64,000 nucleotides of DNA from NCBI RefSeq assembly GCF_018555385.1, contig NZ_JAFEJS010000002.1, positions 186,001 to 250,000 of the forward strand, written 5' to 3'. Below the pieces are notes generated by a model. The model saw only the letters and a program-made list of their open reading frames with translations. It was not told where the DNA came from and ran no database searches. The position numbers and the translations under genes are program-made. Shown here piece by piece: positions 1 through 64,000 of this stretch. Source of the DNA: Bifidobacterium santillanense. GTDB taxonomy: Bacteria > Actinomycetota > Actinomycetes > Actinomycetales > Bifidobacteriaceae. The first letter of the stretch is position 1. Every line of letters starts with the position of its first letter.

Positions 1-822
1 GGGGAGACCGAGCATGCGCCATGCGCGCGCCGCTCGTTCCGACGGATCGAACGACTCCTCGTCGGCGGACCCCTCGTTGAGGGGGAACAGACGGCTGTCG
101 CTGGCGGACCAGTCGGCGACGACCACCAGAGAGGTCAGGATAATCTGCGACCGTCTGCGCAGCGGATGCCGGGACAACGACCGCAACACCGGTAGGGCGC
201 CGGTCATGTCCGCGGCCCAATCCAGCAGTTCATTGCGGGTCTCGGCCCATGCCTCGCCCCCGACGAACGTGCCCATGCGATAGCTTTCCGGACTCCCGGG
301 GGTGACCAGCCGACGTTTGTCCCCGGTCAGCGATGTGCCGTGGTGGCCCGCGACGATGCAGGCGACGCCATAGGCGAACGTTCCCGGTTCGACCGGGAAT
401 CCCTGGGCGAGGAACCAATCCCGGACCGCCGCATACCCGACGAGTTCATGACGATATGACGAGCGTTCCCGGTCCTTGGCGACGATCGGATCAATGCTCA
501 GACCGGAGTCTCTCACCCTGTCGGCGAGTCCGTCGTTCTGCGCGACGAATGCCGGGGACGCCTTGCCGACATCATGGATCGCAGCGATGAAGCGGTACAA
601 CGTCCCGGCGGTCTCCTCCCCGCCTATGTCACGGGCCAGCATGCCCTTGACATCATCGGCGACGAATTCCTCCCACACATGCGACGCCGTCTCACCTGCA
701 TCGGCGAGATGCTGCCACAGCTGCAGATACCGGTCGTCATTCTCGGGGCCGCGGTAGGCGGTCTTCGCCCATATGGATGCGGCACGCGGGGAAATCCGTC
801 GGTTCCATGCACATCGAGTCAT
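1..822 (-). CDS. cas3: Type I-E CRISPR helicase-nuclease Cas3, N-terminal part (cut by window edge)
   Basis: In type I CRISPR immunity, Cas3 is recruited by target-bound Cascade and degrades the DNA. Only the first 274 residues are visible; the frame is open to base 1. The HD nuclease domain is readable: H38, the HD pair at 83-84 in a context AIHDVGK, H125, and the HH pair at 160-161 in AGHHG. The helicase half and the remaining cas genes would lie to the left. The ATG at 822 has AAGGGA upstream and lies 6 nt after the stop of the Fic gene, so the two are almost certainly co-transcribed and probably translationally coupled. The I-E assignment rests on the HD layout and on the I-E-like repeats upstream; the rest of the operon cannot be seen. 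Confidence 0.85.
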   Translation of the reverse strand, partial: MTRCAWNRRISPRAASIWAKTAYRGPENDDRYLQLWQHLADAGETASHVWEEFVADDVKGMLARDIGGEETAGTLYRFIAAIHDVGKASPAFVAQNDGLADRVRDSGLSIDPIVAKDRERSSYRHELVGYAAVRDWFLAQGFPVEPGTFAYGVACIVAGHHGTSLTGDKRRLVTPGSPESYRMGTFVGGEAWAETRNELLDWAADMTGALPVLRSLSRHPLRRRSQIILTSLVVVADWSASDSRLFPLNEGSADEESFDPSERAARAWRMLGLP

Positions 823-828
823 ATCACA

Positions 829-2067
829 TCAGTCCCTTCTCAATCGGGCCGCATAGTCGTCCAGCACCGACAGGATGCCCCGATGTTCCCATACGGTGTT
901 CCGCCGGCCGCCTGTGATCTCGTCCAGCACCCCACGTTCCGTCAACACCCTGATCGCGCGCGATGCGGTCATCGGGGACAGCCCCAGCGTTTTGCTCAGG
1001 TAGTCGCGGTTGATGATCGGCTGTTCGATCAGCCGGGGCAGCACCCGCCACACCGCCGAATCCCTGCGTATGCCGTGCAGCCGTTCGCGGGATTCCGCCA
1101 ACTGTTCTTCCAACGCATCGATCAGCTTCACGCCGGTCGAGGCGGAGTATCGGCAGGCGTCCGCGAAGCACGCCACGATGGGTTCCGCATCCCCCTCACG
1201 GTAGGCGCCCAACGCCGCGAAGTACCGTTGCGTATCCGTCAGCAGCCCCGCCGAGACCGGTGGCGTGGTGCTACGGATCAGACCTTTGTTGCGCAGCACC
1301 GCATGCACCAGCGCACGCCCCACCCTGCCATTGCCGTCCACGAAGGGGTGGATGGTCTCGAATTGCGCATGCACCACCGCGCACTGCAATATGACCGGCA
1401 GATCGTCCCTTTGCAGGAAGGCCAGCAGATCATCCATGCAACCTGCGACCAGTTCCGGCTGCGGCGCCACATGCGTGGCGTGACGCGGTCCCCTTCCTCC
1501 GCCGACCCATACCAGCTGATCGCGGTATCGGCCGGCATATTGCGCGAATCCGGGTTGCGCGGAGAGCAAAGCCCGATGCATGGCGAGCAGGTGAGGCTCA
1601 TCAAGGTTCCGGGCGAAATCCAGCGCCGCTCTCATGGCATGGACGTTGCCCACCACGATCTGGGCGTTGCCGCCGTGCCCCTCGCCCAGTTCCTGCAGCG
1701 CCAGCTTCCTCGCCCCAACGGTCAGGTTCTCAATCTGTGATGATGACGTGGACTCCGTGCGCAGCAGGATGGATGCCATCGGACTGAGCTCGTGATCGTC
1801 CATGCCAAGCTTCGCCGCAGCATACGCATCGAACCGGCTCAGCTCGTACGCAGCCTCCTCCAGATCCGCGGAGATGCCTTCCGGCAGGGAGAACCCGTAT
1901 TGCGCGATCACGGCCGGCACCGCCGAATAATAGTCGCCGGTTTCACGCCTGCGCTCCGATCGTGACATGTAGGCATCGAAATCGGGGTGCCAGACATGAG
2001 GTTCGTGGCCTATTGGGGGAACGGGCAGCGGGGATGGGAATGATCGGGGGACATCCGTTACGCTCAT
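829..2067 (-). CDS. Fic-domain protein (AMP-transferase family) with inhibitory motif and C-terminal winged helix
   Basis: Fic proteins usually transfer AMP from ATP to a target protein; some act as toxins. The 412-residue protein has the full catalytic signature HPFxDGNGRxGR at residues 240-251 with catalytic H240. It also has an N-terminal inhibitory-helix motif of the [ST]xxxE[GN] form (S109 to N114, S-S-Q-I-E-N), so it is a class II Fic that should be auto-inhibited. A Fic N-terminal domain precedes the core, and a winged-helix DNA-binding-like domain occupies about residues 335-412. ATG at 2067 follows a strong AAGGAGG (2072-2078). It is the first gene of a transcript continuing into cas3. 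Its target and its role in the CRISPR operon are unknown. Confidence 0.9.
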   Translation of the reverse strand: MSVTDVPRSFPSPLPVPPIGHEPHVWHPDFDAYMSRSERRRETGDYYSAVPAVIAQYGFSLPEGISADLEEAAYELSRFDAYAAAKLGMDDHELSPMASILLRTESTSSSQIENLTVGARKLALQELGEGHGGNAQIVVGNVHAMRAALDFARNLDEPHLLAMHRALLSAQPGFAQYAGRYRDQLVWVGGGRGPRHATHVAPQPELVAGCMDDLLAFLQRDDLPVILQCAVVHAQFETIHPFVDGNGRVGRALVHAVLRNKGLIRSTTPPVSAGLLTDTQRYFAALGAYREGDAEPIVACFADACRYSASTGVKLIDALEEQLAESRERLHGIRRDSAVWRVLPRLIEQPIINRDYLSKTLGLSPMTASRAIRVLTERGVLDEITGGRRNTVWEHRGILSVLDDYAARLRRD

Positions 2068-2100
2068 GTATCCTCCTTAACACATAAGCTCATATCCGTT

Positions 2101-2129
2101 GTAATATGATTTCCATTAATCTTAATCAA
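2101..2129 (-). promoter_or_regulatory. Promoter of the fic-cas3 operon
   Basis: Reading on the minus strand, a -35 TTGATT (2129-2124), a 17-nt spacer and a -10 TATTAC (2106-2101) lie in an AT-rich stretch unlike the GC-rich surroundings. Transcription should start near 2094, giving a short leader with AAGGAGG before the fic start at 2067. The -35 hexamer is also the first six positions of the guide-matching site described separately. Confidence 0.7.
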
Positions 2130-2132
2130 CTT
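2112..2132 (-). promoter_or_regulatory. Protospacer-like site over the fic-cas3 promoter, AAG-flanked
   Basis: Minus strand: AAG (2132-2130) is followed by TTGATTAAGATTAATGGA (2129-2112). The mini-array spacer reads TTGATAAAGTTCAATGGA over the same 18 positions. Fifteen match; mismatches are at 6, 10 and 12. AAG is the canonical type I-E PAM, and I-E Cascade leaves every sixth guide base unpaired, so positions 6 and 12 would not count. Complementarity ends after position 18, a partial match that would allow binding without licensing Cas3. Binding would cover the -35 to -10 region. Confidence 0.7.
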
Positions 2133-2177
2133 AAGATAATACAGTATACACCACGAACGGCTCATCGGCATCGTATG

Positions 2178-2267
2178 CGATCATCCCCGCAAATGCGGGG
2201 CAGTTCACCGAGGCAACTCCTCCATTGAACTTTATCAATGGTTCATCCCCGCATATGCGGGGCGTAA
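2178..2267 (-). CRISPR. One-spacer CRISPR-like mini-array (type I-E-like repeats)
   Basis: Two 28-nt repeats, minus strand, occupy 2267-2240 and 2205-2178. Each carries a CCCCGC-NNNN-GCGGGG stem followed by ATGAACC or ATGATCG, the type I-E design. The flanks have diverged (TTACG against AACTG), and the pitch is 62 nt, one more than the usual 61. The single 34-nt spacer begins at 2239, with guide position 1 at 2238, and contains a small inverted repeat (CATTGA/TCAATG). It sits upstream of fic-cas3 on the same strand, not at the end of the operon where a working array would be. This fits a dedicated regulatory guide better than a spacer-storing array. Confidence 0.75.
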
Positions 2268-2294
2268 CGGCGACATACGGATATGGTAACGGAA

Positions 2295-2339
2295 AACCTG
2301 TTTTCCGTCTCTCCGCGTGGGGGCGACGGAAAACAGGTT
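2295..2339 (-). terminator. Intrinsic terminator of ileS
   Basis: A perfect 15-bp inverted repeat (2295-2309 and 2325-2339, AACCTGTTTTCCGTC on one arm) with a 15-nt loop lies 43 nt after the ileS stop and is followed on the minus strand by TTTTCC. One arm overlaps a second small palindrome (GGAAAAC/GTTTTCC, 2291-2306), so an alternative fold is possible. It separates ileS from the mini-array unit. Confidence 0.75.
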
Positions 2340-2381
2340 CGTTCATCGGCGGTCAGACCGACTGCAGTCGGTCGCCCGGCC

Positions 2382-5300
2382 TCAGGCCTTCTTGACCTCG
2401 GCCTTGAGTTCGTCGCCCTCGGCGACGGTGAAGGCGCCGTCGGCGACGAGCGTGGACTCGGCGATCAGGGCCTTGAACTCCTCGATCTTGGCGACCTCGG
2501 CGACCGGCACGGTCAGAGTCAGCGCGATGGAGTCGGCCACGTCGAGACCGGCCTCCTTGCGGGCGTCCTGGATCACGCGGATCGCGTCGCGAGCGTAGCC
2601 CTCGGCCTCGAGCTCGGGGGTGAGCGCGGTGTCGAGGATCACGAAGCCGCCGGTCGGCAGCGCGGCGGACACGGACACGGCCTCCTCGGCGGCGTCCTTC
2701 TCCTCCACGCGGTTGATCAGCTCGTACTCGCCGTCCTCGAGCGCGATCTCGCCGTTCGGGGTCTCGACGACCGGGGCGCCGGAGGCGGCGTCCACATGCC
2801 AGGCGCCGGACTTGGACGCCTTGATCGCGAACTGGACGTCCTTGCGCAGACGCTTGCCGGCGACGCGGGCGTTGACGCGCAGCTCGTGCACGATCTTGAG
2901 GCCCTGGGAGGCAGCGTCCTCGAGCGTGCAGAACTCGATGTCCTTGACGTTGAGCTCGGACTTGAGCAGCTCGGCGTACGGCTCGACGGCGGCCACGTCC
3001 TCGGCCACGACGGTGAGCTTGGACAGCGGCTGGCGCACGCGGATCTTGGCGCCCTTGCGCAGCGACAGGGTGCCGGAGACGACCTCGCGGACCTTCTCCA
3101 TCGCGGCGACCAGCGCCGGATCGTCGACGAGCACGCGGCCCAGCTCGGTGGCCTCGCCGGTCTTCTCGTCCGCCACGAACGGCCAGTCGGCCAGATGCAC
3201 GGACTCGCCGCCGGTCAGGCCGCGCCACACGGACTCGGCCTCCATCGGGGCGAGCGGCGCGAGCACGCGCATGAACGCCTCGAGCACGGTGTACAGCGTG
3301 TTGAACGCGTTCTCGTCCTTGTTCAGGAAGCGGTCGCGGCTGTTGCGGATGTACCAGTTGGTGAGCACGTCGATGAAGTCGGACGCGGCGTCGCACGCGT
3401 CGGAGATCGCGAACTCGTTCAGGGACTTCTCGGTCGACTCGATCAGGCGGCGGGTGCGGGCCAGCAGGTAGCGGTCCATCTCCGGCAGCGAGGCGACCTC
3501 GTCCGCGCGCAGCTGGCGCGCGTCGTAGCCGGCGGCGTTCGCGTACAGCGTGAAGAAGTAGTAGGAGCTCCACACCGGCAGCATGACCTGGCGGACGGTG
3601 TCGCGGATGCCCTCGGCGGTGACGATGAGGTTGCCGCCGCGGAGGATCGGCGAGGACATGAGGAACCAGCGCATCGCGTCGGAGCCGTACTTGTCGAACA
3701 CGCCGTTGACGTCCGGGTAGTTGCGCAGGTGCTTGGACATCTTCTGGCCGTCGGAGCCGAGGACGATGCCGTGGCAGATCACGTTCTTGAACGCCGGGCG
3801 GTCGAACAGGGCGGTCGCCATGACGTGCAGCAGGTAGAACCAGCCGCGGGTCTGGCCGATGTACTCGACGATGTAGTCGGCCGGGAAGTGCTGCTCGAAC
3901 TTCTCCTTGTTCTCGAACGGGTAGTGGAACTGCGCGAACGACATGGAGCCGGACTCGAACCAGCAGTCGAGCACGTCGGAGATGCGGTGCATCGTGGACT
4001 TGCCGGTCGGGTCGTCCGGGTTCGGGCGGGTGAGGTTGTCGATCCACGGACGGTGCATGTTGACGTTGCCGTCCTTGTCGCGCGGGTAGTCGCCGAAGTC
4101 GCGCTTCAGCTCCTCGAGCGAGCCGTACACGTCGACGCGCGGGTGCTTCGGGTCGTCGGAGACCCACACCGGGATCGGGGAGCCCCAGAAGCGGTTGCGG
4201 GAGATGGACCAGTCGCGGGCGTTGGCGAGCCACTTGCCGAACTGGCCGTCCTTGACGTTCTCCGGGATCCAGTTGATCTCCTGGTTGAGCTCCAGCAGAC
4301 GCGGCTTGATCTTCGTGACGGACACGAACCAGGAGGACACCGGCTTGTAGATCAGCGGCGTGGCGCAGCGCCAGCAGTGCGGGTAGGAGTGCACGTAGCT
4401 CTTCTCCTGGAAGAGGATCGCGCGGCGCTCCTCCGGGATGGAGGCGAGCGGGCCGTCGCCGGCACGCAGGTTACGCAGGATCGGCAGGTTGGCGTCGAAG
4501 ACGAACATGCCCTCGTACTCGGGGCACTGCGCGGTGAAGCGGCAGCCCTCGTCGAGCACGTCGGTGCTCTTGATGCCCTTGGCGTTGAGGGTGTTCATAT
4601 CGTCCTCGCCGTAGGGGGCTTGGTGCACGAGGCCGGTGCCCTCGACGGTGTCGACGTAGTCGGCGGTGAAGATGGTGTAGCCGTTCGGACCGGGCACGTG
4701 GCCCTCGGACTCGGCGGTCTCGCCGGCGAAGTACGGGAAGACCGGGTAGTAGCGGCGGCCCTCGAGCTCGGAGCCCTTGAGCTCGCGCACGATCTCGTAG
4801 TTCTCGCCGAGCTCCTTCTCGTAGTGCGGCAGCAGGGCCTTGCCGAGGTAGAACTTCTTGCCGGCGAACTTGCCCTCGGTCGGACGCACCTCGACGTAGT
4901 CGATGTCGGCGCCGACGACGATCGCGAAGTTGGTCGGGACGGTCCACGGGGTGGTGGTCCAGAAGACGGCGTAGGCGTCCTCGTCGCGCAGCTTGACGGC
5001 CACGGAGACGGTGGTGTCCTGACGGTCCTGGTACACGTCGGCGTCCATGCGCAGCTCGTGCGCGGACAGCGGCGTGCGGTCCTTCGGGCAGTACGGCAGG
5101 ACGCGGTAGCCCTGGTACGACAGACCCTTGTCGTAGAGCTGCTTGAAGGCCCACATCACGGACTCCATGTACGGGATGTTGAGGGTCTTGTAGCCGTGCT
5201 CGAAGTCGACCCAGCGGGCCTGGCGGTGCACGTAGTCCTGCCATTCGTGCGTGTACTTCAGGACGGAGGCGCGGCAGGCGTCGTTGAACTTGTCGATGCC

Positions 5301-5684
5301 CATCTTCTCGATCTGGTCGACCGAGTCGATGCCGAGCTCCTTCTGCGCCTCGAGCTCGGCCGGCAGGCCGTGGGTGTCCCAGCCGAAGACGCGGTTGACC
5401 TTGCGGCCCTTCATCGTCTGGTAGCGCGGGATCACGTCCTTGGCGTAGCCCGTAAGCAGGTGGCCGTAGTGCGGCAGGCCGTTCGCGAACGGCGGACCGT
5501 CGAAGAACACGAACTCGTTCTGGCTGTGGTCGCCGGAGGGGTTGCGCTCGACCGACTTCTGGAAGGTGTCGTCCTTGTCCCAGTAGTCGAGGACCGTCTC
5601 CTCCATGTGCGGGAAGCTGGGGTTCGGCGCGACGTGCGCGGTCTCGCCGCCCTCGTTCGCCTTGGGATATACGTTTTCGCTCAC
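2382..5684 (-). CDS. ileS: Isoleucyl-tRNA synthetase, eukaryote-like (type 2) form
   Basis: Charges tRNA-Ile with isoleucine in the cytosol. The 1100-residue protein has the class I signature HYGH at residues 72-75 and the second signature KMSKH near 648-652, with the CP1 editing insertion between them. Length and the KMSKH variant fit the eukaryote-like IleRS2 group, members of which are often poorly inhibited by mupirocin; bifidobacteria are known for that resistance. The start is GTG at 5684 preceded by GAGGAG, which is locked in a hairpin of the T-box leader. The gene is monocistronic, between the T-box and a strong terminator. The enzyme call is very secure; the resistance inference is from family knowledge. 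Confidence 0.97.
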   Translation of the reverse strand: MSENVYPKANEGGETAHVAPNPSFPHMEETVLDYWDKDDTFQKSVERNPSGDHSQNEFVFFDGPPFANGLPHYGHLLTGYAKDVIPRYQTMKGRKVNRVFGWDTHGLPAELEAQKELGIDSVDQIEKMGIDKFNDACRASVLKYTHEWQDYVHRQARWVDFEHGYKTLNIPYMESVMWAFKQLYDKGLSYQGYRVLPYCPKDRTPLSAHELRMDADVYQDRQDTTVSVAVKLRDEDAYAVFWTTTPWTVPTNFAIVVGADIDYVEVRPTEGKFAGKKFYLGKALLPHYEKELGENYEIVRELKGSELEGRRYYPVFPYFAGETAESEGHVPGPNGYTIFTADYVDTVEGTGLVHQAPYGEDDMNTLNAKGIKSTDVLDEGCRFTAQCPEYEGMFVFDANLPILRNLRAGDGPLASIPEERRAILFQEKSYVHSYPHCWRCATPLIYKPVSSWFVSVTKIKPRLLELNQEINWIPENVKDGQFGKWLANARDWSISRNRFWGSPIPVWVSDDPKHPRVDVYGSLEELKRDFGDYPRDKDGNVNMHRPWIDNLTRPNPDDPTGKSTMHRISDVLDCWFESGSMSFAQFHYPFENKEKFEQHFPADYIVEYIGQTRGWFYLLHVMATALFDRPAFKNVICHGIVLGSDGQKMSKHLRNYPDVNGVFDKYGSDAMRWFLMSSPILRGGNLIVTAEGIRDTVRQVMLPVWSSYYFFTLYANAAGYDARQLRADEVASLPEMDRYLLARTRRLIESTEKSLNEFAISDACDAASDFIDVLTNWYIRNSRDRFLNKDENAFNTLYTVLEAFMRVLAPLAPMEAESVWRGLTGGESVHLADWPFVADEKTGEATELGRVLVDDPALVAAMEKVREVVSGTLSLRKGAKIRVRQPLSKLTVVAEDVAAVEPYAELLKSELNVKDIEFCTLEDAASQGLKIVHELRVNARVAGKRLRKDVQFAIKASKSGAWHVDAASGAPVVETPNGEIALEDGEYELINRVEEKDAAEEAVSVSAALPTGGFVILDTALTPELEAEGYARDAIRVIQDARKEAGLDVADSIALTLTVPVAEVAKIEEFKALIAESTLVADGAFTVAEGDELKAEVKKA

Positions 5685-5692
5685 CGTGTGTC

Positions 5693-5958
5693 TCCTCGTG
5701 AGTGCTTCGCTGGTTGCTCACGAGGACGACTTTGGGCCCGACGCGTCCGACGCCGGCCCGCCACCGCGGTACCACCTCGTTTGTCGCGTCCGGGCGATGG
5801 CCCGCGCGCGACCTCTTGCGTTCGGCTGTGACGGGCCGATCCCGTCGGTTCTACTGAGTTTCGCGGACGCGTGGGCCGGATTCGGGCCGATTCGACGCTC
5901 CGTTTCGCCGTTCTTCCGAAGACTCCCCGCTGATAACGGATCGATGCCTTGACTTCGG
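5693..5958 (-). promoter_or_regulatory. Ultrashort T-box riboswitch of ileS (translational type)
   Basis: The leader contains the conserved T-box bulge sequence GAGGTGGTACCGCG (5778-5765). At its 5' end an arm pair CCGAAG (5958-5953) and CTTCGG (5921-5916) closes a very short Stem I of about 43 nt containing ATC triplets usable as an Ile specifier. At the 3' end a perfect 10-bp hairpin (5717-5726 with 5693-5702) includes the GAGGAG ribosome site. This matches actinobacterial ileS T-boxes, which sense uncharged tRNA-Ile and control translation start. No U-run follows the hairpin, which argues against transcriptional control. Confidence 0.85.
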
Positions 5959-5964
5959 TTGCAC

Positions 5965-5992
5965 ATCGTAGCACGGCGATGCGCCAAATCAA
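5965..5992 (-). promoter_or_regulatory. Promoter of the ileS T-box transcript
   Basis: Minus strand: -35 TTGATT (5992-5987), 16-nt spacer, -10 TACGAT (5970-5965). The predicted start is close to the first T-box helix, leaving almost no extra 5' sequence. Confidence 0.6.
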
Positions 5993-6048
5993 GCGCGGCG
6001 TCCGGCCGGGGCACGGGGCCCGGAAGCGCAGGGCCCGCGTCGGCACGT

Positions 6049-7698
6049 TCAGCTCAGGAACCGGCTCAACCGACGCCGCTGCGGCCCCATGCCGTCCTTG
6101 GAGACCGCGTAGGACAGATGCAGGGTGTCCTCGGCGCGCGTGATGCCCACGTACATGAGCCGGCGCTCCTCCTCGAGCACGTCGCCGGGCGCGGGCGAGC
6201 CGTACGGCATCAGACCCTCGGAGCAGCCGATGAGGAACACGTGCGCGAACTCGAGGCCCTTGGAGGCGTGGACCGTCGAGACGGTGACCTGACCGAGCCG
6301 CGCGGCCCACGCACGCGCCCTCGCGCCCTCGTCCGACGCTCCGGACGCGGGCCGGGCGGCGCCACCCGATTCCCCCGCCCCGGCATGGGCGGCCGCCCCG
6401 TCATCCGTCTCGCGCAGCGCCTCGAGCATCGCGATGCGCGCCGCGGCGTCCAGATCGGCGACCGGCGCGGCCGACGATCCGCCGTTGTCGCGCCTGACCC
6501 GGTACCGCAGGCCGGCATGACGCAGGGCCGTGCAGCACACGGCCTGCTGCGCGTTGATGCGCGTCAGGATCGCGCAGTCGGACGGGTTCACGCCCTGCTC
6601 CACGAGCCGGCGGATGCGCGCCGCCACGCCGCGCGCCTCGTCGGCGTCGGTCTCGTACATGGTGCGTTCGATGTGCCGCCCCTTCTCCCGGGCCGACGTG
6701 AGCCGCAGGTACTCGTGCCTGATCGGGGACGCGGCGAGCACGCGGTTCGCGTAGGAGACGATCTGCGGGGTGGAGCGGTAGTCGGTGTCGAGGCGGATGT
6801 CGGCGGCGAGCGGCGCGAACTCGTCGGCGAAGGCCAGCAGGTCGTAGCTCGACGCCCCGGCGAACGAGTAGATGGTCTGCGCCGGATCCCCCACCACGCA
6901 CACGTTGCGGTTGTCGCCGAGCCACAGACGCATCAGCCGGTGCTGCAGCGGCGAGACGTCCTGATACTCGTCGACGGTCAGCCAGCCGATCGAGCGCCGG
7001 ATGACGGCCGACGCCTCGTCGAACCCCTCGAGCACGTGGCAGGCCATGAGCAGGATGTCGTCGAAGTCCATCACGCCGCGCGCGGTCTTCTCCTTCTCGT
7101 ACGCGTCGTAGATGTCGGCGAACCGCCCCGGGTCGATGCCGGCCGGACGGCACCGTTCGGTCACGGCGGCCACGCGCGCCACCTGGTCGGGCGCCACGAG
7201 CGAGATCTTCGCCCAGTTGATCTCGTCGCGCACCGTGCGCACGGTCAGATCGTCCTCGTCCAGATCCGGGTCGACGCGGCGCATCGCACGCGCGGCGACG
7301 TCACGGGCGTCGTCGACGAGCCGCGGGAAGGGCGCGTCGCACACGTCCGCCCACACGCGGCGCAGCTGGGACAGCGCGGCCGAATGGAACGTCGCGGCCG
7401 TCACCCGATCGCCGATGCCGAGCCCGGACAGGCGCACGCGCATCTCGGCGGCCGCCTTGACGGAGAACGTGACGGCGAGCGTGCGCGCCGGATCCCACGC
7501 CCCGGTCGCACAGCCGTAGGCGATGCGACGGGTGACCGTGCGGGTCTTGCCAGCGCCTGCACCGGCGATGATGCGCACCGGACCGTCCAGCGCGCTCGCC
7601 GCGGCCAGCTGCGACTCGTCCAATCCCTCGAGCAGTTCCCCCGCCGATCCCGTACGCCCCACGTCCATGCCCTTCATTGTGGCAAGTGGCGTGGCCAT
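6049..7698 (-). CDS. UvrD/PcrA-family superfamily 1 DNA helicase (short form)
   Basis: ATP-driven 3'-5' DNA unwinding is the family activity. Visible are the Walker A AGAGAGKT near residue 48, the QxxR-like region before it, motif II with VDEYQD, motif III GDPAQTIYSFAGA, motif V (STVHASKGLEF) and motif VI (YVGITRAED). The 549 residues are short for UvrD/PcrA (over 700): the 1A, 1B and 2A domains are present but the 2B part is reduced, with an Ala/Gly-rich linker near residues 425-465. The ATG at 7698 has AAGGAG upstream. The same frame stays open for another 2.4 kb upstream, but that is antisense to the next gene. It is divergent from the APH-fold gene with 27 bp between starts. Its exact repair role is unclear. 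Confidence 0.88.
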   Translation of the reverse strand: MATPLATMKGMDVGRTGSAGELLEGLDESQLAAASALDGPVRIIAGAGAGKTRTVTRRIAYGCATGAWDPARTLAVTFSVKAAAEMRVRLSGLGIGDRVTAATFHSAALSQLRRVWADVCDAPFPRLVDDARDVAARAMRRVDPDLDEDDLTVRTVRDEINWAKISLVAPDQVARVAAVTERCRPAGIDPGRFADIYDAYEKEKTARGVMDFDDILLMACHVLEGFDEASAVIRRSIGWLTVDEYQDVSPLQHRLMRLWLGDNRNVCVVGDPAQTIYSFAGASSYDLLAFADEFAPLAADIRLDTDYRSTPQIVSYANRVLAASPIRHEYLRLTSAREKGRHIERTMYETDADEARGVAARIRRLVEQGVNPSDCAILTRINAQQAVCCTALRHAGLRYRVRRDNGGSSAAPVADLDAAARIAMLEALRETDDGAAAHAGAGESGGAARPASGASDEGARARAWAARLGQVTVSTVHASKGLEFAHVFLIGCSEGLMPYGSPAPGDVLEEERRLMYVGITRAEDTLHLSYAVSKDGMGPQRRRLSRFLS

Positions 7699-7713
7699 CG
7701 CGTCTCCTTGTAT

Positions 7714-7728
7714 TACTGTGGGAGTGTG
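7714..7728 (+). promoter_or_regulatory. -10 box and leaderless GTG start of the APH-fold gene
   Basis: TACTGT (7714-7719) lies 6 nt before the GTG at 7726, so the mRNA would begin at or next to the start codon. The only purine run, GGGAG, is too close to serve as a ribosome site. The 27-bp gap to the divergent helicase also leaves no room for a leader. Confidence 0.55.
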
Positions 7729-9798
7729 ACTGAACGTAATGAACTGATGCTGGCGGCCCTCACCTCGGCCGCACTGCCGTCCGTGATCGTGGCCGGCGTG
7801 TTTCCGGGCGCCACGCACATCGGCGGCATCGACCAGGCGCAGGTGCGAGACGTGACCGGCAAAACGTACGACGTGTACGCCACCGACGACGAGAAGGGGC
7901 GCAGGCGGCTCGCGGCGCGCGTGAAGGCGGCGAAGGCGCTCGCCGAGGCGCGCGAGCCGGGCGGCCTCGGCTTCGCGGTCGACCGCGTGCTCGCGTTCGT
8001 CCCCGGCGACGATCCGAAGGGGCCGACCGGACGGACCGCCGTGATGGTGGCGATGCATCAGGACGGCCGCGAACGCGACCTCAACCTGCTCACGCTCGAC
8101 GACTGCTCGTCGATGGGCACGGCGATCGGCGCGATCCACCGCCTGAACCCGATGTTCCTCGCCAAGGCCAAGTACCCGATGTTCGCGACCGCGCAGATCA
8201 AGGCGCAGCTGGTCGCGTGGATCGCACGGCTCAAGCGCGCGGGCCACGTGCCGCCGGAGATCACGTCCAGCTGGTCGAAGATCCTCGAGACGGAGGGGCT
8301 GTGGTCGTTCGGCACATGCCTCGTGCACGGCGGCTTCGAGGACGGCGACGTGCGCTTCAGCGGATCGACGATCACGGCGATCAACAACTGGCAGAACATG
8401 CAGGTCAACGACCCCGCGCGCGATCTGGCGTGGATCTTCTCCAAGCTCGACGAGGACCACCGCAACGCGGTGCTCACGGCGTACGGGCGCATGATGGGCA
8501 ACCGTCTGGACGATCTGATCATGCTGCGCGCCAACCTGTGGGTGCAGATGGAGCAGGTGGGCGAGTTCATCCAGGCGCTCAACAAGGCGGACACGCAGGG
8601 CATCATCCGCTTCAAGGCGCAGGTCGACCGGCTCGCGCACCAGCTGGGCGTCACCTCGCGCGCGGTCGACGACAGCAACGCCGCCGCCAAGGCGCGACGC
8701 TCGGCCGCGGCCGGCGCCGACGATCCGGACGACACGGCCGACAACCCGCCGTCGACGATCACCGTGGGCACGCTGCTCAAGGACGGCGAGCGCCGTCGCG
8801 CGGCTGCCAAGGCGGCGCAGGAGGCGGCGCGCGCCGCACAGGAGCCGGACGACGAGACCGCCGAGTCCGACCGCACCGGCTCGTCCGACATCGAGGCGGC
8901 CGGGCGCATCGCGGTGCCGACCGGCAACGACGACACGATGGACGCGCCGATCAAGGCCCCGGAGGTGACGCTGCCGCCGAGCTTCCACGTGGGCGGCGCG
9001 CCCGCGGACGCGGGCTCCGGCGCCCCGACGCGCACGGGCGCGACCGGCGCGACCACGAAGCCCCAGCCGGCGGGCGGATACGCGTCCATGCCGGCGCCGT
9101 CCTCGAGCGAGACCATCACGTTGGATTCGATCGACGATGACGACGACACGGACGAGCACGACGTCGAGGGACCGTCCGGCGACGGCGCGGCGAAGGACTC
9201 CCCCGCGCCGGTCTCCCAGGAGACCCCGGCCACGGACGACCACGACGAAGCCCCGAGCGCACCGTCGTTCCCGGTCGCGGCCGCGGTGGCGCACGGCGGC
9301 TTCGGCACCGACCGTCTGATGGATCCGGGCGTTCCCCCGAGCGCGTTCTCCTCGCCGCGCGGCGGTCATCCGAACAACGCGGCGACCATCGTGATCCCAT
9401 TGCTCGAGCGCGAGGAACGGGCGCTGCGCGACGCGAGGGCCGGACTGGACTCCTCCAATGGCACGCGCGACACCGAACCGGTCGTCATGCCCCAGGCCGA
9501 GCCCGAGGAGCCCCGCAACTTCGACGAGAAGCCGGAGCCGGCGGCGACCGGGGCGGATGCCGGCGACGGCCGTGCCGCGGACGCCGACGCCGAGGAGCCG
9601 GACGATACGGCGGACACCCCCGTCGCCTCGGCGTCCGGGCTGTTCCCGGCCGCAGGTCCCGACGTCACGGACGAACCGGACGATGCGGACGATACCGCCG
9701 ATACGCCGGTGGCGGACGCGACGGGATCCCCCGACCCGGAAACGGACGGGGACGAGGACGACGACACCGGCGAATCGGTGACCACGCCGAAGGCGTAA
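7726..9798 (+). CDS. Aminoglycoside/maltokinase-like phosphotransferase fold, probable pseudokinase with acidic tail
   Basis: A 690-residue protein whose first 300 residues align with the APH kinase fold: a degenerate ATP lobe, then an HGD-like region and an IDW-like region. The catalytic loop here reads HGGFEDGD (201-208) instead of HGDxxxxN, and the metal-binding IDW reads INNW (219-222). Both essential Asp residues and the Asn are therefore missing, and kinase activity is unlikely. The remaining half is low-complexity, rich in Asp, Glu, Ala, Pro and Thr, with repeated EPDDTADTPVA-like strings near the C-terminus, and no predicted membrane segment. It is divergent from the helicase and followed by a DUF3107 gene on the same strand. 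A scaffold or regulatory role is only a guess. Confidence 0.75.
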   Translation: MTERNELMLAALTSAALPSVIVAGVFPGATHIGGIDQAQVRDVTGKTYDVYATDDEKGRRRLAARVKAAKALAEAREPGGLGFAVDRVLAFVPGDDPKGPTGRTAVMVAMHQDGRERDLNLLTLDDCSSMGTAIGAIHRLNPMFLAKAKYPMFATAQIKAQLVAWIARLKRAGHVPPEITSSWSKILETEGLWSFGTCLVHGGFEDGDVRFSGSTITAINNWQNMQVNDPARDLAWIFSKLDEDHRNAVLTAYGRMMGNRLDDLIMLRANLWVQMEQVGEFIQALNKADTQGIIRFKAQVDRLAHQLGVTSRAVDDSNAAAKARRSAAAGADDPDDTADNPPSTITVGTLLKDGERRRAAAKAAQEAARAAQEPDDETAESDRTGSSDIEAAGRIAVPTGNDDTMDAPIKAPEVTLPPSFHVGGAPADAGSGAPTRTGATGATTKPQPAGGYASMPAPSSSETITLDSIDDDDDTDEHDVEGPSGDGAAKDSPAPVSQETPATDDHDEAPSAPSFPVAAAVAHGGFGTDRLMDPGVPPSAFSSPRGGHPNNAATIVIPLLEREERALRDARAGLDSSNGTRDTEPVVMPQAEPEEPRNFDEKPEPAATGADAGDGRAADADAEEPDDTADTPVASASGLFPAAGPDVTDEPDDADDTADTPVADATGSPDPETDGDEDDDTGESVTTPKA

Positions 9799-9922
9799 TC
9801 GTCGCGCTTCTCGCCGCGGGCGGGCACAATGGGACATCGGCCCGCAACGCCAGCCCGGGCACCAGCGCAACAAGCACAACAAGCACAACGAGTACAAACA
9901 CGCAGCACAAAAGGAGCAGCAC

Positions 9923-10147
9923 ATGGACATCGAACTCGGAATCCGCAACGTGGCGCGCGCCGTCACCTTCAGCACCGACGAGTCGGCCGACGAGGTCAAC
10001 GGGATCATCGCCAAGGCCGTCGCCGAGGGCCAGCCGATCGCGCTGACCGACGACAAGGGCCGTCGCATCATCGTGCCGGCCGACGCGCTCGGCTATGCGA
10101 TCGTCGGTTCGGAGACCAAGCACGCCGTCGGCTTCGGCGCACTGTGA
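9923..10147 (+). CDS. DUF3107 family small protein
   Basis: A 74-residue actinobacterial protein of unknown function. The sequence starts with an MDIELGIRNVAR strand, has a conserved DESADEVNGII helix and ends with a GRRIIVPADALGYAIVG strand, the DUF3107 pattern. AAAGGAG stands upstream of the ATG. It lies 124 bp after the APH-fold gene and before a strong bidirectional hairpin, so it may be the last gene of that transcript. The family is often found near UvrD-like helicase genes in actinobacteria, as here. Confidence 0.85.
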   Translation: MDIELGIRNVARAVTFSTDESADEVNGIIAKAVAEGQPIALTDDKGRRIIVPADALGYAIVGSETKHAVGFGAL

Positions 10148-10206
10148 CCGACCGATCGCGGCCGACGGATCGACGGACGAGGAGCCGTCGACGTCGTCGA
10201 TGACGC

Positions 10207-10249
10207 GACGAAGCCCCGCGACCATCCACATGGGTCGCGGGGCTTCGTC
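10207..10249. terminator. Bidirectional terminator between DUF3107 and PHP genes
   Basis: A perfect 17-bp stem (10207-10223 with 10233-10249, GACGAAGCCCCGCGACC) with a 9-nt loop lies between convergent genes. There is no clear U-run on either strand. The rest of the 190-bp gap shows nothing recognisable. Confidence 0.65.
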
Positions 10250-10337
10250 GTCTGCGGGGTCATGCCCTCGGGAGCCTCGAACCGAGGGCGCATGCACGGA
10301 CCGGACGGAAACGCGGCCGAGCGCATCGCGTGCCGTC

Positions 10338-11222
10338 TCAGCCGATCATCGGGATCGCGCCGCGACGGACGATCTCGCGCACGGTGGCGTCGTCGGTGAG
10401 GTTCTCGCCCAGTTCGTTGGGCTTGCCGGCGCCGTGCCAGTCGGATCCGCCGGTGACGAGCAGGTGGCGCTCCCGCGCGATCGCGAGCAGCCGTTCGCGC
10501 TGCTCGGGCGGGTTGCCGCGATGCCAGACCTCGAGACCGTCCAGCCCCTCGTCGACCAGCCGCTCGATCTGGGCGTCGGAGAGCAGACGCCGGTTGCGGC
10601 TCAGATCGCCGGGATGGGCGATGATGACCACTCCTCCGGCCTCGCCGACCGCGCGCACCACCTCGTGCGTCGTGGGCGAGGGCGTCGGGATGTAGTACTT
10701 CGACCGGGCGCTCACCACGCCCGCGAACGCGTCGGAACGGGTGGCGTAGACGCCGGCGGCGACGAGCGCGTCGGCGATGTGCGGACGGCCGATCGTGGTC
10801 CTGCCGCCCTCCTTGACCTGGTCGAGCACCGACTCCCAGGAGATCGGGAAGTCCTCGGCGAGCCTGGCCACCATGCGTTTGGTGCGGGTGAGCCTCGCCT
10901 CGCGCGTGGTGGCGAACAGCTGCGAGATGCGCACGTTGCGCGGATCGTACTGCAGGCCCAGCATGTGCACGGACACGCCGTCGTCCTCGGCGGTGATCTC
11001 GGTGCCGCGCAGCAGCGGCAGCCCGGCGGCGCGCGCCGCGTCCTCGGCGGCCTCCCAGCCGGCCGTGGTGTCGTGGTCGGTGATGGCCACGCCGTGCAGA
11101 CCGCGTTCCACGGCCTCGGACACCAGTTGCGCCGGCGTTCTGGTGCCGTCGGAGAACACCGTGTGGCAATGCAGGTCCCAGCCGGCCCGCGGCGGCACGG
11201 CCGGCGTCTCGTAATGTGTCAT
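10338..11222 (-). CDS. PHP-domain phosphoesterase (TrpH/YciV-like)
   Basis: The 294-residue protein shows the PHP metal-site motifs: DLHCHTVFSDG at residues 15-25, TDHD near 47-50, GTEI near 70, a later HPGD, and SDWHG near the C-terminus. Family members of this length act on nucleotide 3'-phosphates or as 5'-3' exoribonucleases on short RNAs; which applies here cannot be read from the sequence. It follows the VKOR gene on the same strand with a 31-bp gap. That gap holds a TACGAT box (11235-11230) 7 nt before the ATG, so an internal leaderless promoter is possible. Confidence 0.85.
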   Translation of the reverse strand: MTHYETPAVPPRAGWDLHCHTVFSDGTRTPAQLVSEAVERGLHGVAITDHDTTAGWEAAEDAARAAGLPLLRGTEITAEDDGVSVHMLGLQYDPRNVRISQLFATTREARLTRTKRMVARLAEDFPISWESVLDQVKEGGRTTIGRPHIADALVAAGVYATRSDAFAGVVSARSKYYIPTPSPTTHEVVRAVGEAGGVVIIAHPGDLSRNRRLLSDAQIERLVDEGLDGLEVWHRGNPPEQRERLLAIARERHLLVTGGSDWHGAGKPNELGENLTDDATVREIVRRGAIPMIG

Positions 11223-11253
11223 ACCCTCTATCGTAACCGCCGCGGACCGTCGG

Positions 11254-11961
11254 TCAGGCGAAGAGCGCGGCGCCGTCCTTGACGACGATCAGCACGACGA
11301 GCGCGACGATCCACACCACGTCGACCATGAGGTCGTAATTAAGCCGGTAGTAGGTGTCGAGCGCGCGAGGGCCGCCATTCCGGGAGCCCGGGAGCCGCTG
11401 CACCGTGACGGTCGCGTGCGTCAGCGCGATGAACTGGATCGTGGTCGAGAACATGAGCGCGAGGCACCACGGGCACAGGGCGTGGATGACGAACAGCGAC
11501 TGCGTGGTCAGCCAGTAGGAGTAGGCGATCGCCGCCAGTCCGCCGAACCACGTGCATGCGGCGAACCACGTCGGCACCTTCACCCGGGCCAGCCCGATCA
11601 CGGCGATCGTGACGAACACCGATTCCGCGGCGATGCCGAAGAACGCGTTCGGATAGCTCAGTCCGGCGAACCTGACGATCTCCGCCTGCCAGGACTGGGC
11701 GACGGCCGAGCACGAGAGCACCGAGTTCACGTCGCAGCCGAGCGACTGGCCCGGGTGCCTCGCCAGTTCGAGCGTCTCGGCGCTCAGCACGAACGAGACG
11801 ACCAGCGCCGCCGCCGAGGCGAGCAGCATGACCAGATACGTCCATGTAGCGCCGTGCCGGAACCCCCTGGGCAGACGCGCGTCCGCCGCTGCCGCCGCCC
11901 CGACGGCGATCGTGTCGGCGTCCCCGTCCTCGTTTCCATTGTGGTTTCCATTGCCGGCCAT
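11254..11961 (-). CDS. Vitamin K epoxide reductase (VKOR) family membrane protein
   Basis: Bacterial VKOR homologues reoxidise a DsbA-like partner with quinone, supporting disulfide formation outside the cell. The 235-residue protein has a charged N-terminus and then about five membrane segments. The loop cysteines are present in GCDVNSVLSC (about residues 75-84), and the active CxxC is CPWC in the fourth segment. GGGGAG lies 7 nt before the ATG. No thioredoxin-like partner domain is fused and none is adjacent. It is first in a two-gene unit with the PHP gene. Confidence 0.87.
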   Translation of the reverse strand: MAGNGNHNGNEDGDADTIAVGAAAAADARLPRGFRHGATWTYLVMLLASAAALVVSFVLSAETLELARHPGQSLGCDVNSVLSCSAVAQSWQAEIVRFAGLSYPNAFFGIAAESVFVTIAVIGLARVKVPTWFAACTWFGGLAAIAYSYWLTTQSLFVIHALCPWCLALMFSTTIQFIALTHATVTVQRLPGSRNGGPRALDTYYRLNYDLMVDVVWIVALVVLIVVKDGAALFA

Positions 11962-12036
11962 CGGTACTCCCCTCTATGCCTGTATGCCTGACGTCGTGCA
12001 GACCGCCGATCACGACGGCTGCAGTGATTACAGCGA

Positions 12037-12927
12037 TTACAGCAGCGTGACGTCGCCGACCAGCGTGGCCGAACCGGTGAGCCTCACGTCCTCGTCGGTC
12101 ACGTCGACACGCAACGTGCCGCCGCGCACGGTGATCGTCCAATGGTCGATGCCGGTCTTGGCGCGCAGCGTGATCGCCGTGGCGCACAGACCGGTGCCGC
12201 ACGACAGGGTCTCGCCGCAGCCGCGCTCGTTGACGCGCATCGTCGCCTCGCCCGCCATCTCGGCCTCGTCGATCTCGTCGATGCGCACGAACTCGACGTT
12301 CTGGTCGGATTCGATGACCGGGGCGACGACCGGCTTGGTCACGAGATCGAGATCCTCGACCTTGGGCAGGCTGGAGAACGCGTCCTCGACAAGCGCCACC
12401 ACGTGCGGGTTGCCCATGTCGACGAACGTGCCGCGCGCCGAGCCCGGGGTGCCGGGGATCGTGACCTCGTACGCGTCGAGCTCGCCGCGGCTCCACGCCC
12501 CCATCTCCACGCGGAACACGTCGCGGCCGAGTCCGGGCACGTCGCCGAGCGAGGTGAGGACCTTGACGCCGGCGCGCGTGCCGAGACGGAACTCGGCGCC
12601 GTCGAACAGGCCGTGACGCTGCGCGAACAGCGTGATGGCGCGCGTGCCGTTGCCGCACATCTCCGCGAGCGAGCCGTCGGCATTGCGGTAGTCCATGAAC
12701 CATTCGGCGCCGTTCGCCGCGCAGTCGGCCACCTGCGCGTCGTCGAGGTCGGACACGTCGCCCGGATGGGCGAGACGGATCAGACCGTCGCCGCCGATGC
12801 CGAAGTGGCGGTCGGCGAGAAGACGGACCTCATCCTCGGTGGGCTCGTACGCGCCGTCCGGATCGAGGTAGACGACGAAATCATTGCCGGTGGCGTGCGC
12901 CTTGGTGACATGCTGCGGAATGCTCAT
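12037..12927 (-). CDS. dapF: Diaminopimelate epimerase
   Basis: Converts LL- to meso-diaminopimelate for lysine and, in many bacteria, peptidoglycan synthesis. The two catalytic cysteines are in EMCGNGTR (C91) and [10 protein letters not shown] near residue 238. The N-terminal KAHATGNDF signature begins at residue 9. Length (296) is normal. The ATG at 12927 lies 8 nt downstream of TATGCT (12941-12936) and has only a weak GTGGAG, suggesting a leaderless transcript. It is divergent from murI, another cell-wall gene, over a 96-bp gap. Confidence 0.96.
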
Positions 12928-12960
12928 GGCTCCACAGCATACTCGCCCTCCCCTCGCGGT

Positions 12961-12989
12961 TTGTCGTTGATATCGGCGGTGAGTAGGCT
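12961..12989 (+). promoter_or_regulatory. murI promoter
   Basis: TTGTCG (12961-12966), a 17-nt spacer and TAGGCT (12984-12989) lie ahead of murI, followed by an AAAGGAGG ribosome site at about 13010-13017. Confidence 0.6.
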
Positions 12990-13023
12990 GGAGGCGAACA
13001 GGAAGACGCAAAGGAGGATGCGT

Positions 13024-13818
13024 ATGGCCTCGACGGCTCCGATCGGCGTGTTCGACTCGGGTTTGGGCGGTATCTCGGTGGTCCGGCAGTTGGCGAAGGA
13101 CATGCCGCACGAGCGCGTGCTGTACTTCGGCGACTCCGCGAACGCGCCGTACGGCGTCAAATCGCCCGATCAGGTGCAGCGGCTGAGCTTCGACATCGTC
13201 GAACGCTTCGTGCGCGAGGGCGTCAAGGCCGTGGTCATCGCGTGCAACACGGCCACGTCAGCCGCGGTCAACGAGCTGCGCGAGGCGTACGACATCCCGA
13301 TCATCGGCATGGAGCCGGCGCTCAAGATCGCGTGCGACCGCGGCGACGTGCCGTCCGACCCGCACCACATCCCGCAGCGCGTGATCGTCGCGGCCACGCC
13401 GCTGACGCTGCGCGAGCGCAAGTTCGCGAAGCTGATGGAGCGTTTCGACTCCGACAACGAGATCTTCAAGGAGCCGTGCCCCGATCTGGTGGAGATCGTC
13501 GAATCCGGGCGTCTGGGCGACCACGATCTGGTGATGCGCACGCTGCACGGTTACTTCGACCAGTACGATCTGGACCGCATCGACTCGGTGGTGCTCGGCT
13601 GCACGCATTTCGTGTTCTACCGCGACTACTTCCGCGAGCTGCTGCCGGAGCGCGCGGCGGTCATCGACGGCAACGAGGGCACGGTGCGGCATCTGGGCGT
13701 GGTGCTCGAATCGCTGGGCGGACTCGCCCCGGAGGATGCGACCGGATCGGTCGAGCTCGCCAACTCCGATCCGTCGGAACGCATCGCGGCGCTGTCCAGG
13801 GAGCTGCTCGCGGCGTGA
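13024..13818 (+). CDS. murI: Glutamate racemase
   Basis: Produces D-glutamate for peptidoglycan. Signature residues are visible: DSGLGG starting at D11, the catalytic cysteines C74 in ACNTAT and C193 in LGCTH. The 264-residue length is typical. Two in-frame ATGs exist (13018 and 13024). The second is chosen because AAAGGAGG ends right before the first, giving 6 nt to the second, and the protein then begins with the usual short lead into the DSG motif. Confidence 0.96.
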
Positions 13819-14021
13819 CGCGGGTTCCCGCGCCGTCCTCACGGACGGCCCCGCGGAACCCGAGGCAGATCGACGACGGCCGACGAATTGTCCAATTACC
13901 CCCGTTTTGTCCCGGCCGAGGGCGTAGTCTCGCACGTGATCGACGCGGGGATCGCACCGGAACGGACCTTCCGGCCGACGGCACGAACCCGCGGATTATG
14001 CGGACATAAGGGGGAAGTGTT

Positions 14022-14870
14022 ATGGGCAACAGGACGGCGCTGATCGACGTGGGCGGCGGGTTCCGCGCGATCTTCGGATGCGGCGTGATGGACTACATGC
14101 TCGAGGAGGGCGTCGACGTCGACATGTGCTACGGCGTCTCCGCGGGCGCCGCGAACATGACCTCATTCATCGCGCGCCAGCACGGACGCAACCACACGTT
14201 CTACACGAAGTACGCGTTCCGCAAGGAGTACGCGAGCGCCGAGAGCTACTTCAGGAACCACAACTTCGCGAACCTCGACTACATCTACGGCACGCTGAGC
14301 AACCACGACGGCGAGTATCCGGTCGACTTCGAGGCGTTCGAGGCGAACCCGACGGGATTCACCATCGTCGCGTGCGACGCCGAGGACGGGTCGACCAAGT
14401 ACTTCGACAAGTCGCGCATCCGCTACGACGACTTCGACGCGGTCAAGGCGTCGTCGGCCGTGCCGGTGGCGTGCGAGCCGTACGTGGTGGACGGCGTCCC
14501 CTACTTCGACGGCGGCATCGCCGACCCGGTCCCGGTGCAGAAGGCGCTCGACGACGGCTACGACCGCGTGGTACTGGTCCTGTCCCGTCTGCGCGACGAG
14601 GTGCGCCAGCAGCGCCGCGACCTCGCGCCGGCGCGCATCCTCGAGCGCACGTATCCGGCCGCCGCCGAACGTCTGCGCATGCGCTACCAGACGTACAACG
14701 ACGAGATCGAGCTGGCCAAGCGCTACGAGGCCGAGGGACGCGTGCTGATCCTCGCGCCCGAGGACCTCTACGGCCTCAATACGCTGAAGAAGAACTTCGA
14801 GGGCCTCGAGATGATGTACCGCAAGGGCTACGCCGCGGCCGCCGCCATCCCGAACTTCCTCGCGAGCTGA
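14022..14870 (+). CDS. Patatin-like phospholipase family protein
   Basis: A 282-residue serine hydrolase fold. The oxyanion loop GGGFRAIFGCG (residues 11-21), nucleophile S40 in GVSAG, and catalytic Asp in FDGGIAD form the Ser-Asp dyad. The C-terminal half carries the helical region typical of short bacterial patatins (YjjU-like). No signal peptide or membrane segment is present, so it should act in the cytosol, presumably on acyl lipids. GGGGGAAGTG stands upstream of the ATG. It follows murI after 203 bp in which no confident promoter was found. Confidence 0.88.
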   Translation: MGNRTALIDVGGGFRAIFGCGVMDYMLEEGVDVDMCYGVSAGAANMTSFIARQHGRNHTFYTKYAFRKEYASAESYFRNHNFANLDYIYGTLSNHDGEYPVDFEAFEANPTGFTIVACDAEDGSTKYFDKSRIRYDDFDAVKASSAVPVACEPYVVDGVPYFDGGIADPVPVQKALDDGYDRVVLVLSRLRDEVRQQRRDLAPARILERTYPAAAERLRMRYQTYNDEIELAKRYEAEGRVLILAPEDLYGLNTLKKNFEGLEMMYRKGYAAAAAIPNFLAS

Positions 14871-14874
14871 TCTC

Positions 14875-14894
14875 GTACCGGACCGGACCGGTAC
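14875..14894 (+). terminator. Small terminator-like hairpin after the patatin gene
   Basis: GTACCGG (14875-14881) pairs with CCGGTAC (14888-14894) around a 6-nt loop. GTTCCTTTCCC follows. The stem is short, so termination may be partial. Confidence 0.45.
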
Positions 14895-14986
14895 GTTCCT
14901 TTCCCGGATGCCCCGAACGCTGATACGATGGAATCGACAGCCGCGGCCGACGATGGACGCGACGCATCATGGAAGGGGAAAGCACC

Positions 14987-15970
14987 ATGTTCTTCAGCGC
15001 AGCGTTCGGGGCGACGATGGCGATCGTGTTCGCCGTCGTCGTGATCCTGCTCCTCCTGCTGTTCTCGGCGATCTTCATCGTGCCGCAGCAGCAGGCCTAC
15101 ATCATCGAACGGTTCGGCAAATACAAGACCGTGCAGTTCGCCGGCATCCACATGCGCATCCCGTTCGTCGACCGCATCGCGATGAAGACGAACATGCGCG
15201 TCAACCAGCTCAACGTGCAGCTGGAGACCAAGACGCTCGACAACGTGTTCGTCACGGTCGTCGCCTCCACGCAGTTCCGCGTCAACCCGGAGAACGTGGC
15301 CACCGCGTACTACGAGCTGCGCGACCCGGCCGGGCAGCTGCGCTCCTACATGGAGGACGCGCTGCGAAGCGCCATCCCCGCGCTGACGCTCGACGACGCG
15401 TTCGCCCGCAAGGACGACGTCGCGTTCGACGTGCAGAAGACCGTCGGCAACGAGATGAGCCGGTTCGGCTTCACCGTCGTCAAGACCCTGATCACCGCGA
15501 TCGACCCGTCGCCGCAGGTCAAGAACGCGATGGATTCGATCAACGCGGCCCAGCGCGAGAAGGAGGCCACGCGCCAGCGCGCCGAGGCCCAGCGCATCCA
15601 GATCGAGACGCAGGCCGCCGCCGAGGCCGAGAAGACCAGGCTTCAGGGCGAGGGCCAGGCCAACTACCGCCGCGAGATCGCCAACGGCATCGTCGACCAG
15701 ATCAAGAGCCTGCAGGCCGTGGGCATGAGCATCAACGACGTGAACAACGTCGTGCTGTTCAACCAGTACCTCGACGTGATGCGCTCGTTGTCCGAGTCGA
15801 AGAACGCGAAGACCCTGGTGCTGCCCGCCTCCACGCCCGGCGGCTACCAGGACCTCTACGAGCAGGTCACCAGGGCCATGCTCACCGCGTCCGAGGCGAG
15901 CGGGTCCGGCACCGTTCCGGGCGCCGCGCCGTCCTCCGGCTCGACCGGCTCCCACGCACGGACCAGATAG
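14987..15970 (+). CDS. SPFH/band-7 (stomatin-like) membrane protein
   Basis: The 327-residue protein has one N-terminal membrane segment (about residues 8-32, very Val/Leu-rich). An SPFH domain starts at IVPQQQAYIIERFGKY and is followed by a coiled-coil with AAQREKEATRQRAEAQR and AAAEAEKTR strings, then a disordered Ser/Gly tail. This is the stomatin/YbbK arrangement; such proteins oligomerise at membranes and are often linked with an NfeD protease, which is not seen nearby. The ATG at 14987 is preferred over the one at 14969 because GGAAGGGGAA lies between them at good spacing. TACGAT at about 14923 is a plausible -10. Confidence 0.9.
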   Translation: MFFSAAFGATMAIVFAVVVILLLLLFSAIFIVPQQQAYIIERFGKYKTVQFAGIHMRIPFVDRIAMKTNMRVNQLNVQLETKTLDNVFVTVVASTQFRVNPENVATAYYELRDPAGQLRSYMEDALRSAIPALTLDDAFARKDDVAFDVQKTVGNEMSRFGFTVVKTLITAIDPSPQVKNAMDSINAAQREKEATRQRAEAQRIQIETQAAAEAEKTRLQGEGQANYRREIANGIVDQIKSLQAVGMSINDVNNVVLFNQYLDVMRSLSESKNAKTLVLPASTPGGYQDLYEQVTRAMLTASEASGSGTVPGAAPSSGSTGSHARTR

Positions 15971-16128
15971 TCGGGATCGCCGCCGGTCCGGTCCTTTCGA
16001 TTCCACCCTCTCCGTACCGTTCGCACGTTTCGTATCATCCGTGTCGCCTGCAATCGTCGTCCGTTCCGTGTGACCGAGGTCATCCCCGACTGCACGGAAC
16101 GGACGCCCGCGGACGGCTCCCACCGTCC

Positions 16129-16144
16129 TACACTGGGCGGCATG
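16129..16144 (+). promoter_or_regulatory. -10 box and leaderless start of the 2-hydroxyacid dehydrogenase gene
   Basis: TACACT (16129-16134) followed by GGGCGGC and the ATG at 16142. The same TACACTGGGC string precedes the esterase gene at 40292 at the same distance. Confidence 0.55.
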
Positions 16145-17140
16145 AGCGAGAACACCGAATACATCGACAACAGACTGATCGTCAACTGCCTGCCGCTGAC
16201 CGACGACGAGCGGCGGGACTTCATCTCCGCCGTCGACGGTACCGACGCGCGCATCGAGTTCGTCGGCAACCCGATGGAGCGCGGCACGATGTCGTGGCAC
16301 GCGCGCGTGCCCGCCGAACTCAGGTCCCGCGCGACCGCCGTCATCGGCAACATCCCGCCGGACGAGTGCGCGCAGTACCCCCATCTCGAATGGCTTCAGA
16401 CGTGGAGCGCCGGCGTCGACCGGTACGTCGCGCCGGGCGTCCTCGGCGACGGCGTGCGCGTGACGAACGCGTCCGGCGCCTACGGCCAGACCGTCTCCGA
16501 GCATCTGTTCGCGATGATGTGGTCGTTGATGCGCAACATCCCGATGTACGCGCGTCAGCAGTCCGAGCACCGCTGGCACGATCTGGGCCGCGCGCTCTCG
16601 CCGGCCGGGGCGACCGTGCTGGTCGTCGGCACCGGCGACATCGGCTCGCACTTCGCGACGCTGTGCAAGGCGGTCGGCGCGCGCACGGTCGGCGTGCGCC
16701 GCGACCCGTCGAAGCCCGCGGACGGCATCGACGAGATGCACGGCTTCGACGATCTGGATGCGCTGCTGCCTACGGCGGACGTGGTCGCGCTCGTCGTGCC
16801 CGCCGCGCCGGACACCCATCACCTCATCGACGGCCGTCGCCTGCAGATGATGAAGTCCACCGCGGTCCTGCTCAACGCGGGGCGCGGCACCGCCGTCGAC
16901 CCGATCGCGCTGGCGCGGGCCCTGTCCGAGGACCAGCTGCACGGCGCGGGGCTCGACGTCACCGAACCCGAGCCGCTGCCGGCGGACAGCCCGCTGTGGG
17001 ACGAGCCGCACTGCCTGATCACCCCGCATGTGGCCGGCGGCAACCATCTGGAGGTCACCGAGCGACGCATCGTCGCCATCGCATTGGAGAACACGCGCCG
17101 CTACGCCGCCGGCGAGCCCCTCATCAACGTGCGCCGGTAA
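16142..17140 (+). CDS. D-isomer-specific 2-hydroxyacid dehydrogenase family protein
   Basis: NAD(P)-dependent reduction of 2-keto acids is the family reaction. In the 332 residues are a Rossmann motif VVGTGDIGSHFA near 160-172, the substrate/cofactor Arg in LLNAGRGTAVD, the catalytic Glu in DVTEPEPLP and the catalytic His in LITPHVAGG. The layout fits GhrA-like glyoxylate/hydroxypyruvate reductases, but the substrate is not determinable. An earlier in-frame start at 16070 would add a stretch without family similarity and overlap the promoter. It is the last gene before the repeat-rich region. Confidence 0.87.
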   Translation: MSENTEYIDNRLIVNCLPLTDDERRDFISAVDGTDARIEFVGNPMERGTMSWHARVPAELRSRATAVIGNIPPDECAQYPHLEWLQTWSAGVDRYVAPGVLGDGVRVTNASGAYGQTVSEHLFAMMWSLMRNIPMYARQQSEHRWHDLGRALSPAGATVLVVGTGDIGSHFATLCKAVGARTVGVRRDPSKPADGIDEMHGFDDLDALLPTADVVALVVPAAPDTHHLIDGRRLQMMKSTAVLLNAGRGTAVDPIALARALSEDQLHGAGLDVTEPEPLPADSPLWDEPHCLITPHVAGGNHLEVTERRIVAIALENTRRYAAGEPLINVRR

Positions 17141-17160
17141 ACGATCGGTACCAAGTCGGG

Positions 17161-17297
17161 CATCCACTGCACCGTCCACCGCACCCCATCATCCACCGCG
17201 TCCCGCACATCCACTGCGCCTCACCGTCCACCGCGCCTCACCGTCCACCGCGCCTCACCGTCCACCGCGTCCCACCATCCGCTGCACCCCACTTCCG
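17161..17297 (+). repeat. 17-bp minisatellite, about eight degenerate copies
   Basis: Units of the form CCGCGCCTCACCGTCCA repeat head to tail; three are identical and the others vary (16-18 bp). The array runs directly up to the first triple-palindrome repeat. It is non-coding as far as can be seen. Confidence 0.8.
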
Positions 17298-17298
17298 C

Positions 17299-17464
17299 GG
17301 CACCTTTTCTCGGGATTTGTCCTTTGCCCGAGAATAGGTGCCGCCAACTGCTTCCTGGAGGTACTTTTTCTCGGGATTCTCCCCCATCGCGAGAATAGGT
17401 GCCGCCAAGCGTCAATCAGCGGTACTTATTCTCGGGCAATGGGACGATCCCGAGAATAAGTACC
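17299..17464. repeat. Triple-palindrome repeat, copy A
   Basis: Three 44-bp imperfect palindromes at 17299-17342, 17360-17403 and 17421-17464, on an exact 61-bp pitch, with 17-bp linkers. Outer arms are of the type GGTACTTATTCTCG / CGAGAATAAGTACC around a 16-bp centre. By their centres the first two units point one way and the third is inverted. It lies 34 bp downstream of the GH1 stop and could also act as its terminator. Confidence 0.9.
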
Positions 17465-17498
17465 CCGGCATGCACCCGAGGAGTGCCGACGCGCTTCG

Positions 17499-19010
<1,512 letters not shown>

Positions 19011-20954
19011 TCATGCCTCCTTGACGTTGGTGGTTGCGGTTGCGCTGATTTCGGTATCGGCATCAGCCGTACCGGATGCATCGATGACGGTTCGGACCGG
19101 CCCGGACTCGGCCGCGTTGGTGACGACCATCATCGTGGTGGTCGCGTATCCCCTGTCGCGGATGAGTCCCAGATCGAAGTCGACGAGCGGTTGTCCGACC
19201 GTGACATGATCCCCCGGCTTGACCAGGGGCGTGAACCCCTCGCCCTGCATGTTGACGGTGTCGATGCCGATGTGCATGAGGATCTCGACTCCCCCGCACA
19301 CCATGCCGATCGCGTGGCCGGTCGGGAAGACGACCTTGACCTCGCCGTCGGCCGGGGCGAGCAGCTGCCCCTCGGTCGGCTCGATCGCCACGCCGTCGCC
19401 CATCGCCTTGCCGGCGAAGACCGGGTCGGCGACGGAGTCGAGCGGGACGACCCTGCCGGCCACGCACGGGGCGAGGTCGACGCCGGATGCCTCGATGACG
19501 GTCTCGGGCTGCGCGACCGGCACGGCGGGCGTCGCGGACGCGGCCGCGTCACCGATCCCGGCATCGGCATCCTGAGTGCCGAGTCCGAGCATATAGGTGA
19601 GCACGGCGGTGATGACGAACGACATCGCGATGCCGATGCAGTAGACGGCGAACGTGTCGCCGAAGAACGCGGGCAGCGTGGTCAGCGCCGGGAACACGTA
19701 CACGATGGCCTTGGTCTGGAACGCGCCCATGAATCCGCCGGCAATCGCACCGCCGATCACCTGGGCGATGAGCGGACGCTTGTACTTGACGGAGATGCCG
19801 TAGACGATCGGTTCGGTGATGCCGCCGAGCAGCGCCGGGAACAGGGCGGACAGGGCGAGGGACTTCTCCTCCTTGTCCTTGAGGCGGAAGAACGCGCCGA
19901 GGGCGGCACCGGCCGAGGCGAAGGTCGCGGCGGCGATCATCGGTCGGATCACGTCGTAGCCGCGCGTGGCGAGGTTGTTGACCATGATCGGCACGATGCC
20001 CCAGTGGATGCCGACCATGACCAGGAAGGTCCAGCCGCCGCCGATGAGCGCACCGGTCAGCAGACCGGACTTCGCGGACAGGAAGTTGACGATCTCGCCC
20101 ATGCCGTTGCCGAGATAGACGCCGAGCGGTCCGATGACGATCGCGGAGAGCGGCACCATGACGAACAGCGCGATCATGCTGGACAGGAAGATCTCCAGAC
20201 TCTTCGGGACGAACCGCCTGAGCAGTCGTTCCAGATGCGAGTAGATCCAGATGGACAGGATCGCGGGGATGACCGTGCCCGAATAGCCCATCAGCACGGT
20301 CGGGATGCCGAGGAAGTCGACGACATCGCCCGTGTTCTTCATCAGCCCGGTGAAGTTCGGCTCCATCAACGCGCCCACGATGGCCAGCGAGATGAACGGG
20401 TTGCATTTGAACGTGCGCGCGGAGCCGACCGCGAGGAACAACGGCAGGAAGTAGAAGACGCTGTTGCCGGCCGCAGCGAGGATCTTGTAGGTGCTGCCGT
20501 CGGCGCTCATCAGGTCGTAGGTGGTGAGGATCACCAGCACGGCCTTGAGCATGCCCGCGCCGGCGAGCGCCGGAATGACCGGGTTGAAGATCGTGGAGAG
20601 CGTGTTGAACAGTCGGATGACGATGTTCGGCTTCCTCTCCTCGCCGCCGTCCGCACCGGCACGGTCGACGGCACCGTCGCCGTCCTCGGTCGGGCTCGGG
20701 AACCGGTATTCGGCCTGCACGGCGTCGTAGACGTTCTCGACCTCGCTGCCGATGACGACCTGGAACTGTCCGTTGCCTTCGACGAGCGACAGCACACCTC
20801 TGGTGTGCTTCAGCTCGTCGCGGCGCGCCTTGGAACCGTCCCTGAGACGGAACCGCAGACGCGTCACGCAGTGATACAGGCTGACGACGTTGTCCGGGCC
20901 GCCCACCTTGTCCACGATGTCGTGCGCAAGGGCGGAGTAATCCTTCCCGCTCAT
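19011..20954 (-). CDS. Beta-glucoside-specific PTS enzyme IIBCA (BglF type)
   Basis: Imports and phosphorylates beta-glucosides. Domains in order: EIIB (1-90) with phospho-Cys in CVTRLRFRL; EIIC (about 110-460) with some ten membrane segments and the GITEP motif; EIIA (about 490-640) with phospho-His in EILMHIGIDTVNM. The 647-residue length is normal. The ATG at 20954 is 5 nt after GAGGAG; a GTG two codons upstream is less well placed. It is transcribed before the GH1 gene and after the RpiR regulator gene on the same strand. No ribonucleic antiterminator hairpin was found upstream, in line with an RpiR rather than a LicT regulator. Confidence 0.95.
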   Translation of the reverse strand: MSGKDYSALAHDIVDKVGGPDNVVSLYHCVTRLRFRLRDGSKARRDELKHTRGVLSLVEGNGQFQVVIGSEVENVYDAVQAEYRFPSPTEDGDGAVDRAGADGGEERKPNIVIRLFNTLSTIFNPVIPALAGAGMLKAVLVILTTYDLMSADGSTYKILAAAGNSVFYFLPLFLAVGSARTFKCNPFISLAIVGALMEPNFTGLMKNTGDVVDFLGIPTVLMGYSGTVIPAILSIWIYSHLERLLRRFVPKSLEIFLSSMIALFVMVPLSAIVIGPLGVYLGNGMGEIVNFLSAKSGLLTGALIGGGWTFLVMVGIHWGIVPIMVNNLATRGYDVIRPMIAAATFASAGAALGAFFRLKDKEEKSLALSALFPALLGGITEPIVYGISVKYKRPLIAQVIGGAIAGGFMGAFQTKAIVYVFPALTTLPAFFGDTFAVYCIGIAMSFVITAVLTYMLGLGTQDADAGIGDAAASATPAVPVAQPETVIEASGVDLAPCVAGRVVPLDSVADPVFAGKAMGDGVAIEPTEGQLLAPADGEVKVVFPTGHAIGMVCGGVEILMHIGIDTVNMQGEGFTPLVKPGDHVTVGQPLVDFDLGLIRDRGYATTTMMVVTNAAESGPVRTVIDASGTADADTEISATATTNVKEA

Positions 20955-21059
20955 ATCCACTCCTCATTGTGTGTCGGAAACCGTTGCGTTTCTTGGGTTT
21001 CTTGTGATATCGCTGCGCAGTGGTTCCAGACTAACAACGGGAGGATGCGGAATCGGAGT

Positions 21060-21080
21060 CGGTTTCCTTATTGGAAACCG
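21060..21080. promoter_or_regulatory. Inverted repeat between rpiR-type gene and PTS gene
   Basis: CGGTTTCC (21060-21067) and GGAAACCG (21073-21080) around a 5-nt AT centre, 7 bp past the regulator stop and about 105 bp before the PTS start. A third GGTTTCC half-site lies near 20972-20978. It could be the regulator's operator or a weak terminator. Confidence 0.45.
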
Positions 21081-21086
21081 CCGGCC

Positions 21087-21887
21087 TCACGAGTCGGCGA
21101 GTCCGGCGTATCGCCGGTATTTGAAGGCGATCAGATCGGTGACGATCGGATAGAGGACGCTGTGCGTGCCGAATCCCGACGGGTTCGGCATCGTGATGCA
21201 GTAGTCGGCGATGCCCGACTTCGCCACCTCGGGATTGGCGGTGACGCACACGATTCTGGCGCGGCTCTCCTTGAACACGTTCTTTCTGACGTCGCCCTGC
21301 GCCAATTGCTGGCGCAGCAGGTAGTCACCCGAATAGGAGAAGACGATGATCAGGGTGTCCTCACCCGCCGACGCGACGAATTCGTGCTGCTTGTCGTCGC
21401 GCATCGCCGTGTAGATGAACTTCTGGTCGTAGGCGAGCTTCGACTGCAGATCGATGGCGGCGGTCTCCGAATACACGAGGCCGAACGCGGCCACCTTGTC
21501 GTAGCGGGTCAGATCGATGGCGAGACGATCGATGTTGCCGTCCTCCAGCAACGCCTTCTGCGCCGCGACGTCCTCGGCGAGTCTGTCGATGTACTCGTCG
21601 GTGCCGTGCTCGGTCATGTAGCCGAGATTCATCTTGTCGAAGGTGAGTCGATTGGAGGCGTTGCGCGGCACGGACTCCTTGAGCGCAGGGTAGTTGGGGA
21701 ATCCGATGGAGCGGCAGAACTTGGAGATCGTCGATTTCGCGACCGCGCACAACGCCGCCATCTCATCGATGGTCATGTTCTGGATGGACCAATAGTGCTC
21801 GAGCATGGTGAGCGCGATGTGGTATCGCGTCGAGTGCATGTCCTCTTCGATGAGGATGATCAGCAGACGGTTGAGCAGCATTCCCAT
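21087..21887 (-). CDS. RpiR-family transcriptional regulator
   Basis: The 266-residue protein has an N-terminal HTH_6 domain (about 25-75, with TIDEMAALCAVAKSTISKFCRSIGF) and a C-terminal SIS sugar-phosphate domain (about 110-250, with IIVFSYSGDYLL). Such proteins sense phosphosugars; here the PTS product is the natural candidate. It is the first gene on the strand of the beta-glucoside unit. A GGATAAT-like -10 lies 6-8 nt before the ATG with GGGGAGG slightly upstream, so either a leaderless or a long-spaced start is possible. Copy B of the triple-palindrome repeat begins 54 bp upstream. Confidence 0.9.
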   Translation of the reverse strand: MGMLLNRLLIILIEEDMHSTRYHIALTMLEHYWSIQNMTIDEMAALCAVAKSTISKFCRSIGFPNYPALKESVPRNASNRLTFDKMNLGYMTEHGTDEYIDRLAEDVAAQKALLEDGNIDRLAIDLTRYDKVAAFGLVYSETAAIDLQSKLAYDQKFIYTAMRDDKQHEFVASAGEDTLIIVFSYSGDYLLRQQLAQGDVRKNVFKESRARIVCVTANPEVAKSGIADYCITMPNPSGFGTHSVLYPIVTDLIAFKYRRYAGLADS

Positions 21888-21940
21888 GCTTTGATTATCC
21901 CTCCCCGAATGTCGAGGAACCAGCCACGCCCCATCCCCGC

Positions 21941-22121
21941 GTCACCTTTTCTCGGGATTCGTCCTTTGCTCGAGAATAGGTGCCTCCAACCGCTTCCTGG
22001 AGGTACTTTTTCTCGCGATTCTCCCCCATCGCGAGAATAGGTGCCGCCGAGCGTCTGTCCGCCGAGCGTCAATCAGCGGTACTTATTCTCGAGCAATGGG
22101 ACGATCCCGAGAATAAGTACC
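21941..22121. repeat. Triple-palindrome repeat, copy B
   Basis: Palindromes at 21941-21984, 22002-22045 and 22078-22121. The first pitch is 61 bp; the second is 76 bp because the linker carries a 15-bp duplication (GCCGAGCGTC twice). Linkers are nearly the same as in copy A, showing that the whole triplet was copied. Part of the 513-bp gap 21888-22400. Confidence 0.9.
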
Positions 22122-22256
22122 CCGGAGAGGGCGCAGCGGGAAAGAGCACATCATCGGGAGACGCATCAGGAAGAGGGACACCAGACTCCTAAGGGGCTAC
22201 AGTGGTTCGCGGCCACGGGGACACCTCGGCTCATGGTCATCGAGGACACCGACCCA

Positions 22257-22345
22257 TGACCATCCGCGACACGCGCGGGACACGGGCAAATGTCGTACTG
22301 GGTCGAGATGACCAAGGACTGACCATCCGCGACACGCGCGGGACA
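22257..22345 (+). repeat. Two 26-bp direct repeats before the AbiEi-like gene
   Basis: The 26-bp string beginning TGACCATCCGCGACACGCGC occurs at 22257-22282 and again at 22320-22345, 63 bp apart. A hairpin-forming stretch (ATGGGTCGCC ... GGCGACCCCAT, about 22361-22400) follows directly and reaches the start codon region, where it may control expression. Confidence 0.65.
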
Positions 22346-22400
22346 GGGGGCTCCGACCACATGGGTCGCCGACGGTTGCCGTCGTCGATGGCGACCCCAT

Positions 22401-23369
22401 ATGGTCGGCATCATGAGAACGCATAAGGAACTCGCCGCGATGATGCGGACCGCGCAACGGGAACGACGTTGCGTCATCGGCTGCAGCAGATCCATCCGCC
22501 GGGCATGCAGGCGTCGGCTGGATGCGGGTGAACTGGTGTCGCCGTATCGGAACCTCTACATGGAACGGACCTACTGGGATGCGCTCAATCCCGAGGAACG
22601 GTCGTTGCATGTGATCCGCGCACTGTCCAAGCTCCACCCGCGATGGGTGTTCGCCGGATTGAGCGCCGCATGCCTGTACGGCTTCGAGCATGCCCATTCG
22701 CTCCATGACGGCACGGTCCATATCGTCTGCACCGGAGGCATCACCGATGGGGACCACGACCGGTTGCGACGCATCTACATGCCCCGCATACCGCTGTGGG
22801 TCAACCGCGATCGATGCTATATGACGTCCCCGGCCCGCACGCTGATCGATTGCGCCGGCTACCCGTTCGCCAACGCGTTGGCCATCTACGATTCCGCGCT
22901 GCGCGGAGGACGCGTCACCATCGAGGATGTGCGTACGCTCATGATCCAGACCACCTGCGATGAGGACGCCGTGACCAGACTGCTGCGTCATGCGAATCCC
23001 CTGAGCGAGAACGGCGGGGAGTCGCTGATGCGCGGACGGATCGTCGAACTGGATTTCGCCGAGCCGCTGCTGCAGGTCGAATTCGACAATCCCGCCAATC
23101 CGTCGATGCCGTATCGGGTCGATTTCTGCTGGCGGCTCGCTGACGGCCGCATCATCGTCGCCGAATACGACGGCATGGCGAAATACGCCGACACGAGCAA
23201 TCCGAACCGGGCCAGTCTCCGGTCGAAGCTCGACTATGAACGCGCCCGTGAGCGGGATCTCAGGGCGCAGGGCGTCACGGCGATCGTCCATGTCTTCTAT
23301 GAGGACGTGATGACGCCGCAACGTCTCGGGGAGAAGCTGACGACCGCCGGCGTACCGAAACTGCGGTGA
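22401..23369 (+). CDS. AbiEi-like winged-helix protein with DUF559 endonuclease-like C-terminus
   Basis: A 322-residue protein of a common actinobacterial type. The N-terminal third has an AbiEi-type winged helix (RRRLDAGELVSPYRNLYM). The middle has TSPARTLIDCAG. The C-terminal third has a PD-(D/E)XK-like pattern: E in the LMRGRIVELDF helix, then YRVDF and IIVAEYDGMAKY, as in Vsr/DUF559 domains. No cognate AbiEii toxin gene is adjacent, so a classic type IV toxin-antitoxin pair is not supported. ATGs at 22401 and 22413 are both possible; neither has a good ribosome site. The gene stands alone between repeat copies B and C. Confidence 0.7.
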   Translation: MVGIMRTHKELAAMMRTAQRERRCVIGCSRSIRRACRRRLDAGELVSPYRNLYMERTYWDALNPEERSLHVIRALSKLHPRWVFAGLSAACLYGFEHAHSLHDGTVHIVCTGGITDGDHDRLRRIYMPRIPLWVNRDRCYMTSPARTLIDCAGYPFANALAIYDSALRGGRVTIEDVRTLMIQTTCDEDAVTRLLRHANPLSENGGESLMRGRIVELDFAEPLLQVEFDNPANPSMPYRVDFCWRLADGRIIVAEYDGMAKYADTSNPNRASLRSKLDYERARERDLRAQGVTAIVHVFYEDVMTPQRLGEKLTTAGVPKLR

Positions 23370-23489
23370 TTCCCGGCCGCAACGATGACGACGATCCCCG
23401 CTCCCGATCATGACGGCGCTTCCCGGTCCCGATGTTTCCCGGTTACCGACGCGGCGCATCGTCCCGACGGTATCCAGGCGGGCCTCAGC

Positions 23490-23655
23490 GGCACATATTC
23501 TCGTGATTCGTCCAATGCTCGAGAATATGTGCCGTCAGCAACTTCCCGGCGGTACTTATTCTCGAGATCCTCCCCCATCGCGAGAATATGTACCGCTCAG
23601 TATGGCCCAGCGGTACTTATTCTCGAGCAGCGGGACGATCGCGAGAAAAGGTGCC
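23490..23655. repeat. Triple-palindrome repeat, copy C
   Basis: Palindromes at 23490-23533, 23551-23594 and 23612-23655, exact 61-bp pitch. The arms include GGCACATATTCTCG, GGTACTTATTCTCG and their partners. Linkers have diverged from copies A and B while arm pairing is kept by matching changes on both sides. It occupies most of the 329-bp gap between the AbiEi-like gene and the metY-like gene, which converge here. Confidence 0.9.
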
Positions 23656-23698
23656 GCGGAAACGGAGAGTCACCGGAGCACCGTGACGGACCGACGGA

Positions 23699-24994
23699 TC
23701 AGTAGGCGTTGGCGATGGCCTGGTCGAGGTCGGCGATGAGGTCGTCGGCGTCCTCGAGACCGATGGACAGGCGGATGAGGTTGTCGGTGACGCCGGCGGC
23801 GATGCGGTATTTGGCCGGCACCTCGCGGTGCGTGATGCGCGCCGGATCGACGATCAGCGAGCGGGCGTCGCCGATGTTCGGCACGTAGGAGAACACCCTG
23901 ACGCCGTCGAGGATGCGGCGCACGTTGCTCTCGTCGCCGTCGACCAGGAACGACAGGATCTGGCCGACGCCCTTCGGGAAGTACTTGGGCAGCAGGTCGA
24001 ACTGCGGGGTGTTGCCGAGTCCGGAATAGTTGACCTTGATGACGTGCGGCGTGCGCGTCAGATGCGCGGCGATGCGGCGGGCCGTGGCCACCTCGCGCTC
24101 GGCGCGCACCGGCAGCGTCTCGAGTCCGATCATCGACAGGTACGCGTTGAACGGGCTGGGCACCGCGCCGAACGTGCGCAGGTACTTGATGCGGATGCGT
24201 CGGATGAACGCCTCGCGCCCGTAGCGGCTGAAGAAGCTGTGCTCGATGCCGTTGCGCTCGTCGGAGACGACGAGCTCGGGCGTGGTGAACTGCGGGAAGC
24301 GGCCGTTCGACCAATCGAAGTTGCCGGCGTCGACGACCACGCCGCCGATGGCGTTGCCGTGTCCGGTGATGCCCTTGGTCGTCGAGTGGACGACGATGTC
24401 GGCGCCGAACTCGATCGGGCGCAGCAGGTACGGGGTGGGCACGGTGTTGTCGACGATCAGCGGGATGCCGTGCTCGTGTGCGAGCGCGGCGAGCGGCTCC
24501 AGATCGGTGATCTCGGTGGACGGGTTGGCGACGGATTCGGCGAAGATCGCGCGCGTGTCCGGGCCGATCTTCGAGGCGACCTCGTCGAGGTCGTTGATGT
24601 CGTGCACGAAGTCGGCGTGGATGCCGAACTGCGGGAAGAAGCTCTCCATCGCGTCGACCGAGGCGCCGTACAGGTTCGACGGCGAGACGATGCGACCGCC
24701 GCCCTCCGCGGCGCACAGCAGCGCGAACGACACGGCGGCCATGCCGGAGGCGACCGCGACCGCGCCGACGCCGCCCTCGAGCTTGGCGATGCGCTTCTCC
24801 AAGGCATCGACGGTGGGGTTGGCCACGCGCGAATAGGAGAATCCCTCGGCGGTGCCGGCCGCGAGCGCGTCGCCGCGCACGGCGCTCTCCATGTCGAAGG
24901 CGGCGCTGGCGTAGATCGGAGGGCTCACGGCGTCGCCGTTGCCCAAATAGTCGTAGCCGGCGTGGATCGCATCGGTGTCAAAAGCTCGCGTCAT
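23699..24994 (-). CDS. metY: O-acetylhomoserine sulfhydrylase (Cys/Met metabolism PLP enzyme)
   Basis: Forms homocysteine (or a thioether) from O-acetylhomoserine and a thiol or sulfide. The 431-residue protein aligns with the MetY subgroup: opening FDTDAIHAGYDY, PLP-binding Lys in VVHSTTKGITGHG, Tyr-Arg in FSYSRVANPT, and the long insert around PEYHxxxx-type sequence (here FPQFTTPELVVSDERNG). The ATG at 24994 has AGAAGGA upstream. It ends the minus-strand sulfur island on the left. Related gamma-lyases remain possible, but length and motifs favour MetY. Confidence 0.88.
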   Translation of the reverse strand: MTRAFDTDAIHAGYDYLGNGDAVSPPIYASAAFDMESAVRGDALAAGTAEGFSYSRVANPTVDALEKRIAKLEGGVGAVAVASGMAAVSFALLCAAEGGGRIVSPSNLYGASVDAMESFFPQFGIHADFVHDINDLDEVASKIGPDTRAIFAESVANPSTEITDLEPLAALAHEHGIPLIVDNTVPTPYLLRPIEFGADIVVHSTTKGITGHGNAIGGVVVDAGNFDWSNGRFPQFTTPELVVSDERNGIEHSFFSRYGREAFIRRIRIKYLRTFGAVPSPFNAYLSMIGLETLPVRAEREVATARRIAAHLTRTPHVIKVNYSGLGNTPQFDLLPKYFPKGVGQILSFLVDGDESNVRRILDGVRVFSYVPNIGDARSLIVDPARITHREVPAKYRIAAGVTDNLIRLSIGLEDADDLIADLDQAIANAY

Positions 24995-25070
24995 GTGGAA
25001 TGTCCTTCTGCTCACGGTTCAATGCTCTCCAGTCTAAAACCCGGATGCCGCGATGCCGCGCGAAAAGGAC

Positions 25071-25101
25071 CCGCACGATACAGCCGTTGCTTATCGTGCG
25101 G
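25071..25101 (-). terminator. Terminator after the M20 amidohydrolase gene
   Basis: CCGCACGATA (25071-25080) pairs perfectly with TATCGTGCGG (25092-25101), 11-nt loop, starting 16 bp past the stop; GTCCTTTTCG follows on the minus strand. Its distal arm overlaps the shared promoter box at 25090-25108. Confidence 0.6.
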
Positions 25102-25108
25102 TATCAAC
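25090..25108 (-). promoter_or_regulatory. Shared box of the sulfur island, metY copy
   Basis: Minus strand GTTGATACCGCACGATAAG, 96 nt before the metY start. The right half can serve as a -10 (GATAAG). See the copies at 30083, 32490 and 36069. Confidence 0.45.
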
Positions 25109-25116
25109 CCGAGTGA

Positions 25117-26328
25117 TTACGCGATCTGATCCGTCGCGGCGAGCGCGTCCAGCGCATCCGCGGCGAGCGCGTCGAGGAACCGGGCGCCGGCGATGATGCC
25201 GGCGGGATCGGGACGGAAGGTCGGCCCGTGGGCGGCCCCCGTATCGCCGGCGCCGATGTGGACGAACAGTCCCGGCGCCCTGTCGAGGTAGTAGGAGAAG
25301 TCCTCGCCGCTCAGCTGCGGACGGTCGACCGCCACGTCGAGGCCGTTGTCGAGCGCGACGCGACGGCCGAAGTCGGCCCAATGCGGGTCGTTGACGACCG
25401 ACGGCGAGCCGAAGAACCATTCGATGTCGGCGCTCGCCCCGTACGCGGCGGCGACGTTCTCGATGATGGCGACGGCGCGGTCCTTGGCGATGACTCGGTC
25501 CTCGGGTTCGGTGACGCGCACGGTGCCCTCGAAGAAGGCGTCCTGCGGGATGACGTTCCACGAGCTGCCGGCCTCGATGTGCGTGACGGACAGCACGCGC
25601 GGGTGGGCCGGATCGAGGCTGCGCCCGACGACCGACTGGAGCGCCTGGACGACGTTGGTGAGCACGACGATCGGGTCGACGCCGCCGTCGGGTTCGGCCG
25701 CATGCGATCCCTTGCCGTGGATGGTGACCTGGAACTTGTCGACGGCGCCGGAGACGCCGCCCTCGCGGATGCGGATGGATCCGACCTCGCCGGGGCCGTC
25801 GTGGGTGCCGAAGAACGCCCGGACGTCGTCGAGGACGCCGGTGTTCAGCACCTGCACGGCGCCGGTCGGGCGTTCGGCGGTGGCGCGGCCCTCCTCGGCG
25901 GGTTGGAAGATGATCTTGACGTCGCCGGCGAGGTCGCCCGCGTCCGCACGGCGCTTGAGGAGGACGGCGGCGCCGAGCGCGACCGACAGGTTGAAGTCGT
26001 GGCCGCAGCCGTGCATGAGCCCGGGGTTCTCGGAGGCGTAGTCGAGGCCGGTGTTCTCGACGATGGGCAGGCCGTCGATGTCGCCGCGGATGGCGACGAC
26101 CGGGGCGGATGCGTCATTCGACGCCCCGCGCACGATCGCGACCAAGCCGGTTGCAAGCCCGGAGTCGAGGATCTCGATGCCATGGTCCTCGAGGATCCCA
26201 CGGATGCGCGCGGTCGTCTCGAACTCCTCGTACGAGGGTTCGGGATGCCGGTGGAACCAGCGGTAGTGCTCCTGAAGCAGGGCGTCGAGCGTGTGGAGGT
26301 CGGGCGTTTCGGTCGTCGGCGTGCTCAC
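25117..26328 (-). CDS. M20D-family amidohydrolase (hippurate hydrolase/N-acyl amino acid deacylase type)
   Basis: Zinc-dependent hydrolysis of N-acyl amino acids or related amides. Motifs in the 403 residues: RGDIDGLPI, MHGCGHDFN with the metal Cys and His, FQPAEEG, THDGPGEVG near the dimer domain, and HGPTFRPD at the end. GTG at 26328 is chosen because AAAGG lies 7 nt upstream; an ATG at 26343 has no ribosome site. The upstream bases 26343-26375 hold three GGGTTTCG-like strings. Given its neighbours, N-acyl-cysteine or S-substituted N-acyl-cysteine substrates are plausible but not shown by sequence. Confidence 0.87.
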   Translation of the reverse strand: MSTPTTETPDLHTLDALLQEHYRWFHRHPEPSYEEFETTARIRGILEDHGIEILDSGLATGLVAIVRGASNDASAPVVAIRGDIDGLPIVENTGLDYASENPGLMHGCGHDFNLSVALGAAVLLKRRADAGDLAGDVKIIFQPAEEGRATAERPTGAVQVLNTGVLDDVRAFFGTHDGPGEVGSIRIREGGVSGAVDKFQVTIHGKGSHAAEPDGGVDPIVVLTNVVQALQSVVGRSLDPAHPRVLSVTHIEAGSSWNVIPQDAFFEGTVRVTEPEDRVIAKDRAVAIIENVAAAYGASADIEWFFGSPSVVNDPHWADFGRRVALDNGLDVAVDRPQLSGEDFSYYLDRAPGLFVHIGAGDTGAAHGPTFRPDPAGIIAGARFLDALAADALDALAATDQIA

Positions 26329-26393
26329 TGCGTTGCCTTTCATGGGTTTCGAGTTTCGGGTTTTGGGTTTCGAACGGCTCACGGACGCGGAAA

Positions 26394-26432
26394 GCGGATG
26401 ACCGTACGCAAACGGCGATGACGGTCATCCGC
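26394..26432 (-). terminator. Terminator of the first GST-like gene
   Basis: GCGGATGACCGT (26394-26405) pairs with ACGGTCATCCGC (26421-26432), 15-nt loop; TTTCCGCG follows on the minus strand. Confidence 0.65.
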
Positions 26433-26491
26433 TCCCTTCAACGGTTCATCCGCACGGACGAACCGGAGGCATCCTGATCGGGGCCGCCGGA

Positions 26492-27688
26492 TCAGGCCTC
26501 GTAGTAGTTGTTGAACGCGCCGAACTTCCACAGCTCGTAGGAGCCGCCGACGCCCGGGCCGGAGTAGAACGGGGAGCCGGCGAGGCCCTCGCGGCCGGCG
26601 GGCTCGAGCCAGCGTTCGTAGACGGCCTTGCGCTCGTCCTTGACGGACTGCGGCGTCGTGCCCTCGTCGCGGGTGAACGGGTCGCGCGTGTAGTTGCCGT
26701 CCTCGTCGGGGACGTAGCCGAGCTCGAACAACTCCGGATCGTCGATGAATCCCGGCGTCTGGAACAGGTCGCGGGCGTAGGCCCACAGGTTCGGGAAGTC
26801 CCACACGTGCACGATGTCCTCGGTGCCGAGCGCGCGGATGAAGCCCGGACGGTAGCCGAACTCGAACGATTCGAGCGTCTGGAACAGGCGCACGTCGGAG
26901 TCGGTGAAGTTGGGGCCGAACAGGTAGCGGCGGGAGGCGAGGCGGAAGTCGTAGTCCGCAAGGCGCGCCTTGAAGATCGTGTAGGCGGCCTGCGCGGCGC
27001 CGCGGGTGGTCGCGAAGTTCACCTTGTAGGTGCCGTTGTTGATGTCGTCGAACAGCTGCTGGTTGAGCAGGTCGATCTCCTGGCGCAGCTCCTGCGGGTA
27101 CAGGTCCGGCGCGCCCTGCTTGTGGAACGGCGCCCACGCGGTCTCGAGGTCGTTGCTCAGGATGTGGTAGTTGTTCGTCACGACCTTGCCGTTGGTCAGG
27201 TCGATGACGGTCGGCGAGGTGCCGCGTCCGGTGAAGCGGTCGCCCAGGGTGCGGCGGTAGAAGTCGTTGAGTCGGTCGTAGCCGAACTTCTCGGCGACGC
27301 CGCCCGGCGTCTTGGTGAGCTTCCAGCCGTCCTGGTCGCGACCGTAGACGATCTCCGGGGTGAACGCGTCCCACAGGCCGAGCAGTCGGATGACGATGCG
27401 CTGGCGGCGGTTCCAGCCGCAGCCGAGCGCGCCGAGGACGTGGTATCGGCCGGCCTCGACCGGCGCCTGGCCGGGCTGGTCGCCGAAGCGCACGGTGAAG
27501 GCGTTGCGCTGACGGCGGAAGGCGCCGTCCGGCGTCTGCTCGACGGTGGTCTCCTCGAACGGACGGTCGAGCTTGTCGTGACCGGGGCGCGGCGTGACCG
27601 CCGGCTGCGCGGGACGGACGCCGCACGCGTCGGCCGCGACGTCGGCCGCCTTCAACGAAACGGATGCGGAAGCGAAGTTGAGTGCCAT
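26492..27688 (-). CDS. Glutathionyl-hydroquinone reductase-like protein, paralogue 1
   Basis: A 398-residue thioredoxin-fold plus GST-C protein of the YqjG/Ecm4 kind. Known family members remove glutathione from quinone conjugates using an N-terminal Cys. Here the active site is GCGWNRRQRI with C90, not CPWAHR, and the motif that grips glutathione (VNNES in YqjG) reads TNNYH. The C-terminal signature FTDSDVRLFQTLESFEF and the WDFPNLWAYARDLFQTPGF string are kept. Upstream lies a run of ten G as sole ribosome-site candidate, 7 nt from the ATG. It is closest to the enzyme half of the GNAT fusion at 32625. Thiol cofactor and substrate are unknown. Confidence 0.8.
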   Translation of the reverse strand: MALNFASASVSLKAADVAADACGVRPAQPAVTPRPGHDKLDRPFEETTVEQTPDGAFRRQRNAFTVRFGDQPGQAPVEAGRYHVLGALGCGWNRRQRIVIRLLGLWDAFTPEIVYGRDQDGWKLTKTPGGVAEKFGYDRLNDFYRRTLGDRFTGRGTSPTVIDLTNGKVVTNNYHILSNDLETAWAPFHKQGAPDLYPQELRQEIDLLNQQLFDDINNGTYKVNFATTRGAAQAAYTIFKARLADYDFRLASRRYLFGPNFTDSDVRLFQTLESFEFGYRPGFIRALGTEDIVHVWDFPNLWAYARDLFQTPGFIDDPELFELGYVPDEDGNYTRDPFTRDEGTTPQSVKDERKAVYERWLEPAGREGLAGSPFYSGPGVGGSYELWKFGAFNNYYEA

Positions 27689-27695
27689 GATGATT

Positions 27696-27705
27696 CCCCC
27701 CCCCC
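27696..27705 (-). repeat. G10 homopolymer in the ribosome-binding region
   Basis: Ten consecutive G on the minus strand lie 7 nt before the ATG at 27688 and take the place of a normal Shine-Dalgarno sequence. Runs of six G occur at the same place before the genes at 28792 (28801-28806) and 31395 (31400-31405). Confidence 0.85.
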
Positions 27706-27847
27706 TGACATGCGTGCATCATCGTGCGCAATGCACGCGGATGAGACGTATATGCGATGATGCCGGTCATTATGCGTGACGCTGCAGCGCAACATGTCGT
27801 CCTCTCTATCGCTTTTCGTTGTCGCCTCCGATAACGTCGTCTTATAC

Positions 27848-27889
27848 GACAAGCGGGCGCCGCATGCTCGCGATGCGGCGCCCGTTGTC
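27848..27889 (-). terminator. Terminator of binding-protein gene 1
   Basis: A long stem (27848-27865 with 27873-27889, core GCGGGCGCCGCAT) with one mismatch and a 7-nt loop begins 37 bp after the stop. The rest of the 237-bp gap should hold the promoter of paralogue 1, but none is clear. Confidence 0.7.
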
Positions 27890-27925
27890 CATGCAAATCG
27901 ATTCCGTATTCCTCTCCGATCACCG

Positions 27926-28792
27926 CTACTGCTTCGGCGCGAAGTCCAGACCATCGAAGAACTGCTTGCTGACCTTCGTCAACGTGCCGTCACCGTTGAG
28001 TTGCTCGATGGCTTTGTCGATGGTCTTCTTCAACGCCTTGCCCTCATCGGTCTTGCTGTAGAGGAATACGTTGTCGGAGTTGCCCAGTAGTGCCGACTCG
28101 TCGTCGGGCAGAGCCGTGAACGTCGGATTGATGTCCAATGCCTTAGTGAACGTGTGGTAATTCGATTGGCTACCGAACAGGAAGTCGGACTGTCCCTCCT
28201 CCAAACTCTTGTAGATGACCGTGATGTCGCCCTGCGTGTAGTTGATCTTGATCGGATTGTCCTTCAACTGATCCTTGTTCAACGATTCAAGTTGAGCCGC
28301 AATGGCGGTGCCGGGGGATGTGAGAGTCGTCTTGCCACTGAGATCCTTCAGATGCTTGATCGGAGCATTGCCCTCCTTGGTGACGATGCCGTAGTTCTCA
28401 TGGAAGTAGGGAACGCTGTACTCATATTTCTCGGCCCGCTCGGGTGTGATCGAATACGAATTCGCGGCGATCTGGTAGCGGTCGGAGTCGAGTCCGGTCA
28501 GCAGACCGTCGAATGACACCTTCCGATACTCGAATTGGTACTGCGGAAGTCTCTTGTCGACGGCCTTCAGCACCGCAATATCGTATCCGGTCAACTCTCC
28601 CTTCTCGTTCACATAGGTATGAGGCTTCGGCGAACCGCCGGTGGCCACGATGATCGTCTTAGTTCCGTCGCTCTGCGCGGCCTGAGCGGTTGCCGCGCTG
28701 GCGTTGCCGCACCCCGACAGCAACGTGGATGCAGCCAGCGCGAGAACGCTGATGCCCGCGACGATGATGGTCTTCTTCTTTCCCCGAATCAT
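27926..28792 (-). CDS. Amino-acid ABC transporter substrate-binding lipoprotein 1 (family 3)
   Basis: A lipoprotein that would present a polar amino acid or derivative to an ABC permease. The 288 residues start with a Lys-rich signal peptide ending in the lipobox LLSGC (about residue 27). The family-3 ligand Arg lies in the pattern DRYQIAANSYSITPER. GGGGGGAAAG precedes the ATG. The gene follows paralogue 2 of the GST-like family by 35 bp on the same strand, and has no permease or ATPase beside it, so it probably shares the one at 34.3-35.9 kb. The DNA of this segment is visibly less GC-rich than its surroundings. Confidence 0.88.
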   Translation of the reverse strand: MIRGKKKTIIVAGISVLALAASTLLSGCGNASAATAQAAQSDGTKTIIVATGGSPKPHTYVNEKGELTGYDIAVLKAVDKRLPQYQFEYRKVSFDGLLTGLDSDRYQIAANSYSITPERAEKYEYSVPYFHENYGIVTKEGNAPIKHLKDLSGKTTLTSPGTAIAAQLESLNKDQLKDNPIKINYTQGDITVIYKSLEEGQSDFLFGSQSNYHTFTKALDINPTFTALPDDESALLGNSDNVFLYSKTDEGKALKKTIDKAIEQLNGDGTLTKVSKQFFDGLDFAPKQ

Positions 28793-28827
28793 GATGCTTT
28801 CCCCCCTATGCTTGATAATGAATGGCG

Positions 28828-29928
28828 TCAGCGGTCGAACCGCCACAGATCGGCCAGTCCGGCGGTCCCCGGTCCCGCATATTCGACGTCGCCGAACAGC
28901 TGCTCGCGATGCGCGGGTTCGAGCCAACGTCGATAGTATTCAGGAGTTCCGGCGATGGTGTGACCGCCGAACTGGGTGCCGTCGGAATCTTTGTCGGTCA
29001 CGAACGGCGTGTACCTGCCGTTCTCATCCGGAACGAAACCGAACTCGTACAATTCCTCGTCGTCGATGAATCCCGGAGTCTGGAACAGGTCACGCGCGTA
29101 CGCCCACAGATTCGGATAATCCCAGACATGCAGTACGGCGTCGCCGAGCTTGCGGCTGATGCCCGGACGGTACATGCTTTCGTATGCCTCCAAGGTCTGG
29201 AACAGGCGAATGTCGCTGTCGGTCAGGTACTGGCCGAACAGGTAGCGGCGGGAGGCGAGGCGATAATCGTAGTCGGCCAGACGGGCAGCGAGTACATCGT
29301 AGGCACGGCTCGCGGCAAGGGCGTTGCCGGCGAAGAGAATGCGGTAGGTTCCGTCGTTCACGTCATCGAACAGCTGCTCGTTGAGCAGGTCGATGCGTGG
29401 GCGAAGTTCCTTCGGATACAGATCCGGGGCCTCCTTCTTGTGCCATGGAGACCACACGGTCTCCAAGTCGAGAGTGAGGGTGTGGTAGTTGTTCGTCACC
29501 ACCTTGCCGGCCTTGAGGTCAACTACCGCGGGAGACGTGGCGCGCCCCTGAAAGTCCGGATCGGCGGCGGCGTAGAAGTCGCGCAGATGCGCGTATCCGA
29601 ACCGCTTGCCGACGCCATCGGGTCGAAGACGCCAGCCGACCGGATCCTGTGTGGTTTCTAACGATTCCACAGCGATGACGTCCTGGAGTCCGAGCAAGCG
29701 GATGGCAATGCGCTGACGACGATTCCAGCCGCAGGTGACCGCACCGATAACCGCATACCTGTTCGGCTCCGGCGTGATCTGATGCTCCCCATAGCCGAAC
29801 CTCTTCGTGAAGTAGACCGGCTGCCGGTTCGACGTGCCGTCCGCGGTCAGACGCACCTTGATCGGCCTCGTACGGTCCGCGACGATGCCGCACACGGCGA
29901 CGGGCTCATGATGCAGCGTAATCCCCAT
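28828..29928 (-). CDS. Glutathionyl-hydroquinone reductase-like protein, paralogue 2
   Basis: 366 residues. Active site TCGWNRRQRI with C66; TNNYH in place of the usual glutathione grip; GST-C half with LTDSDIRLFQTLEAYE and WDYPNLWAYARDLFQTPGF. It shares the YFTKRFGYG opening with paralogue 5, and the two form a subgroup lacking the longer N-terminus of paralogues 1, 3 and 4. ATG at 29928 with AGAGGGGAAC upstream. It is first in a two-gene unit with binding protein 1. Composition is AT-richer than the other paralogues. Confidence 0.8.
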   Translation of the reverse strand: MGITLHHEPVAVCGIVADRTRPIKVRLTADGTSNRQPVYFTKRFGYGEHQITPEPNRYAVIGAVTCGWNRRQRIAIRLLGLQDVIAVESLETTQDPVGWRLRPDGVGKRFGYAHLRDFYAAADPDFQGRATSPAVVDLKAGKVVTNNYHTLTLDLETVWSPWHKKEAPDLYPKELRPRIDLLNEQLFDDVNDGTYRILFAGNALAASRAYDVLAARLADYDYRLASRRYLFGQYLTDSDIRLFQTLEAYESMYRPGISRKLGDAVLHVWDYPNLWAYARDLFQTPGFIDDEELYEFGFVPDENGRYTPFVTDKDSDGTQFGGHTIAGTPEYYRRWLEPAHREQLFGDVEYAGPGTAGLADLWRFDR

Positions 29929-30082
29929 TGGAGTTCCCCTCTCGTGGATTTTCGAGATTCCCCGACCAATCATTTCCCCAGTCGTGAATCCCCGATGATG
30001 CAATCCGGCGAATCCCCGTTCGCCGTTGTGAACATGCAACCATGGATGGCGACGCGACGCACCACCCCCGTCAACGAGAGAA

Positions 30083-30101
30083 TCTATGGCCCGCTATCCG
30101 G
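30083..30101 (-). promoter_or_regulatory. Shared box of the sulfur island, paralogue-2 copy (weakest)
   Basis: Minus strand CCGGATAGCGGGCCATAGA, 155 nt before the start at 29928; GATAGCGG matches the other copies, and CATAGA sits in the -10-like position. It lies in the 333-bp gap 29929-30261, whose remainder holds the terminator at 30185-30228 and nothing else recognised. Confidence 0.35.
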
Positions 30102-30184
30102 GGGCGGGGACACCTCGGCATTGCAGCGAACCATAGATCTTCCGTATAGTCTCGCCCTGAAGGACCGCCCCATACAACAGAAGA

Positions 30185-30228
30185 GGCGGCCATACGGAAA
30201 CCATCCGATATGGTTCCGTATGGCCGCC
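30185..30228 (-). terminator. Strong terminator of paralogue 3
   Basis: GGCGGCCATACGGAA (30185-30199) pairs perfectly with TTCCGTATGGCCGCC (30214-30228), and the stem continues inward with one bulged base (ACCAT/ATGGT). TCTTCTGTTG follows on the minus strand. Confidence 0.8.
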
Positions 30229-30261
30229 CCACGATACTGTCCGAAGGGAAGAAGAGGACAA

Positions 30262-31395
30262 TCAGATCTCGCCGAATTTCCAGAGGATGTCGGTGCCGCC
30301 GGTGCCGGGTCCGGAGTACTCCCAGCCACCGGTCAGGCCGGAGCGGTCGACCGGCTCCTTCCAACGCGCGAGGTATTCCTCACGGTCGGCCGGTCCCTCG
30401 GCGGTGGCGGTGTCGTCCGTGCGCGTGTAGCCGAACGCGTAGGCGTAGGTGCCGTCGTCGAACGGGACGAAGCCGAGCGCGTGCAGCTCCTCGTCGTCGA
30501 TGAACCCGGGCGTCTGGAACAGCTCGCGGGCGTAGGCCCACAGGTTCGGGAAGTCCCACAGATGCTTGACCTCGTGACCGACCTTGCGCACGATGGTCGG
30601 ACGGTACGTGACCTCGTACGCCTCGAGCGTCTGGAACAGGCGCACGTCGGAGTCGGTCAGGTACGGTCCGAACAAGTAGCGGCGGGTCTTGAGCCTCTGG
30701 TCGATCTCGGCCAGACGCGCCTCGAACACGCCGAGCGCCGCCTGGGCGACGTCGCGCTGCGTGGCGAAGATGACCTTGTACGTGCCGTTGTTGACGTCGT
30801 CGAACAGCTGCTGGTTCAAGAGGTCGATCTGACGGCGCAGGAACTCCGGGTACAGGTCGGGCGCGCCCTCCTTCCAGTAGGGGCGCCAGACGGTCTCCCA
30901 GTCGAGGGTCAGCGTCTGGTACTCGTTGGTGACGACCTTGCCTGTCTCCTCGTCGATGACGGCGGGCGAGGTGGCGCGGCCGTGGAAGTCGGGCAGCGTG
31001 GCCTTGTAGAACTCGACCAGCTCCTTGTAGCCGAACTTCTTGCCGAGGCCTTCCGGATCGAGGATCCAACCACGGTCCTTCTTGCCGATCACCGACTCGA
31101 TGTTCACGACCTTGTCGAGTCCGGTCAGACGCAGCACGATGCGCTGGCGGCGGTTCCAGCCGCAGCCGATGAGTCCGATGACGCGGTACCGGTTCGGGAT
31201 GACCGGCACCTGGCCGATGCCGTAGCCGAAGCGCTTCGGCAGGACGTTGCCCTGGCGGCGGAAGCTGCCGTCGGGCGTGATCTCGGCGCGGATGCGGTTC
31301 GCGACGTGTCCGATGTCCCCGGCGGAGTCGTTCTCCGCGTCGGGCACGACGCATGCTGCGGACGCGGCCTGCTTGAGATTGAGTAGGTTCGCCAT
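30262..31395 (-). CDS. Glutathionyl-hydroquinone reductase-like protein, paralogue 3
   Basis: 377 residues. Active site GCGWNRRQRI with C78. The grip region is TNEYQ rather than TNNYH, the only paralogue to differ there. The C-terminal half keeps LTDSDVRLFQTLEAYE and WDFPNLWAYARELFQTPGF. An extended N-terminus (about 40 residues, with C15) precedes the fold. ATG at 31395, with GGGGGGATCC upstream. The start is 30 bp past the stop of binding protein 2, so the two are co-transcribed, binding protein first. Confidence 0.8.
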   Translation of the reverse strand: MANLLNLKQAASAACVVPDAENDSAGDIGHVANRIRAEITPDGSFRRQGNVLPKRFGYGIGQVPVIPNRYRVIGLIGCGWNRRQRIVLRLTGLDKVVNIESVIGKKDRGWILDPEGLGKKFGYKELVEFYKATLPDFHGRATSPAVIDEETGKVVTNEYQTLTLDWETVWRPYWKEGAPDLYPEFLRRQIDLLNQQLFDDVNNGTYKVIFATQRDVAQAALGVFEARLAEIDQRLKTRRYLFGPYLTDSDVRLFQTLEAYEVTYRPTIVRKVGHEVKHLWDFPNLWAYARELFQTPGFIDDEELHALGFVPFDDGTYAYAFGYTRTDDTATAEGPADREEYLARWKEPVDRSGLTGGWEYSGPGTGGTDILWKFGEI

Positions 31396-31425
31396 GGATC
31401 CCCCCTGTTTATCTAACTGAGTAAC

Positions 31426-32298
31426 TCAGCCGACGTTGGTCGGCGTCTGGTCGGATCCGAACCACTTCTCGTCGATCTGCTTGGACGTGCCGTCCTTGAA
31501 GACCTCCTTGAGCGCCTTGTTCACATCCTTGACGAGTTGTTCCTCACCCTTCGGGAACACCAGGTAGCTGTAGCTGTCCGGCGCGAGCGTGGACTGCGCC
31601 TCGTCGCCGAGGTCGACGCTCTCCGCATCGAAACCGACCTTCTTCTTCAGGTAGCCAAACGTCGGCTTATCGAGCAAATAGACATCGCCGGTGCCGTTCT
31701 CGACCTGACGGATCGCATCGATGCCCTCGGTCTGCGAGTAGGTAAGCTTGGAAGCCTTGTCCGGATTCGCGGTGTTGTACTTCTGCAAGGCGAGCGCGAT
31801 GTTGCAGCCGGAGGCGCACACGATGACCTTCTTGCCGGCGAGGTCGTCGAGCGAGTCAAGCTTCTTGATACCGCTGTCCTTGCTCACGACGGCCACGTAG
31901 GAGTTCGAGTAGATCGGGTCGCTGAACAGGTACTTGGCCTCGCGCTCCTTGCTCTTGGTGAAGTTGTTGACGGCGAGCTGATAACGGCCGGCGTCAAGAC
32001 CGGAGAAGAGGCTCGAGAACTCCGCGGTCTGCCACTTGAGCTTGTACTGGGGCAGCTTCTTGAACACGGCCTCGGTCAGTTCGATGTTCTGGCCACTGAC
32101 GTTGCCCTGCGCGTCCTTGAAGGTGAACGGAGCGGGCGTGCCGCCGGTCACAGCGTTGATGGTGCGCACGTTGCCGGTTGACGAGTTGCCGGAAGAGGCT
32201 CCCTGCGAAGTGCTCGCGTTGCCGCAGGCCGCCAGCGGCAAGGCCAGCGCGGCGACGGCGGCGATTCCGATCAGCTTCTTCACCAGTTTCGAGGTCAT
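31426..32298 (-). CDS. Amino-acid ABC transporter substrate-binding lipoprotein 2 (family 3)
   Basis: 290 residues with a signal peptide and lipobox PLAAC (C25), then a family-3 fold with GRYQLAVNNFTKSKER carrying the carboxylate-binding Arg. A disulfide-like pair occurs in IVCASGCNIA, absent from binding proteins 1 and 3. It is most similar by eye to binding protein 3. GGAGAGAAG precedes the ATG. A 192-nt leader separates it from the shared box at 32490. Partner enzyme is paralogue 3 immediately downstream. Confidence 0.88.
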   Translation of the reverse strand: MTSKLVKKLIGIAAVAALALPLAACGNASTSQGASSGNSSTGNVRTINAVTGGTPAPFTFKDAQGNVSGQNIELTEAVFKKLPQYKLKWQTAEFSSLFSGLDAGRYQLAVNNFTKSKEREAKYLFSDPIYSNSYVAVVSKDSGIKKLDSLDDLAGKKVIVCASGCNIALALQKYNTANPDKASKLTYSQTEGIDAIRQVENGTGDVYLLDKPTFGYLKKKVGFDAESVDLGDEAQSTLAPDSYSYLVFPKGEEQLVKDVNKALKEVFKDGTSKQIDEKWFGSDQTPTNVG

Positions 32299-32489
32299 GT
32301 CTTCTCTCCAGAAAAATCGTGATGACGCGTACGTTCCGTACGGTCCGTGTTCGGTTGTTTGTATTGCGTGTGATGCGTTGCGAGCCGGCGATCAGACCGG
32401 TAATCGACATTCACGGACCCTTCATCCGTGATTGATGAACAACCTAATGCGCCGGAACACCCGCCACACCCCCGTAGCGAACACGATTT

Positions 32490-32508
32490 CTTATACCCCG
32501 CTATCAAC
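32490..32508 (-). promoter_or_regulatory. Shared box of the sulfur island, binding-protein-2 copy
   Basis: Minus strand GTTGATAGCGGGGTATAAG, with TATAAG placed as a -10. It is in the 326-bp gap 32299-32624, which also holds a CCGATAATCGG palindrome (about 32524-32536) upstream of the box and a small hairpin (TCACGGA/TCCGTGA, about 32411-32431) in the leader. Confidence 0.5.
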
Positions 32509-32572
32509 GTGCGGAAACGCGCCGGCCGATAATCGGCTATAGATTTCGTCGAATACCGCGGCAGATATGCAA

Positions 32573-32604
32573 AGGCTCCCCTCGGTTCGTACCAAGGGGA
32601 GCCT
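32573..32604 (-). terminator. Terminator of the GST-GNAT fusion gene
   Basis: AGGCTCCCCT (32573-32582) pairs with AGGGGAGCCT (32595-32604) around a 12-nt loop; TTTGCATAT follows on the minus strand, 21 bp after the stop. Confidence 0.75.
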
Positions 32605-32624
32605 GACGACGAACTCCACCGACG

Positions 32625-34331
32625 TCAGTCGATGTCGTACGTGAAGACGAGCAGCCGCTGGCCGCCGTCGACGACGAGCGTCTCGAGTTCGCGGTGGCGC
32701 ACGAAGCCGCACCTCTGGTAGAGCCGGTGCGCGTACGGCATGTTCGGGCCGGAGTGGATGAGCACCTTGTGGTAGCCGTAGGCCTTGCCGACGGCGATGC
32801 TGTGCTCGACGAACGCCTTGCCGAGGCCGTGGCCGCGGCCGATGGGCAGCACGCCCATCGTGTTGAACTCGAACGTCGGCTCCGTGTTGAACTCCGGTTT
32901 GACCGTCGTGCAGGCCCCGTACAGCGTGCCCTCGCCGTCGACGATGACCCAGATGTCCTCCTTCGCAGAGCGTCTCGGGACGTCAAGCAGACGGTGCTTG
33001 TAGAACTCGGTCATCGGCCCGTTGGTTTTGAACGCCTCGTAGAGGACCTTCCCCACTGCCTCGTATTCCGACGGGTCGGCCAGACGCAGCGTGAGCCCGT
33101 CGCCGAGATCCCTGACCAGCAGGTCGCCGGGCAGCGCGGGCGCCTTATGCCCGTACGGCGCCACGTTCCGCGCGAACTGCCACAGCTCGTACGAGCCGCC
33201 GACGCCCGGACCGGAGTAGAGCGGGGAGCCGGAGAGATGCTCGCGGCCCGCGGGTTCGAGCCAGCGCTCGTAGTCGGCGCGCCTCTGCTCGGCGGTCAGC
33301 TCGATGTCGCCCGAGACCAGGTCGGCCGCGATGTAGTGGCCGTCGGCGTCCGGCGTGTAGCCGAGCGTGTACAGCTCCTCGTCGTCGATGAACCCGGGAG
33401 TCTGGAACAGGTCGCGCGCGTAGGCCCACAGGTTCGGGAAGTCCCACAGGTGCAGGACGTCATCGGTGCCGAGCGCCTCGACGATGCCGGGACGGTACGT
33501 GTGCTCGAACGATTCGAGCGTCTGGAACAGACGCACGTCGGAGTCGGTGAGTTCCGGGCCGAACAGGTAGCGGCGGGACTTCAGACGGAAGTCGTAGTCG
33601 GCGAGCCTCGCCTTGAGCACCGCGTAGGCGACCTCGGCGGCCTCCTTGTTCGTCGCGAAGATGATCTTGTACGTGCCGTTGTTGACGTCGTCGAACAGCT
33701 GCTGGTTGAGCAGGTCGATCTCCTGCCGCAGCGGCTCCGGGTAGAGGTCCGGCGCGCCCTCCTTGTGGAAGGGCTTCCACGCGGTCTCGAGGTCGAGGCT
33801 CAGCACGTGGTAGTTGTTGGTGACCACCTTGCCGGTCTCGGAGTCGATGACGGACGGCGAGGTGCCGCGTGCCGCGTAGTCGGGGTCGGTCAGTCGGTAG
33901 AAGTCGTTGAGCCGGTCGAAGCCGAACTTCTCGGCGACCGAGCCGGGCGTGCGCGTGAGCTTCCAGCCCTGGTCGTCGCGTCCGTAGATCACCTCGATCG
34001 GGAAGGCCCGTTCGAGCCCGAGCAGACGGATGACGATGCGCTGGCGACGGTTCCATCCGCAGCCGATCGCCCCGAGGAGGTGGTAGCGTCCGAATTCGGG
34101 CACGACCTCGCCGGGCGCGTCGCCGAAGCGCGCGGTGAACGCGTTGCGCTGGCGGCGGAACGCGCCGTCCGGGGTCTGCTCGACCGTGGTCTCCTCGACC
34201 GGAAGGTCGGCCTTCCTGCCCGTCGACAGGCGGACGGGACGCACCGGGCAGGCGCTCGCCGCCGCGACGTCCGTCAAACCGATGCCGATGCCGGCGTTCT
34301 TCGTCTGGATTGGTTCGAGTGCGATCGTCAT
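32625..34331 (-). CDS. Fusion of glutathionyl-hydroquinone reductase-like enzyme (paralogue 4) and GNAT acetyltransferase
   Basis: 568 residues. The first 400 are a complete GST-like paralogue: active site GCGWNRRQRI with C91, TNNYH, LTDSDVRLFQTLESFEH, WDFPNLWAYARDLFQTPGF. From about 410 to the end is a GNAT domain with the acetyl-CoA loop RGHGLGKAFVEHS and the strand/helix MPYAHRLYQRCGF. Translation is joined to the ABC ATPase: its stop and this ATG share one base (TGATG at 34331). The fusion suggests reduction of a thiol conjugate and N-acetylation of the product, or of a cysteine conjugate, in one polypeptide. No frameshift or internal stop separates the halves. Confidence 0.85.
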   Translation of the reverse strand: MTIALEPIQTKNAGIGIGLTDVAAASACPVRPVRLSTGRKADLPVEETTVEQTPDGAFRRQRNAFTARFGDAPGEVVPEFGRYHLLGAIGCGWNRRQRIVIRLLGLERAFPIEVIYGRDDQGWKLTRTPGSVAEKFGFDRLNDFYRLTDPDYAARGTSPSVIDSETGKVVTNNYHVLSLDLETAWKPFHKEGAPDLYPEPLRQEIDLLNQQLFDDVNNGTYKIIFATNKEAAEVAYAVLKARLADYDFRLKSRRYLFGPELTDSDVRLFQTLESFEHTYRPGIVEALGTDDVLHLWDFPNLWAYARDLFQTPGFIDDEELYTLGYTPDADGHYIAADLVSGDIELTAEQRRADYERWLEPAGREHLSGSPLYSGPGVGGSYELWQFARNVAPYGHKAPALPGDLLVRDLGDGLTLRLADPSEYEAVGKVLYEAFKTNGPMTEFYKHRLLDVPRRSAKEDIWVIVDGEGTLYGACTTVKPEFNTEPTFEFNTMGVLPIGRGHGLGKAFVEHSIAVGKAYGYHKVLIHSGPNMPYAHRLYQRCGFVRHRELETLVVDGGQRLLVFTYDID

Positions 34332-35167
34332 CAGATGAGCTGCTCCTGCTTGACCGGGAAGATGGTGGGCGTACGCGGCACGATCACGTTGATCGGGGTG
34401 CGGGCGGGCGCGTTGTCCGCCTCCGTGTTCGCGTATTCGTTGAACGAGGCGAGGAACTCGCGCAGACGCGGGGTCTTCGGCGCGGAGAACACCTGTTCGG
34501 GCGCGCCCTGCTCGACGACCTTGCCGCCGTCGATGAACAGCACGCGGGTGGCGATCTGGCGCACGAAGCCCATCTCGTGGGAGACGAGGAGCATCGTATT
34601 GCCCTCCTTCGCCGCCTTGTCGATGGTCTCCTGCACCTCGCGCACGCGCTCCGGGTCGAGCGCGGAGGTCGGCTCGTCGAGGAGCAGCAGCTGCGGGTCC
34701 ATGGACAGGGCGCGGGCGATGCCTACGCGCTGCTGCTGGCCGCCGGACAGGTGCTGCGGGTAGTGGTCCTGCCACGCCTCGAGGCCGACGTTGCGCAGTT
34801 CGGCGAGGGCGCGCTCGCGCGCCTCCTTCCTCGGCACCTTCTTGACGACCGTCAGCCCCTCCATCACGTTCTCGAGGGCGGTGCGGTTCTTGAACAGGTT
34901 GAACTGCTGGAACACCATCGCGGTGGACCGGCGAATCGCGATCGTGTCCTTTTTGGAGATCTTCGCGAGGTCGTACGTGTGTCCGTCGATCGTCAGCTCG
35001 CCCGCGTCGGGCTTCTCCAGCAGGTTGATGGACCGCAGGAACGTGGACTTGCCAGTTCCCGACGGACCGATCAGCGCGACGACCTCGCCCTTCTCGATGT
35101 CGAGGTCGATGCCGTCGAGCACGGTGTTCTTGCCATAGGTCTTGACCAGACCGCGAATCTTAATCAT
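34331..35167 (-). CDS. Polar amino-acid ABC transporter ATP-binding protein
   Basis: 278 residues with all ABC motifs: Walker A GPSGTGKST (34-42), Q-loop FQQFNLF, signature LSGGQQQR, Walker B LLLLDEPTSALD and the switch His in LLVSHEMGF, the pattern of GlnQ/TcyC-type proteins. A 35-residue extension after the usual end (from about NEYANTEAD) is unusual. AGGAGG precedes the ATG. The gene overlaps the permease by 8 bp upstream and the GST-GNAT gene by 1 bp downstream, a tight three-gene unit. It is the only transporter ATPase in the island. Confidence 0.95.
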   Translation of the reverse strand: MIKIRGLVKTYGKNTVLDGIDLDIEKGEVVALIGPSGTGKSTFLRSINLLEKPDAGELTIDGHTYDLAKISKKDTIAIRRSTAMVFQQFNLFKNRTALENVMEGLTVVKKVPRKEARERALAELRNVGLEAWQDHYPQHLSGGQQQRVGIARALSMDPQLLLLDEPTSALDPERVREVQETIDKAAKEGNTMLLVSHEMGFVRQIATRVLFIDGGKVVEQGAPEQVFSAPKTPRLREFLASFNEYANTEADNAPARTPINVIVPRTPTIFPVKQEQLI

Positions 35168-35912
35168 TTGCCAGCACCTCCTGAGCGGTGGCTTGCTTCA
35201 AAGCGGGGGATTCCTGCGGGATGGAGAGCTTCTTCTCCAGCAGGGAGCTGAGGAATTCGAGGATGAGCGTGATGATCCAGTAGATGATCGCCAGCGAGCA
35301 GTACATCTCGAAGTAGCGGTAGGACGATCCGGCCATGATCTGGCCGGCGGCCGTCATCTCGACCACGGCGCACACGAACGCGAGCGACGTGCCCTTGATC
35401 AGTCCGATCAGCGAGTTCATGAGTCCCGGCAGGGCGATGATGCCGGCCTGCGGGAAGACGACGCGCATGCGCACCTGGTTCGGGGTCATGCCCATCGACT
35501 CGGCCGCCTCGATCTGTCCGGGGTCGACGGCGGTGATGGCCGCGCGGATGATCTCGGACATGAACGCCGACTGGTTGAGCGCGAGGGCGAGGATCGCGAA
35601 CAGGACCGGCGGAACGCCGTTGATGTCGAAGTTCGTGCCGTTCCAGTAGTTGATGTACTTCAGCAGGATCGGGATGCCGAAATAGCTGATGTACAGCTGC
35701 ACGATGATCGGAGTGCCGCGCAGGAACGAGATGTACACGGTGCTGATCTGGTACAGGACCGGAACGCGCTTGACGCGGATCATCGCGATGAGGAAGCCCA
35801 GGATCAGGCCGACGACGCCCGCCGCCGCGGTCAGTTCCAGCGTCACGGGCAGATACGCCAACAGCTGCGGTATCTGCGTGAACACCAGCTTGATGTCGAA
35901 AAGGTCGGGCAT
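35160..35912 (-). CDS. Polar amino-acid ABC transporter permease
   Basis: 250 residues, HisM/GlnP-type (BPD_transp_1). About five membrane segments are visible, with the coupling EAA loop in IEAAESMGMTPNQVRMRVVFPQA. A single permease suggests a homodimer. It starts the transporter unit 157 nt after the shared box at 36069. Cystine, S-substituted cysteine or glutamine-like ligands are all compatible with the family; the sulfur-gene context favours the first two. Confidence 0.94.
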   Translation of the reverse strand: MPDLFDIKLVFTQIPQLLAYLPVTLELTAAAGVVGLILGFLIAMIRVKRVPVLYQISTVYISFLRGTPIIVQLYISYFGIPILLKYINYWNGTNFDINGVPPVLFAILALALNQSAFMSEIIRAAITAVDPGQIEAAESMGMTPNQVRMRVVFPQAGIIALPGLMNSLIGLIKGTSLAFVCAVVEMTAAGQIMAGSSYRYFEMYCSLAIIYWIITLILEFLSSLLEKKLSIPQESPALKQATAQEVLAND

Positions 35913-36068
35913 TGCTTCATCTCCACCTGGGTTGGGATTGCGTGATTCATGATGTGCGGTTGCGTGTGCCGGCGATGTCGAAGGTGTTCGACAATCCCCC
36001 GTTCGAACCGTTATTCAGATGGTATTTCGCGGTTCCGCGCGGATGCAATCCGCACGTAATCGGCGTTG

Positions 36069-36087
36069 GTTATAGACCGCTATCAAC
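36069..36087 (-). promoter_or_regulatory. Shared box of the sulfur island, permease copy
   Basis: Minus strand GTTGATAGCGGTCTATAAC, an imperfect palindrome (GTT-ATAG/CTAT-AAC), with TATAAC as -10. It lies in the 344-bp gap 35913-36256; apart from it the gap has only short GC-rich inverted repeats near 36160-36200 that may end the upstream unit. Confidence 0.5.
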
Positions 36088-36256
36088 CGTTTCCGGCGAG
36101 GGGCGCGCGGCGGCGGCATCCCGTTGAAATTCCCCGCGCGACCGTCCACGACACGCCGGCGGATGCCGCCCGTGATACGCGGAAAGGGGCGGCGGGAATC
36201 CTCCCGTCACCCCGATGCGGCCCATGGTCCTCATGCGGATCGGCGCCGCGCCGGAC

Positions 36257-37138
36257 TCACCGCGCGTCGGGAGACGGCGTCTGATCGGAGCCGAACCACT
36301 TCTCGGTGAGCTTCTTCGTGGTTCCGTCCTTGTCGAACCTCGTCAGGACCTCGTTCACCTCGTCGCGCAGCTTCTCCTCGCCCTTCGGGAACACCAGGTA
36401 GCTGTAGTTCTGGTCCTGCAGTTCCTGGCTGACCTTCTCGCCGAGTTCGATGGCCTGAGTCTTGCTGTTGAGCTTCTTCGTGTAGAAGTCGAACATCGGC
36501 CCGTCGATGATGATCGCGTCCACCTGCCCGTTCTCGACCTGGCGGATCTCGTCGGGGATATCGACGGAGGAGAACTTCAGGTTGATCTGATCGTCCGGGT
36601 TGCTCTTGTTGTATTTCTGCAACGCGATGGAGATGTTGGTGCCGTCCGCCGAGGTCAGCATCGTGTGGCCGGCCAGATCGGACAGGCTGTCCACCTTCGT
36701 GATGCTCGAGCCGGGCGCCACGACCGCCACGTACCGGTTCTTGTAGATCGGCTTGCTGAACAGGTACTTGTCCTTGCGTTCGTCGGTCTTCGCGAAGTTG
36801 TTGACGCCGATCTGGTAGCGGCCGGAGTCGAGCCCGGGGAAGATGGCCTTGAAGTCGGCCGTCTCGAATTCGAGCTTGTACTGGGGCAGCTCCTTGAAGA
36901 TCGCCTTGGTCAGTTCGATGTTCTCGCCGGTCAGCGTGCCGGACTCGTCCTTGTACGTGTACGGCGCCGGACTACCTCCGGTCACGGCCCGAATCGTCCT
37001 CACGCCGGTCGACGAATCGCTTTCCTGCGCCGCCTGGGCCGAGCCGCATGCGGCCAGTCCCATGGCGAGCAGCACCGCGATGCCGCCCGCCAGGACGCGT
37101 CTGAACAGTCCGTTGGAATTTCCGTGCCTCGTGTTCAC
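36257..37138 (-). CDS. Amino-acid ABC transporter substrate-binding lipoprotein 3 (family 3)
   Basis: 293 residues starting at a GTG (37138) with GGAGAGGAGAAG upstream; an Arg-containing lead, hydrophobic segment and lipobox GLAAC follow. The family-3 ligand motif is GRYQIGVNNFAKTDER. The closest relative in the window is binding protein 2 (shared PAPYTYKD/PAPFTFKD, EIRQVENG/AIRQVENG and KWFGSDQTP end). It lies 35 bp after paralogue 5, so the pair is one unit, enzyme first. Confidence 0.88.
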   Translation of the reverse strand: MNTRHGNSNGLFRRVLAGGIAVLLAMGLAACGSAQAAQESDSSTGVRTIRAVTGGSPAPYTYKDESGTLTGENIELTKAIFKELPQYKLEFETADFKAIFPGLDSGRYQIGVNNFAKTDERKDKYLFSKPIYKNRYVAVVAPGSSITKVDSLSDLAGHTMLTSADGTNISIALQKYNKSNPDDQINLKFSSVDIPDEIRQVENGQVDAIIIDGPMFDFYTKKLNSKTQAIELGEKVSQELQDQNYSYLVFPKGEEKLRDEVNEVLTRFDKDGTTKKLTEKWFGSDQTPSPDAR

Positions 37139-37173
37139 GAGTTCTTCTCCTCTCCTCCGGGTCGGTCGGCGCG

Positions 37174-38274
37174 TCAGGCCAGCGGGTCGATGTGGCGGCC
37201 GAATTGCCAGAGTTCCTCGGTGCCGGCGGTGCCGGGGCCCGAGTACCATTCGTCGCCCGCGAGCGCCGTGCGGTCGACCGGTTCGAGCCAGCGCTCGAGG
37301 AATTCGGGACGACCGGCCTCGGTGCGGCCACCGAACACGCTCTCGTCCTTCTCGGAGCCGACGATGCGCGGGCTGTATGCGCCGTCGGCGTCGGGGATGA
37401 ATCCGAACGCGTACTTCTCCTCGTCGTCGATGAATCCCGGCGTCTGGAACAGGTCGCGCGCGTAATCCCACAGGTGCGGGTAGTCCCACACGTGCACCAC
37501 GTCGTCCGTACCGAGCCGGCGAGTGATGCCAGGACGGTACGTCGACTCGTACGATTCGAGCGTCTGGAACAGTCGCACGTCGGAGTCGGTCAGGCGCGGT
37601 CCGAACAGGTAGCGGCGGGAGGCCAGACGGTAGTCGAGGTCCTCGAGGCGGATGCGGAACACGTCGTAGGCGACGCGCGCGGCCTCGCGGTTTTGGGCGA
37701 ACAGCACCTTGTACGTGCCGTTGTTGACGTCGTCGAACAGCTGCTGGTTCAACAGGTCGATGCGCGTGCGCAGGTCCTTCGGGTACAGGTCCGGCGCACC
37801 CTCCTTGTGGTACGGCGCCCACACCGTCTCCAGGTCGAGCGGCAGGGTGTGGTAGTTGTTCGTCACCACGCGGCCGGTCTCGACGTCGATGACGGCGGGC
37901 GACGTGCCCTTGCCCTCGTAGAACGGGTCGGTCGCCTCGTAGAAGTCGCCCAGATGCGTGTAGCCGAACCGCTTGCCGTATCCTTCCGGGTCGAGGATCC
38001 AGCCTTCGTCGTCGCCTCCCAGCACGGATTCGACGGCGATGGCGTTCTCCAGTCCGAGCAGACGGCGGACGATGCGCAGACGACGGTTCCAGCCGCACGT
38101 CACCAGGCCGATGATGAGGTATCGGTTCGGGATGACCGGCAGGTCGTCGGCGCCGTAGCCGAACCGCTTGGTGAAGTAGACGCGCTGCCGGTTGAACGTG
38201 CCGTCCTGCGTGACGCGCAGCTGCTGCTTATGGCGCAGGTCGGGTTGCGTGATGGTCTGGATGGAATCGGACAT
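37174..38274 (-). CDS. Glutathionyl-hydroquinone reductase-like protein, paralogue 5
   Basis: 366 residues. Active site TCGWNRRLRI with C60, TNNYH grip, LTDSDVRLFQTLESYE and WDYPHLWDYARDLFQTPGF. Shares its N-terminal pattern (RQRVYFTKRFGYG) and length with paralogue 2. ATG at 38274 with AAAGG 6 nt upstream. It is the first gene of a unit with binding protein 3. The long gap upstream (38275-38879) should contain its promoter, but no shared box is clear there. Confidence 0.8.
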   Translation of the reverse strand: MSDSIQTITQPDLRHKQQLRVTQDGTFNRQRVYFTKRFGYGADDLPVIPNRYLIIGLVTCGWNRRLRIVRRLLGLENAIAVESVLGGDDEGWILDPEGYGKRFGYTHLGDFYEATDPFYEGKGTSPAVIDVETGRVVTNNYHTLPLDLETVWAPYHKEGAPDLYPKDLRTRIDLLNQQLFDDVNNGTYKVLFAQNREAARVAYDVFRIRLEDLDYRLASRRYLFGPRLTDSDVRLFQTLESYESTYRPGITRRLGTDDVVHVWDYPHLWDYARDLFQTPGFIDDEEKYAFGFIPDADGAYSPRIVGSEKDESVFGGRTEAGRPEFLERWLEPVDRTALAGDEWYSGPGTAGTEELWQFGRHIDPLA

Positions 38275-38661
38275 GATGGGCCTTTCGAATGATGGAAAAC
38301 GATGACCGGCGGAATCCGCGCGGAATCCCGCTCTGGAATCGAAAACGATGCGGTCACGCATGGGAACCGCGTGACCGGAAGGTGTGCCGGCCTCGTACGC
38401 ACGTTGCGGAAACGGTCGCACGGGACCGGCACGGAACGGATGTCGGATCGATCGACGGGACGGTGGAAGATCGGGACACGTCTCCCGTCATCGGTTTCGG
38501 GACCGGTGTTCGGGACCACGCGGAATCGATGACGGATGGTGATACGGCATCGATATGCGGCGACGGTTCCCGACGGATCGCCCGGACATCCTTGCGGCGC
38601 CCCTGGCGGACGCGAAACGGGCGAGTTTAACGCCTACGACAGGTTGCGAACCGGCCGCAGG

Positions 38662-38724
38662 CTACATCATTCGGAAGGCTCCGGTGGTCGCACCGATGAC
38701 GATACGGACCTTATGGCTGATCAT
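38662..38724 (-). CDS. Possible 20-residue leader peptide or small protein
   Basis: A short frame begins at ATG 38724 with AAAGGGG at good spacing and reads MISHKVRIVIGATTGAFRMM before TAG. It lies between the cystathionine-enzyme gene and paralogue 5, in a 605-bp gap with nothing else recognised except the hairpin at 38775. The strong ribosome site in an otherwise empty region is the only evidence. Two terminal Met codons could suit a methionine leader, but no attenuator hairpins were identified. Confidence 0.3.
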   Translation of the reverse strand: MISHKVRIVIGATTGAFRMM

Positions 38725-38774
38725 GACAAATCCCCTTTCTGTCATGAATCACGGTGTGATGGTGGTTTCCTCCA

Positions 38775-38818
38775 TCGTCGTCGGAAGGTCCCCCGATCCT
38801 CCGACGACGAAAATTTTT
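38775..38818. terminator. Hairpin with U-run on the plus strand after the cystathionine-enzyme gene
   Basis: TCGTCGTCGGA (38775-38785) pairs with TCCGACGACGA (38800-38810). On the plus strand AAATTTTT follows, a good intrinsic terminator; on the minus strand, where it would serve the gene ending at 38880, the AT run precedes the stem instead. Confidence 0.6.
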
Positions 38819-38879
38819 GGAATATCCCCGAACCGCCGCTCCCCCGAGCGGCGTCCGGGCGGCGTCCGGGCGATCTCGG

Positions 38880-40109
38880 TCAGGCGAAGACGCCCGAGGT
38901 GAGTTCGGCGAAGACGTCGGCGCCGGCGTGGCGCTCGATGTACTTCTCGTAGGCGATGTCGAACGCCTGGCCCAGATCCTCGATGAGGTCGGCGGCGTCC
39001 TCGATGCCGATGGCGAGACGCACCAGTTCGTCGGTGATGCCGACCTTGAGGCGCTCCTCGCGCGGCAGTTCGAAATGCGTCATGCGACACGGCAGCTCGG
39101 CGAGCGACTCGACCGCGCCCAGCGAGACGGCCAGACGGAACACGTGCAGGTTGTCGAGCACGTCGGCCGGATCGACGCCCGGCACGACCTCGAAGCTCAG
39201 CACGCCGCCGGCGCCCTTGAGGCCCTTCTCGCGCAGCTCGGCGTCACGGCCCGGCAGACCCGGGTAGTTGACGGTCTTGACGAGCGGATGCGCGAGCAGG
39301 TACTGCGCGACGGACTTCGCGTTGGCCTGCTGACGATCCATGCGCAGCGCGAGCGTCTGGATGCCGCGGCGCACCGCGTCGCATTCGAGAGGCGCGAGCA
39401 CCCCGCCGAAGCGGTTCTGCGCGAAGTACAGCCTGTTGCCGACCTCCTCGCTCAACGTCACCACGAGTCCGGCGTTCACGTCGGAGTGTCCGGCGAGGTA
39501 CTTGGTCGCGGAGTGGATGACGATGTCGGCGCCCAGATCGAGCGGACGCTGCAGGTACGGGGTGACGAACGTGTTGTCCACGATGGTCAGGGCCCCGTAG
39601 CGGCGGGCGATGTTGGCGATGCCGCGCACGTCGTTGACGTCGAGCAGCGGGTTGGTCAGGACCTCGAAGTAGACGGCTTTGGCCGGCGAGACGCCGTGCT
39701 CGCGATCCCCGGCGACCGCGTGTTCGAGCGCCTGGAAATCATGGGTGTCGACCGATTCGATCTTCAGCCCCCAGCGGGAGAAGTATTCGTGGAACAGCGA
39801 GTAGGTGCCGCCGTAGATGTTCTTGCCGACGACGATACGGTCGCCCGGCTCGAAGATGCTCAGGGTGGCGTGGATCGCTGCGAGACCGGAGGCGAACGCG
39901 AAGCCGCGGGTGCCGTGCTCGAGCTGCGCGATCTGGCGCTCGAGGAACTCGCGGGTGGGGTTGCCGCTGCGCGCGTAGTCGTAGCGGGGCATGGCGCCGA
40001 CCCCTTCGAAAGCATATGTGGTCGAGTTGTAGATCGGCGGGTTCACGGCGCCGGTGTTGTTGTCACCGACCGGCAGTCCGTGGACGAGCTGAGTGTTGAA
40101 CCTGGTCAT
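38880..40109 (-). CDS. Cystathionine gamma-synthase/lyase (Cys/Met metabolism PLP enzyme)
   Basis: 409 residues of the MetB/MetC/CGL family. Visible: TQLVHGLPVGDNNTGAVNPP opening, YARSGNPTR with PLP-phosphate binders, PLP Lys in IHSATKYLAGHSD, and SLGAVESLAELPC near the end (the family reads SLGGVESL). Residues at hand do not decide between synthase and lyase; the position at the head of a sulfur island fits either transsulfuration or cysteine-conjugate lysis. A GGGGGT run is the only ribosome-site candidate before the ATG. Divergent from the esterase gene. Confidence 0.88.
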   Translation of the reverse strand: MTRFNTQLVHGLPVGDNNTGAVNPPIYNSTTYAFEGVGAMPRYDYARSGNPTREFLERQIAQLEHGTRGFAFASGLAAIHATLSIFEPGDRIVVGKNIYGGTYSLFHEYFSRWGLKIESVDTHDFQALEHAVAGDREHGVSPAKAVYFEVLTNPLLDVNDVRGIANIARRYGALTIVDNTFVTPYLQRPLDLGADIVIHSATKYLAGHSDVNAGLVVTLSEEVGNRLYFAQNRFGGVLAPLECDAVRRGIQTLALRMDRQQANAKSVAQYLLAHPLVKTVNYPGLPGRDAELREKGLKGAGGVLSFEVVPGVDPADVLDNLHVFRLAVSLGAVESLAELPCRMTHFELPREERLKVGITDELVRLAIGIEDAADLIEDLGQAFDIAYEKYIERHAGADVFAELTSGVFA

Positions 40110-40278
40110 TGCGCACCCCCTATCGTGTTCGTGTGTCGTTCGCCCGGGGCCATTCCCCGTGCGGCTGATATCGAAGATAACGCAACTCGGCCCCGCGAAA
40201 CAGGGTGTCGTTATACGGCTTGCTTATGGGGCGTTATGAACCCGCGACGGCATACGCCGGGACCGCACGCGGACCGCC

Positions 40279-40294
40279 TACACTGGGCCTTATG
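40279..40294 (+). promoter_or_regulatory. -10 box and leaderless start of the esterase gene
   Basis: TACACT (40279-40284) then GGGCCTT and ATG at 40292, the same arrangement as at 16129. Confidence 0.55.
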
Positions 40295-40951
40295 AAGATC
40301 ACCAAGGCTTTGACGCGTCTGACCGACGATTCCGGTTCCTCCACCGATCCCGTGTTCGTGCTGCTGCACGGCTGGGGCTCCAACGAATACGATCTGCCCG
40401 ACCTGTTGGGCTACTGCGGCGCGGGTTCGGCCGACTACGCGAGCCTTCGCGCCCCGATCGCATACGGCATGGGCTACACGTGGTTCGGCGACTGGGCGCA
40501 CGAGGGCGTGCCGGAGGGCGAGTCGCTGACCCGTCAGGCGCACGACGCGGCCGAGGCGATCGACGCGTGGGTCAAGGCGAACATCCCGGCCGACCGTCCG
40601 GTCGTCACGATGGGCTTCTCGCAGGGCGGCCTCCTCGCCGCGCACATGCTGCGCTTCGACCCCGCGCGCTACGCGGCGGCCGTGAGCTTCTCCGGATGGC
40701 TCGCTCCGGGCGCGGCCGACGGCGACGGAACGCTCGAACGCATGAAGCCGCCGGTCTTCTACGGCCACGGCGCGGCCGACGACATCTTCCCGAAGGCCGA
40801 CGTCGCGGCGATGGGCGCGTTCTGGAGCGCTCACGGCACGCTCGACGAACGCGTCTACCCCGGCATGGCGCACTCGATCAACATGGACGAGCTGCGCGAC
40901 GTGCAGCGCTTCCTCGAGTCGAACGGATTCACGCGCCCGCGCATCTGGTGA
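40292..40951 (+). CDS. Alpha/beta hydrolase, phospholipase/carboxylesterase (YpfH-like)
   Basis: 219 residues with the Ser-Asp-His triad: LLHGWGSNEYDL oxyanion region (about 24-35), nucleophile Ser in MGFSQGG, Asp in HGAADDIFP and His in GMAHSIN. No signal peptide. Acyl ester hydrolysis is expected; the substrate is unknown. An in-frame start upstream (40205) would run through the -10 box and is not used here. The gene converges with the GTPase gene with only 19 bp between stops. Confidence 0.88.
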   Translation: MKITKALTRLTDDSGSSTDPVFVLLHGWGSNEYDLPDLLGYCGAGSADYASLRAPIAYGMGYTWFGDWAHEGVPEGESLTRQAHDAAEAIDAWVKANIPADRPVVTMGFSQGGLLAAHMLRFDPARYAAAVSFSGWLAPGAADGDGTLERMKPPVFYGHGAADDIFPKADVAAMGAFWSAHGTLDERVYPGMAHSINMDELRDVQRFLESNGFTRPRIW

Positions 40952-40970
40952 CCACCACGCGGCCCCGCGG

Positions 40971-43289
40971 TCACGCCGTCGCGTAGTCGACGTGCATGAA
41001 CTCGGGCACCTTGTACCACTTGACCGGATATCCGGCGCCGTGCGCGCAGAACACCGAATCTGGCGTATGCTCCAGATCCGACTCGGGGTCGTACGCGGCC
41101 TCCTCGATGACGCGAGCCTGATCGTGGCACGGCCGGTATCCGCCGAACGTCGCGGAGAAGCGTCCGCGGCCGTGCGTGTACGCGTTGACGTCCATCGCGT
41201 AGTCGCGCATCTCCGCCACGGGCGCCGACCCCTCGATCAGGGCGTACTCGCCGTCCGACGTCGCCGGGTCGAACGTGCCGGACATGCGCTGGATGTCCGC
41301 CATCGCGCGGCCCACCATATCGTCCGGCACCTCGAGCCGGAAGCGGTACCACGGCTCGAGCACGACGCAGTTGCCCGGGTCGGCGGCCACGGCCTTGACC
41401 ATCGCCGCGACGGCCTCCGCGCGGGCGTCGGGGTTCGTCGTGGCGGTTCCGTCGGCTTCCGTCCCTCCCGCTTTCCCGGACTTTCCCGACGGTTCCGGCG
41501 ACGTGCCGTCCGGCGCGTCCGATTCGTCGTCGATCTCGTACGCGGGTCGCTGCGTGTCCTTCCCGACGACCGCGTGCCCGGCGACGCCGGCGCGCGCCTC
41601 CATCAGCCCCTGACGGATCGCCCGGTACGTGGCCTGGCGGAAGTCGCCGCCTTCGGTGTGCTTGAGGTGCGCACGCGCGGCGACCAACGTCATCCTCACG
41701 TCCGTCAGCGGCGAGCCGGTGAGCACGCCCAGATGCTCGCGTTCGGTCAGATGCGTGAGGATGAGCCGCTGCCAGTTGCGGTCGAGCTCGTTCGTCGTGA
41801 GGGCCGACGCGACATGCACGCCGCTGCCCGGCTCGCCCGGTTCGATGAGGATGTGCGCCTCGGCGTAGTGGCGCAGCGGTTCGAAGTGCCCCACGCCCTC
41901 GATCGGCTCGGTGATGGTCTCGCGGTAGAGGATCGAGCCGGGGCCGAACGACACGTCGAGGCCGAAGCGCGTGTGCAGCGTCTGCTGGATGATCTCCAGC
42001 TGGACCGCGCCCATCAGCTGCACGTGGATCTCCTGCACGCGCTCCACCCACACGACGTGGAGCAGCGGGTCCTCGTCCTCGAGCTCGCGCAGGGCCGTGA
42101 GCACCTTGTGCAGGGTGAGGTCGTCGAAGCGCGGGAACTCGGCGGCTGGGCTCCGATCCTGTTCCGACGATGACGACGGGACGGCGACGCCGCCTGCGCC
42201 GGCGGGCAGCACGGTGTAGGTGAGGACCGGCTGCATCGCGGGCGATTCGGCGTCCGGCTCCGCGCCGAGCCCCTCGCCGGGAAACGTGTGCTCCAGACCG
42301 GTGACCGCGCACACCGAGCCGGCGGGCAGCTCGGTCTCGATGTCGAACTTCGCGCCGTTGTAGACACGTACCTGGTCGATCTTCTCGGTGGTTCCGGCGC
42401 CGTTCCCGGCCGTGCCGGCATCGCCCGCCGCATCGGCCGTCCCGCTGCCCGATCCGTCGCCGGTGCGCACGAGCGACTTCGCCCTGAGCGTGCCGCCGGT
42501 CACGCGCAGCCAGGTGAGGCGGTTGTGCTTGTCGTCGTGCGAGATCTTGAACACGCGCGCGCCGAACCCGGCCGGCCATTCGCGCTCGCGGGCGTAGGCG
42601 GCGAACCCGTCGAGGAACTCCTCGACCCCTTCGAGCTTCAGCGCGGAGCCGAAGAACACGGGGAACAGCTCGCGCGCGGCGATCATCGCGCGCACTCGGC
42701 CGAGCGTGAGCCCACCGGCGTCGAAGTACTCCTCCATCGCGGACTCGTCGAGCGCGGCGACGTCCTCGACCTCGTCACCGAACGGCACGGTCGTCCCGTC
42801 GGAGGCGCCGTCGCCCATCGCCGGCAGCGGGACCACCGCGTCGCTCAGGCGTCGTCGCAGCTGAGCCAGCACGGCGTCGCGGTCGAATCCGGGCGCGTCG
42901 CACTTGTTGACGAACAGGAACACCGGCACGCGGTACCGCGCGAGCAGCCGCCACAGCGTCTCGGTGTAGCCCTGCACTCCGTCGGTGCCGGAGACGACGA
43001 GGATCGCGTAGTCGAGCACGCGCAGCACACGCTCGGTCTCGGCGGCGAAGTCGACGTGCCCGGGGGTGTCGAGCAACGTGAGCCTGAGGTCGCCGTGCTC
43101 GACGAGCGCCTGGTGCGCGAAGATCGTGATGCCGCGCGCCTTCTCGAGCGAATCGGTGTCGAGGAAGGCGTCGCCGTGGTCCACGCGGCCGAGCGTGCGG
43201 ATCTCTCCGGTGCGGTACAGCAGCGCCTCGGACAGTGTGGTCTTGCCGGCATCCACATGCGCCACGATTCCCGCCGTGATCCGTGTCAT
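40971..43289 (-). CDS. EF-G/TetM-like translational GTPase, enlarged
   Basis: 772 residues, clearly of the ribosomal-protection (TetM/TetW/OtrA) branch of EF-G-like GTPases: G1 AHVDAGKTT (10-18), switch I RGITI, G3 DTPGH, G4 NKCD. Domains III-V include LHVVWVERVQEIHVQLMGAVQLE and the C-terminal block. It is about 130 residues longer than TetM because of three low-complexity inserts (near residues 280-310, 365-385 and 590-640). Such chromosomal genes need not confer tetracycline resistance, and the domain IV tip loop typical of TetM is not obvious. ATG at 43289 with GAAAGGAAG upstream. Confidence 0.82.
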   Translation of the reverse strand: MTRITAGIVAHVDAGKTTLSEALLYRTGEIRTLGRVDHGDAFLDTDSLEKARGITIFAHQALVEHGDLRLTLLDTPGHVDFAAETERVLRVLDYAILVVSGTDGVQGYTETLWRLLARYRVPVFLFVNKCDAPGFDRDAVLAQLRRRLSDAVVPLPAMGDGASDGTTVPFGDEVEDVAALDESAMEEYFDAGGLTLGRVRAMIAARELFPVFFGSALKLEGVEEFLDGFAAYAREREWPAGFGARVFKISHDDKHNRLTWLRVTGGTLRAKSLVRTGDGSGSGTADAAGDAGTAGNGAGTTEKIDQVRVYNGAKFDIETELPAGSVCAVTGLEHTFPGEGLGAEPDAESPAMQPVLTYTVLPAGAGGVAVPSSSSEQDRSPAAEFPRFDDLTLHKVLTALRELEDEDPLLHVVWVERVQEIHVQLMGAVQLEIIQQTLHTRFGLDVSFGPGSILYRETITEPIEGVGHFEPLRHYAEAHILIEPGEPGSGVHVASALTTNELDRNWQRLILTHLTEREHLGVLTGSPLTDVRMTLVAARAHLKHTEGGDFRQATYRAIRQGLMEARAGVAGHAVVGKDTQRPAYEIDDESDAPDGTSPEPSGKSGKAGGTEADGTATTNPDARAEAVAAMVKAVAADPGNCVVLEPWYRFRLEVPDDMVGRAMADIQRMSGTFDPATSDGEYALIEGSAPVAEMRDYAMDVNAYTHGRGRFSATFGGYRPCHDQARVIEEAAYDPESDLEHTPDSVFCAHGAGYPVKWYKVPEFMHVDYATA

Positions 43290-43444
43290 CGTCTTCCTTT
43301 CGTCCCGGAAACGCGTATTCCCACCAATATAGACCGCCCGCCGTCGGCGCACCGGCCCCGCCTTCCGCGCGTGCCTCTACTATGGATTGAGCATTTCGGG
43401 CGCGCCGGACGGTTCGCGCGCCCACGTTACAGAAGGAGCACACC

Positions 43445-44194
43445 GTGACCGCTTCCGGCATCACCGCATTCGGCCGCATCGACGATTCCGCGTACGACGA
43501 CGACGCGACCGGATTCCCGACCGACTACGTCACGCTCGATCTGGAGACCACCGGCTTCTATCCGAACAGCTGCTCGATCACCGAGATCGGCGCGGTGCGC
43601 GTGCGCGAGCGTCGGATCGTGGACCGCTTCCAGCAGCTGGTGAACCCGCTGCGCCCGATCCCCGCGCAGGTCGTCAGGCTGACCGGCATCACCGACGACA
43701 TGGTCGCGGGCCTGCCCACGATCGACGAGGTGCTGCCGCACTTCGTCGCGTGGCTGTCCGCCGGCGTCTCGGCCGATCCGGACGCCTCCTACGAGGCCGA
43801 CGGCGAGTCCGTGGCGGCCGTGCCGTTCGAACCGATCGTCGGGCACAACGTGAGCTTCGACATCCGCTTCCTCGACTGGAACGCGCGCCACGTGCTCGGC
43901 GACCCGTTCTCCTGCGTCGACTACGACACGATGCAGATCAGCCGCACGCTGTTCCCGTACGAGCGTCATCACCGTCTGCTCGACCTGATCCAGCGCTTCG
44001 AGATCGCCGACAACGAGGAGCACCGCGCCCTGAGCGATGCGATCCAGACGCAGCAGTGCCTCGAGTGGATGCACCGCTACACCGACCGTCACGCCGGCCG
44101 CACCGGATTCGGCGAGGCCCGCTGGAACGACGTGCCCGCCAAGAACAACGACGCGGTCATCCACCGTCAGCTCACGCTGTCGAACTGCAGGTGA
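43445..44194 (+). CDS. DnaQ-like 3'-5' exonuclease (DEDDh)
   Basis: 249 residues with the DEDDh residues in place: D-E in TLDLETTGF (about 30-36), D in GHNVSFDIRFLDW and H-D in EEHRALSDA. It is a stand-alone exonuclease like those related to the polymerase III epsilon subunit. The start is GTG at 43445 with AGAAGGAG upstream. A TACTAT -10 lies about 60 nt upstream. Precedes pepO, which has its own leaderless start. Confidence 0.9.
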   Translation: MTASGITAFGRIDDSAYDDDATGFPTDYVTLDLETTGFYPNSCSITEIGAVRVRERRIVDRFQQLVNPLRPIPAQVVRLTGITDDMVAGLPTIDEVLPHFVAWLSAGVSADPDASYEADGESVAAVPFEPIVGHNVSFDIRFLDWNARHVLGDPFSCVDYDTMQISRTLFPYERHHRLLDLIQRFEIADNEEHRALSDAIQTQQCLEWMHRYTDRHAGRTGFGEARWNDVPAKNNDAVIHRQLTLSNCR

Positions 44195-44248
44195 ACTTAT
44201 CGCCGGAACGGCCCGACCGCTCCCCCATGCCGACTACTGTTGGTTCCC

Positions 44249-46480
44249 ATGAGTGAAACACCCGAAACCAACATCACGCCGGCGATGAAGTCCGGCATCG
44301 ATCCGGCGTCGTTCTCCGGCGTCATCAGGCCGTCCGAGGATCTGTTCCGCTACGCGAACGGCCCGTGGATCGACACGTACCGTCTGCCCGACGACCGTTC
44401 GCGCTACGGTTCGTTCGACAAGCTCGCCGAGGACGCGGAGAACCAGATCCGCGACATCCTCGAGGAGGACGCGGACGGGGCCGACTCCGGCGACGCGGGC
44501 GACAAGCCGGCCGCGAAGTCGCGCGCCCTGTACCGCTCGTTCCTCGATACCGAGGCGATCGAGGCGGCCGGCATCGCGCCGATCAGGCCCGCGCTGGACG
44601 CCATCGACGCCGCCGCCGACAAGGCCGCGATGACCCGCACGCTCGGCGAGCTCAATGCCGAGGGCGGCTCCGACATCTTCGGCCTCGCCATCTACGGCGA
44701 CCCGGGCGACCCGGAGGTCAACATCGCGCACATCGAGCAGGCCGGCATCCTGCTGCCGGACGAGGCGTACTACCGCGAGGACCACTACGCGCCGGTGCGC
44801 GAGGCCTACGTGCGCATGATCGCCACCCAGCTCGTCAACGCCGGGTACGCCCCGGCCGCCGAGGAGAACCCGAACGTCGGCGACGAACTGCCGACCCGCG
44901 GCTCCGACGACGCCGAGACCGCCGACGCCGCCGACTCCCCGATCCCGACCCCGAGCGAGGCCGCCCTCGACATGGCCCGCCGCTTCCTCGACGTGGAGAC
45001 CCGCATCGCCGCGAACCACTGGGACAACGTGGCCACGCGCGATTCGGTGAAGACCTACAATCCCACCGAATACGCCGATCTGGCAGCGATGCTCCCCCAC
45101 TTCGATCTCGGCGCGTGGATCGACGCCTGGCAGGTCGGCTACGACCGCACCGCGGCCGCGACCGTCCAGCCGCTCGACTTCCGCAGGGTGTTCGACCGCG
45201 TGATCGTGCACGAGCCGAGCTTCCTGACGGGTCTCGACGCGTTCTGGGAGTCGACCGATCTCGATGACCTCAAGCTCTGGGCGCGCGTCCACATGATCGT
45301 CGGCGCCGCCTCCTACCTGTCGCACGAGTTCGACAGGACGAACTTCGACTTCTTCGGCAAGGTGCTCTCCGGCGCCAAGAAGCAGCGCGACCGCTGGAAG
45401 CGCGGCGTGAGCCTCGTCAACGGCATCTGCGGCGAGGACGTGGGCCGCGAGTACGTGCGCCGTCACTTCCCCGAAAGCTCGAAGCGCCGCATGGAGCAGC
45501 TGGTCGCGAACCTCATCGACGCCTATCGCGTGTCGATCACGAACTCCGACTGGCTGGGCGAGGCCACCAAGGAGAAGGCGCTGGAGAAGCTCTCCAAGTT
45601 CACGCCGAAGATCGGCTACACGAACCACTGGCGCGACTACGCGGCGCTGGACGTGCACGAGGACGCGGTGCTCGCCGACAACATGAAGGCGGCGGCCCTG
45701 TACAAGACCGGCTACCAGCTGGAGAAGGTCGGCAAGCCGGTCGACAAGGACGAGTGGCTGATGAACCCGCAGACGGTCAACGCCTACTACGAGCCGACGA
45801 TGAACGTCATCGTGTTCCCGGCCGCGATCCTGCAGCCGCCGTTCTTCGATCCGGACGCCGAGGACGCGGCCAACTACGGCGGCATCGGCGCGGTGATCGG
45901 CCACGAGATCGGCCACGGCTTCGACGACCAGGGCGCGCAGTACGACGGCGACGGCAAGCTCAACGACTGGTGGACGGCCGGCGACAAGGAGAACTTCGAG
46001 AAGCGCACGAAGGCGCTCATCGAGCAGTACAACGCGTTCGTCCCCAGGCAGCTCGCCGAGAAGTACGCGGACGAGCCGGACAAGGCCCCGCACGTCAACG
46101 GCGCGCTGACGATCGGCGAGAACATCGGCGATCTGGGCGGCGTGAACATCGCCCTCAAGGCGTACGCGTTCGCGCTCGACAAGGCCGCCGGACGCCCGGA
46201 GGACGGCTCGGCCGAGGCCATCGAGGCGTCGCTGAGGACCGCCCCCGAGATGGACGGCTTCACCGGCGTGCAGCGCTTCTTCCTGAGCTATGCGACGATC
46301 TGGCGCACGAAGAACCGCGACGAGCTGGCCGAGCAGTACCTGCAGATCGACCCGCACTCCCCCGCCGAGTGCCGCACCAACGGCATCGTGCGCAACGTGG
46401 ACCTGTTCTACAAGGCGTTCGATGTCCAGCCGGGCGATCCGATGTACCTCGCCCCTGAGGACCGCGTGCGCATCTGGTGA
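44249..46480 (+). CDS. pepO: M13-family zinc endopeptidase (PepO)
   Basis: 743 residues. Zinc site HEIGH in GAVIGHEIGHGFDDQGAQYD-type sequence near 553-557, third ligand Glu and Asp in GENIGDLGG, and the substrate-binding NAYYEPTMN before it, all as in neprilysin-type peptidases. No signal peptide, so the enzyme cleaves oligopeptides in the cytosol. An acidic insert occurs near residues 205-235. TACTGT (44235-44240) ends 8 nt before the ATG, suggesting a leaderless mRNA. The length exceeds lactococcal PepO mainly through that insert. Confidence 0.94.
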   Translation: MSETPETNITPAMKSGIDPASFSGVIRPSEDLFRYANGPWIDTYRLPDDRSRYGSFDKLAEDAENQIRDILEEDADGADSGDAGDKPAAKSRALYRSFLDTEAIEAAGIAPIRPALDAIDAAADKAAMTRTLGELNAEGGSDIFGLAIYGDPGDPEVNIAHIEQAGILLPDEAYYREDHYAPVREAYVRMIATQLVNAGYAPAAEENPNVGDELPTRGSDDAETADAADSPIPTPSEAALDMARRFLDVETRIAANHWDNVATRDSVKTYNPTEYADLAAMLPHFDLGAWIDAWQVGYDRTAAATVQPLDFRRVFDRVIVHEPSFLTGLDAFWESTDLDDLKLWARVHMIVGAASYLSHEFDRTNFDFFGKVLSGAKKQRDRWKRGVSLVNGICGEDVGREYVRRHFPESSKRRMEQLVANLIDAYRVSITNSDWLGEATKEKALEKLSKFTPKIGYTNHWRDYAALDVHEDAVLADNMKAAALYKTGYQLEKVGKPVDKDEWLMNPQTVNAYYEPTMNVIVFPAAILQPPFFDPDAEDAANYGGIGAVIGHEIGHGFDDQGAQYDGDGKLNDWWTAGDKENFEKRTKALIEQYNAFVPRQLAEKYADEPDKAPHVNGALTIGENIGDLGGVNIALKAYAFALDKAAGRPEDGSAEAIEASLRTAPEMDGFTGVQRFFLSYATIWRTKNRDELAEQYLQIDPHSPAECRTNGIVRNVDLFYKAFDVQPGDPMYLAPEDRVRIW

Positions 46481-46524
46481 TCCCCGCGTCGGCCGACCGG
46501 GCGGACGCATCGAACGCGCGAGCG

Positions 46525-46578
46525 ACGACGAGCGCCGTGCGGCGTCGTGTTTCCACGATGCCGCACGGCGCTCGTCGT
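46525..46578. terminator. Bidirectional terminator between pepO and the ssb-like gene
   Basis: A perfect 19-bp stem (46525-46543 with 46560-46578, ACGACGAGCGCCGTGCGGC) with a 16-nt loop between convergent genes. Confidence 0.75.
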
Positions 46579-46626
46579 ATCCGTGGGTCCGGAATCCGTG
46601 AGTCCGGTGGTTCCCGTTCCGTCGCG

Positions 46627-47391
46627 CTACATCGACGGGTCCCCGAACTCACGGTCGGCTCCGCTATCGGCCTCGGCCACGGTGGAGGATTCGTCTCCCT
46701 GTCCGCCCTCCGGTCCGTCGGCGTTCCCGGAAACGACCGTGTTCCCCGGATCCGGAACGTCGACGGATGCGGATTCGGATTCGCCGCCGTCCTCCGTCAC
46801 GGCGCCGTAGACCGGCGCCTCGTCGTCCCGTATCTCACCGGTGGCGAGGTCGACCGGCGGGGCGGCCGCTCCCGCACCGGGCACGGGGTCGTTGCTGGGC
46901 GGCGTGCCGTACGGGTCAGCGCCGGTCCCGCCCGGCATGCTGCCGCCGTATCCGTTCCCGCTGGCTCCGGTTCCGCCGATGTTGGCTCCATCGCCCTGTC
47001 CGTTCGCGGCGGGCTGCTCGCGCCCCGCACGACGGAACCGTCCGACGCCCTGGCTCAGGTCGTGTCCGACCGCGACGGCGTCGACCACCGGGGTGATGCG
47101 GTCGACCGGCTCGCCCTCCTTGCGCCATCGTTCGGTCCGCAGCATGCCCGTCACGATGACGGGATCGCCCTTGTGCAGCGAGTTGAGGACGTTCGTGGCG
47201 AGCGTGCGGTAGGCGCGCACGCCGATCCACGTCGTCTCGCGGTCGCGCCATTGACGGAGGTTGCCGTCGAAGTAGCGCGGCGTCACGCCGACGCGGAACG
47301 AGCACGCTGGCGCGTCGATGTTCCTGCCGAATGATTTGGGGTCCGCCCCGAGATTGCCGGTGACGGTCACCTGGATCTGCTGGATGCCCAT
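46627..47391 (-). CDS. Single-stranded DNA-binding protein, paralogue-like
   Basis: 254 residues. An OB-fold (1-120) with VTVTGNLGADP, FRVGVTPRYFDG, TTWIGVRAYRTLATNV and GDPVIVTGMLRTERW is a clear SSB match. The tail is long, Gly/Asn/Asp-rich and ends in REFGDPSM; the acidic hydrophobic tip (DDDIPF type) that recruits partner proteins is absent. It may therefore be a second, specialised SSB such as those used in competence or recombination. AAAGGACC precedes the ATG. The 256-bp region upstream carries the DnaA-box hairpin described separately. Confidence 0.85.
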   Translation of the reverse strand: MGIQQIQVTVTGNLGADPKSFGRNIDAPACSFRVGVTPRYFDGNLRQWRDRETTWIGVRAYRTLATNVLNSLHKGDPVIVTGMLRTERWRKEGEPVDRITPVVDAVAVGHDLSQGVGRFRRAGREQPAANGQGDGANIGGTGASGNGYGGSMPGGTGADPYGTPPSNDPVPGAGAAAPPVDLATGEIRDDEAPVYGAVTEDGGESESASVDVPDPGNTVVSGNADGPEGGQGDESSTVAEADSGADREFGDPSM

Positions 47392-47560
47392 GGCGATTGG
47401 TCCTTTCCTTGACACGGCCGGCCGCCGTTGGCCGACCGTCGATTGTCGTGATCGATGGACCGGAGGGCCGCCCCGCGCGAACGACGCGCGAACGGCCTTC
47501 CGGTGACACCAGCGTGCGGCGGGACCACGGCCGCACGCAACGATTCAGACCGATGTGGAC

Positions 47561-47631
47561 GGAGCCCCGATCGGTCGGCGCGTTGTGGACCGTCTGTGCA
47601 CGACCGACGACTTATCCACAATCGGGGCTCC
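47561..47631. promoter_or_regulatory. Nested inverted repeat carrying a perfect DnaA box
   Basis: GGAGCCCCGAT (47561-47571) pairs with ATCGGGGCTCC (47621-47631). Inside are a second pair (TCGGTCG/CGACCGA) and TTATCCACA (47612-47620), an exact DnaA-box consensus, with a TTGTGGACC near-match on the opposite strand at 47583. It lies upstream of the ssb-like gene and just downstream of the gene at 47648. It could be a DnaA site or simply that gene's terminator. Confidence 0.5.
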
Positions 47632-47647
47632 GATCCGTGCGGGGCGA

Positions 47648-48799
47648 TCAGTCGTCGCCGTGCGCCCCGGACTCGGTCTGCTTCCGGTCGAGCACCTGGC
47701 GCATGTACGGACCGAACTCCCCGATGATGTGCGACGCGCCGATCAGGGCGTCGTGCAGCCTCTCGTCCCCGGCCGCCTCGCAATGGGATCCGACCGGCCT
47801 GCCGTCCTCAAATTCGACGACGATGCGGCCCAACGGCAGCGTGTGCTCCGGCGGTTCGGAACGGTTCGTGAACGCATAGCGGCGATAGACGCTGCCGCCG
47901 TCATCGGACCGGGGCAGCACGTCGTACAGCTGGGAGACGAACGCGAGCATCGCGCCGCAGTTGTCGACGCTGTCGGTGAGGAACGACGACAGCGAGAATC
48001 CGAGCTTCATCCCTCCGTCGTCGTCCGGCTCGGCGCTGATCCTCGCGATCATGCCGGGATCGTCGACGGTCGTGCTCTCGTCGTACGCGTAGAAGTAGCC
48101 GAACACCTTCGACTCGCGGGCCGTATCGGAGGCGGCGGGTTCGGCGGTCCCGGCGGGGGCACCGGAGTCGGCGGCGTCCTCACCGGCGTTCCCTGCGCCC
48201 GCGCCGCCGGCCTTATCGAAGAGATCGGACGCGATGTCGGCGATCGCGTCGGTGGAGGGCTCGTCGTTTCGCTCCGATTCCTCGAGCTGATCGAAGAGCC
48301 GGGGCAGGTTCTCGATCATGCCGGCGACGAGGCGCTGCGCGCCGACCAGCAGCTCCGGCTTGAGCCGGTCGTTGACGGCGCAACGATGCGTGACGGTCAT
48401 GCCCTCCTCGTTCCTGCCGACTTCGGCGGTGAACCGCGCGATCGGCATGACGCCCTCGGGCAGCTCGTCCGCGCAGGAGAAGGCGTAGCGACGGAACGTG
48501 ACGCCCTTCGCCTCCGCGTCCTCGTACCCGGCGAGCGCCTCGCCGAGCAGTTTGACGTCGGCGAGCAGCAGCGGACGGTTCTCCGCGTGCAGTCTGAGGA
48601 GGTTGTCGGCGTGGATGCTGGTCTCGCGGCCGCCGTCGTCCGCCTCCTCGAGCGACATCCAGATCAGCCGGTCGGGGTCGTGGGGATCGTCGTCGGCGTC
48701 GAACGCGTAGAACCAGCCGAGGATACGCGGCTCGCCGTCCTTGCCGTCCTGCGCGTTCTCGTTCGCCGCTCCGGCGTTCGTCCTGTCTTCATTGGCCAT
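47648..48799 (-). CDS. Unknown protein with two tandem copies of one domain
   Basis: 383 residues, function not recognised. Two halves align with each other: the first starts RILGWFYAFD (about 25) and contains FRRYAFSCADELPEG and DRLKPELLVGA. The second starts KVFGYFYAYD (about 228) and contains YRRYAFTNRSEPPEH and ERLHDALIGA. An Ala/Gly/Asp-rich linker joins them. The pattern resembles YbjN-like domains but this is only an impression. No membrane segment. AAAGGACC before the ATG is nearly identical to the site before the neighbouring ssb-like gene. Confidence 0.75.
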   Translation of the reverse strand: MANEDRTNAGAANENAQDGKDGEPRILGWFYAFDADDDPHDPDRLIWMSLEEADDGGRETSIHADNLLRLHAENRPLLLADVKLLGEALAGYEDAEAKGVTFRRYAFSCADELPEGVMPIARFTAEVGRNEEGMTVTHRCAVNDRLKPELLVGAQRLVAGMIENLPRLFDQLEESERNDEPSTDAIADIASDLFDKAGGAGAGNAGEDAADSGAPAGTAEPAASDTARESKVFGYFYAYDESTTVDDPGMIARISAEPDDDGGMKLGFSLSSFLTDSVDNCGAMLAFVSQLYDVLPRSDDGGSVYRRYAFTNRSEPPEHTLPLGRIVVEFEDGRPVGSHCEAAGDERLHDALIGASHIIGEFGPYMRQVLDRKQTESGAHGDD

Positions 48800-48916
48800 G
48801 ATGGTCCTTTCTATGCATGCAGACGTATTTCCAAGACTATGCCCTCATCCGCCGTCGGACCACCATCCGCGTCCGCGTATCTCACGACGCGCCCATCATG
48901 GCGTCGCAAACGAGAA

Positions 48917-48940
48917 CGCCCCTTCCGTGTGGAAGGGGCG
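48917..48940 (-). terminator. Terminator of proS
   Basis: CGCCCCTTCC (48917-48926) pairs with GGAAGGGGCG (48931-48940), 4-nt loop; TTCTCGTTT follows on the minus strand. Confidence 0.75.
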
Positions 48941-48964
48941 TATGCGGTGAGTCACCGGAATCGA

Positions 48965-50770
48965 TCAGGCCAGACGGTCGACGATGGTGGCGGCGGCCTC
49001 GGCGGCCGGCACGGCGACCTTGTTCTCGCCGTCGCGGTCGCGGACCTCGATGGTGCCGTCGTTGACGTAGTCGCGGCCGACCACGGCGATGACCGGCACG
49101 CCGATGAGCTCGGCGTCCTTGAACTTGACGCCCGGGGAGACCTTCTTGCGGTCGTCGTAGATGACCTCGACGCCCTTGGCCTCGAGCTCGGCGACCAGCT
49201 GCTCGGCGCCCTCGAACGCCTTCTCGTCCTTGCCGGTGGCGACCACGTGCACCTGGGCCGGCGCGATGACGGTCGGCCAGGCGAGGCCGCGCTCGTCGTG
49301 GTGGGTCTCGGCGACGCAGGCGAGCACGCGGCTCACGCCGATGCCGTAGCAGCCCATCCACACCGGGACGGCCTTGCCGTTCTGGTCGAGGACCTTGAGA
49401 TCCAGCGCCTTGGAGTACTTCAGACCCAGCTGGAAGACCTGGCCGATCTCGACGCCGCGCTCGAAGCTCAAGGGGCCGGAGCCGTCCGGGCTCATGTCAC
49501 CGTGACGGACCTCGACGGCCTCGACAGTGCCGTCGGCCTCGAAGTCACGGCCGTAGACGAGATCGTAGTAGTCGACCTCGTGCTCGTCGGCGCCGGTGAA
49601 CCATGCGGAGCCCTTGACGACGTGCGCGTCGACGAAGTAGCGCAGCGGCTCCTCGACGCCGGCGGCCTGGCCCTGCGGGCCGAGCACCATCGGTCCGATG
49701 TAGCCCGGCACCAGTTCGGGGTGGGCCTTCAGATCCTCCTCGGTGGCCTCCTCGAGCTCGGACGGGGCGAACTGCGCCTCGAGACGCTTCATGTCGACCG
49801 TGCGGTCGCCCGGCACGCCGACGACGATGAGCTCGCGCCACGGCTCGTCGTGCTCCGCGTCCTCCGGATGCTTGACGGCGATGACCACGTTCTTGAGGAT
49901 GTCGGAGGCGGCCCATTCGCGGCCGTCGGTGCGCGGATGGTCGGCGTTGGCGCGCTCGATCATCTTGTCGATGGTCTTGGCGTCCGGGGTGGCCTCCTTG
50001 GTGGCGGCCGGGGTGGCGGAGCAGTCGATCTCCGGCAGTTCCGGCGTGTGCAGGGCCTCGACGTTCCAGGCCTTGCCGGACGGGGCGAGCGCGAAGGTGT
50101 CCTCGCCGATCGGCATCGGGGCGAGGAACTCCTCGGACGCGGAGCCGCCCATCGGGCCGGACATCGCGAACACCGGCACGTACTTGAGGCCGATGCGCTG
50201 GAAGACGCGTTCGTACGCGCCGCGCTCGTCGTAGTACGCCTTGCGCATGCCCTCCTCGTCGATGTTGAACGAGTAGGCGTCCTTCATGACGAACTCGCGG
50301 CCGCGGATGAGGCCGGCGCGCGGGCGGAACTCGTCGCGGTACTTGGTCTGGATCTGGTAGAGGACGACCGGCAGGTCCTTGTAGGACGAGTACATGTCCT
50401 TGACCAGGAGGGTGAACATCTCCTCGTGCGTCGGCGCGAGCAGGTAGTCGGCCTGGTGACGGTCCTTGAGACGGAAGATGTTGTCGCCGTACTCCTCCCA
50501 GCGGTGGGTGGCCTCGTACGGCTCGCGCGGCAGCAGGGCCGGGAAGTGCACCTCCTGGGCGCCGATGCCGTTCATCTCCTCGCGGATGATGGCCTCGATC
50601 TTGTTGAGCACGCGCAGGCCGAGCGGCAGCCAGGTCCAGATGCCGGGCGCGGCCTTGCGGATGTATCCGGCGCGCTGCAGGAGCTTGGCGGAATCGACGT
50701 CCGCGTCGGCGGGGTCCTCGCGCAGGGTGCGCAGGAACAGGGTAGACATACGAAGGGTATTGGAAGTCAT
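48965..50770 (-). CDS. proS: Prolyl-tRNA synthetase, bacterial type
   Basis: 601 residues, class II synthetase. Motif 2 lies in [31 protein letters not shown] and motif 3 in [16 protein letters not shown] near 450. Between motifs 2 and 3 lies the INS-type editing insertion (about 220-400), and the anticodon-binding domain follows. ATG at 50770 has GGAG 4 nt upstream; an in-frame ATG at 50746 also begins a family-typical [16 protein letters not shown]. No T-box was seen in the leader. Monocistronic between its terminator and a 143-bp gap in which nothing was recognised. Confidence 0.96.
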
Positions 50771-50913
50771 AGGCTCCAAGATATTCGCGTCAACCGACAA
50801 CGCCCGTTCGCGATTACGGGCGCCCCTGCGGGCCGGCCCGACGCCACTTCACGGCACGACCCGCTCGGCCGAACCTACGAACGGCCCGCCGGACCGTCCG
50901 TCTCGCGGTTCGA

Positions 50914-52035
50914 TCACCATTCCCCGGCGATGGGGGTGCCGCACTCGGGGCAGCGCGCGTCATCGCCTTGGCCGCTCAGCCGGTCGGCGACGATGCGGTA
51001 CCAGTCGCGCTCCACGAGCCTCGCCCGGCAGGCCGGGTTCGGGCAGAACGTGGTGTCGCCGTCGCGGTCGTGGACGTTGCCGGTGTACACGTAGTGAAGC
51101 CCTTCCCCCATCGCGATCCGGCGCGCGCGGGTGAGCGTCGCGTGCGGGGTCGGCGGCACGTCGGTCATCCTCCATGCCGGGTGGAACGCGGAGAAGTGCA
51201 GCGGCACGTCGGGGCCGCAGTGCTCCCGGATCCATGCGCATTCGGCGTGCAGTTGCGCGTCGTCGTCGTTGAGCCCCGGGATGAGCAGGGTGGTCAGCTC
51301 CACCCACACGTGCTGCCCGTCCGGGGTGCGCGCCCCGTTGACCGCGTAGTCGATGGTGTCGAGCACGTCCTGCAGATGCGTGCCGGTGACCTTCCAATAG
51401 AAGTCCTCGGTGAAGCCCTTCAGGTCGATGTTGGCGGCGTCCATCGCGTCGTAGAAGTCGGGCCGCGCCTCGGCGGACATGTATCCGGCGGTGACGGCGA
51501 TCGGGTGGATGCCGCGCGCACGGCAGGCGGCGGCGGTGTCGATCGCGTATTCGGCGAACACGATCGGGTCGTTGTAGGTGAACGCGACCGAGTCGATGCC
51601 GCGGTCGGCGGCCACGGCCGCGATCCGCTCCGGGCCCGCCTCGACGCCGAGCCGGTCGAAGTCACGCGCCTTGGAGATGTCCCAGTTCTGGCAGAACCGG
51701 CATCCGGAGTTGCATCCGGCCGTGCCGAAGCTCAGCACGCTCGAGCCGGGGTGAAAGTGGTTGAGCGGCTTCTTCTCGACCGGATCGACCGCGAAGCCGG
51801 AGCTGCGCCCGTACGTGTCGGACACGATGACGCCGTCGTGGTTGGAGCGCACGAAGCAGAAGCCGCGCTGTCCGGGGCGCAGCACGCAGCGGCGCGGGCA
51901 CAGGTCGCAGCGGGCCCGTCCGGTGCCGTCGTGAAGCCGCGTCTGCCAGCGGCCCAAGGCCGGACCGAACGCGGCCCGCGCCTCCCTGCCCGTCATGACC
52001 TCGGCCGTCGCGGCGCCGGTCGTCGTCTCACTCAT
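50914..52035 (-). CDS. amrS: AmmeMemoRadiSam system radical SAM enzyme
   Basis: 373 residues. The radical SAM cluster motif is CNSGCRFC in FGTAGCNSGCRFCQNWD. An N-terminal CDLCPRRC ... GFC pattern and a C-terminal zinc-ribbon-like part (TFCPNPACRARL ... CPECG) are also present. This is the AmrS family, found beside AMMECR1 and Memo proteins; the modified molecule is unknown. It overlaps the upstream fused gene by 8 bp (ATGAGTGA). The start at 52044 is the alternative. Confidence 0.92.
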   Translation of the reverse strand: MSETTTGAATAEVMTGREARAAFGPALGRWQTRLHDGTGRARCDLCPRRCVLRPGQRGFCFVRSNHDGVIVSDTYGRSSGFAVDPVEKKPLNHFHPGSSVLSFGTAGCNSGCRFCQNWDISKARDFDRLGVEAGPERIAAVAADRGIDSVAFTYNDPIVFAEYAIDTAAACRARGIHPIAVTAGYMSAEARPDFYDAMDAANIDLKGFTEDFYWKVTGTHLQDVLDTIDYAVNGARTPDGQHVWVELTTLLIPGLNDDDAQLHAECAWIREHCGPDVPLHFSAFHPAWRMTDVPPTPHATLTRARRIAMGEGLHYVYTGNVHDRDGDTTFCPNPACRARLVERDWYRIVADRLSGQGDDARCPECGTPIAGEW

Positions 52036-53713
52036 GGTCGGCATAGGCGCTCACCCCGTAGCGTTCGCACTCGATCTCGCCGTTCGACCAATCGAGGTCC
52101 GGCGCGATGCCGGCCTTGGCGAGCAGGTGCGAGACGAAGTCGTGGCCGTCCGGCAGCTGCTCCCACACCTGCGGCAGGAACGTCGCGCGCAGTCCGCGGC
52201 CGGCACGCTCGGTGAGGATGAGCCCGTCCGTTCCAGGCCTGAGCACGCGTTCGAGTTCCGTCCGCGAGCGCACGGGGGCGCCGTCCGACGTCGTGATCGG
52301 CTCCGGCCTGCCCAGGACCGACACCTCGATCTCGAGCAGCGGGTATTCGCGTGCGGTGACGGGCGCGAACCGCGGGTCGCGGCTGGCCGCGTCGACCGCG
52401 TGGGCGGTCACGTCGCAGCCGAGCGGCCGGTACGCCTGCAGGGTGCCGATGCAGCCGCGCAGCCGTCCGCTTTCGGTGAGGGTGACGAAGCTCGCGCCGG
52501 ATTCGTAGAGCCACGGATGGCGTTCGATGATCGCGTTCGGCCGGTTCGCGGGGTCATCGTCGAGTTCCAGATGCTCGCGGATCGCCGCGCGCGCGAGGCG
52601 CAGCAGCACATCGCCGCGTGATTCGTCGGCGTGGGATTCGTCTGCCGATTCAGCCGATTCCCCGATGTTCCGACTATCCGTTCCATCCCCCGCATCGGTC
52701 GTGAGACCCGACCGGTCCGTTGCCGTACGGCTGGAGTCGGACGGCACGGTCGTCTGCCAGACGGCGAACGATGAGTAGCCGACGACGGCCTCGTCCGGGT
52801 CGTCCATCGCCGGGCGCGACGCCCCGGCGGGCGCGACGATCCCGTCGTCGCCGGAGGTGCTGCGGCCGAGCAGCCGCAGGTCGAACGCGACGTCGCCGGC
52901 GTCGCCGTGCCGCCCATCGGACGACGGCCGTAGCCCGCGCGTCAGCACGTCGAGCAGGCCGTTGATCGGGTAGGCGCCGCAGGCGCGACGCGGGTGGATG
53001 GGCCCGTCGAGCCGCCCGATCGCGTCGATGGTCTCGTCGTCGAGTTCGCGCGCGTATTCCTGCGGATGGTAGTGGGACAGGTCGGAGCTGATCACGATGA
53101 CGGTCTCCGGTCCGCCCCACAGGGCGCGCAGCACGTCGCCGACCTCGCTCGGGCTCGCGTTCCCGGCGTTGAGGGGCACGATCTCGAGGTCCGGACCGAG
53201 CACGGTTTGCAGGAACGGGATCTGCACCTCGACCGCGTGCTCCCGCGCATGGGTCGGATCGTGGACGATGAGCGCCGGCGCGGGGGCGTCCGGCAGGGCG
53301 CGCATGCCGGAGCGCAACGGAGCGTCATCCGGCAGTCCCAGCGCGCGGCGTTCGGACGCGACGTCGACCGGCACCTCGCCGAGCGGGGTCGCGAACGCGG
53401 CGGCCGTCGGACAGGCGACGCCGCGCACGGCCACGCGGTGCGTGGGCCCGACGATCACCGCGCGGCGGATCGTGCCACGCCCGCGTTCGAGCAGCGCGTA
53501 GGCGAGCGCCGCGGTCGTGCCGGAGTAGACGTAGCCGGCATGGGGCACGATCACCGCCTTCGGCGCGCCTTGCGGCAACGCGTCGGCGAGTTTCGCGACG
53601 AGGCCACGCCCGTAGCCGAGCTGCCGGTCGATCATCTTTTGCAATACGACGCGATCGTCGGGATAGAAGGCGCCGGCCACCGCCGCCGGACGCACGGAAA
53701 GGGAACGCATCAT
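52028..53713 (-). CDS. Memo-AMMECR1 fusion protein of the AmmeMemoRadiSam system
   Basis: 561 residues. The Memo domain spans about 1-330: RPAAVAGAFYPDD opening, VPHAGYVYSG, VIVGPTHR, EHAVEVQIPFLQ and SSDLSHYHP, all metal-site regions of the family. A Ser/Asp/Thr-rich linker (about 330-390) joins it to an AMMECR1 domain with the hallmark LRGCIGTLQ near 440. The system's function is unresolved; the three proteins are thought to act together. ATG at 53713 follows AGAGGTGG. The gene is co-transcribed and overlapping with amrS. Confidence 0.92.
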   Translation of the reverse strand: MMRSLSVRPAAVAGAFYPDDRVVLQKMIDRQLGYGRGLVAKLADALPQGAPKAVIVPHAGYVYSGTTAALAYALLERGRGTIRRAVIVGPTHRVAVRGVACPTAAAFATPLGEVPVDVASERRALGLPDDAPLRSGMRALPDAPAPALIVHDPTHAREHAVEVQIPFLQTVLGPDLEIVPLNAGNASPSEVGDVLRALWGGPETVIVISSDLSHYHPQEYARELDDETIDAIGRLDGPIHPRRACGAYPINGLLDVLTRGLRPSSDGRHGDAGDVAFDLRLLGRSTSGDDGIVAPAGASRPAMDDPDEAVVGYSSFAVWQTTVPSDSSRTATDRSGLTTDAGDGTDSRNIGESAESADESHADESRGDVLLRLARAAIREHLELDDDPANRPNAIIERHPWLYESGASFVTLTESGRLRGCIGTLQAYRPLGCDVTAHAVDAASRDPRFAPVTAREYPLLEIEVSVLGRPEPITTSDGAPVRSRTELERVLRPGTDGLILTERAGRGLRATFLPQVWEQLPDGHDFVSHLLAKAGIAPDLDWSNGEIECERYGVSAYADHE

Positions 53714-53758
53714 AACGACCACCTCTTGACTCCCATGGTAGTCGCGCGGCCGCTCCGC

Positions 53759-55261
53759 CTATTGCGCGGCGGCGTCCGTTCCCTGATTGTTCCGCTGGAT
53801 GTTGTCGAGGCCGTAGACCATGTCTCCGGGTTGGACGGGATCGAGCGCGCCGGCGAGCAGGGTATCGATGGTGACGAGGTGGTAGCCCTTGGCCTCGAGG
53901 CCCTTGACGATCTCGGGCAGCGCCTTGGCGGTGGCCGCGTTGCCGTCGTGCATCGCGACGATCGCGCCCGGAGCCGCATCGGAGACGACACGTTTGGCGA
54001 TCGTGGAGGCGGTGACCTTGCCGTCCCAGTCGCCCGAGTCGACGCTCCACATGATCATCGCCTGCCCGTTGTCCCTGGCGGCGGTGCGCAGCGCGTCGCT
54101 CCATGCGCCGTCCGGCGGGCGGAACAGGGTTACGGGCCTGCCGGACGCCCCGGCGATCACGTCGTCGGTGTCCTTGAACCATTTGGCGAGCTGGTCGGCA
54201 CCCATCGCGTGCATCTGCGTGTGACGCCACGAGATCGACCCGACCGAATGCCCTTCGGCGACCATGCGTTTGACGAGATCGACGTTGGAGCCGTTGACGA
54301 ACTGCCCCTGCAGGAAGAACGTGGCGGGGACCTTGGCCTTCGCGAGCGCGGCGAGCACCTTGGGCGTGCGCCGTTTGTCGGGGCCGTCGTCGAACGTGAG
54401 CGCCACACAGTCGGCGAAGTGGCAGTCGAGCGGCATCGCGGCGATGACCGCGTCCGTGGCCCGGGTCAGCGGGCCGGCCTGTGCGGCGACGGTCGCGGCG
54501 TCGGTGGTGGAGGTGGTGTCGAGCACGCGCTGGGCGGTGTCGATGGCCTGTTGGAGCGTGGCGCGCAGGGCGTCGTCGGCCTTGCCGTCGGAACGCGAGT
54601 AGGCGGTGCGCGCCTTGTCGAGGAGGGTCGTGAGGTTCGCGCGCGCGTCCCGTACGGTGAGCCCGTCGAGGATGCCCTCGAGGTTCTGCGCGTCATAGGG
54701 CATGGAGATCATGGCGGTCTCCATCTGGGTTTCGGAGCTGCCGTACCGGTCGGCCAGGTCGGTCAGTTCGGCGGTCGACATGCCGGCCGTGCAGTCGGCG
54801 GCGGCGAGCGCGGCGAAGTCGATGCCGGAGGTGCCGTTGACCTTCTGCTGCAGCCGTGCGCGGGTCTCGCTGGCGTCGAATCCCTTGGTCTTCTCGAGCA
54901 GCGTCTTCGACTTGGCGAGGGTCGGGGTGAACGTCGTGGCGGTCTCCGTGTACGTGCGGCGCGATGAGCGGCATGAGGCGAGCGCGGTCTCGTGCGCCTG
55001 CCGGCGCGAGTCGAGCACCGAGCGCGCGACCGTCCATCCGGCGAACACCAGTCCGGCCGCGAACAGCGCGATCACCGCGGCGACGATCGGCTTTACGGCG
55101 CGACGACGGCCGCGGGCGGGTCCGTGGCCATGACGTTCCCCGTCGATGCCGCCGCCGTCCCCGGTCAATCCGTCCAGCAGCGTCGGATCGTCGATGGCGT
55201 CGACGTCACCGCCGTAATGTTCGTCGCCGTCGCCGTCCCGTTCCATCGGATTCCCCGTCAT
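53759..55261 (-). CDS. Membrane-anchored polysaccharide deacetylase (NodB domain), one zinc ligand replaced
   Basis: 500 residues: acidic cytoplasmic N-terminus, one membrane segment (about 58-80), a helical extracellular region (about 85-275), then a NodB domain. Motif 1 is LTFDDGP, motif 3 FRPPDGAW, motif 4 WSVDSGDWDG, motif 5 IVAMHDG. Motif 2, normally HTxxH, reads ISWRH, so the first metal His is missing. Cell-wall glycan deacetylation is the family role, but activity is uncertain with this change. GGAAGGATGGGG precedes the ATG at 55261; an ATG at 55246 is possible. Confidence 0.85.
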   Translation of the reverse strand: MTGNPMERDGDGDEHYGGDVDAIDDPTLLDGLTGDGGGIDGERHGHGPARGRRRAVKPIVAAVIALFAAGLVFAGWTVARSVLDSRRQAHETALASCRSSRRTYTETATTFTPTLAKSKTLLEKTKGFDASETRARLQQKVNGTSGIDFAALAAADCTAGMSTAELTDLADRYGSSETQMETAMISMPYDAQNLEGILDGLTVRDARANLTTLLDKARTAYSRSDGKADDALRATLQQAIDTAQRVLDTTSTTDAATVAAQAGPLTRATDAVIAAMPLDCHFADCVALTFDDGPDKRRTPKVLAALAKAKVPATFFLQGQFVNGSNVDLVKRMVAEGHSVGSISWRHTQMHAMGADQLAKWFKDTDDVIAGASGRPVTLFRPPDGAWSDALRTAARDNGQAMIMWSVDSGDWDGKVTASTIAKRVVSDAAPGAIVAMHDGNAATAKALPEIVKGLEAKGYHLVTIDTLLAGALDPVQPGDMVYGLDNIQRNNQGTDAAAQ

Positions 55262-55401
55262 GACGCCCCATCCTTCCGTTTCGGTCGCATCCCCACGCCG
55301 ATGCGGCGGTCTCCACTCCTCCAGCCTAGTTCATCGCTCCCGTCCGGCGGATCCCCCGGCTTTCGCCGTCGATGAACGTCGGCCGGCACGACGATCGGCG
55401 C

Positions 55402-56817
55402 TCAGAACAGCGCGGTCTGGGCGAACTCGTCGTCGGGATCGCCCGCGGGGAACGAGAGCGACGGTTTGAACGCGGAGGCGCCGTCGCGCGCCAGCTGGTC
55501 GCTTGCGGCGGCGGACGCCTCGCGCAGGTCGCCGTCGAGCATGACCGCGTCGGGCGAGACGAGGAACATGCGGTTGTTGACGCCCTCCAGGTAGAGGCCG
55601 TCGAGCGATTCGACGCGCGAGAGCGCCACGTAGCCCATGCCGGGCGCGAACGTGCGCCTCAGGTCCATGACGGCGCGGTCGAGCGTCATGCCCTGCGACT
55701 TGTGGATGGTGATGCCCCACGCGCAGCGCAGCGGCACCTGCGCGACGGACGCGAGCACCTCGTCGCCGTCCATCATCTCCCACGTGGCCGGCTTCATCGT
55801 GACGATGTTGCCGTTCTCGAACTCGACGATCGGCCATCCGCCCTTGCTCTCGGCCGCGAAGGCGCGCACGGTGCCGAGCGAGCCGTTGACGAACTGCCGG
55901 TCCGCGTCGTTGCGCAGCGCCATGACGGCCGCGCCCTCCTTGAGCACGAGGCGTTCGGGGGCGAGCATGTTGCGCTTGAGGCGTTCGACGAGGTTCGCCG
56001 GCCCCGCCTGCTCGGCGTGGAACTCGTGCGGGTCGGTCTCGATGCGCGCGAGCCGCGCGTCGTTGAGGTCGTCGGCCTGGCGGTTGACGGGGAACAGGTG
56101 GACCGCGACCTCGTCCCCGGCCGGTTCGACGCCGAGGCGCGTGACGAGGACGTCGCGGTCGGCGTCGCTCACGCGCCCCTCGCGGATGTCGGTGAGCACG
56201 GTGAGCAGCCTGCCGTCGTCCTGGCGGTGTTGTTCGGTCAGATAGCACACGACCGGGTCGAGCTCCGCCCAGACGAGCGACTCGGTGACGAACCCCTCCG
56301 GGTTGAGGCCGGCACGCGCGTAGCGTTCGCGCGAGGCGGTGAATTCGGCGCTGGGCGGCAGCACGTCGCGGTTGCGTCCGGAGACGGACACCGGCGGCAG
56401 CTGGAAGAAGTCGCCGGAGAGGACGACCTGCAGGCCGCCGAACGGGCGCGGGTCGCGCCGCACGGCCCGGCACACCTGGTCGACCATGTCGAACAGCCAG
56501 GCGTGCAGCATCGACACCTCGTCGATGACGAGCACGTCGGCGGCCTGGATGCGGCGGCGACGGCGGGTTTTGATGGTCTTGAGCAGGTTCGGCGTGAGCA
56601 CGTTCGCCAGCCCGACGCCGCTCCACGAGTGGATGGTCTGGCCGTCGATGTGCGTGGAGGCGATGCCGGTGGACGCGGTGACGGCCACGTCGGCGCCATC
56701 GGCGCGCGCCTGCCGGATGAACTCGTTCAACGCGTACGTCTTGCCCGCACCGGGCGCGCCCGTCAGGAACACGTTCGCGCCGGCGTTCAGGATCGCCAAA
56801 GCCTCGCTCTGCCTCAT
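55402..56817 (-). CDS. PIF1-family superfamily 1B DNA helicase
   Basis: 471 residues. Walker A TGAPGAGKT (19-27), then TASTGIAS, IDEVSML, GDFFQLPPV, HRQDD and the late TIHKSQGMTLD and YVALSRVESLDGLYL motifs give a full Pif1 core of 5'-3' helicases acting on forked or G-rich DNA. The ATG at 56817 is 11 bp after the stop of the HAD gene, with GTAGGAAGCGGG between, so they form a two-gene unit. An earlier in-frame start would run antisense-free but through the HAD gene and is rejected. Confidence 0.92.
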   Translation of the reverse strand: MRQSEALAILNAGANVFLTGAPGAGKTYALNEFIRQARADGADVAVTASTGIASTHIDGQTIHSWSGVGLANVLTPNLLKTIKTRRRRRIQAADVLVIDEVSMLHAWLFDMVDQVCRAVRRDPRPFGGLQVVLSGDFFQLPPVSVSGRNRDVLPPSAEFTASRERYARAGLNPEGFVTESLVWAELDPVVCYLTEQHRQDDGRLLTVLTDIREGRVSDADRDVLVTRLGVEPAGDEVAVHLFPVNRQADDLNDARLARIETDPHEFHAEQAGPANLVERLKRNMLAPERLVLKEGAAVMALRNDADRQFVNGSLGTVRAFAAESKGGWPIVEFENGNIVTMKPATWEMMDGDEVLASVAQVPLRCAWGITIHKSQGMTLDRAVMDLRRTFAPGMGYVALSRVESLDGLYLEGVNNRMFLVSPDAVMLDGDLREASAAASDQLARDGASAFKPSLSFPAGDPDDEFAQTALF

Positions 56818-56828
56818 CGACCCGCTTC

Positions 56829-57692
56829 CTACTCGCCGATCAGCCGGCGCACGGCCGTGATGACGCCGTGCTCGGTGTTGGCCGGGGCGATCCAGTGCGC
56901 CGCGGCCTTGAGGTCGTCGTGCGCGTTGGCCATCGCGAACGACCATTCGCCGGCCTCGAGCATCTCGAGGTCGTTGAGGTAGTCGCCGAACACCGCGGTC
57001 TGCGCCGGGGTGACGCCGAGATGGCGCTGCAGCGCGACGACGCCCTGGCGCTTGTTCGTGTCCAGGTCCATGATGTCGACCCAGTGGGCGCCGGAGACGA
57101 CGACCGCATGCTCGCGCGCCACGTCGCCGAGCAGGTCGCCGGCCATCGACTCGGCGTCGCCGAAGTCGAAGATCGCGAGCTTGAGGACCGTCTCGCCGGG
57201 CGTGCCGAGGATCTCGTGCAGGTCGTCGACGATCTTCATCGCCTTGTAGTACTTCGCGCACTCGTCGACGAACGGCTGGTCCGTGCGCTGGATGTACGCG
57301 GTCTTGAGTCCGCACACGACCAGGCCGATGTCGTGAGATCCGGCCTCGACGGCGCGGTCTACGATGTCGATGAGGTCGCGCGTGAGGTCCCAGCCGACGC
57401 CGTGTACGTCGACGATCTCGCCGTCGGCGACCACGACGTTGCCGTTCTCGGCGACGAACGACATGGCCTTGCCGTCAGCGGCTTCGGTCTCGAACATCGA
57501 GCGGAGCGTGGCGAGCTGGCGGCCGGACGCGGGCACGAACTCGACGCCGCGCGTCCTGAGGTCGGCCAGCAGCGGCCAGAAGTCGTCGGGGATGCGGCTC
57601 TCGCCGTCGAGCAGTGTGCCGTCCATGTCCGCCACGACGAGGCGGATGTCGTGCGGCCCCCGGGAGATGGCGGTCCAGTCCTTTGCGGTCAT
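56829..57692 (-). CDS. Cof-type HAD-IIB hydrolase
   Basis: 287 residues. HAD motif I ADMDGTLLD (about 20-28), motif II PASGRQ, a C2 cap, motif III Lys in KRQGV and motif IV GDYLNDLEML. These enzymes dephosphorylate sugar phosphates or flavin phosphates in the cytosol. ATG at 57692 with GAGAGG 8 nt upstream. A palindrome GAGAACCGTTCTC lies 20-40 bp upstream and may be an operator. First gene of the unit with the Pif1-like helicase. Confidence 0.9.
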   Translation of the reverse strand: MTAKDWTAISRGPHDIRLVVADMDGTLLDGESRIPDDFWPLLADLRTRGVEFVPASGRQLATLRSMFETEAADGKAMSFVAENGNVVVADGEIVDVHGVGWDLTRDLIDIVDRAVEAGSHDIGLVVCGLKTAYIQRTDQPFVDECAKYYKAMKIVDDLHEILGTPGETVLKLAIFDFGDAESMAGDLLGDVAREHAVVVSGAHWVDIMDLDTNKRQGVVALQRHLGVTPAQTAVFGDYLNDLEMLEAGEWSFAMANAHDDLKAAAHWIAPANTEHGVITAVRRLIGE

Positions 57693-57708
57693 GTTGCTTA
57701 CCTCTCTG

Positions 57709-57875
57709 TTGCGCAGAGAACCGTTCTCATTACGAAACGTGCGCACCATACGCACACGACCTCACAAACCGAACATCGACGGTTTCGGCGTGTTTCCGGC
57801 GATTTCGCCGATTTCCGTGTTCGATTCCGAAGGCCGGGGGCTCACACGTTTGTTATTGAGAACGGTTCTCTGCAA
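57709..57875. repeat. Pair of inverted 31-33-bp sites flanking the HAD promoter region
   Basis: The left site (57709-57741) and right site (57845-57875) are near-identical in opposite orientation, each centred on GAGAACCGTTCTC or its reverse. Between them lie 103 bp with a small CGGCGAAATCGCCG-type hairpin. One site is next to the orn stop, the other next to the HAD start. Confidence 0.65.
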
Positions 57876-57883
57876 GCGATCGA

Positions 57884-58531
57884 TTACCTGTTGATGCTGG
57901 TCGCGACGATCTCATCGCGGATGCGCGCGGCCTCGGCCGCATCGGGGCCGGGGGCCGGCGCCATGACGGCCGCGCGGTAGTAGCGCAGCTCGTCGAGCGA
58001 CTCGATGATGTCGGCGAGCGCACGGTGGCCGCCGTTCTTCGGCGGGCGGTTCTCGTACACGGCCGGGTACCAGCGGCGGGCGAGCTCCTTGAACGTGCTC
58101 ACGTCGATGCTGCGGTAGTGCAGGTGGCTCATGAGGTTCGGCATGTAGTGGTCGAGGAACTTCTTGTCCGAGCCGATGGTGTTGCCGGCAAGCAGCGGCT
58201 TGACGCCGTCCGGGGTGAAGCGGAGCACGTACTCGGTGACCTTCCTCTCGGCCTCCTCGAGGCTCAGTCCGTGCTCCCACTCGTTGATCAGGCCGGAGCG
58301 GGTGTGCATCTGGCGCACGAAGTCGTTCATGTGCGCCACGGCCTTGTCGCTCGGCTTGATGACGTAGTCGACGCCCTCGTCCAGCACGTTCAGGTCGAAG
58401 TCGGTGGGCACGACGGACACCTCGACGAGCTCGTCGCCGCCGAAAATGTCGAGTCCGGTCATCTCGCAGTCGATCCAGATGAGGCGGGATCCCTCCGCCG
58501 TGTAGGTTTCGGCGTCATGCGCATCCACCAT
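57884..58531 (-). CDS. orn: Oligoribonuclease
   Basis: Degrades 2-5 nt RNA fragments (and pGpG) to mononucleotides. 215 residues with DEDDh residues: [10 protein letters not shown] (about 18-27), the middle [16 protein letters not shown] and [11 protein letters not shown]. Length is slightly above the usual 180-200. ATG at 58531 has AAGAGGAAC upstream. Divergent from the alpha-glucosidase gene; the 272-bp gap between them is GC-rich next to orn and then holds the operator-like sites at 58690-58736. Confidence 0.95.
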
Positions 58532-58689
58532 GTCGTTCCTCTTTTCCGTGGGTTTCAAGAACAGTTCAGACTATAGCGCGGCACCTACAACACCTCGACG
58601 GGCGTGCGCATCCGGGGCCGCCGGCCGTGCCGGACGCGCGGACCGCGGCCCCGGCCGACCGGGCGCGTCGCGGTCGCGGCTACGGGTAA

Positions 58690-58736
58690 TGCAAGCGTTA
58701 TCATTCGAGTAACGCAAAGCATTGCAAGCGTCGCAA
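58690..58736 (+). promoter_or_regulatory. Two LacI-type operator-like sites before the alpha-glucosidase gene
   Basis: TGCAAGCGTTATCA (58690-58703) and TTGCAAGCGTCGCAA (58722-58736) repeat the TGCAAGCG core 33 bp apart, three helical turns. The second is an imperfect palindrome. This is the look of MalR/LacI-family sites, which often control alpha-glucosidase genes. Confidence 0.55.
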
Positions 58737-58803
58737 CCAGCAATTCGTCGTTTGTATGCAACCGTCATCATCCCGACGATTCACGATGCAAGGAGGAACG
58801 GAC

Positions 58804-60582
58804 ATGACCGACGCAACCGATCCCGCGCTGTGGTGGAAGCAGGCCGCCGTCTACCAGATCTACCCGCGCAGCTTCAAGGACACCACCGGCTCCGGCCTGG
58901 GCGACCTCGCCGGCGTGACCGAGAAGATGGACTATCTGGCCGAACTCGGCATCGACGCGATCTGGCTCAATCCGTTCTACCCCTCGCAGCTCGCCGACGG
59001 CGGCTACGACGTGGACGACTACCGCGCCGTCGACCCGAAGCTCGGCACGATGGACGACTTCGACGCCCTCGCCGGGGCGGCGCACGAGCGCGACATCAAG
59101 ATCGTCGTGGACGTGGTCCCGAACCACAGCTCCAACCGCCACCGCTGGTTCAGGGCCGCCCTCGCCGCCGGCCCCGGCTCGCCCGAACGCGACCGCTACA
59201 TCTTCCGCGACGGCAGGGGCCCGAACGGCGACCTGCCGCCGACCAACTGGGAGAACCACTTCGGCGGCCCCGCATGGACCCGCGTGCCCGACGGCCAGTG
59301 GTACCTGCACATGTTCACCGTCGAGCAGCCCGACTTCAACTGGAAGAACCCGGACGTGCACGAGGAGTTCCTCGAGACCTTCCGCTTCTGGCTCGACCAC
59401 GGCGCCGACGGCTTCCGCATCGACGTGGCGCAGGGTCTCGCCAAGGATCTCGAGCGCGACGACCTCGACGACTACCACGTGTGGGCCGACAACTTCATGC
59501 CCGACGACGGCTCGCATCCGGTGCTCGACCGCAACGAGTCCCACGAGATCTTCAGGGAGTGGCGCCGCGAGGTGTTCGACAAACACGAGCCGCCGGCGTT
59601 CGCCGTGGCCGAGGCATGGGTGAACCCCAAGCGCCTCAAGCTGTATGCCTCCCCCGAGGAGATGGGACAGACCTTCAACTTCGAGTTCGCGAAGATGGAT
59701 TGGATCCGCGACGACTTCCACCGCGCCATCGAGCAGGGCCTCGCCACCGCCCGCGACTCCGGCTCGTCGGCCACGTGGGTGATGAGCAACCACGACGTGG
59801 TCCGCCACGCCAGCCGCTACGCCCTGCCGCAGGTGAGGACGCCCAACTACCATCAGCTGGCGCTCGACTGGCTGCTGCGCTCCGCCGGCCCCTCCACCTA
59901 CGTCGAGGACCGCGAGCTCGGCACCCGCCGCGCCCGCGCCGCCGCCCTCATGGAGCTGGCGCTGCCCGGCTCCGCCTACATCTATCAGGGCGAGGAGCTC
60001 GGCCTGTTCGAAGTGGCGGACATCCCGTGGGATCGCCTCGAGGATCCGGAGGCGTTCCACACCGTCCGCGAGGCCAGCACGAAGGGCCGCGACGGCTGCC
60101 GCGTGCCGCTGCCGTGGACGGCCGCCGACGCGCCCGCGCTCGCCTGTGAGGACGACGAGTTCGGCACCGGCGGATCCTTCGGCTTCTCCCCCAGGACCAA
60201 GGCCGACGGCACCCCGAGCGAGGAGCCGCATCTGCCGCAGCCCAAGTGGTTCAAGGACATGGCCGTCGACGTCGAGGACGCCGACCCCGATTCGACGCTC
60301 AACCTGTACCGTCGCGCCCTCGCGATCCGCAGGGAGTACCGCAATCAGGACATCGACGTCGAGTGGCTCCCCGAGGACCGACCCTCGGACCTGCACGACG
60401 GCACCAACGGCTATCCGGGCGGCGTGATCGCCTACCGCCGCTCCAACGGCTGGGCCTCGATCACCAACTTCGGCGCCGAACCGGTCGCCCTGCCCGACGG
60501 CGAGCTGCTGCTCACGTCCGCCCCGCTGACCGCCGACGGGCGTCTGCCGCAGGACGTGACCGCCTGGATCAGGCTCGACTGA
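58804..60582 (+). CDS. GH13 alpha-glucosidase (AglA/AglB-like)
   Basis: Releases glucose from short alpha-glucosides in the cytosol. 592 residues with GH13 regions: DVVPNHSS (region I), GFRIDVAQG with the nucleophile Asp (II), FAVAEAW with the acid/base Glu (III), VMSNHDVVRH (IV). The opening WWKQAAVYQIYPRSFKD is typical of GH13 subfamily 30/31 enzymes. AAGGAGG lies 7 nt before the ATG. No signal peptide. Followed by a terminator, so monocistronic; the sugar importer must be elsewhere. Confidence 0.94.
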   Translation: MTDATDPALWWKQAAVYQIYPRSFKDTTGSGLGDLAGVTEKMDYLAELGIDAIWLNPFYPSQLADGGYDVDDYRAVDPKLGTMDDFDALAGAAHERDIKIVVDVVPNHSSNRHRWFRAALAAGPGSPERDRYIFRDGRGPNGDLPPTNWENHFGGPAWTRVPDGQWYLHMFTVEQPDFNWKNPDVHEEFLETFRFWLDHGADGFRIDVAQGLAKDLERDDLDDYHVWADNFMPDDGSHPVLDRNESHEIFREWRREVFDKHEPPAFAVAEAWVNPKRLKLYASPEEMGQTFNFEFAKMDWIRDDFHRAIEQGLATARDSGSSATWVMSNHDVVRHASRYALPQVRTPNYHQLALDWLLRSAGPSTYVEDRELGTRRARAAALMELALPGSAYIYQGEELGLFEVADIPWDRLEDPEAFHTVREASTKGRDGCRVPLPWTAADAPALACEDDEFGTGGSFGFSPRTKADGTPSEEPHLPQPKWFKDMAVDVEDADPDSTLNLYRRALAIRREYRNQDIDVEWLPEDRPSDLHDGTNGYPGGVIAYRRSNGWASITNFGAEPVALPDGELLLTSAPLTADGRLPQDVTAWIRLD

Positions 60583-60610
60583 TCCGACGCACCGTACCCC
60601 TCATACGACA

Positions 60611-60634
60611 GAAGGCTCCCCGCGGGGAGCCTTC
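60611..60634 (+). terminator. Terminator of the alpha-glucosidase gene
   Basis: GAAGGCTCCCC (60611-60621) pairs with GGGGAGCCTTC (60624-60634) around a 2-nt gap (real loop slightly larger); TTCATGTT follows. It may also stop guaB, which converges here. Confidence 0.75.
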
Positions 60635-60697
60635 TTCATGTTCCGATGCCGACGAAGCGGATCGGCCGATCACGGGACCGGCCGATCACGCGGCGGA

Positions 60698-62293
<1,596 letters not shown>

Positions 62294-62360
62294 CTATGTG
62301 CGTCGCGAACGGCCGTTTCCCAAGCGTTCGCCCGCCGTTCCGCCCGCGTTCATCCCACCG

Positions 62361-62396
62361 GCCGGCCGGCTCGCGCGATCCCGGATCCCGGCCGGC
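62361..62396 (-). terminator. GC hairpin after the WecA/MraY-family gene
   Basis: GCCGGCCGG (62361-62369) pairs with CCGGCCGGC (62388-62396), 5 bp past the stop on the minus strand, without a U-run. Confidence 0.5.
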
Positions 62397-62401
62397 GCCG
62401 G

Positions 62402-63532
62402 TCAGCCGCGCACGTGCTTGGCGCCCTCGTTCTCCGCGCGGATCTCCGGGATGCGGTGCTTGAGGTACGGGTACATCGTGATCACGGCGAGCACCGCGCC
62501 GACGAGCGCCATGCCGATGAACACCTGCCAGGCCTTGAAGAACAGGATCATGAGCGATCCGAAGGCGATCAGCGCGGCCCACGCCCACAGGATCGCGACG
62601 GCGCCCTGCACGGTGTGCCCGATCCTGAGCATGCGGTGGTGCAGGTGCATGCGGTCCGGATGCATCGGCGACTGCCCCTTGGCGAGGCGCCGGGTGATCG
62701 CCAGGCACATGTCGAGCACCGGCAGGAACAGCACGAGGATCGGCAGCAGGATCGGCATGAAGACCGGCAGATACACGCTGGTGTGCACGGATGCCGGGTC
62801 GATGCGTCCGGTCATGACGATCGACGCGCAGGTGATGAGGTAGCCGAGCAGCATCGAGCCGGAGTCGCCCATGAACAGCTTCGCCGGATGCCAGTTGTGC
62901 AGGATGAACCCGACGCAGATGCCGACGAGCGCCACGTCGATGAGCGTGGCCATCGAGGCGTACGAGGGCGACGTGCGCGCGAGGATATAGGAGTAGATCG
63001 CGAAGGCGATGCCGCCGATCGCGACGATGCCGGAGGCCAGGCCGTCAAGGCCGTCGACGAAGTTGACGGCGTTGATCGACGCGACGATGAGGAACGCGGT
63101 GATCGTGATCGAGATGCTCGGGCTCGCGGTGACGAGCGAGCCGAGCGGCAGCGAGATGATCTGCAGGCCGCCCCACGCGACGAACACGGCGGTCAGGAGC
63201 TGTCCGGACATCTTGAGCATCCAGTCGAGGTCCCACAGATCGTCGGCCATGCCGATCAGGCAGATCATGATCGCGCCGAGCAGCACGACCCACGCCTGAC
63301 GCGTGGTCTCGAACAGCCCCTGGATGAACGGGATGCGGCTGGCGAACAGCATCGCGACGGCGAAGCCGAGCATCATGCCGAGGCCTCCCATGCGCGGGGT
63401 GGGGATGGTGTGCACGTCGCGCGCGCGGACCTCGCCGACGGCGCCGATCTCGATGGCGACGTGCCGGATCAGCGGTGTGAGCAGGTAGGTGGCGCCGCCG
63501 GCGATGGCGGCGACGAACAGGTAGATCCTCAT
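62402..63532 (-). CDS. WecA/MraY-family undecaprenyl-phosphate sugar-1-phosphate transferase
   Basis: 376 residues with about eleven membrane segments. Catalytic motifs: GMADDLWDLDW (DDxxD type), NAVNFVDGLDGLASG and the KLFMGDSGSMLLGY loop, then the His-rich HPDRMHLHHRMLRIG, which is typical of WecA/TagO rather than MraY. It should start synthesis of a lipid-linked glycan such as a teichoic acid or polysaccharide. ATG overlaps the upstream Sua5-like stop by 4 bp (ATGA), so translation is coupled. Confidence 0.93.
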   Translation of the reverse strand: MRIYLFVAAIAGGATYLLTPLIRHVAIEIGAVGEVRARDVHTIPTPRMGGLGMMLGFAVAMLFASRIPFIQGLFETTRQAWVVLLGAIMICLIGMADDLWDLDWMLKMSGQLLTAVFVAWGGLQIISLPLGSLVTASPSISITITAFLIVASINAVNFVDGLDGLASGIVAIGGIAFAIYSYILARTSPSYASMATLIDVALVGICVGFILHNWHPAKLFMGDSGSMLLGYLITCASIVMTGRIDPASVHTSVYLPVFMPILLPILVLFLPVLDMCLAITRRLAKGQSPMHPDRMHLHHRMLRIGHTVQGAVAILWAWAALIAFGSLMILFFKAWQVFIGMALVGAVLAVITMYPYLKHRIPEIRAENEGAKHVRG

Positions 63533-64000
63533 GCGCCCAGTCCCCCTCCGTTCATGTGCAGGGCGCGGCGGATCGTCGTCTGCGGGATCACGCCCTCCCT
63601 CAGGATCCTGATGCCGTCGCGCTCGTGCGGATCGGCGGCGACGACGGTGCTGGAGACGTGACCGGGCGTGCTGCCGCCGTCCAGATACAGCGGGACGGCG
63701 TCGCCGAACGCCTCGACGGCCTCGTACACGCTCTGCGCGCTTTCGTCGCCGGACCGGTTCGCGCTGGACGCGGCGAGCGGGCCGAGCGCGCGCAGGACCT
63801 TGAGGCACAGGACCGAGTTGGGCACGCGGATGCCCTGCGTGCCGTCCACGGCGAGGGTCCTCAGGGTGCATCCCTCCCCCGCCACGGCGATCGGCGAGAA
63901 CGCGCCGGGCATGAACTGCGCGGCGAGCCTGTTGAGCGGCGCCGGCAGTTCGATGCCCAGCCCGTCGATCTGGTCGACGTCGGCGAGCAGCACCTGCAGC
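63529..64000 (-). CDS. Threonylcarbamoyl-AMP synthase (Sua5/YrdC/TsaC family), C-terminal part, cut by window edge
   Basis: Makes threonylcarbamoyl-AMP for the t6A modification of ANN-decoding tRNAs. The visible 157 residues have the YrdC-domain strings FMPGAFSPIAV, GIRVPN and LAASSANRSGDESAQS, with a short tail after the domain, so it is the YrdC/YwlC form or a Sua5 with a reduced C-terminus. The N-terminus lies beyond base 64000. It is followed, with a 4-bp overlap, by the WecA-like gene, an order common in actinobacteria. Confidence 0.9.
   Translation of the reverse strand, partial: LQVLLADVDQIDGLGIELPAPLNRLAAQFMPGAFSPIAVAGEGCTLRTLAVDGTQGIRVPNSVLCLKVLRALGPLAASSANRSGDESAQSVYEAVEAFGDAVPLYLDGGSTPGHVSSTVVAADPHERDGIRILREGVIPQTTIRRALHMNGGGLGA

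What the first reader, a model, noticed from the sequence alone, without database searches (positions are those of the whole stretch)
2101..2267. Mini-array guide matches the fic-cas3 promoter: a CreR/CreA-like autoregulatory guide
Seen: two I-E-like repeats with one spacer lie just upstream of fic-cas3. Guide positions 1-18 match the promoter at 2129-2112 in 15 places; mismatches are 6, 10 and 12. The matched site starts exactly at the -35 hexamer, is preceded by AAG, and spans most of the core promoter. Known: type I-E Cascade uses AAG-type PAMs and leaves every sixth guide base unpaired (6, 12, 18); partial guides in CreTA and CreR systems direct Cascade to repress promoters without Cas3 cleavage. 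Inferred: Cascade loaded with this guide represses fic and cas3 together, and loss of Cascade (for example by anti-CRISPRs) releases Fic and Cas3.
Basis: partly seen in the sequence, partly recalled or inferred. Interest (0 to 1): 0.95.

Follow-up and report, generated by a model that had tools for sequence, protein, structure and literature searches.

The report
Cascade-guided switch for Fic and Cas3
In a Bifidobacterium genome a two-repeat mini-CRISPR carries a guide matching 15 of 18 letters of the stretch just before the cell's own fic and cas3 genes, and related species keep such a match with different letters, so the CRISPR complex likely holds these genes off and would release the Fic enzyme, probably a cell-stopping antiviral protein, when phages disable CRISPR.

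Summary
Two degenerate type I-E repeats (window 2240-2267, 2178-2205, minus strand) flank a 33-nt spacer. Its first 18 nt match 2129-2112 next to AAG, except at 6, 10 and 12. Elsewhere in the 2.77-Mb genome only the guide itself matches as well; 0 of 20,000 leader shuffles do, outside positions 6, 12, 18.

All six fic mini-arrays found (this and 5 other species) have guides and sites that differ between species yet match each other; five cas3 genes without fic in front do the same. Seed matches (1-5, 7-11) average 9.4 of 10 against 7.0 for swapped partners; 0 of 200,000 permutations reach this. Position 6 matches in 1 of 11, position 12 in 0 of 11: the published CreA pattern. Ten of 15 spacers are 12 nt short.

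Cascade most likely represses the fic-cas3-cascade operon. CreR in type I-E is known; a SoFic-like Fic under it appears new in the searches made. Against a lethal Fic: B. reuteri keeps fic, guide and site without detectable cas3, cse1 or cas6e. RNA and expression are untested.

The parts
2240..2267 (-). First degenerate I-E repeat (psiR1), 24 of 28 identical to the C12 array repeat; would donate the 5' handle AUGAACC(A)
2206..2238 (-). Spacer (33 nt); nucleotides 1-18 = 2238-2221 match the fic leader
2178..2205 (-). Second degenerate I-E repeat (psiR2), 23 of 28 identical to the C12 array repeat
2130..2132 (-). PAM-like AAG
2112..2129 (-). Protospacer-like site in the fic leader, 15 of 18 matches to the guide (mismatches 6, 10, 12)
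2101..2129 (-). Candidate core promoter TTGATT-17-TATTAC (weak, unproven)
829..2067 (-). fic, 412 aa, SoFic-like Fic with HPFVDGNGRVGR motif and SSQIEN inhibitory-type motif
1..822 (-). Start of cas3 (1071 aa; runs off the window; cse1, cse2, cas7, cas5, cas6e, cas1, cas2 follow on the contig)

Best explanation
The mini-array upstream of fic carries a guide sequence that is predicted to be made into a CRISPR-like RNA and to lead the cell's own type I-E Cascade to the fic-cas3 leader, so that Fic, Cas3 and the Cascade genes behind them would stay low while Cascade works and rise when it is disabled or drawn away. Shown by sequence: the two degenerate repeats, the guide, the AAG-flanked site, the closely packed genes fic-cas3-cse1-cse2-cas7-cas5-cas6e-cas1-cas2 on one strand, and guides and sites that differ together between species. 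Inferred: co-transcription, Cas6e processing, Cascade loading, binding without Cas3 cleavage because pairing ends at nucleotide 18 (2 of the next 14 match, counted by eye), and repression. More tentative (about 0.5): Fic is a SoFic-like abortive-infection enzyme and works as an alarm effector released when anti-CRISPRs block Cascade, with the guide in place of the palindrome (probable operator) that many relatives carry.
For: (1) The six Bifidobacterium fic loci found with a mini-array have a site matching their own guide (15, 15, 11, 13, 13, 13 of 18); own pairing is the unique best of 720 permutations. (2) Five cas3 loci without fic in front show the same; over the 11 pairs the seed mean is 9.36 against 7.01 off-diagonal and 0 of 200,000 permutations reach the trace. 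With the four mini-arrays dropped there added back (15 in all), still 0 of 100,000. (3) Matches by position, of 11: 11, 11, 10, 11, 11, then 1 at position 6, then 11, 10, 8, 10, 10, then 0 at position 12. Sites were ranked by positions 1-5 and 7-11; the 18-nt total served only to break ties. The 1-5 plus 7-11 seed is what mutational work found for CreA (PMC8501985, passages). (4) PAM: AAG 8, AAA 2, AAT 1 of 11. (5) Guide start to second stem is 25 in 10 of 15 mini-arrays, 12 less than the 37 that the usual 61-nt period implies: two Cas7 steps of 6 nt (recalled). (6) In B. vespertilionis fic sits behind cas2 with its own mini-array while cas3 has another. (7) Both window repeats resemble the C12 array repeat. 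(8) Fic matches PADLOC SoFic, E 8.9e-68.
Against: No RNA, binding or expression data. The window guide has one seed mismatch (position 10); for H. hubeiense CreA in Haloarcula, changing any of the ten seed nucleotides cost about 10^4-fold in a transformation assay (PMC8501985, passages). Of the 11 pairs, 6 have at least one seed mismatch. Some guides match a foreign leader as well as their own: of 18, L003's guide with L004's leader (11) and L005's with L006's (13); on the seed, L001's guide with L002's leader (9) and L006's with those of L005 and L049 (8); 24 of 110 swapped pairs score 8 or more, highest 9. Taken singly, 36 of 2,000 shuffled window guides and 176 of 2,000 for L006 reach the seed score. 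In L005 and L006 the first repeat was recognised by eye; L005's is mostly its handle. B. reuteri (G068) keeps an intact fic, a mini-array and 9 of 10 seed matches though no cse1, cas3 or Cas6e was found, so derepressed Fic is not lethal there, or Cascade was lost recently. The I-E PAM in this genus was not measured. The window guide can fold on itself (CCATTGA...TCAATGG). The promoter is weak.
Confidence: 0.8

Rival explanations
1. Plain CreR: the guide serves to autorepress the cas operon and fic is only a passenger inserted between mini-array and cas3.
For: Five cas3 genes without fic in front carry the same arrangement; CreR in type I-E is published (stated in review PMC13131331, passages; the original paper is not held).
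Against: In B. vespertilionis fic, away from cas3, has its own mini-array and site; in B. reuteri fic with mini-array stands without cas genes. So the guide goes with fic itself.
Confidence: 0.25
2. Addiction module: Fic is a lethal toxin and the guide its RNA antitoxin, so that cells losing Cascade die (CreTA-like).
For: SoFic proteins are reported as toxic, causing abortive infection (PMC12249575, abstract and passages); fic is reduced to remnants beside cas3 in G074 and G102, weak support since any gene may decay.
Against: G068 keeps an intact fic and no detectable Cascade. The SSQIEN motif suggests an autoinhibited enzyme.
Confidence: 0.1
3. Chance likeness of two AT-rich stretches, or two copies of a protein operator.
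For: Guide and site are AT-rich and both touch short inverted repeats in this window (CCATTGATAAAGTTCAATGG and ATCTTAAGTTGATTAAGAT, 7-nt arms). On the seed score alone the window pair is not rare (36 of 2,000 guide shuffles).
Against: Full-length shuffles, whole-genome search, the permutation tests, the fixed register behind the handle and PAM, and the unmatched positions 6 and 12.
Confidence: 0.02
4. Remnant of an ordinary array with a spacer once taken from the chromosome or a phage.
For: Two repeats, near-canonical spacer length (33 nt), repeats close to the genome's own.
Against: No exact 20-mer in viral contigs and no phage record covering 80% of the query; relatives keep the arrangement with diverged letters and mostly a spacer of fixed short length.
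Confidence: 0.03

Closest known systems
CreR (cas-regulating RNA; Liu et al. 2023, Cell Host Microbe, not held; described in passages of PMC13131331 and PMC12737573)
   Same: Mini-CRISPR with partial complementarity to the promoter of the own cas genes, type I-E included; would answer to anti-CRISPRs.
   Different: Here a SoFic-like fic is the first gene of the controlled operon; in B. vespertilionis and B. reuteri the mini-array lies before a fic that is not followed by cas3.
CrePA (Shu et al. 2025, Nat Chem Biol, not held; section 10 of PMC12737573 read)
   Same: A protein effector held off by a CRISPR-like RNA plus Cascade, released by anti-CRISPRs.
   Different: CreP is described there as typically a KilA-N protein acting on FtsZ; here a Fic enzyme directly before cas3 and cascade; toxicity untested.
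CreTA (PMC8501985, PMC9458426, passages)
   Same: Two degenerate repeats, seed 1-5 and 7-11, PAM, site upstream of the target gene.
   Different: The target is a protein gene, not a small RNA toxin. CreTA's first repeat is the more diverged; here it is so in 2 of 5 genomes compared (G003, G005), not in the window (24 against 23 of 28), G069 or G111.
SoFic anti-phage system (PMC12249575, abstract and passages; PADLOC SoFic)
   Same: Matches the PADLOC SoFic model over most of its length; Fic motif and an N-side inhibitory-type motif, as in class 2 Fic proteins.
   Different: The published E. coli SoFic has a 47-residue protein antitoxin AS1; here a guide RNA would do the silencing.

Membership tests
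CreR | Mini-CRISPR of repeat-like elements beside the own cas operon | tested here: met
CreR | Partial, seed-centred match to the own cas promoter region with a PAM | tested here: met
   9 of 10 seed positions, AAG; one seed mismatch at 10; promoter itself only predicted
CreR | Match kept while guide and site differ between relatives (a prediction, not a published criterion) | tested here: met
CreR | RNA made and processed; Cascade-dependent repression | not testable with these tools
   no transcript or expression data
CreTA | Small RNA toxin under the guide-controlled promoter | tested here: not met
   the gene behind the site is a 412-aa Fic protein gene
CrePA | Protein toxin under a CRISPR-like antitoxin RNA | tested here: inconclusive
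   a protein of a toxic family (SoFic model), no KilA-N domain found; toxicity not testable
SoFic (class II Fic) | Fic motif HxFx(D/E)GNGRxxR and N-side (S/T)xxxE(G/N) motif (motif rules recalled) | tested here: met
   HPFVDGNGRVGR and SSQIEN in the window; both motifs in 6 of 6 mini-array Fic proteins
SoFic (class II Fic) | Protection against phages | not testable with these tools
   no experiment
Type I-E CRISPR-Cas | cas3, cse1, cse2, cas7, cas5, cas6e, cas1, cas2 in one locus | tested here: met
   cas1 and cas2 hits partial; Cas6e

The most novel reading that the evidence does not exclude
A CRISPR-guarded Fic: in one Bifidobacterium clade a SoFic-type AMPylating abortive-infection enzyme gave up its own palindromic operator and came under an RNA guide used by Cascade, so that any anti-CRISPR that stops Cascade both raises cas expression and sets off Fic. 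It travels as a unit (guide plus fic), is fused to the head of the cas operon in four species, sits at its tail in a fifth, and is orphaned in a sixth.
Probability: 0.45. Interest if true: 0.88.

Novelty: new variant of a known kind. Interest (0 to 1): 0.77.

Why it matters
It would add an AMPylating Fic enzyme to the effectors that CRISPR systems hold in check with their own guide RNAs. It joins two known ideas, cas autorepression (CreR) and CRISPR-repressed protein toxins (CrePA), in one operon. It gives 11 natural guide-site pairs (plus three with a target elsewhere) in which the seed rule (1-5, 7-11) and the unmatched positions 6 and 12 can be read from evolution alone. B. reuteri, with guide and fic but no detectable Cascade, is a natural knock-out in which the toxin question can be tested directly.

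Tried and rejected
Chance likeness: rejected by shuffles, genome search and permutations. Phage origin of the spacer: no exact 20-mer in viral contigs; 9 phage records with short partial matches, those listed at E about 8. Operator-only reading: 46 of 75 fic homologs without a mini-array have a perfect palindrome (arms of 8, gap 3-13) within 180 nt upstream, against 0 of 6 with one; rate in mononucleotide shuffles 2.1% (the 80 loci, themselves the best 80 of 344, plus L001). The six are one clade, so this is one event, not six. Consensus promoter scan: nothing at its threshold.

Mini-arrays elsewhere: a loose stem-loop pattern on the 80 loci also hits GC-rich DNA at random; clear pairs about 50 nt apart were seen only in Bifidobacterium L070, L071, L072 and L074, and the second repeat alone in L073 (judged by eye; no guide-site test was run on the rest). 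The loci L150-L179 and the partial fic loci L023-L030 were not scanned for fic mini-arrays, except L029, which was read; the fic of G096 (L023) is cut by a contig end.

Of 30 cas3 loci scanned (16 of them printed), 4 are the fic-cas3 operons with a mini-array, 5 have a mini-array matching the cas3 leader, 3 have one matching elsewhere, 1 has one at a truncated cas3, and 17 showed no pair; of the 17, L047 is cut by a contig end upstream and L065 and L066 have a single repeat-like element that I did not pursue. L045 and L048 were recognised by eye and then scored by script.

Literature: the rows listed hold no paper that, by title or abstract start, joins Fic to a CRISPR-derived regulatory RNA. 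Liu 2023, Shu 2025 and Shmakov 2023 (the last recalled) could not be read, so an earlier mention there is possible.

Full report
WHAT IS THERE. On the minus strand, between ileS (2382-5684, named from its look, no call) and fic (starts 2067), lie two I-E-like repeats (2267-2240 and 2205-2178) around a 33-nt spacer (2238-2206), then a 110-nt leader. Repeat 1 is 24 of 28 and repeat 2 is 23 of 28 identical to the repeat of the ordinary array on the same contig (61-nt period); stem and most of the handle are kept, the 5' ends are not. Guide 1-18 equals the site at 2129-2112 in 15 places (mismatches 6, 10, 12) and the site follows AAG. fic is followed after 6 nt by cas3, then by cse1, cse2, cas7, cas5, cas6e, cas1 and cas2 on the same strand (the cas1 and cas2 hits are partial).

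IS IT CHANCE. Dinucleotide shuffles of the leader reach 15 of 18 in 3 of 20,000 cases, 1 of 20,000 with a PAM; none has at most one mismatch outside 6, 12 and 18. Shuffles of the guide: 42, 6 and 0 of 20,000. In the whole genome (2,771,886 bases) the pattern with N at 6 and 12 is found at the guide, at this site (1 mismatch) and once more at 3 mismatches.

RELATIVES. The Fic protein was searched in 112 genomes of the genus. Nearly full-length orthologs are listed from 21 genomes (L001-L021); L022 is split and others are partial. Upstream of L001-L022, six have a mini-array (L001-L006): the window genome, B. rousetti (G069), B. reuteri (G068), B. vespertilionis (G111), B. aerophilum (G003) and B. 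amazonense (G005); the names come from records of equal contig length and place (lengths). The pattern search found both repeats in four of the six; in L005 and L006 the first one was recognised by eye, and L005's is mostly its handle. Each has its own guide and, in its own leader and on the same strand, a matching site: 15, 15, 11, 13, 13 and 13 of 18. The own pairing is the best of all 720 permutations, reached only by itself, though two guides match one foreign leader as well as their own (seed version 137 of 100,000 draws, the rate of the identity).

CAS3 WITHOUT FIC IN FRONT. Thirty cas3 loci were scanned. Five have a mini-array and a site in the cas3 leader: G111, G007, G049, G062 and G018 (L045, L046, L048, L049, L052). 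G111 thus has two mini-arrays, one for cas3 and one for fic. Over the 11 pairs the seed (1-5, 7-11) matches 9, 10, 9, 10, 9, 8, 9, 10, 10, 10 and 9 of 10, mean 9.36, against 7.01 for swapped partners (highest 9); 0 of 200,000 permutations reach the sum. Individual pairs differ in strength: the number of 2,000 guide shuffles doing as well runs from 0 (L046, L049) to 176 (L006), and is 36 for the window; the combined test carries the claim. Four mini-arrays without a full leader match were left out there (L063, L067-L069, 7 of 10 each, no better than swapped pairs); with them the sum is still reached by 0 of 100,000.

THE SIGNATURE. Matches by guide position, of 11: 11, 11, 10, 11, 11, 1, 11, 10, 8, 10, 10, 0, 6, 7, 4, 8, 8, 3. 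Sites were ranked on positions 1-5 and 7-11, with the 18-nt total only as a tie-break in favour of more matches, so the near-absence of matches at 6 and 12 is not built in; 1 of 22 where composition predicts 29% gives P = 0.005 (asked after seeing the data). In haloarchaeal CreA exactly nucleotides 1-5 and 7-11 are needed and 6 and 12 are free (PMC8501985, passages). Spacer geometry agrees: guide start to the next stem is 25 in ten of the 15, 26 in two, 37 in two and 38 in the window. Ordinary arrays here have a 61-nt period, which implies 37. So most regulatory spacers are exactly 12 nt short, two Cas7 steps (6 nt each, recalled), which would give a smaller Cascade.

WHAT FIC IS. Fic domain (Pfam Fic, E 5.9e-20), PADLOC SoFic (E 8.9e-68), closest solved chain by sequence 7cb8, a Fic-domain protein. 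The motifs HPFVDGNGRVGR and SSQIEN suggest class II (motif rule recalled). SoFic is reported as a toxic, abortive-infection protein with autoinhibition and, in E. coli, a small antitoxin AS1 (PMC12249575, abstract and passages). Fic toxicity here is inferred from that family.

FIC, NOT ONLY CAS3, FOLLOWS THE GUIDE. In B. vespertilionis fic and its mini-array lie behind cas2, not before cas3. In B. reuteri no cas gene was found in the 20 kb around fic, and no cse1, cas3 (E up to 1e-10) or Cas6e in the genome; its guide still matches 9 of 10 seed positions. The six mini-array Fic proteins form one side of a branch in a tree of 26 chosen Fic proteins (17 of the genus, 9 from outside; support 92/87). 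Among the 75 other homologs examined, 46 carry a perfect palindrome close upstream against 0 of 6 here. A weak DeoR-type HTH hit at the C-terminal end of the L034 Fic (none listed for the window's) makes it likely that these palindromes are the operator of Fic; the reading that a protein operator was replaced by an RNA guide is inference from one clade.

HOW IT LIKELY WORKS. Mini-array RNA (promoter candidates upstream in L002, L004 and L005, not tested against shuffles; weak in the window) is cut by Cas6e, loaded into Cascade, and led by the seed to the leader. In the window, pairing stops at nucleotide 18, so Cas3 cleavage is not expected. Fic, Cas3 and Cascade are then kept low. When anti-CRISPRs, loss of Cascade or a surplus of ordinary crRNA remove the complex, the operon rises. 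CreR work describes this logic for cas genes in I-B, I-E and V-A (PMC13131331, passages; PMC12737573, passages), and CrePA for a protein toxin (PMC12737573, section 10). Here the two are one operon. All steps after the DNA are inferred.

AGAINST. One seed mismatch in the window; weak promoter; self-folding of the guide; ties with foreign leaders; no RNA data; an intact fic without detectable Cascade in B. reuteri speaks against strict lethality; the PAM in this genus was not measured (the passages seen of PMC4521832 give PAMs only for type II).

VERDICT. The finding is real and its reading is supported by matching differences between species. It is a new variant of CreR/CrePA-type regulation with a SoFic-like enzyme as the guarded gene.

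Noticed in passing
L067, L068, L069 (G104, G077, G108), about 230-280 nt before the cas3 match: A divergent I-E subtype has a mini-array whose guide matches 10 of 10 seed positions of a site apparently inside the 3' end of cas3, about 70-80 nt before cse1 and on the opposite strand, next to AAC, with mismatches at 6 and 12. In G108 guide and site share the same change at position 4.
   Followed up: partly
L063 (G027): Mini-array before a truncated cas3; by eye, a site next to AAG matches guide positions 1-5, 7 and 8 and then breaks off (seed score 7 of 10).
   Followed up: partly
G000:C1:36436 onward (L181): The window genome has a second, divergent type I-E locus (cas3 36% identical to that of G069) with its own array; no mini-array was seen by eye in the 350 nt before its cas3.
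   Followed up: partly
L029/L042 (G074), L051 (G102), L024 (G047): Remnants of fic: the 3' end lies directly before cas3 in G074 and G102, broken fragments in G047.
   Followed up: no
L065 (G039), L066 (G014): A single I-E repeat-like stem-loop about 290 nt before cas3, without a partner.
   Followed up: no
L037/L075 (B. ruminantium, G070): fic lies roughly 900-1000 nt before a divergent I-E cas3, without a mini-array but with a palindrome upstream of fic.
   Followed up: partly
window 2283-2340: Long inverted repeat (CCTGTTTTCCGTC...GACGGAAAACAGG) between ileS and the mini-array, perhaps a terminator that isolates the mini-array; seen by eye, not called by the consensus scan.
   Followed up: no
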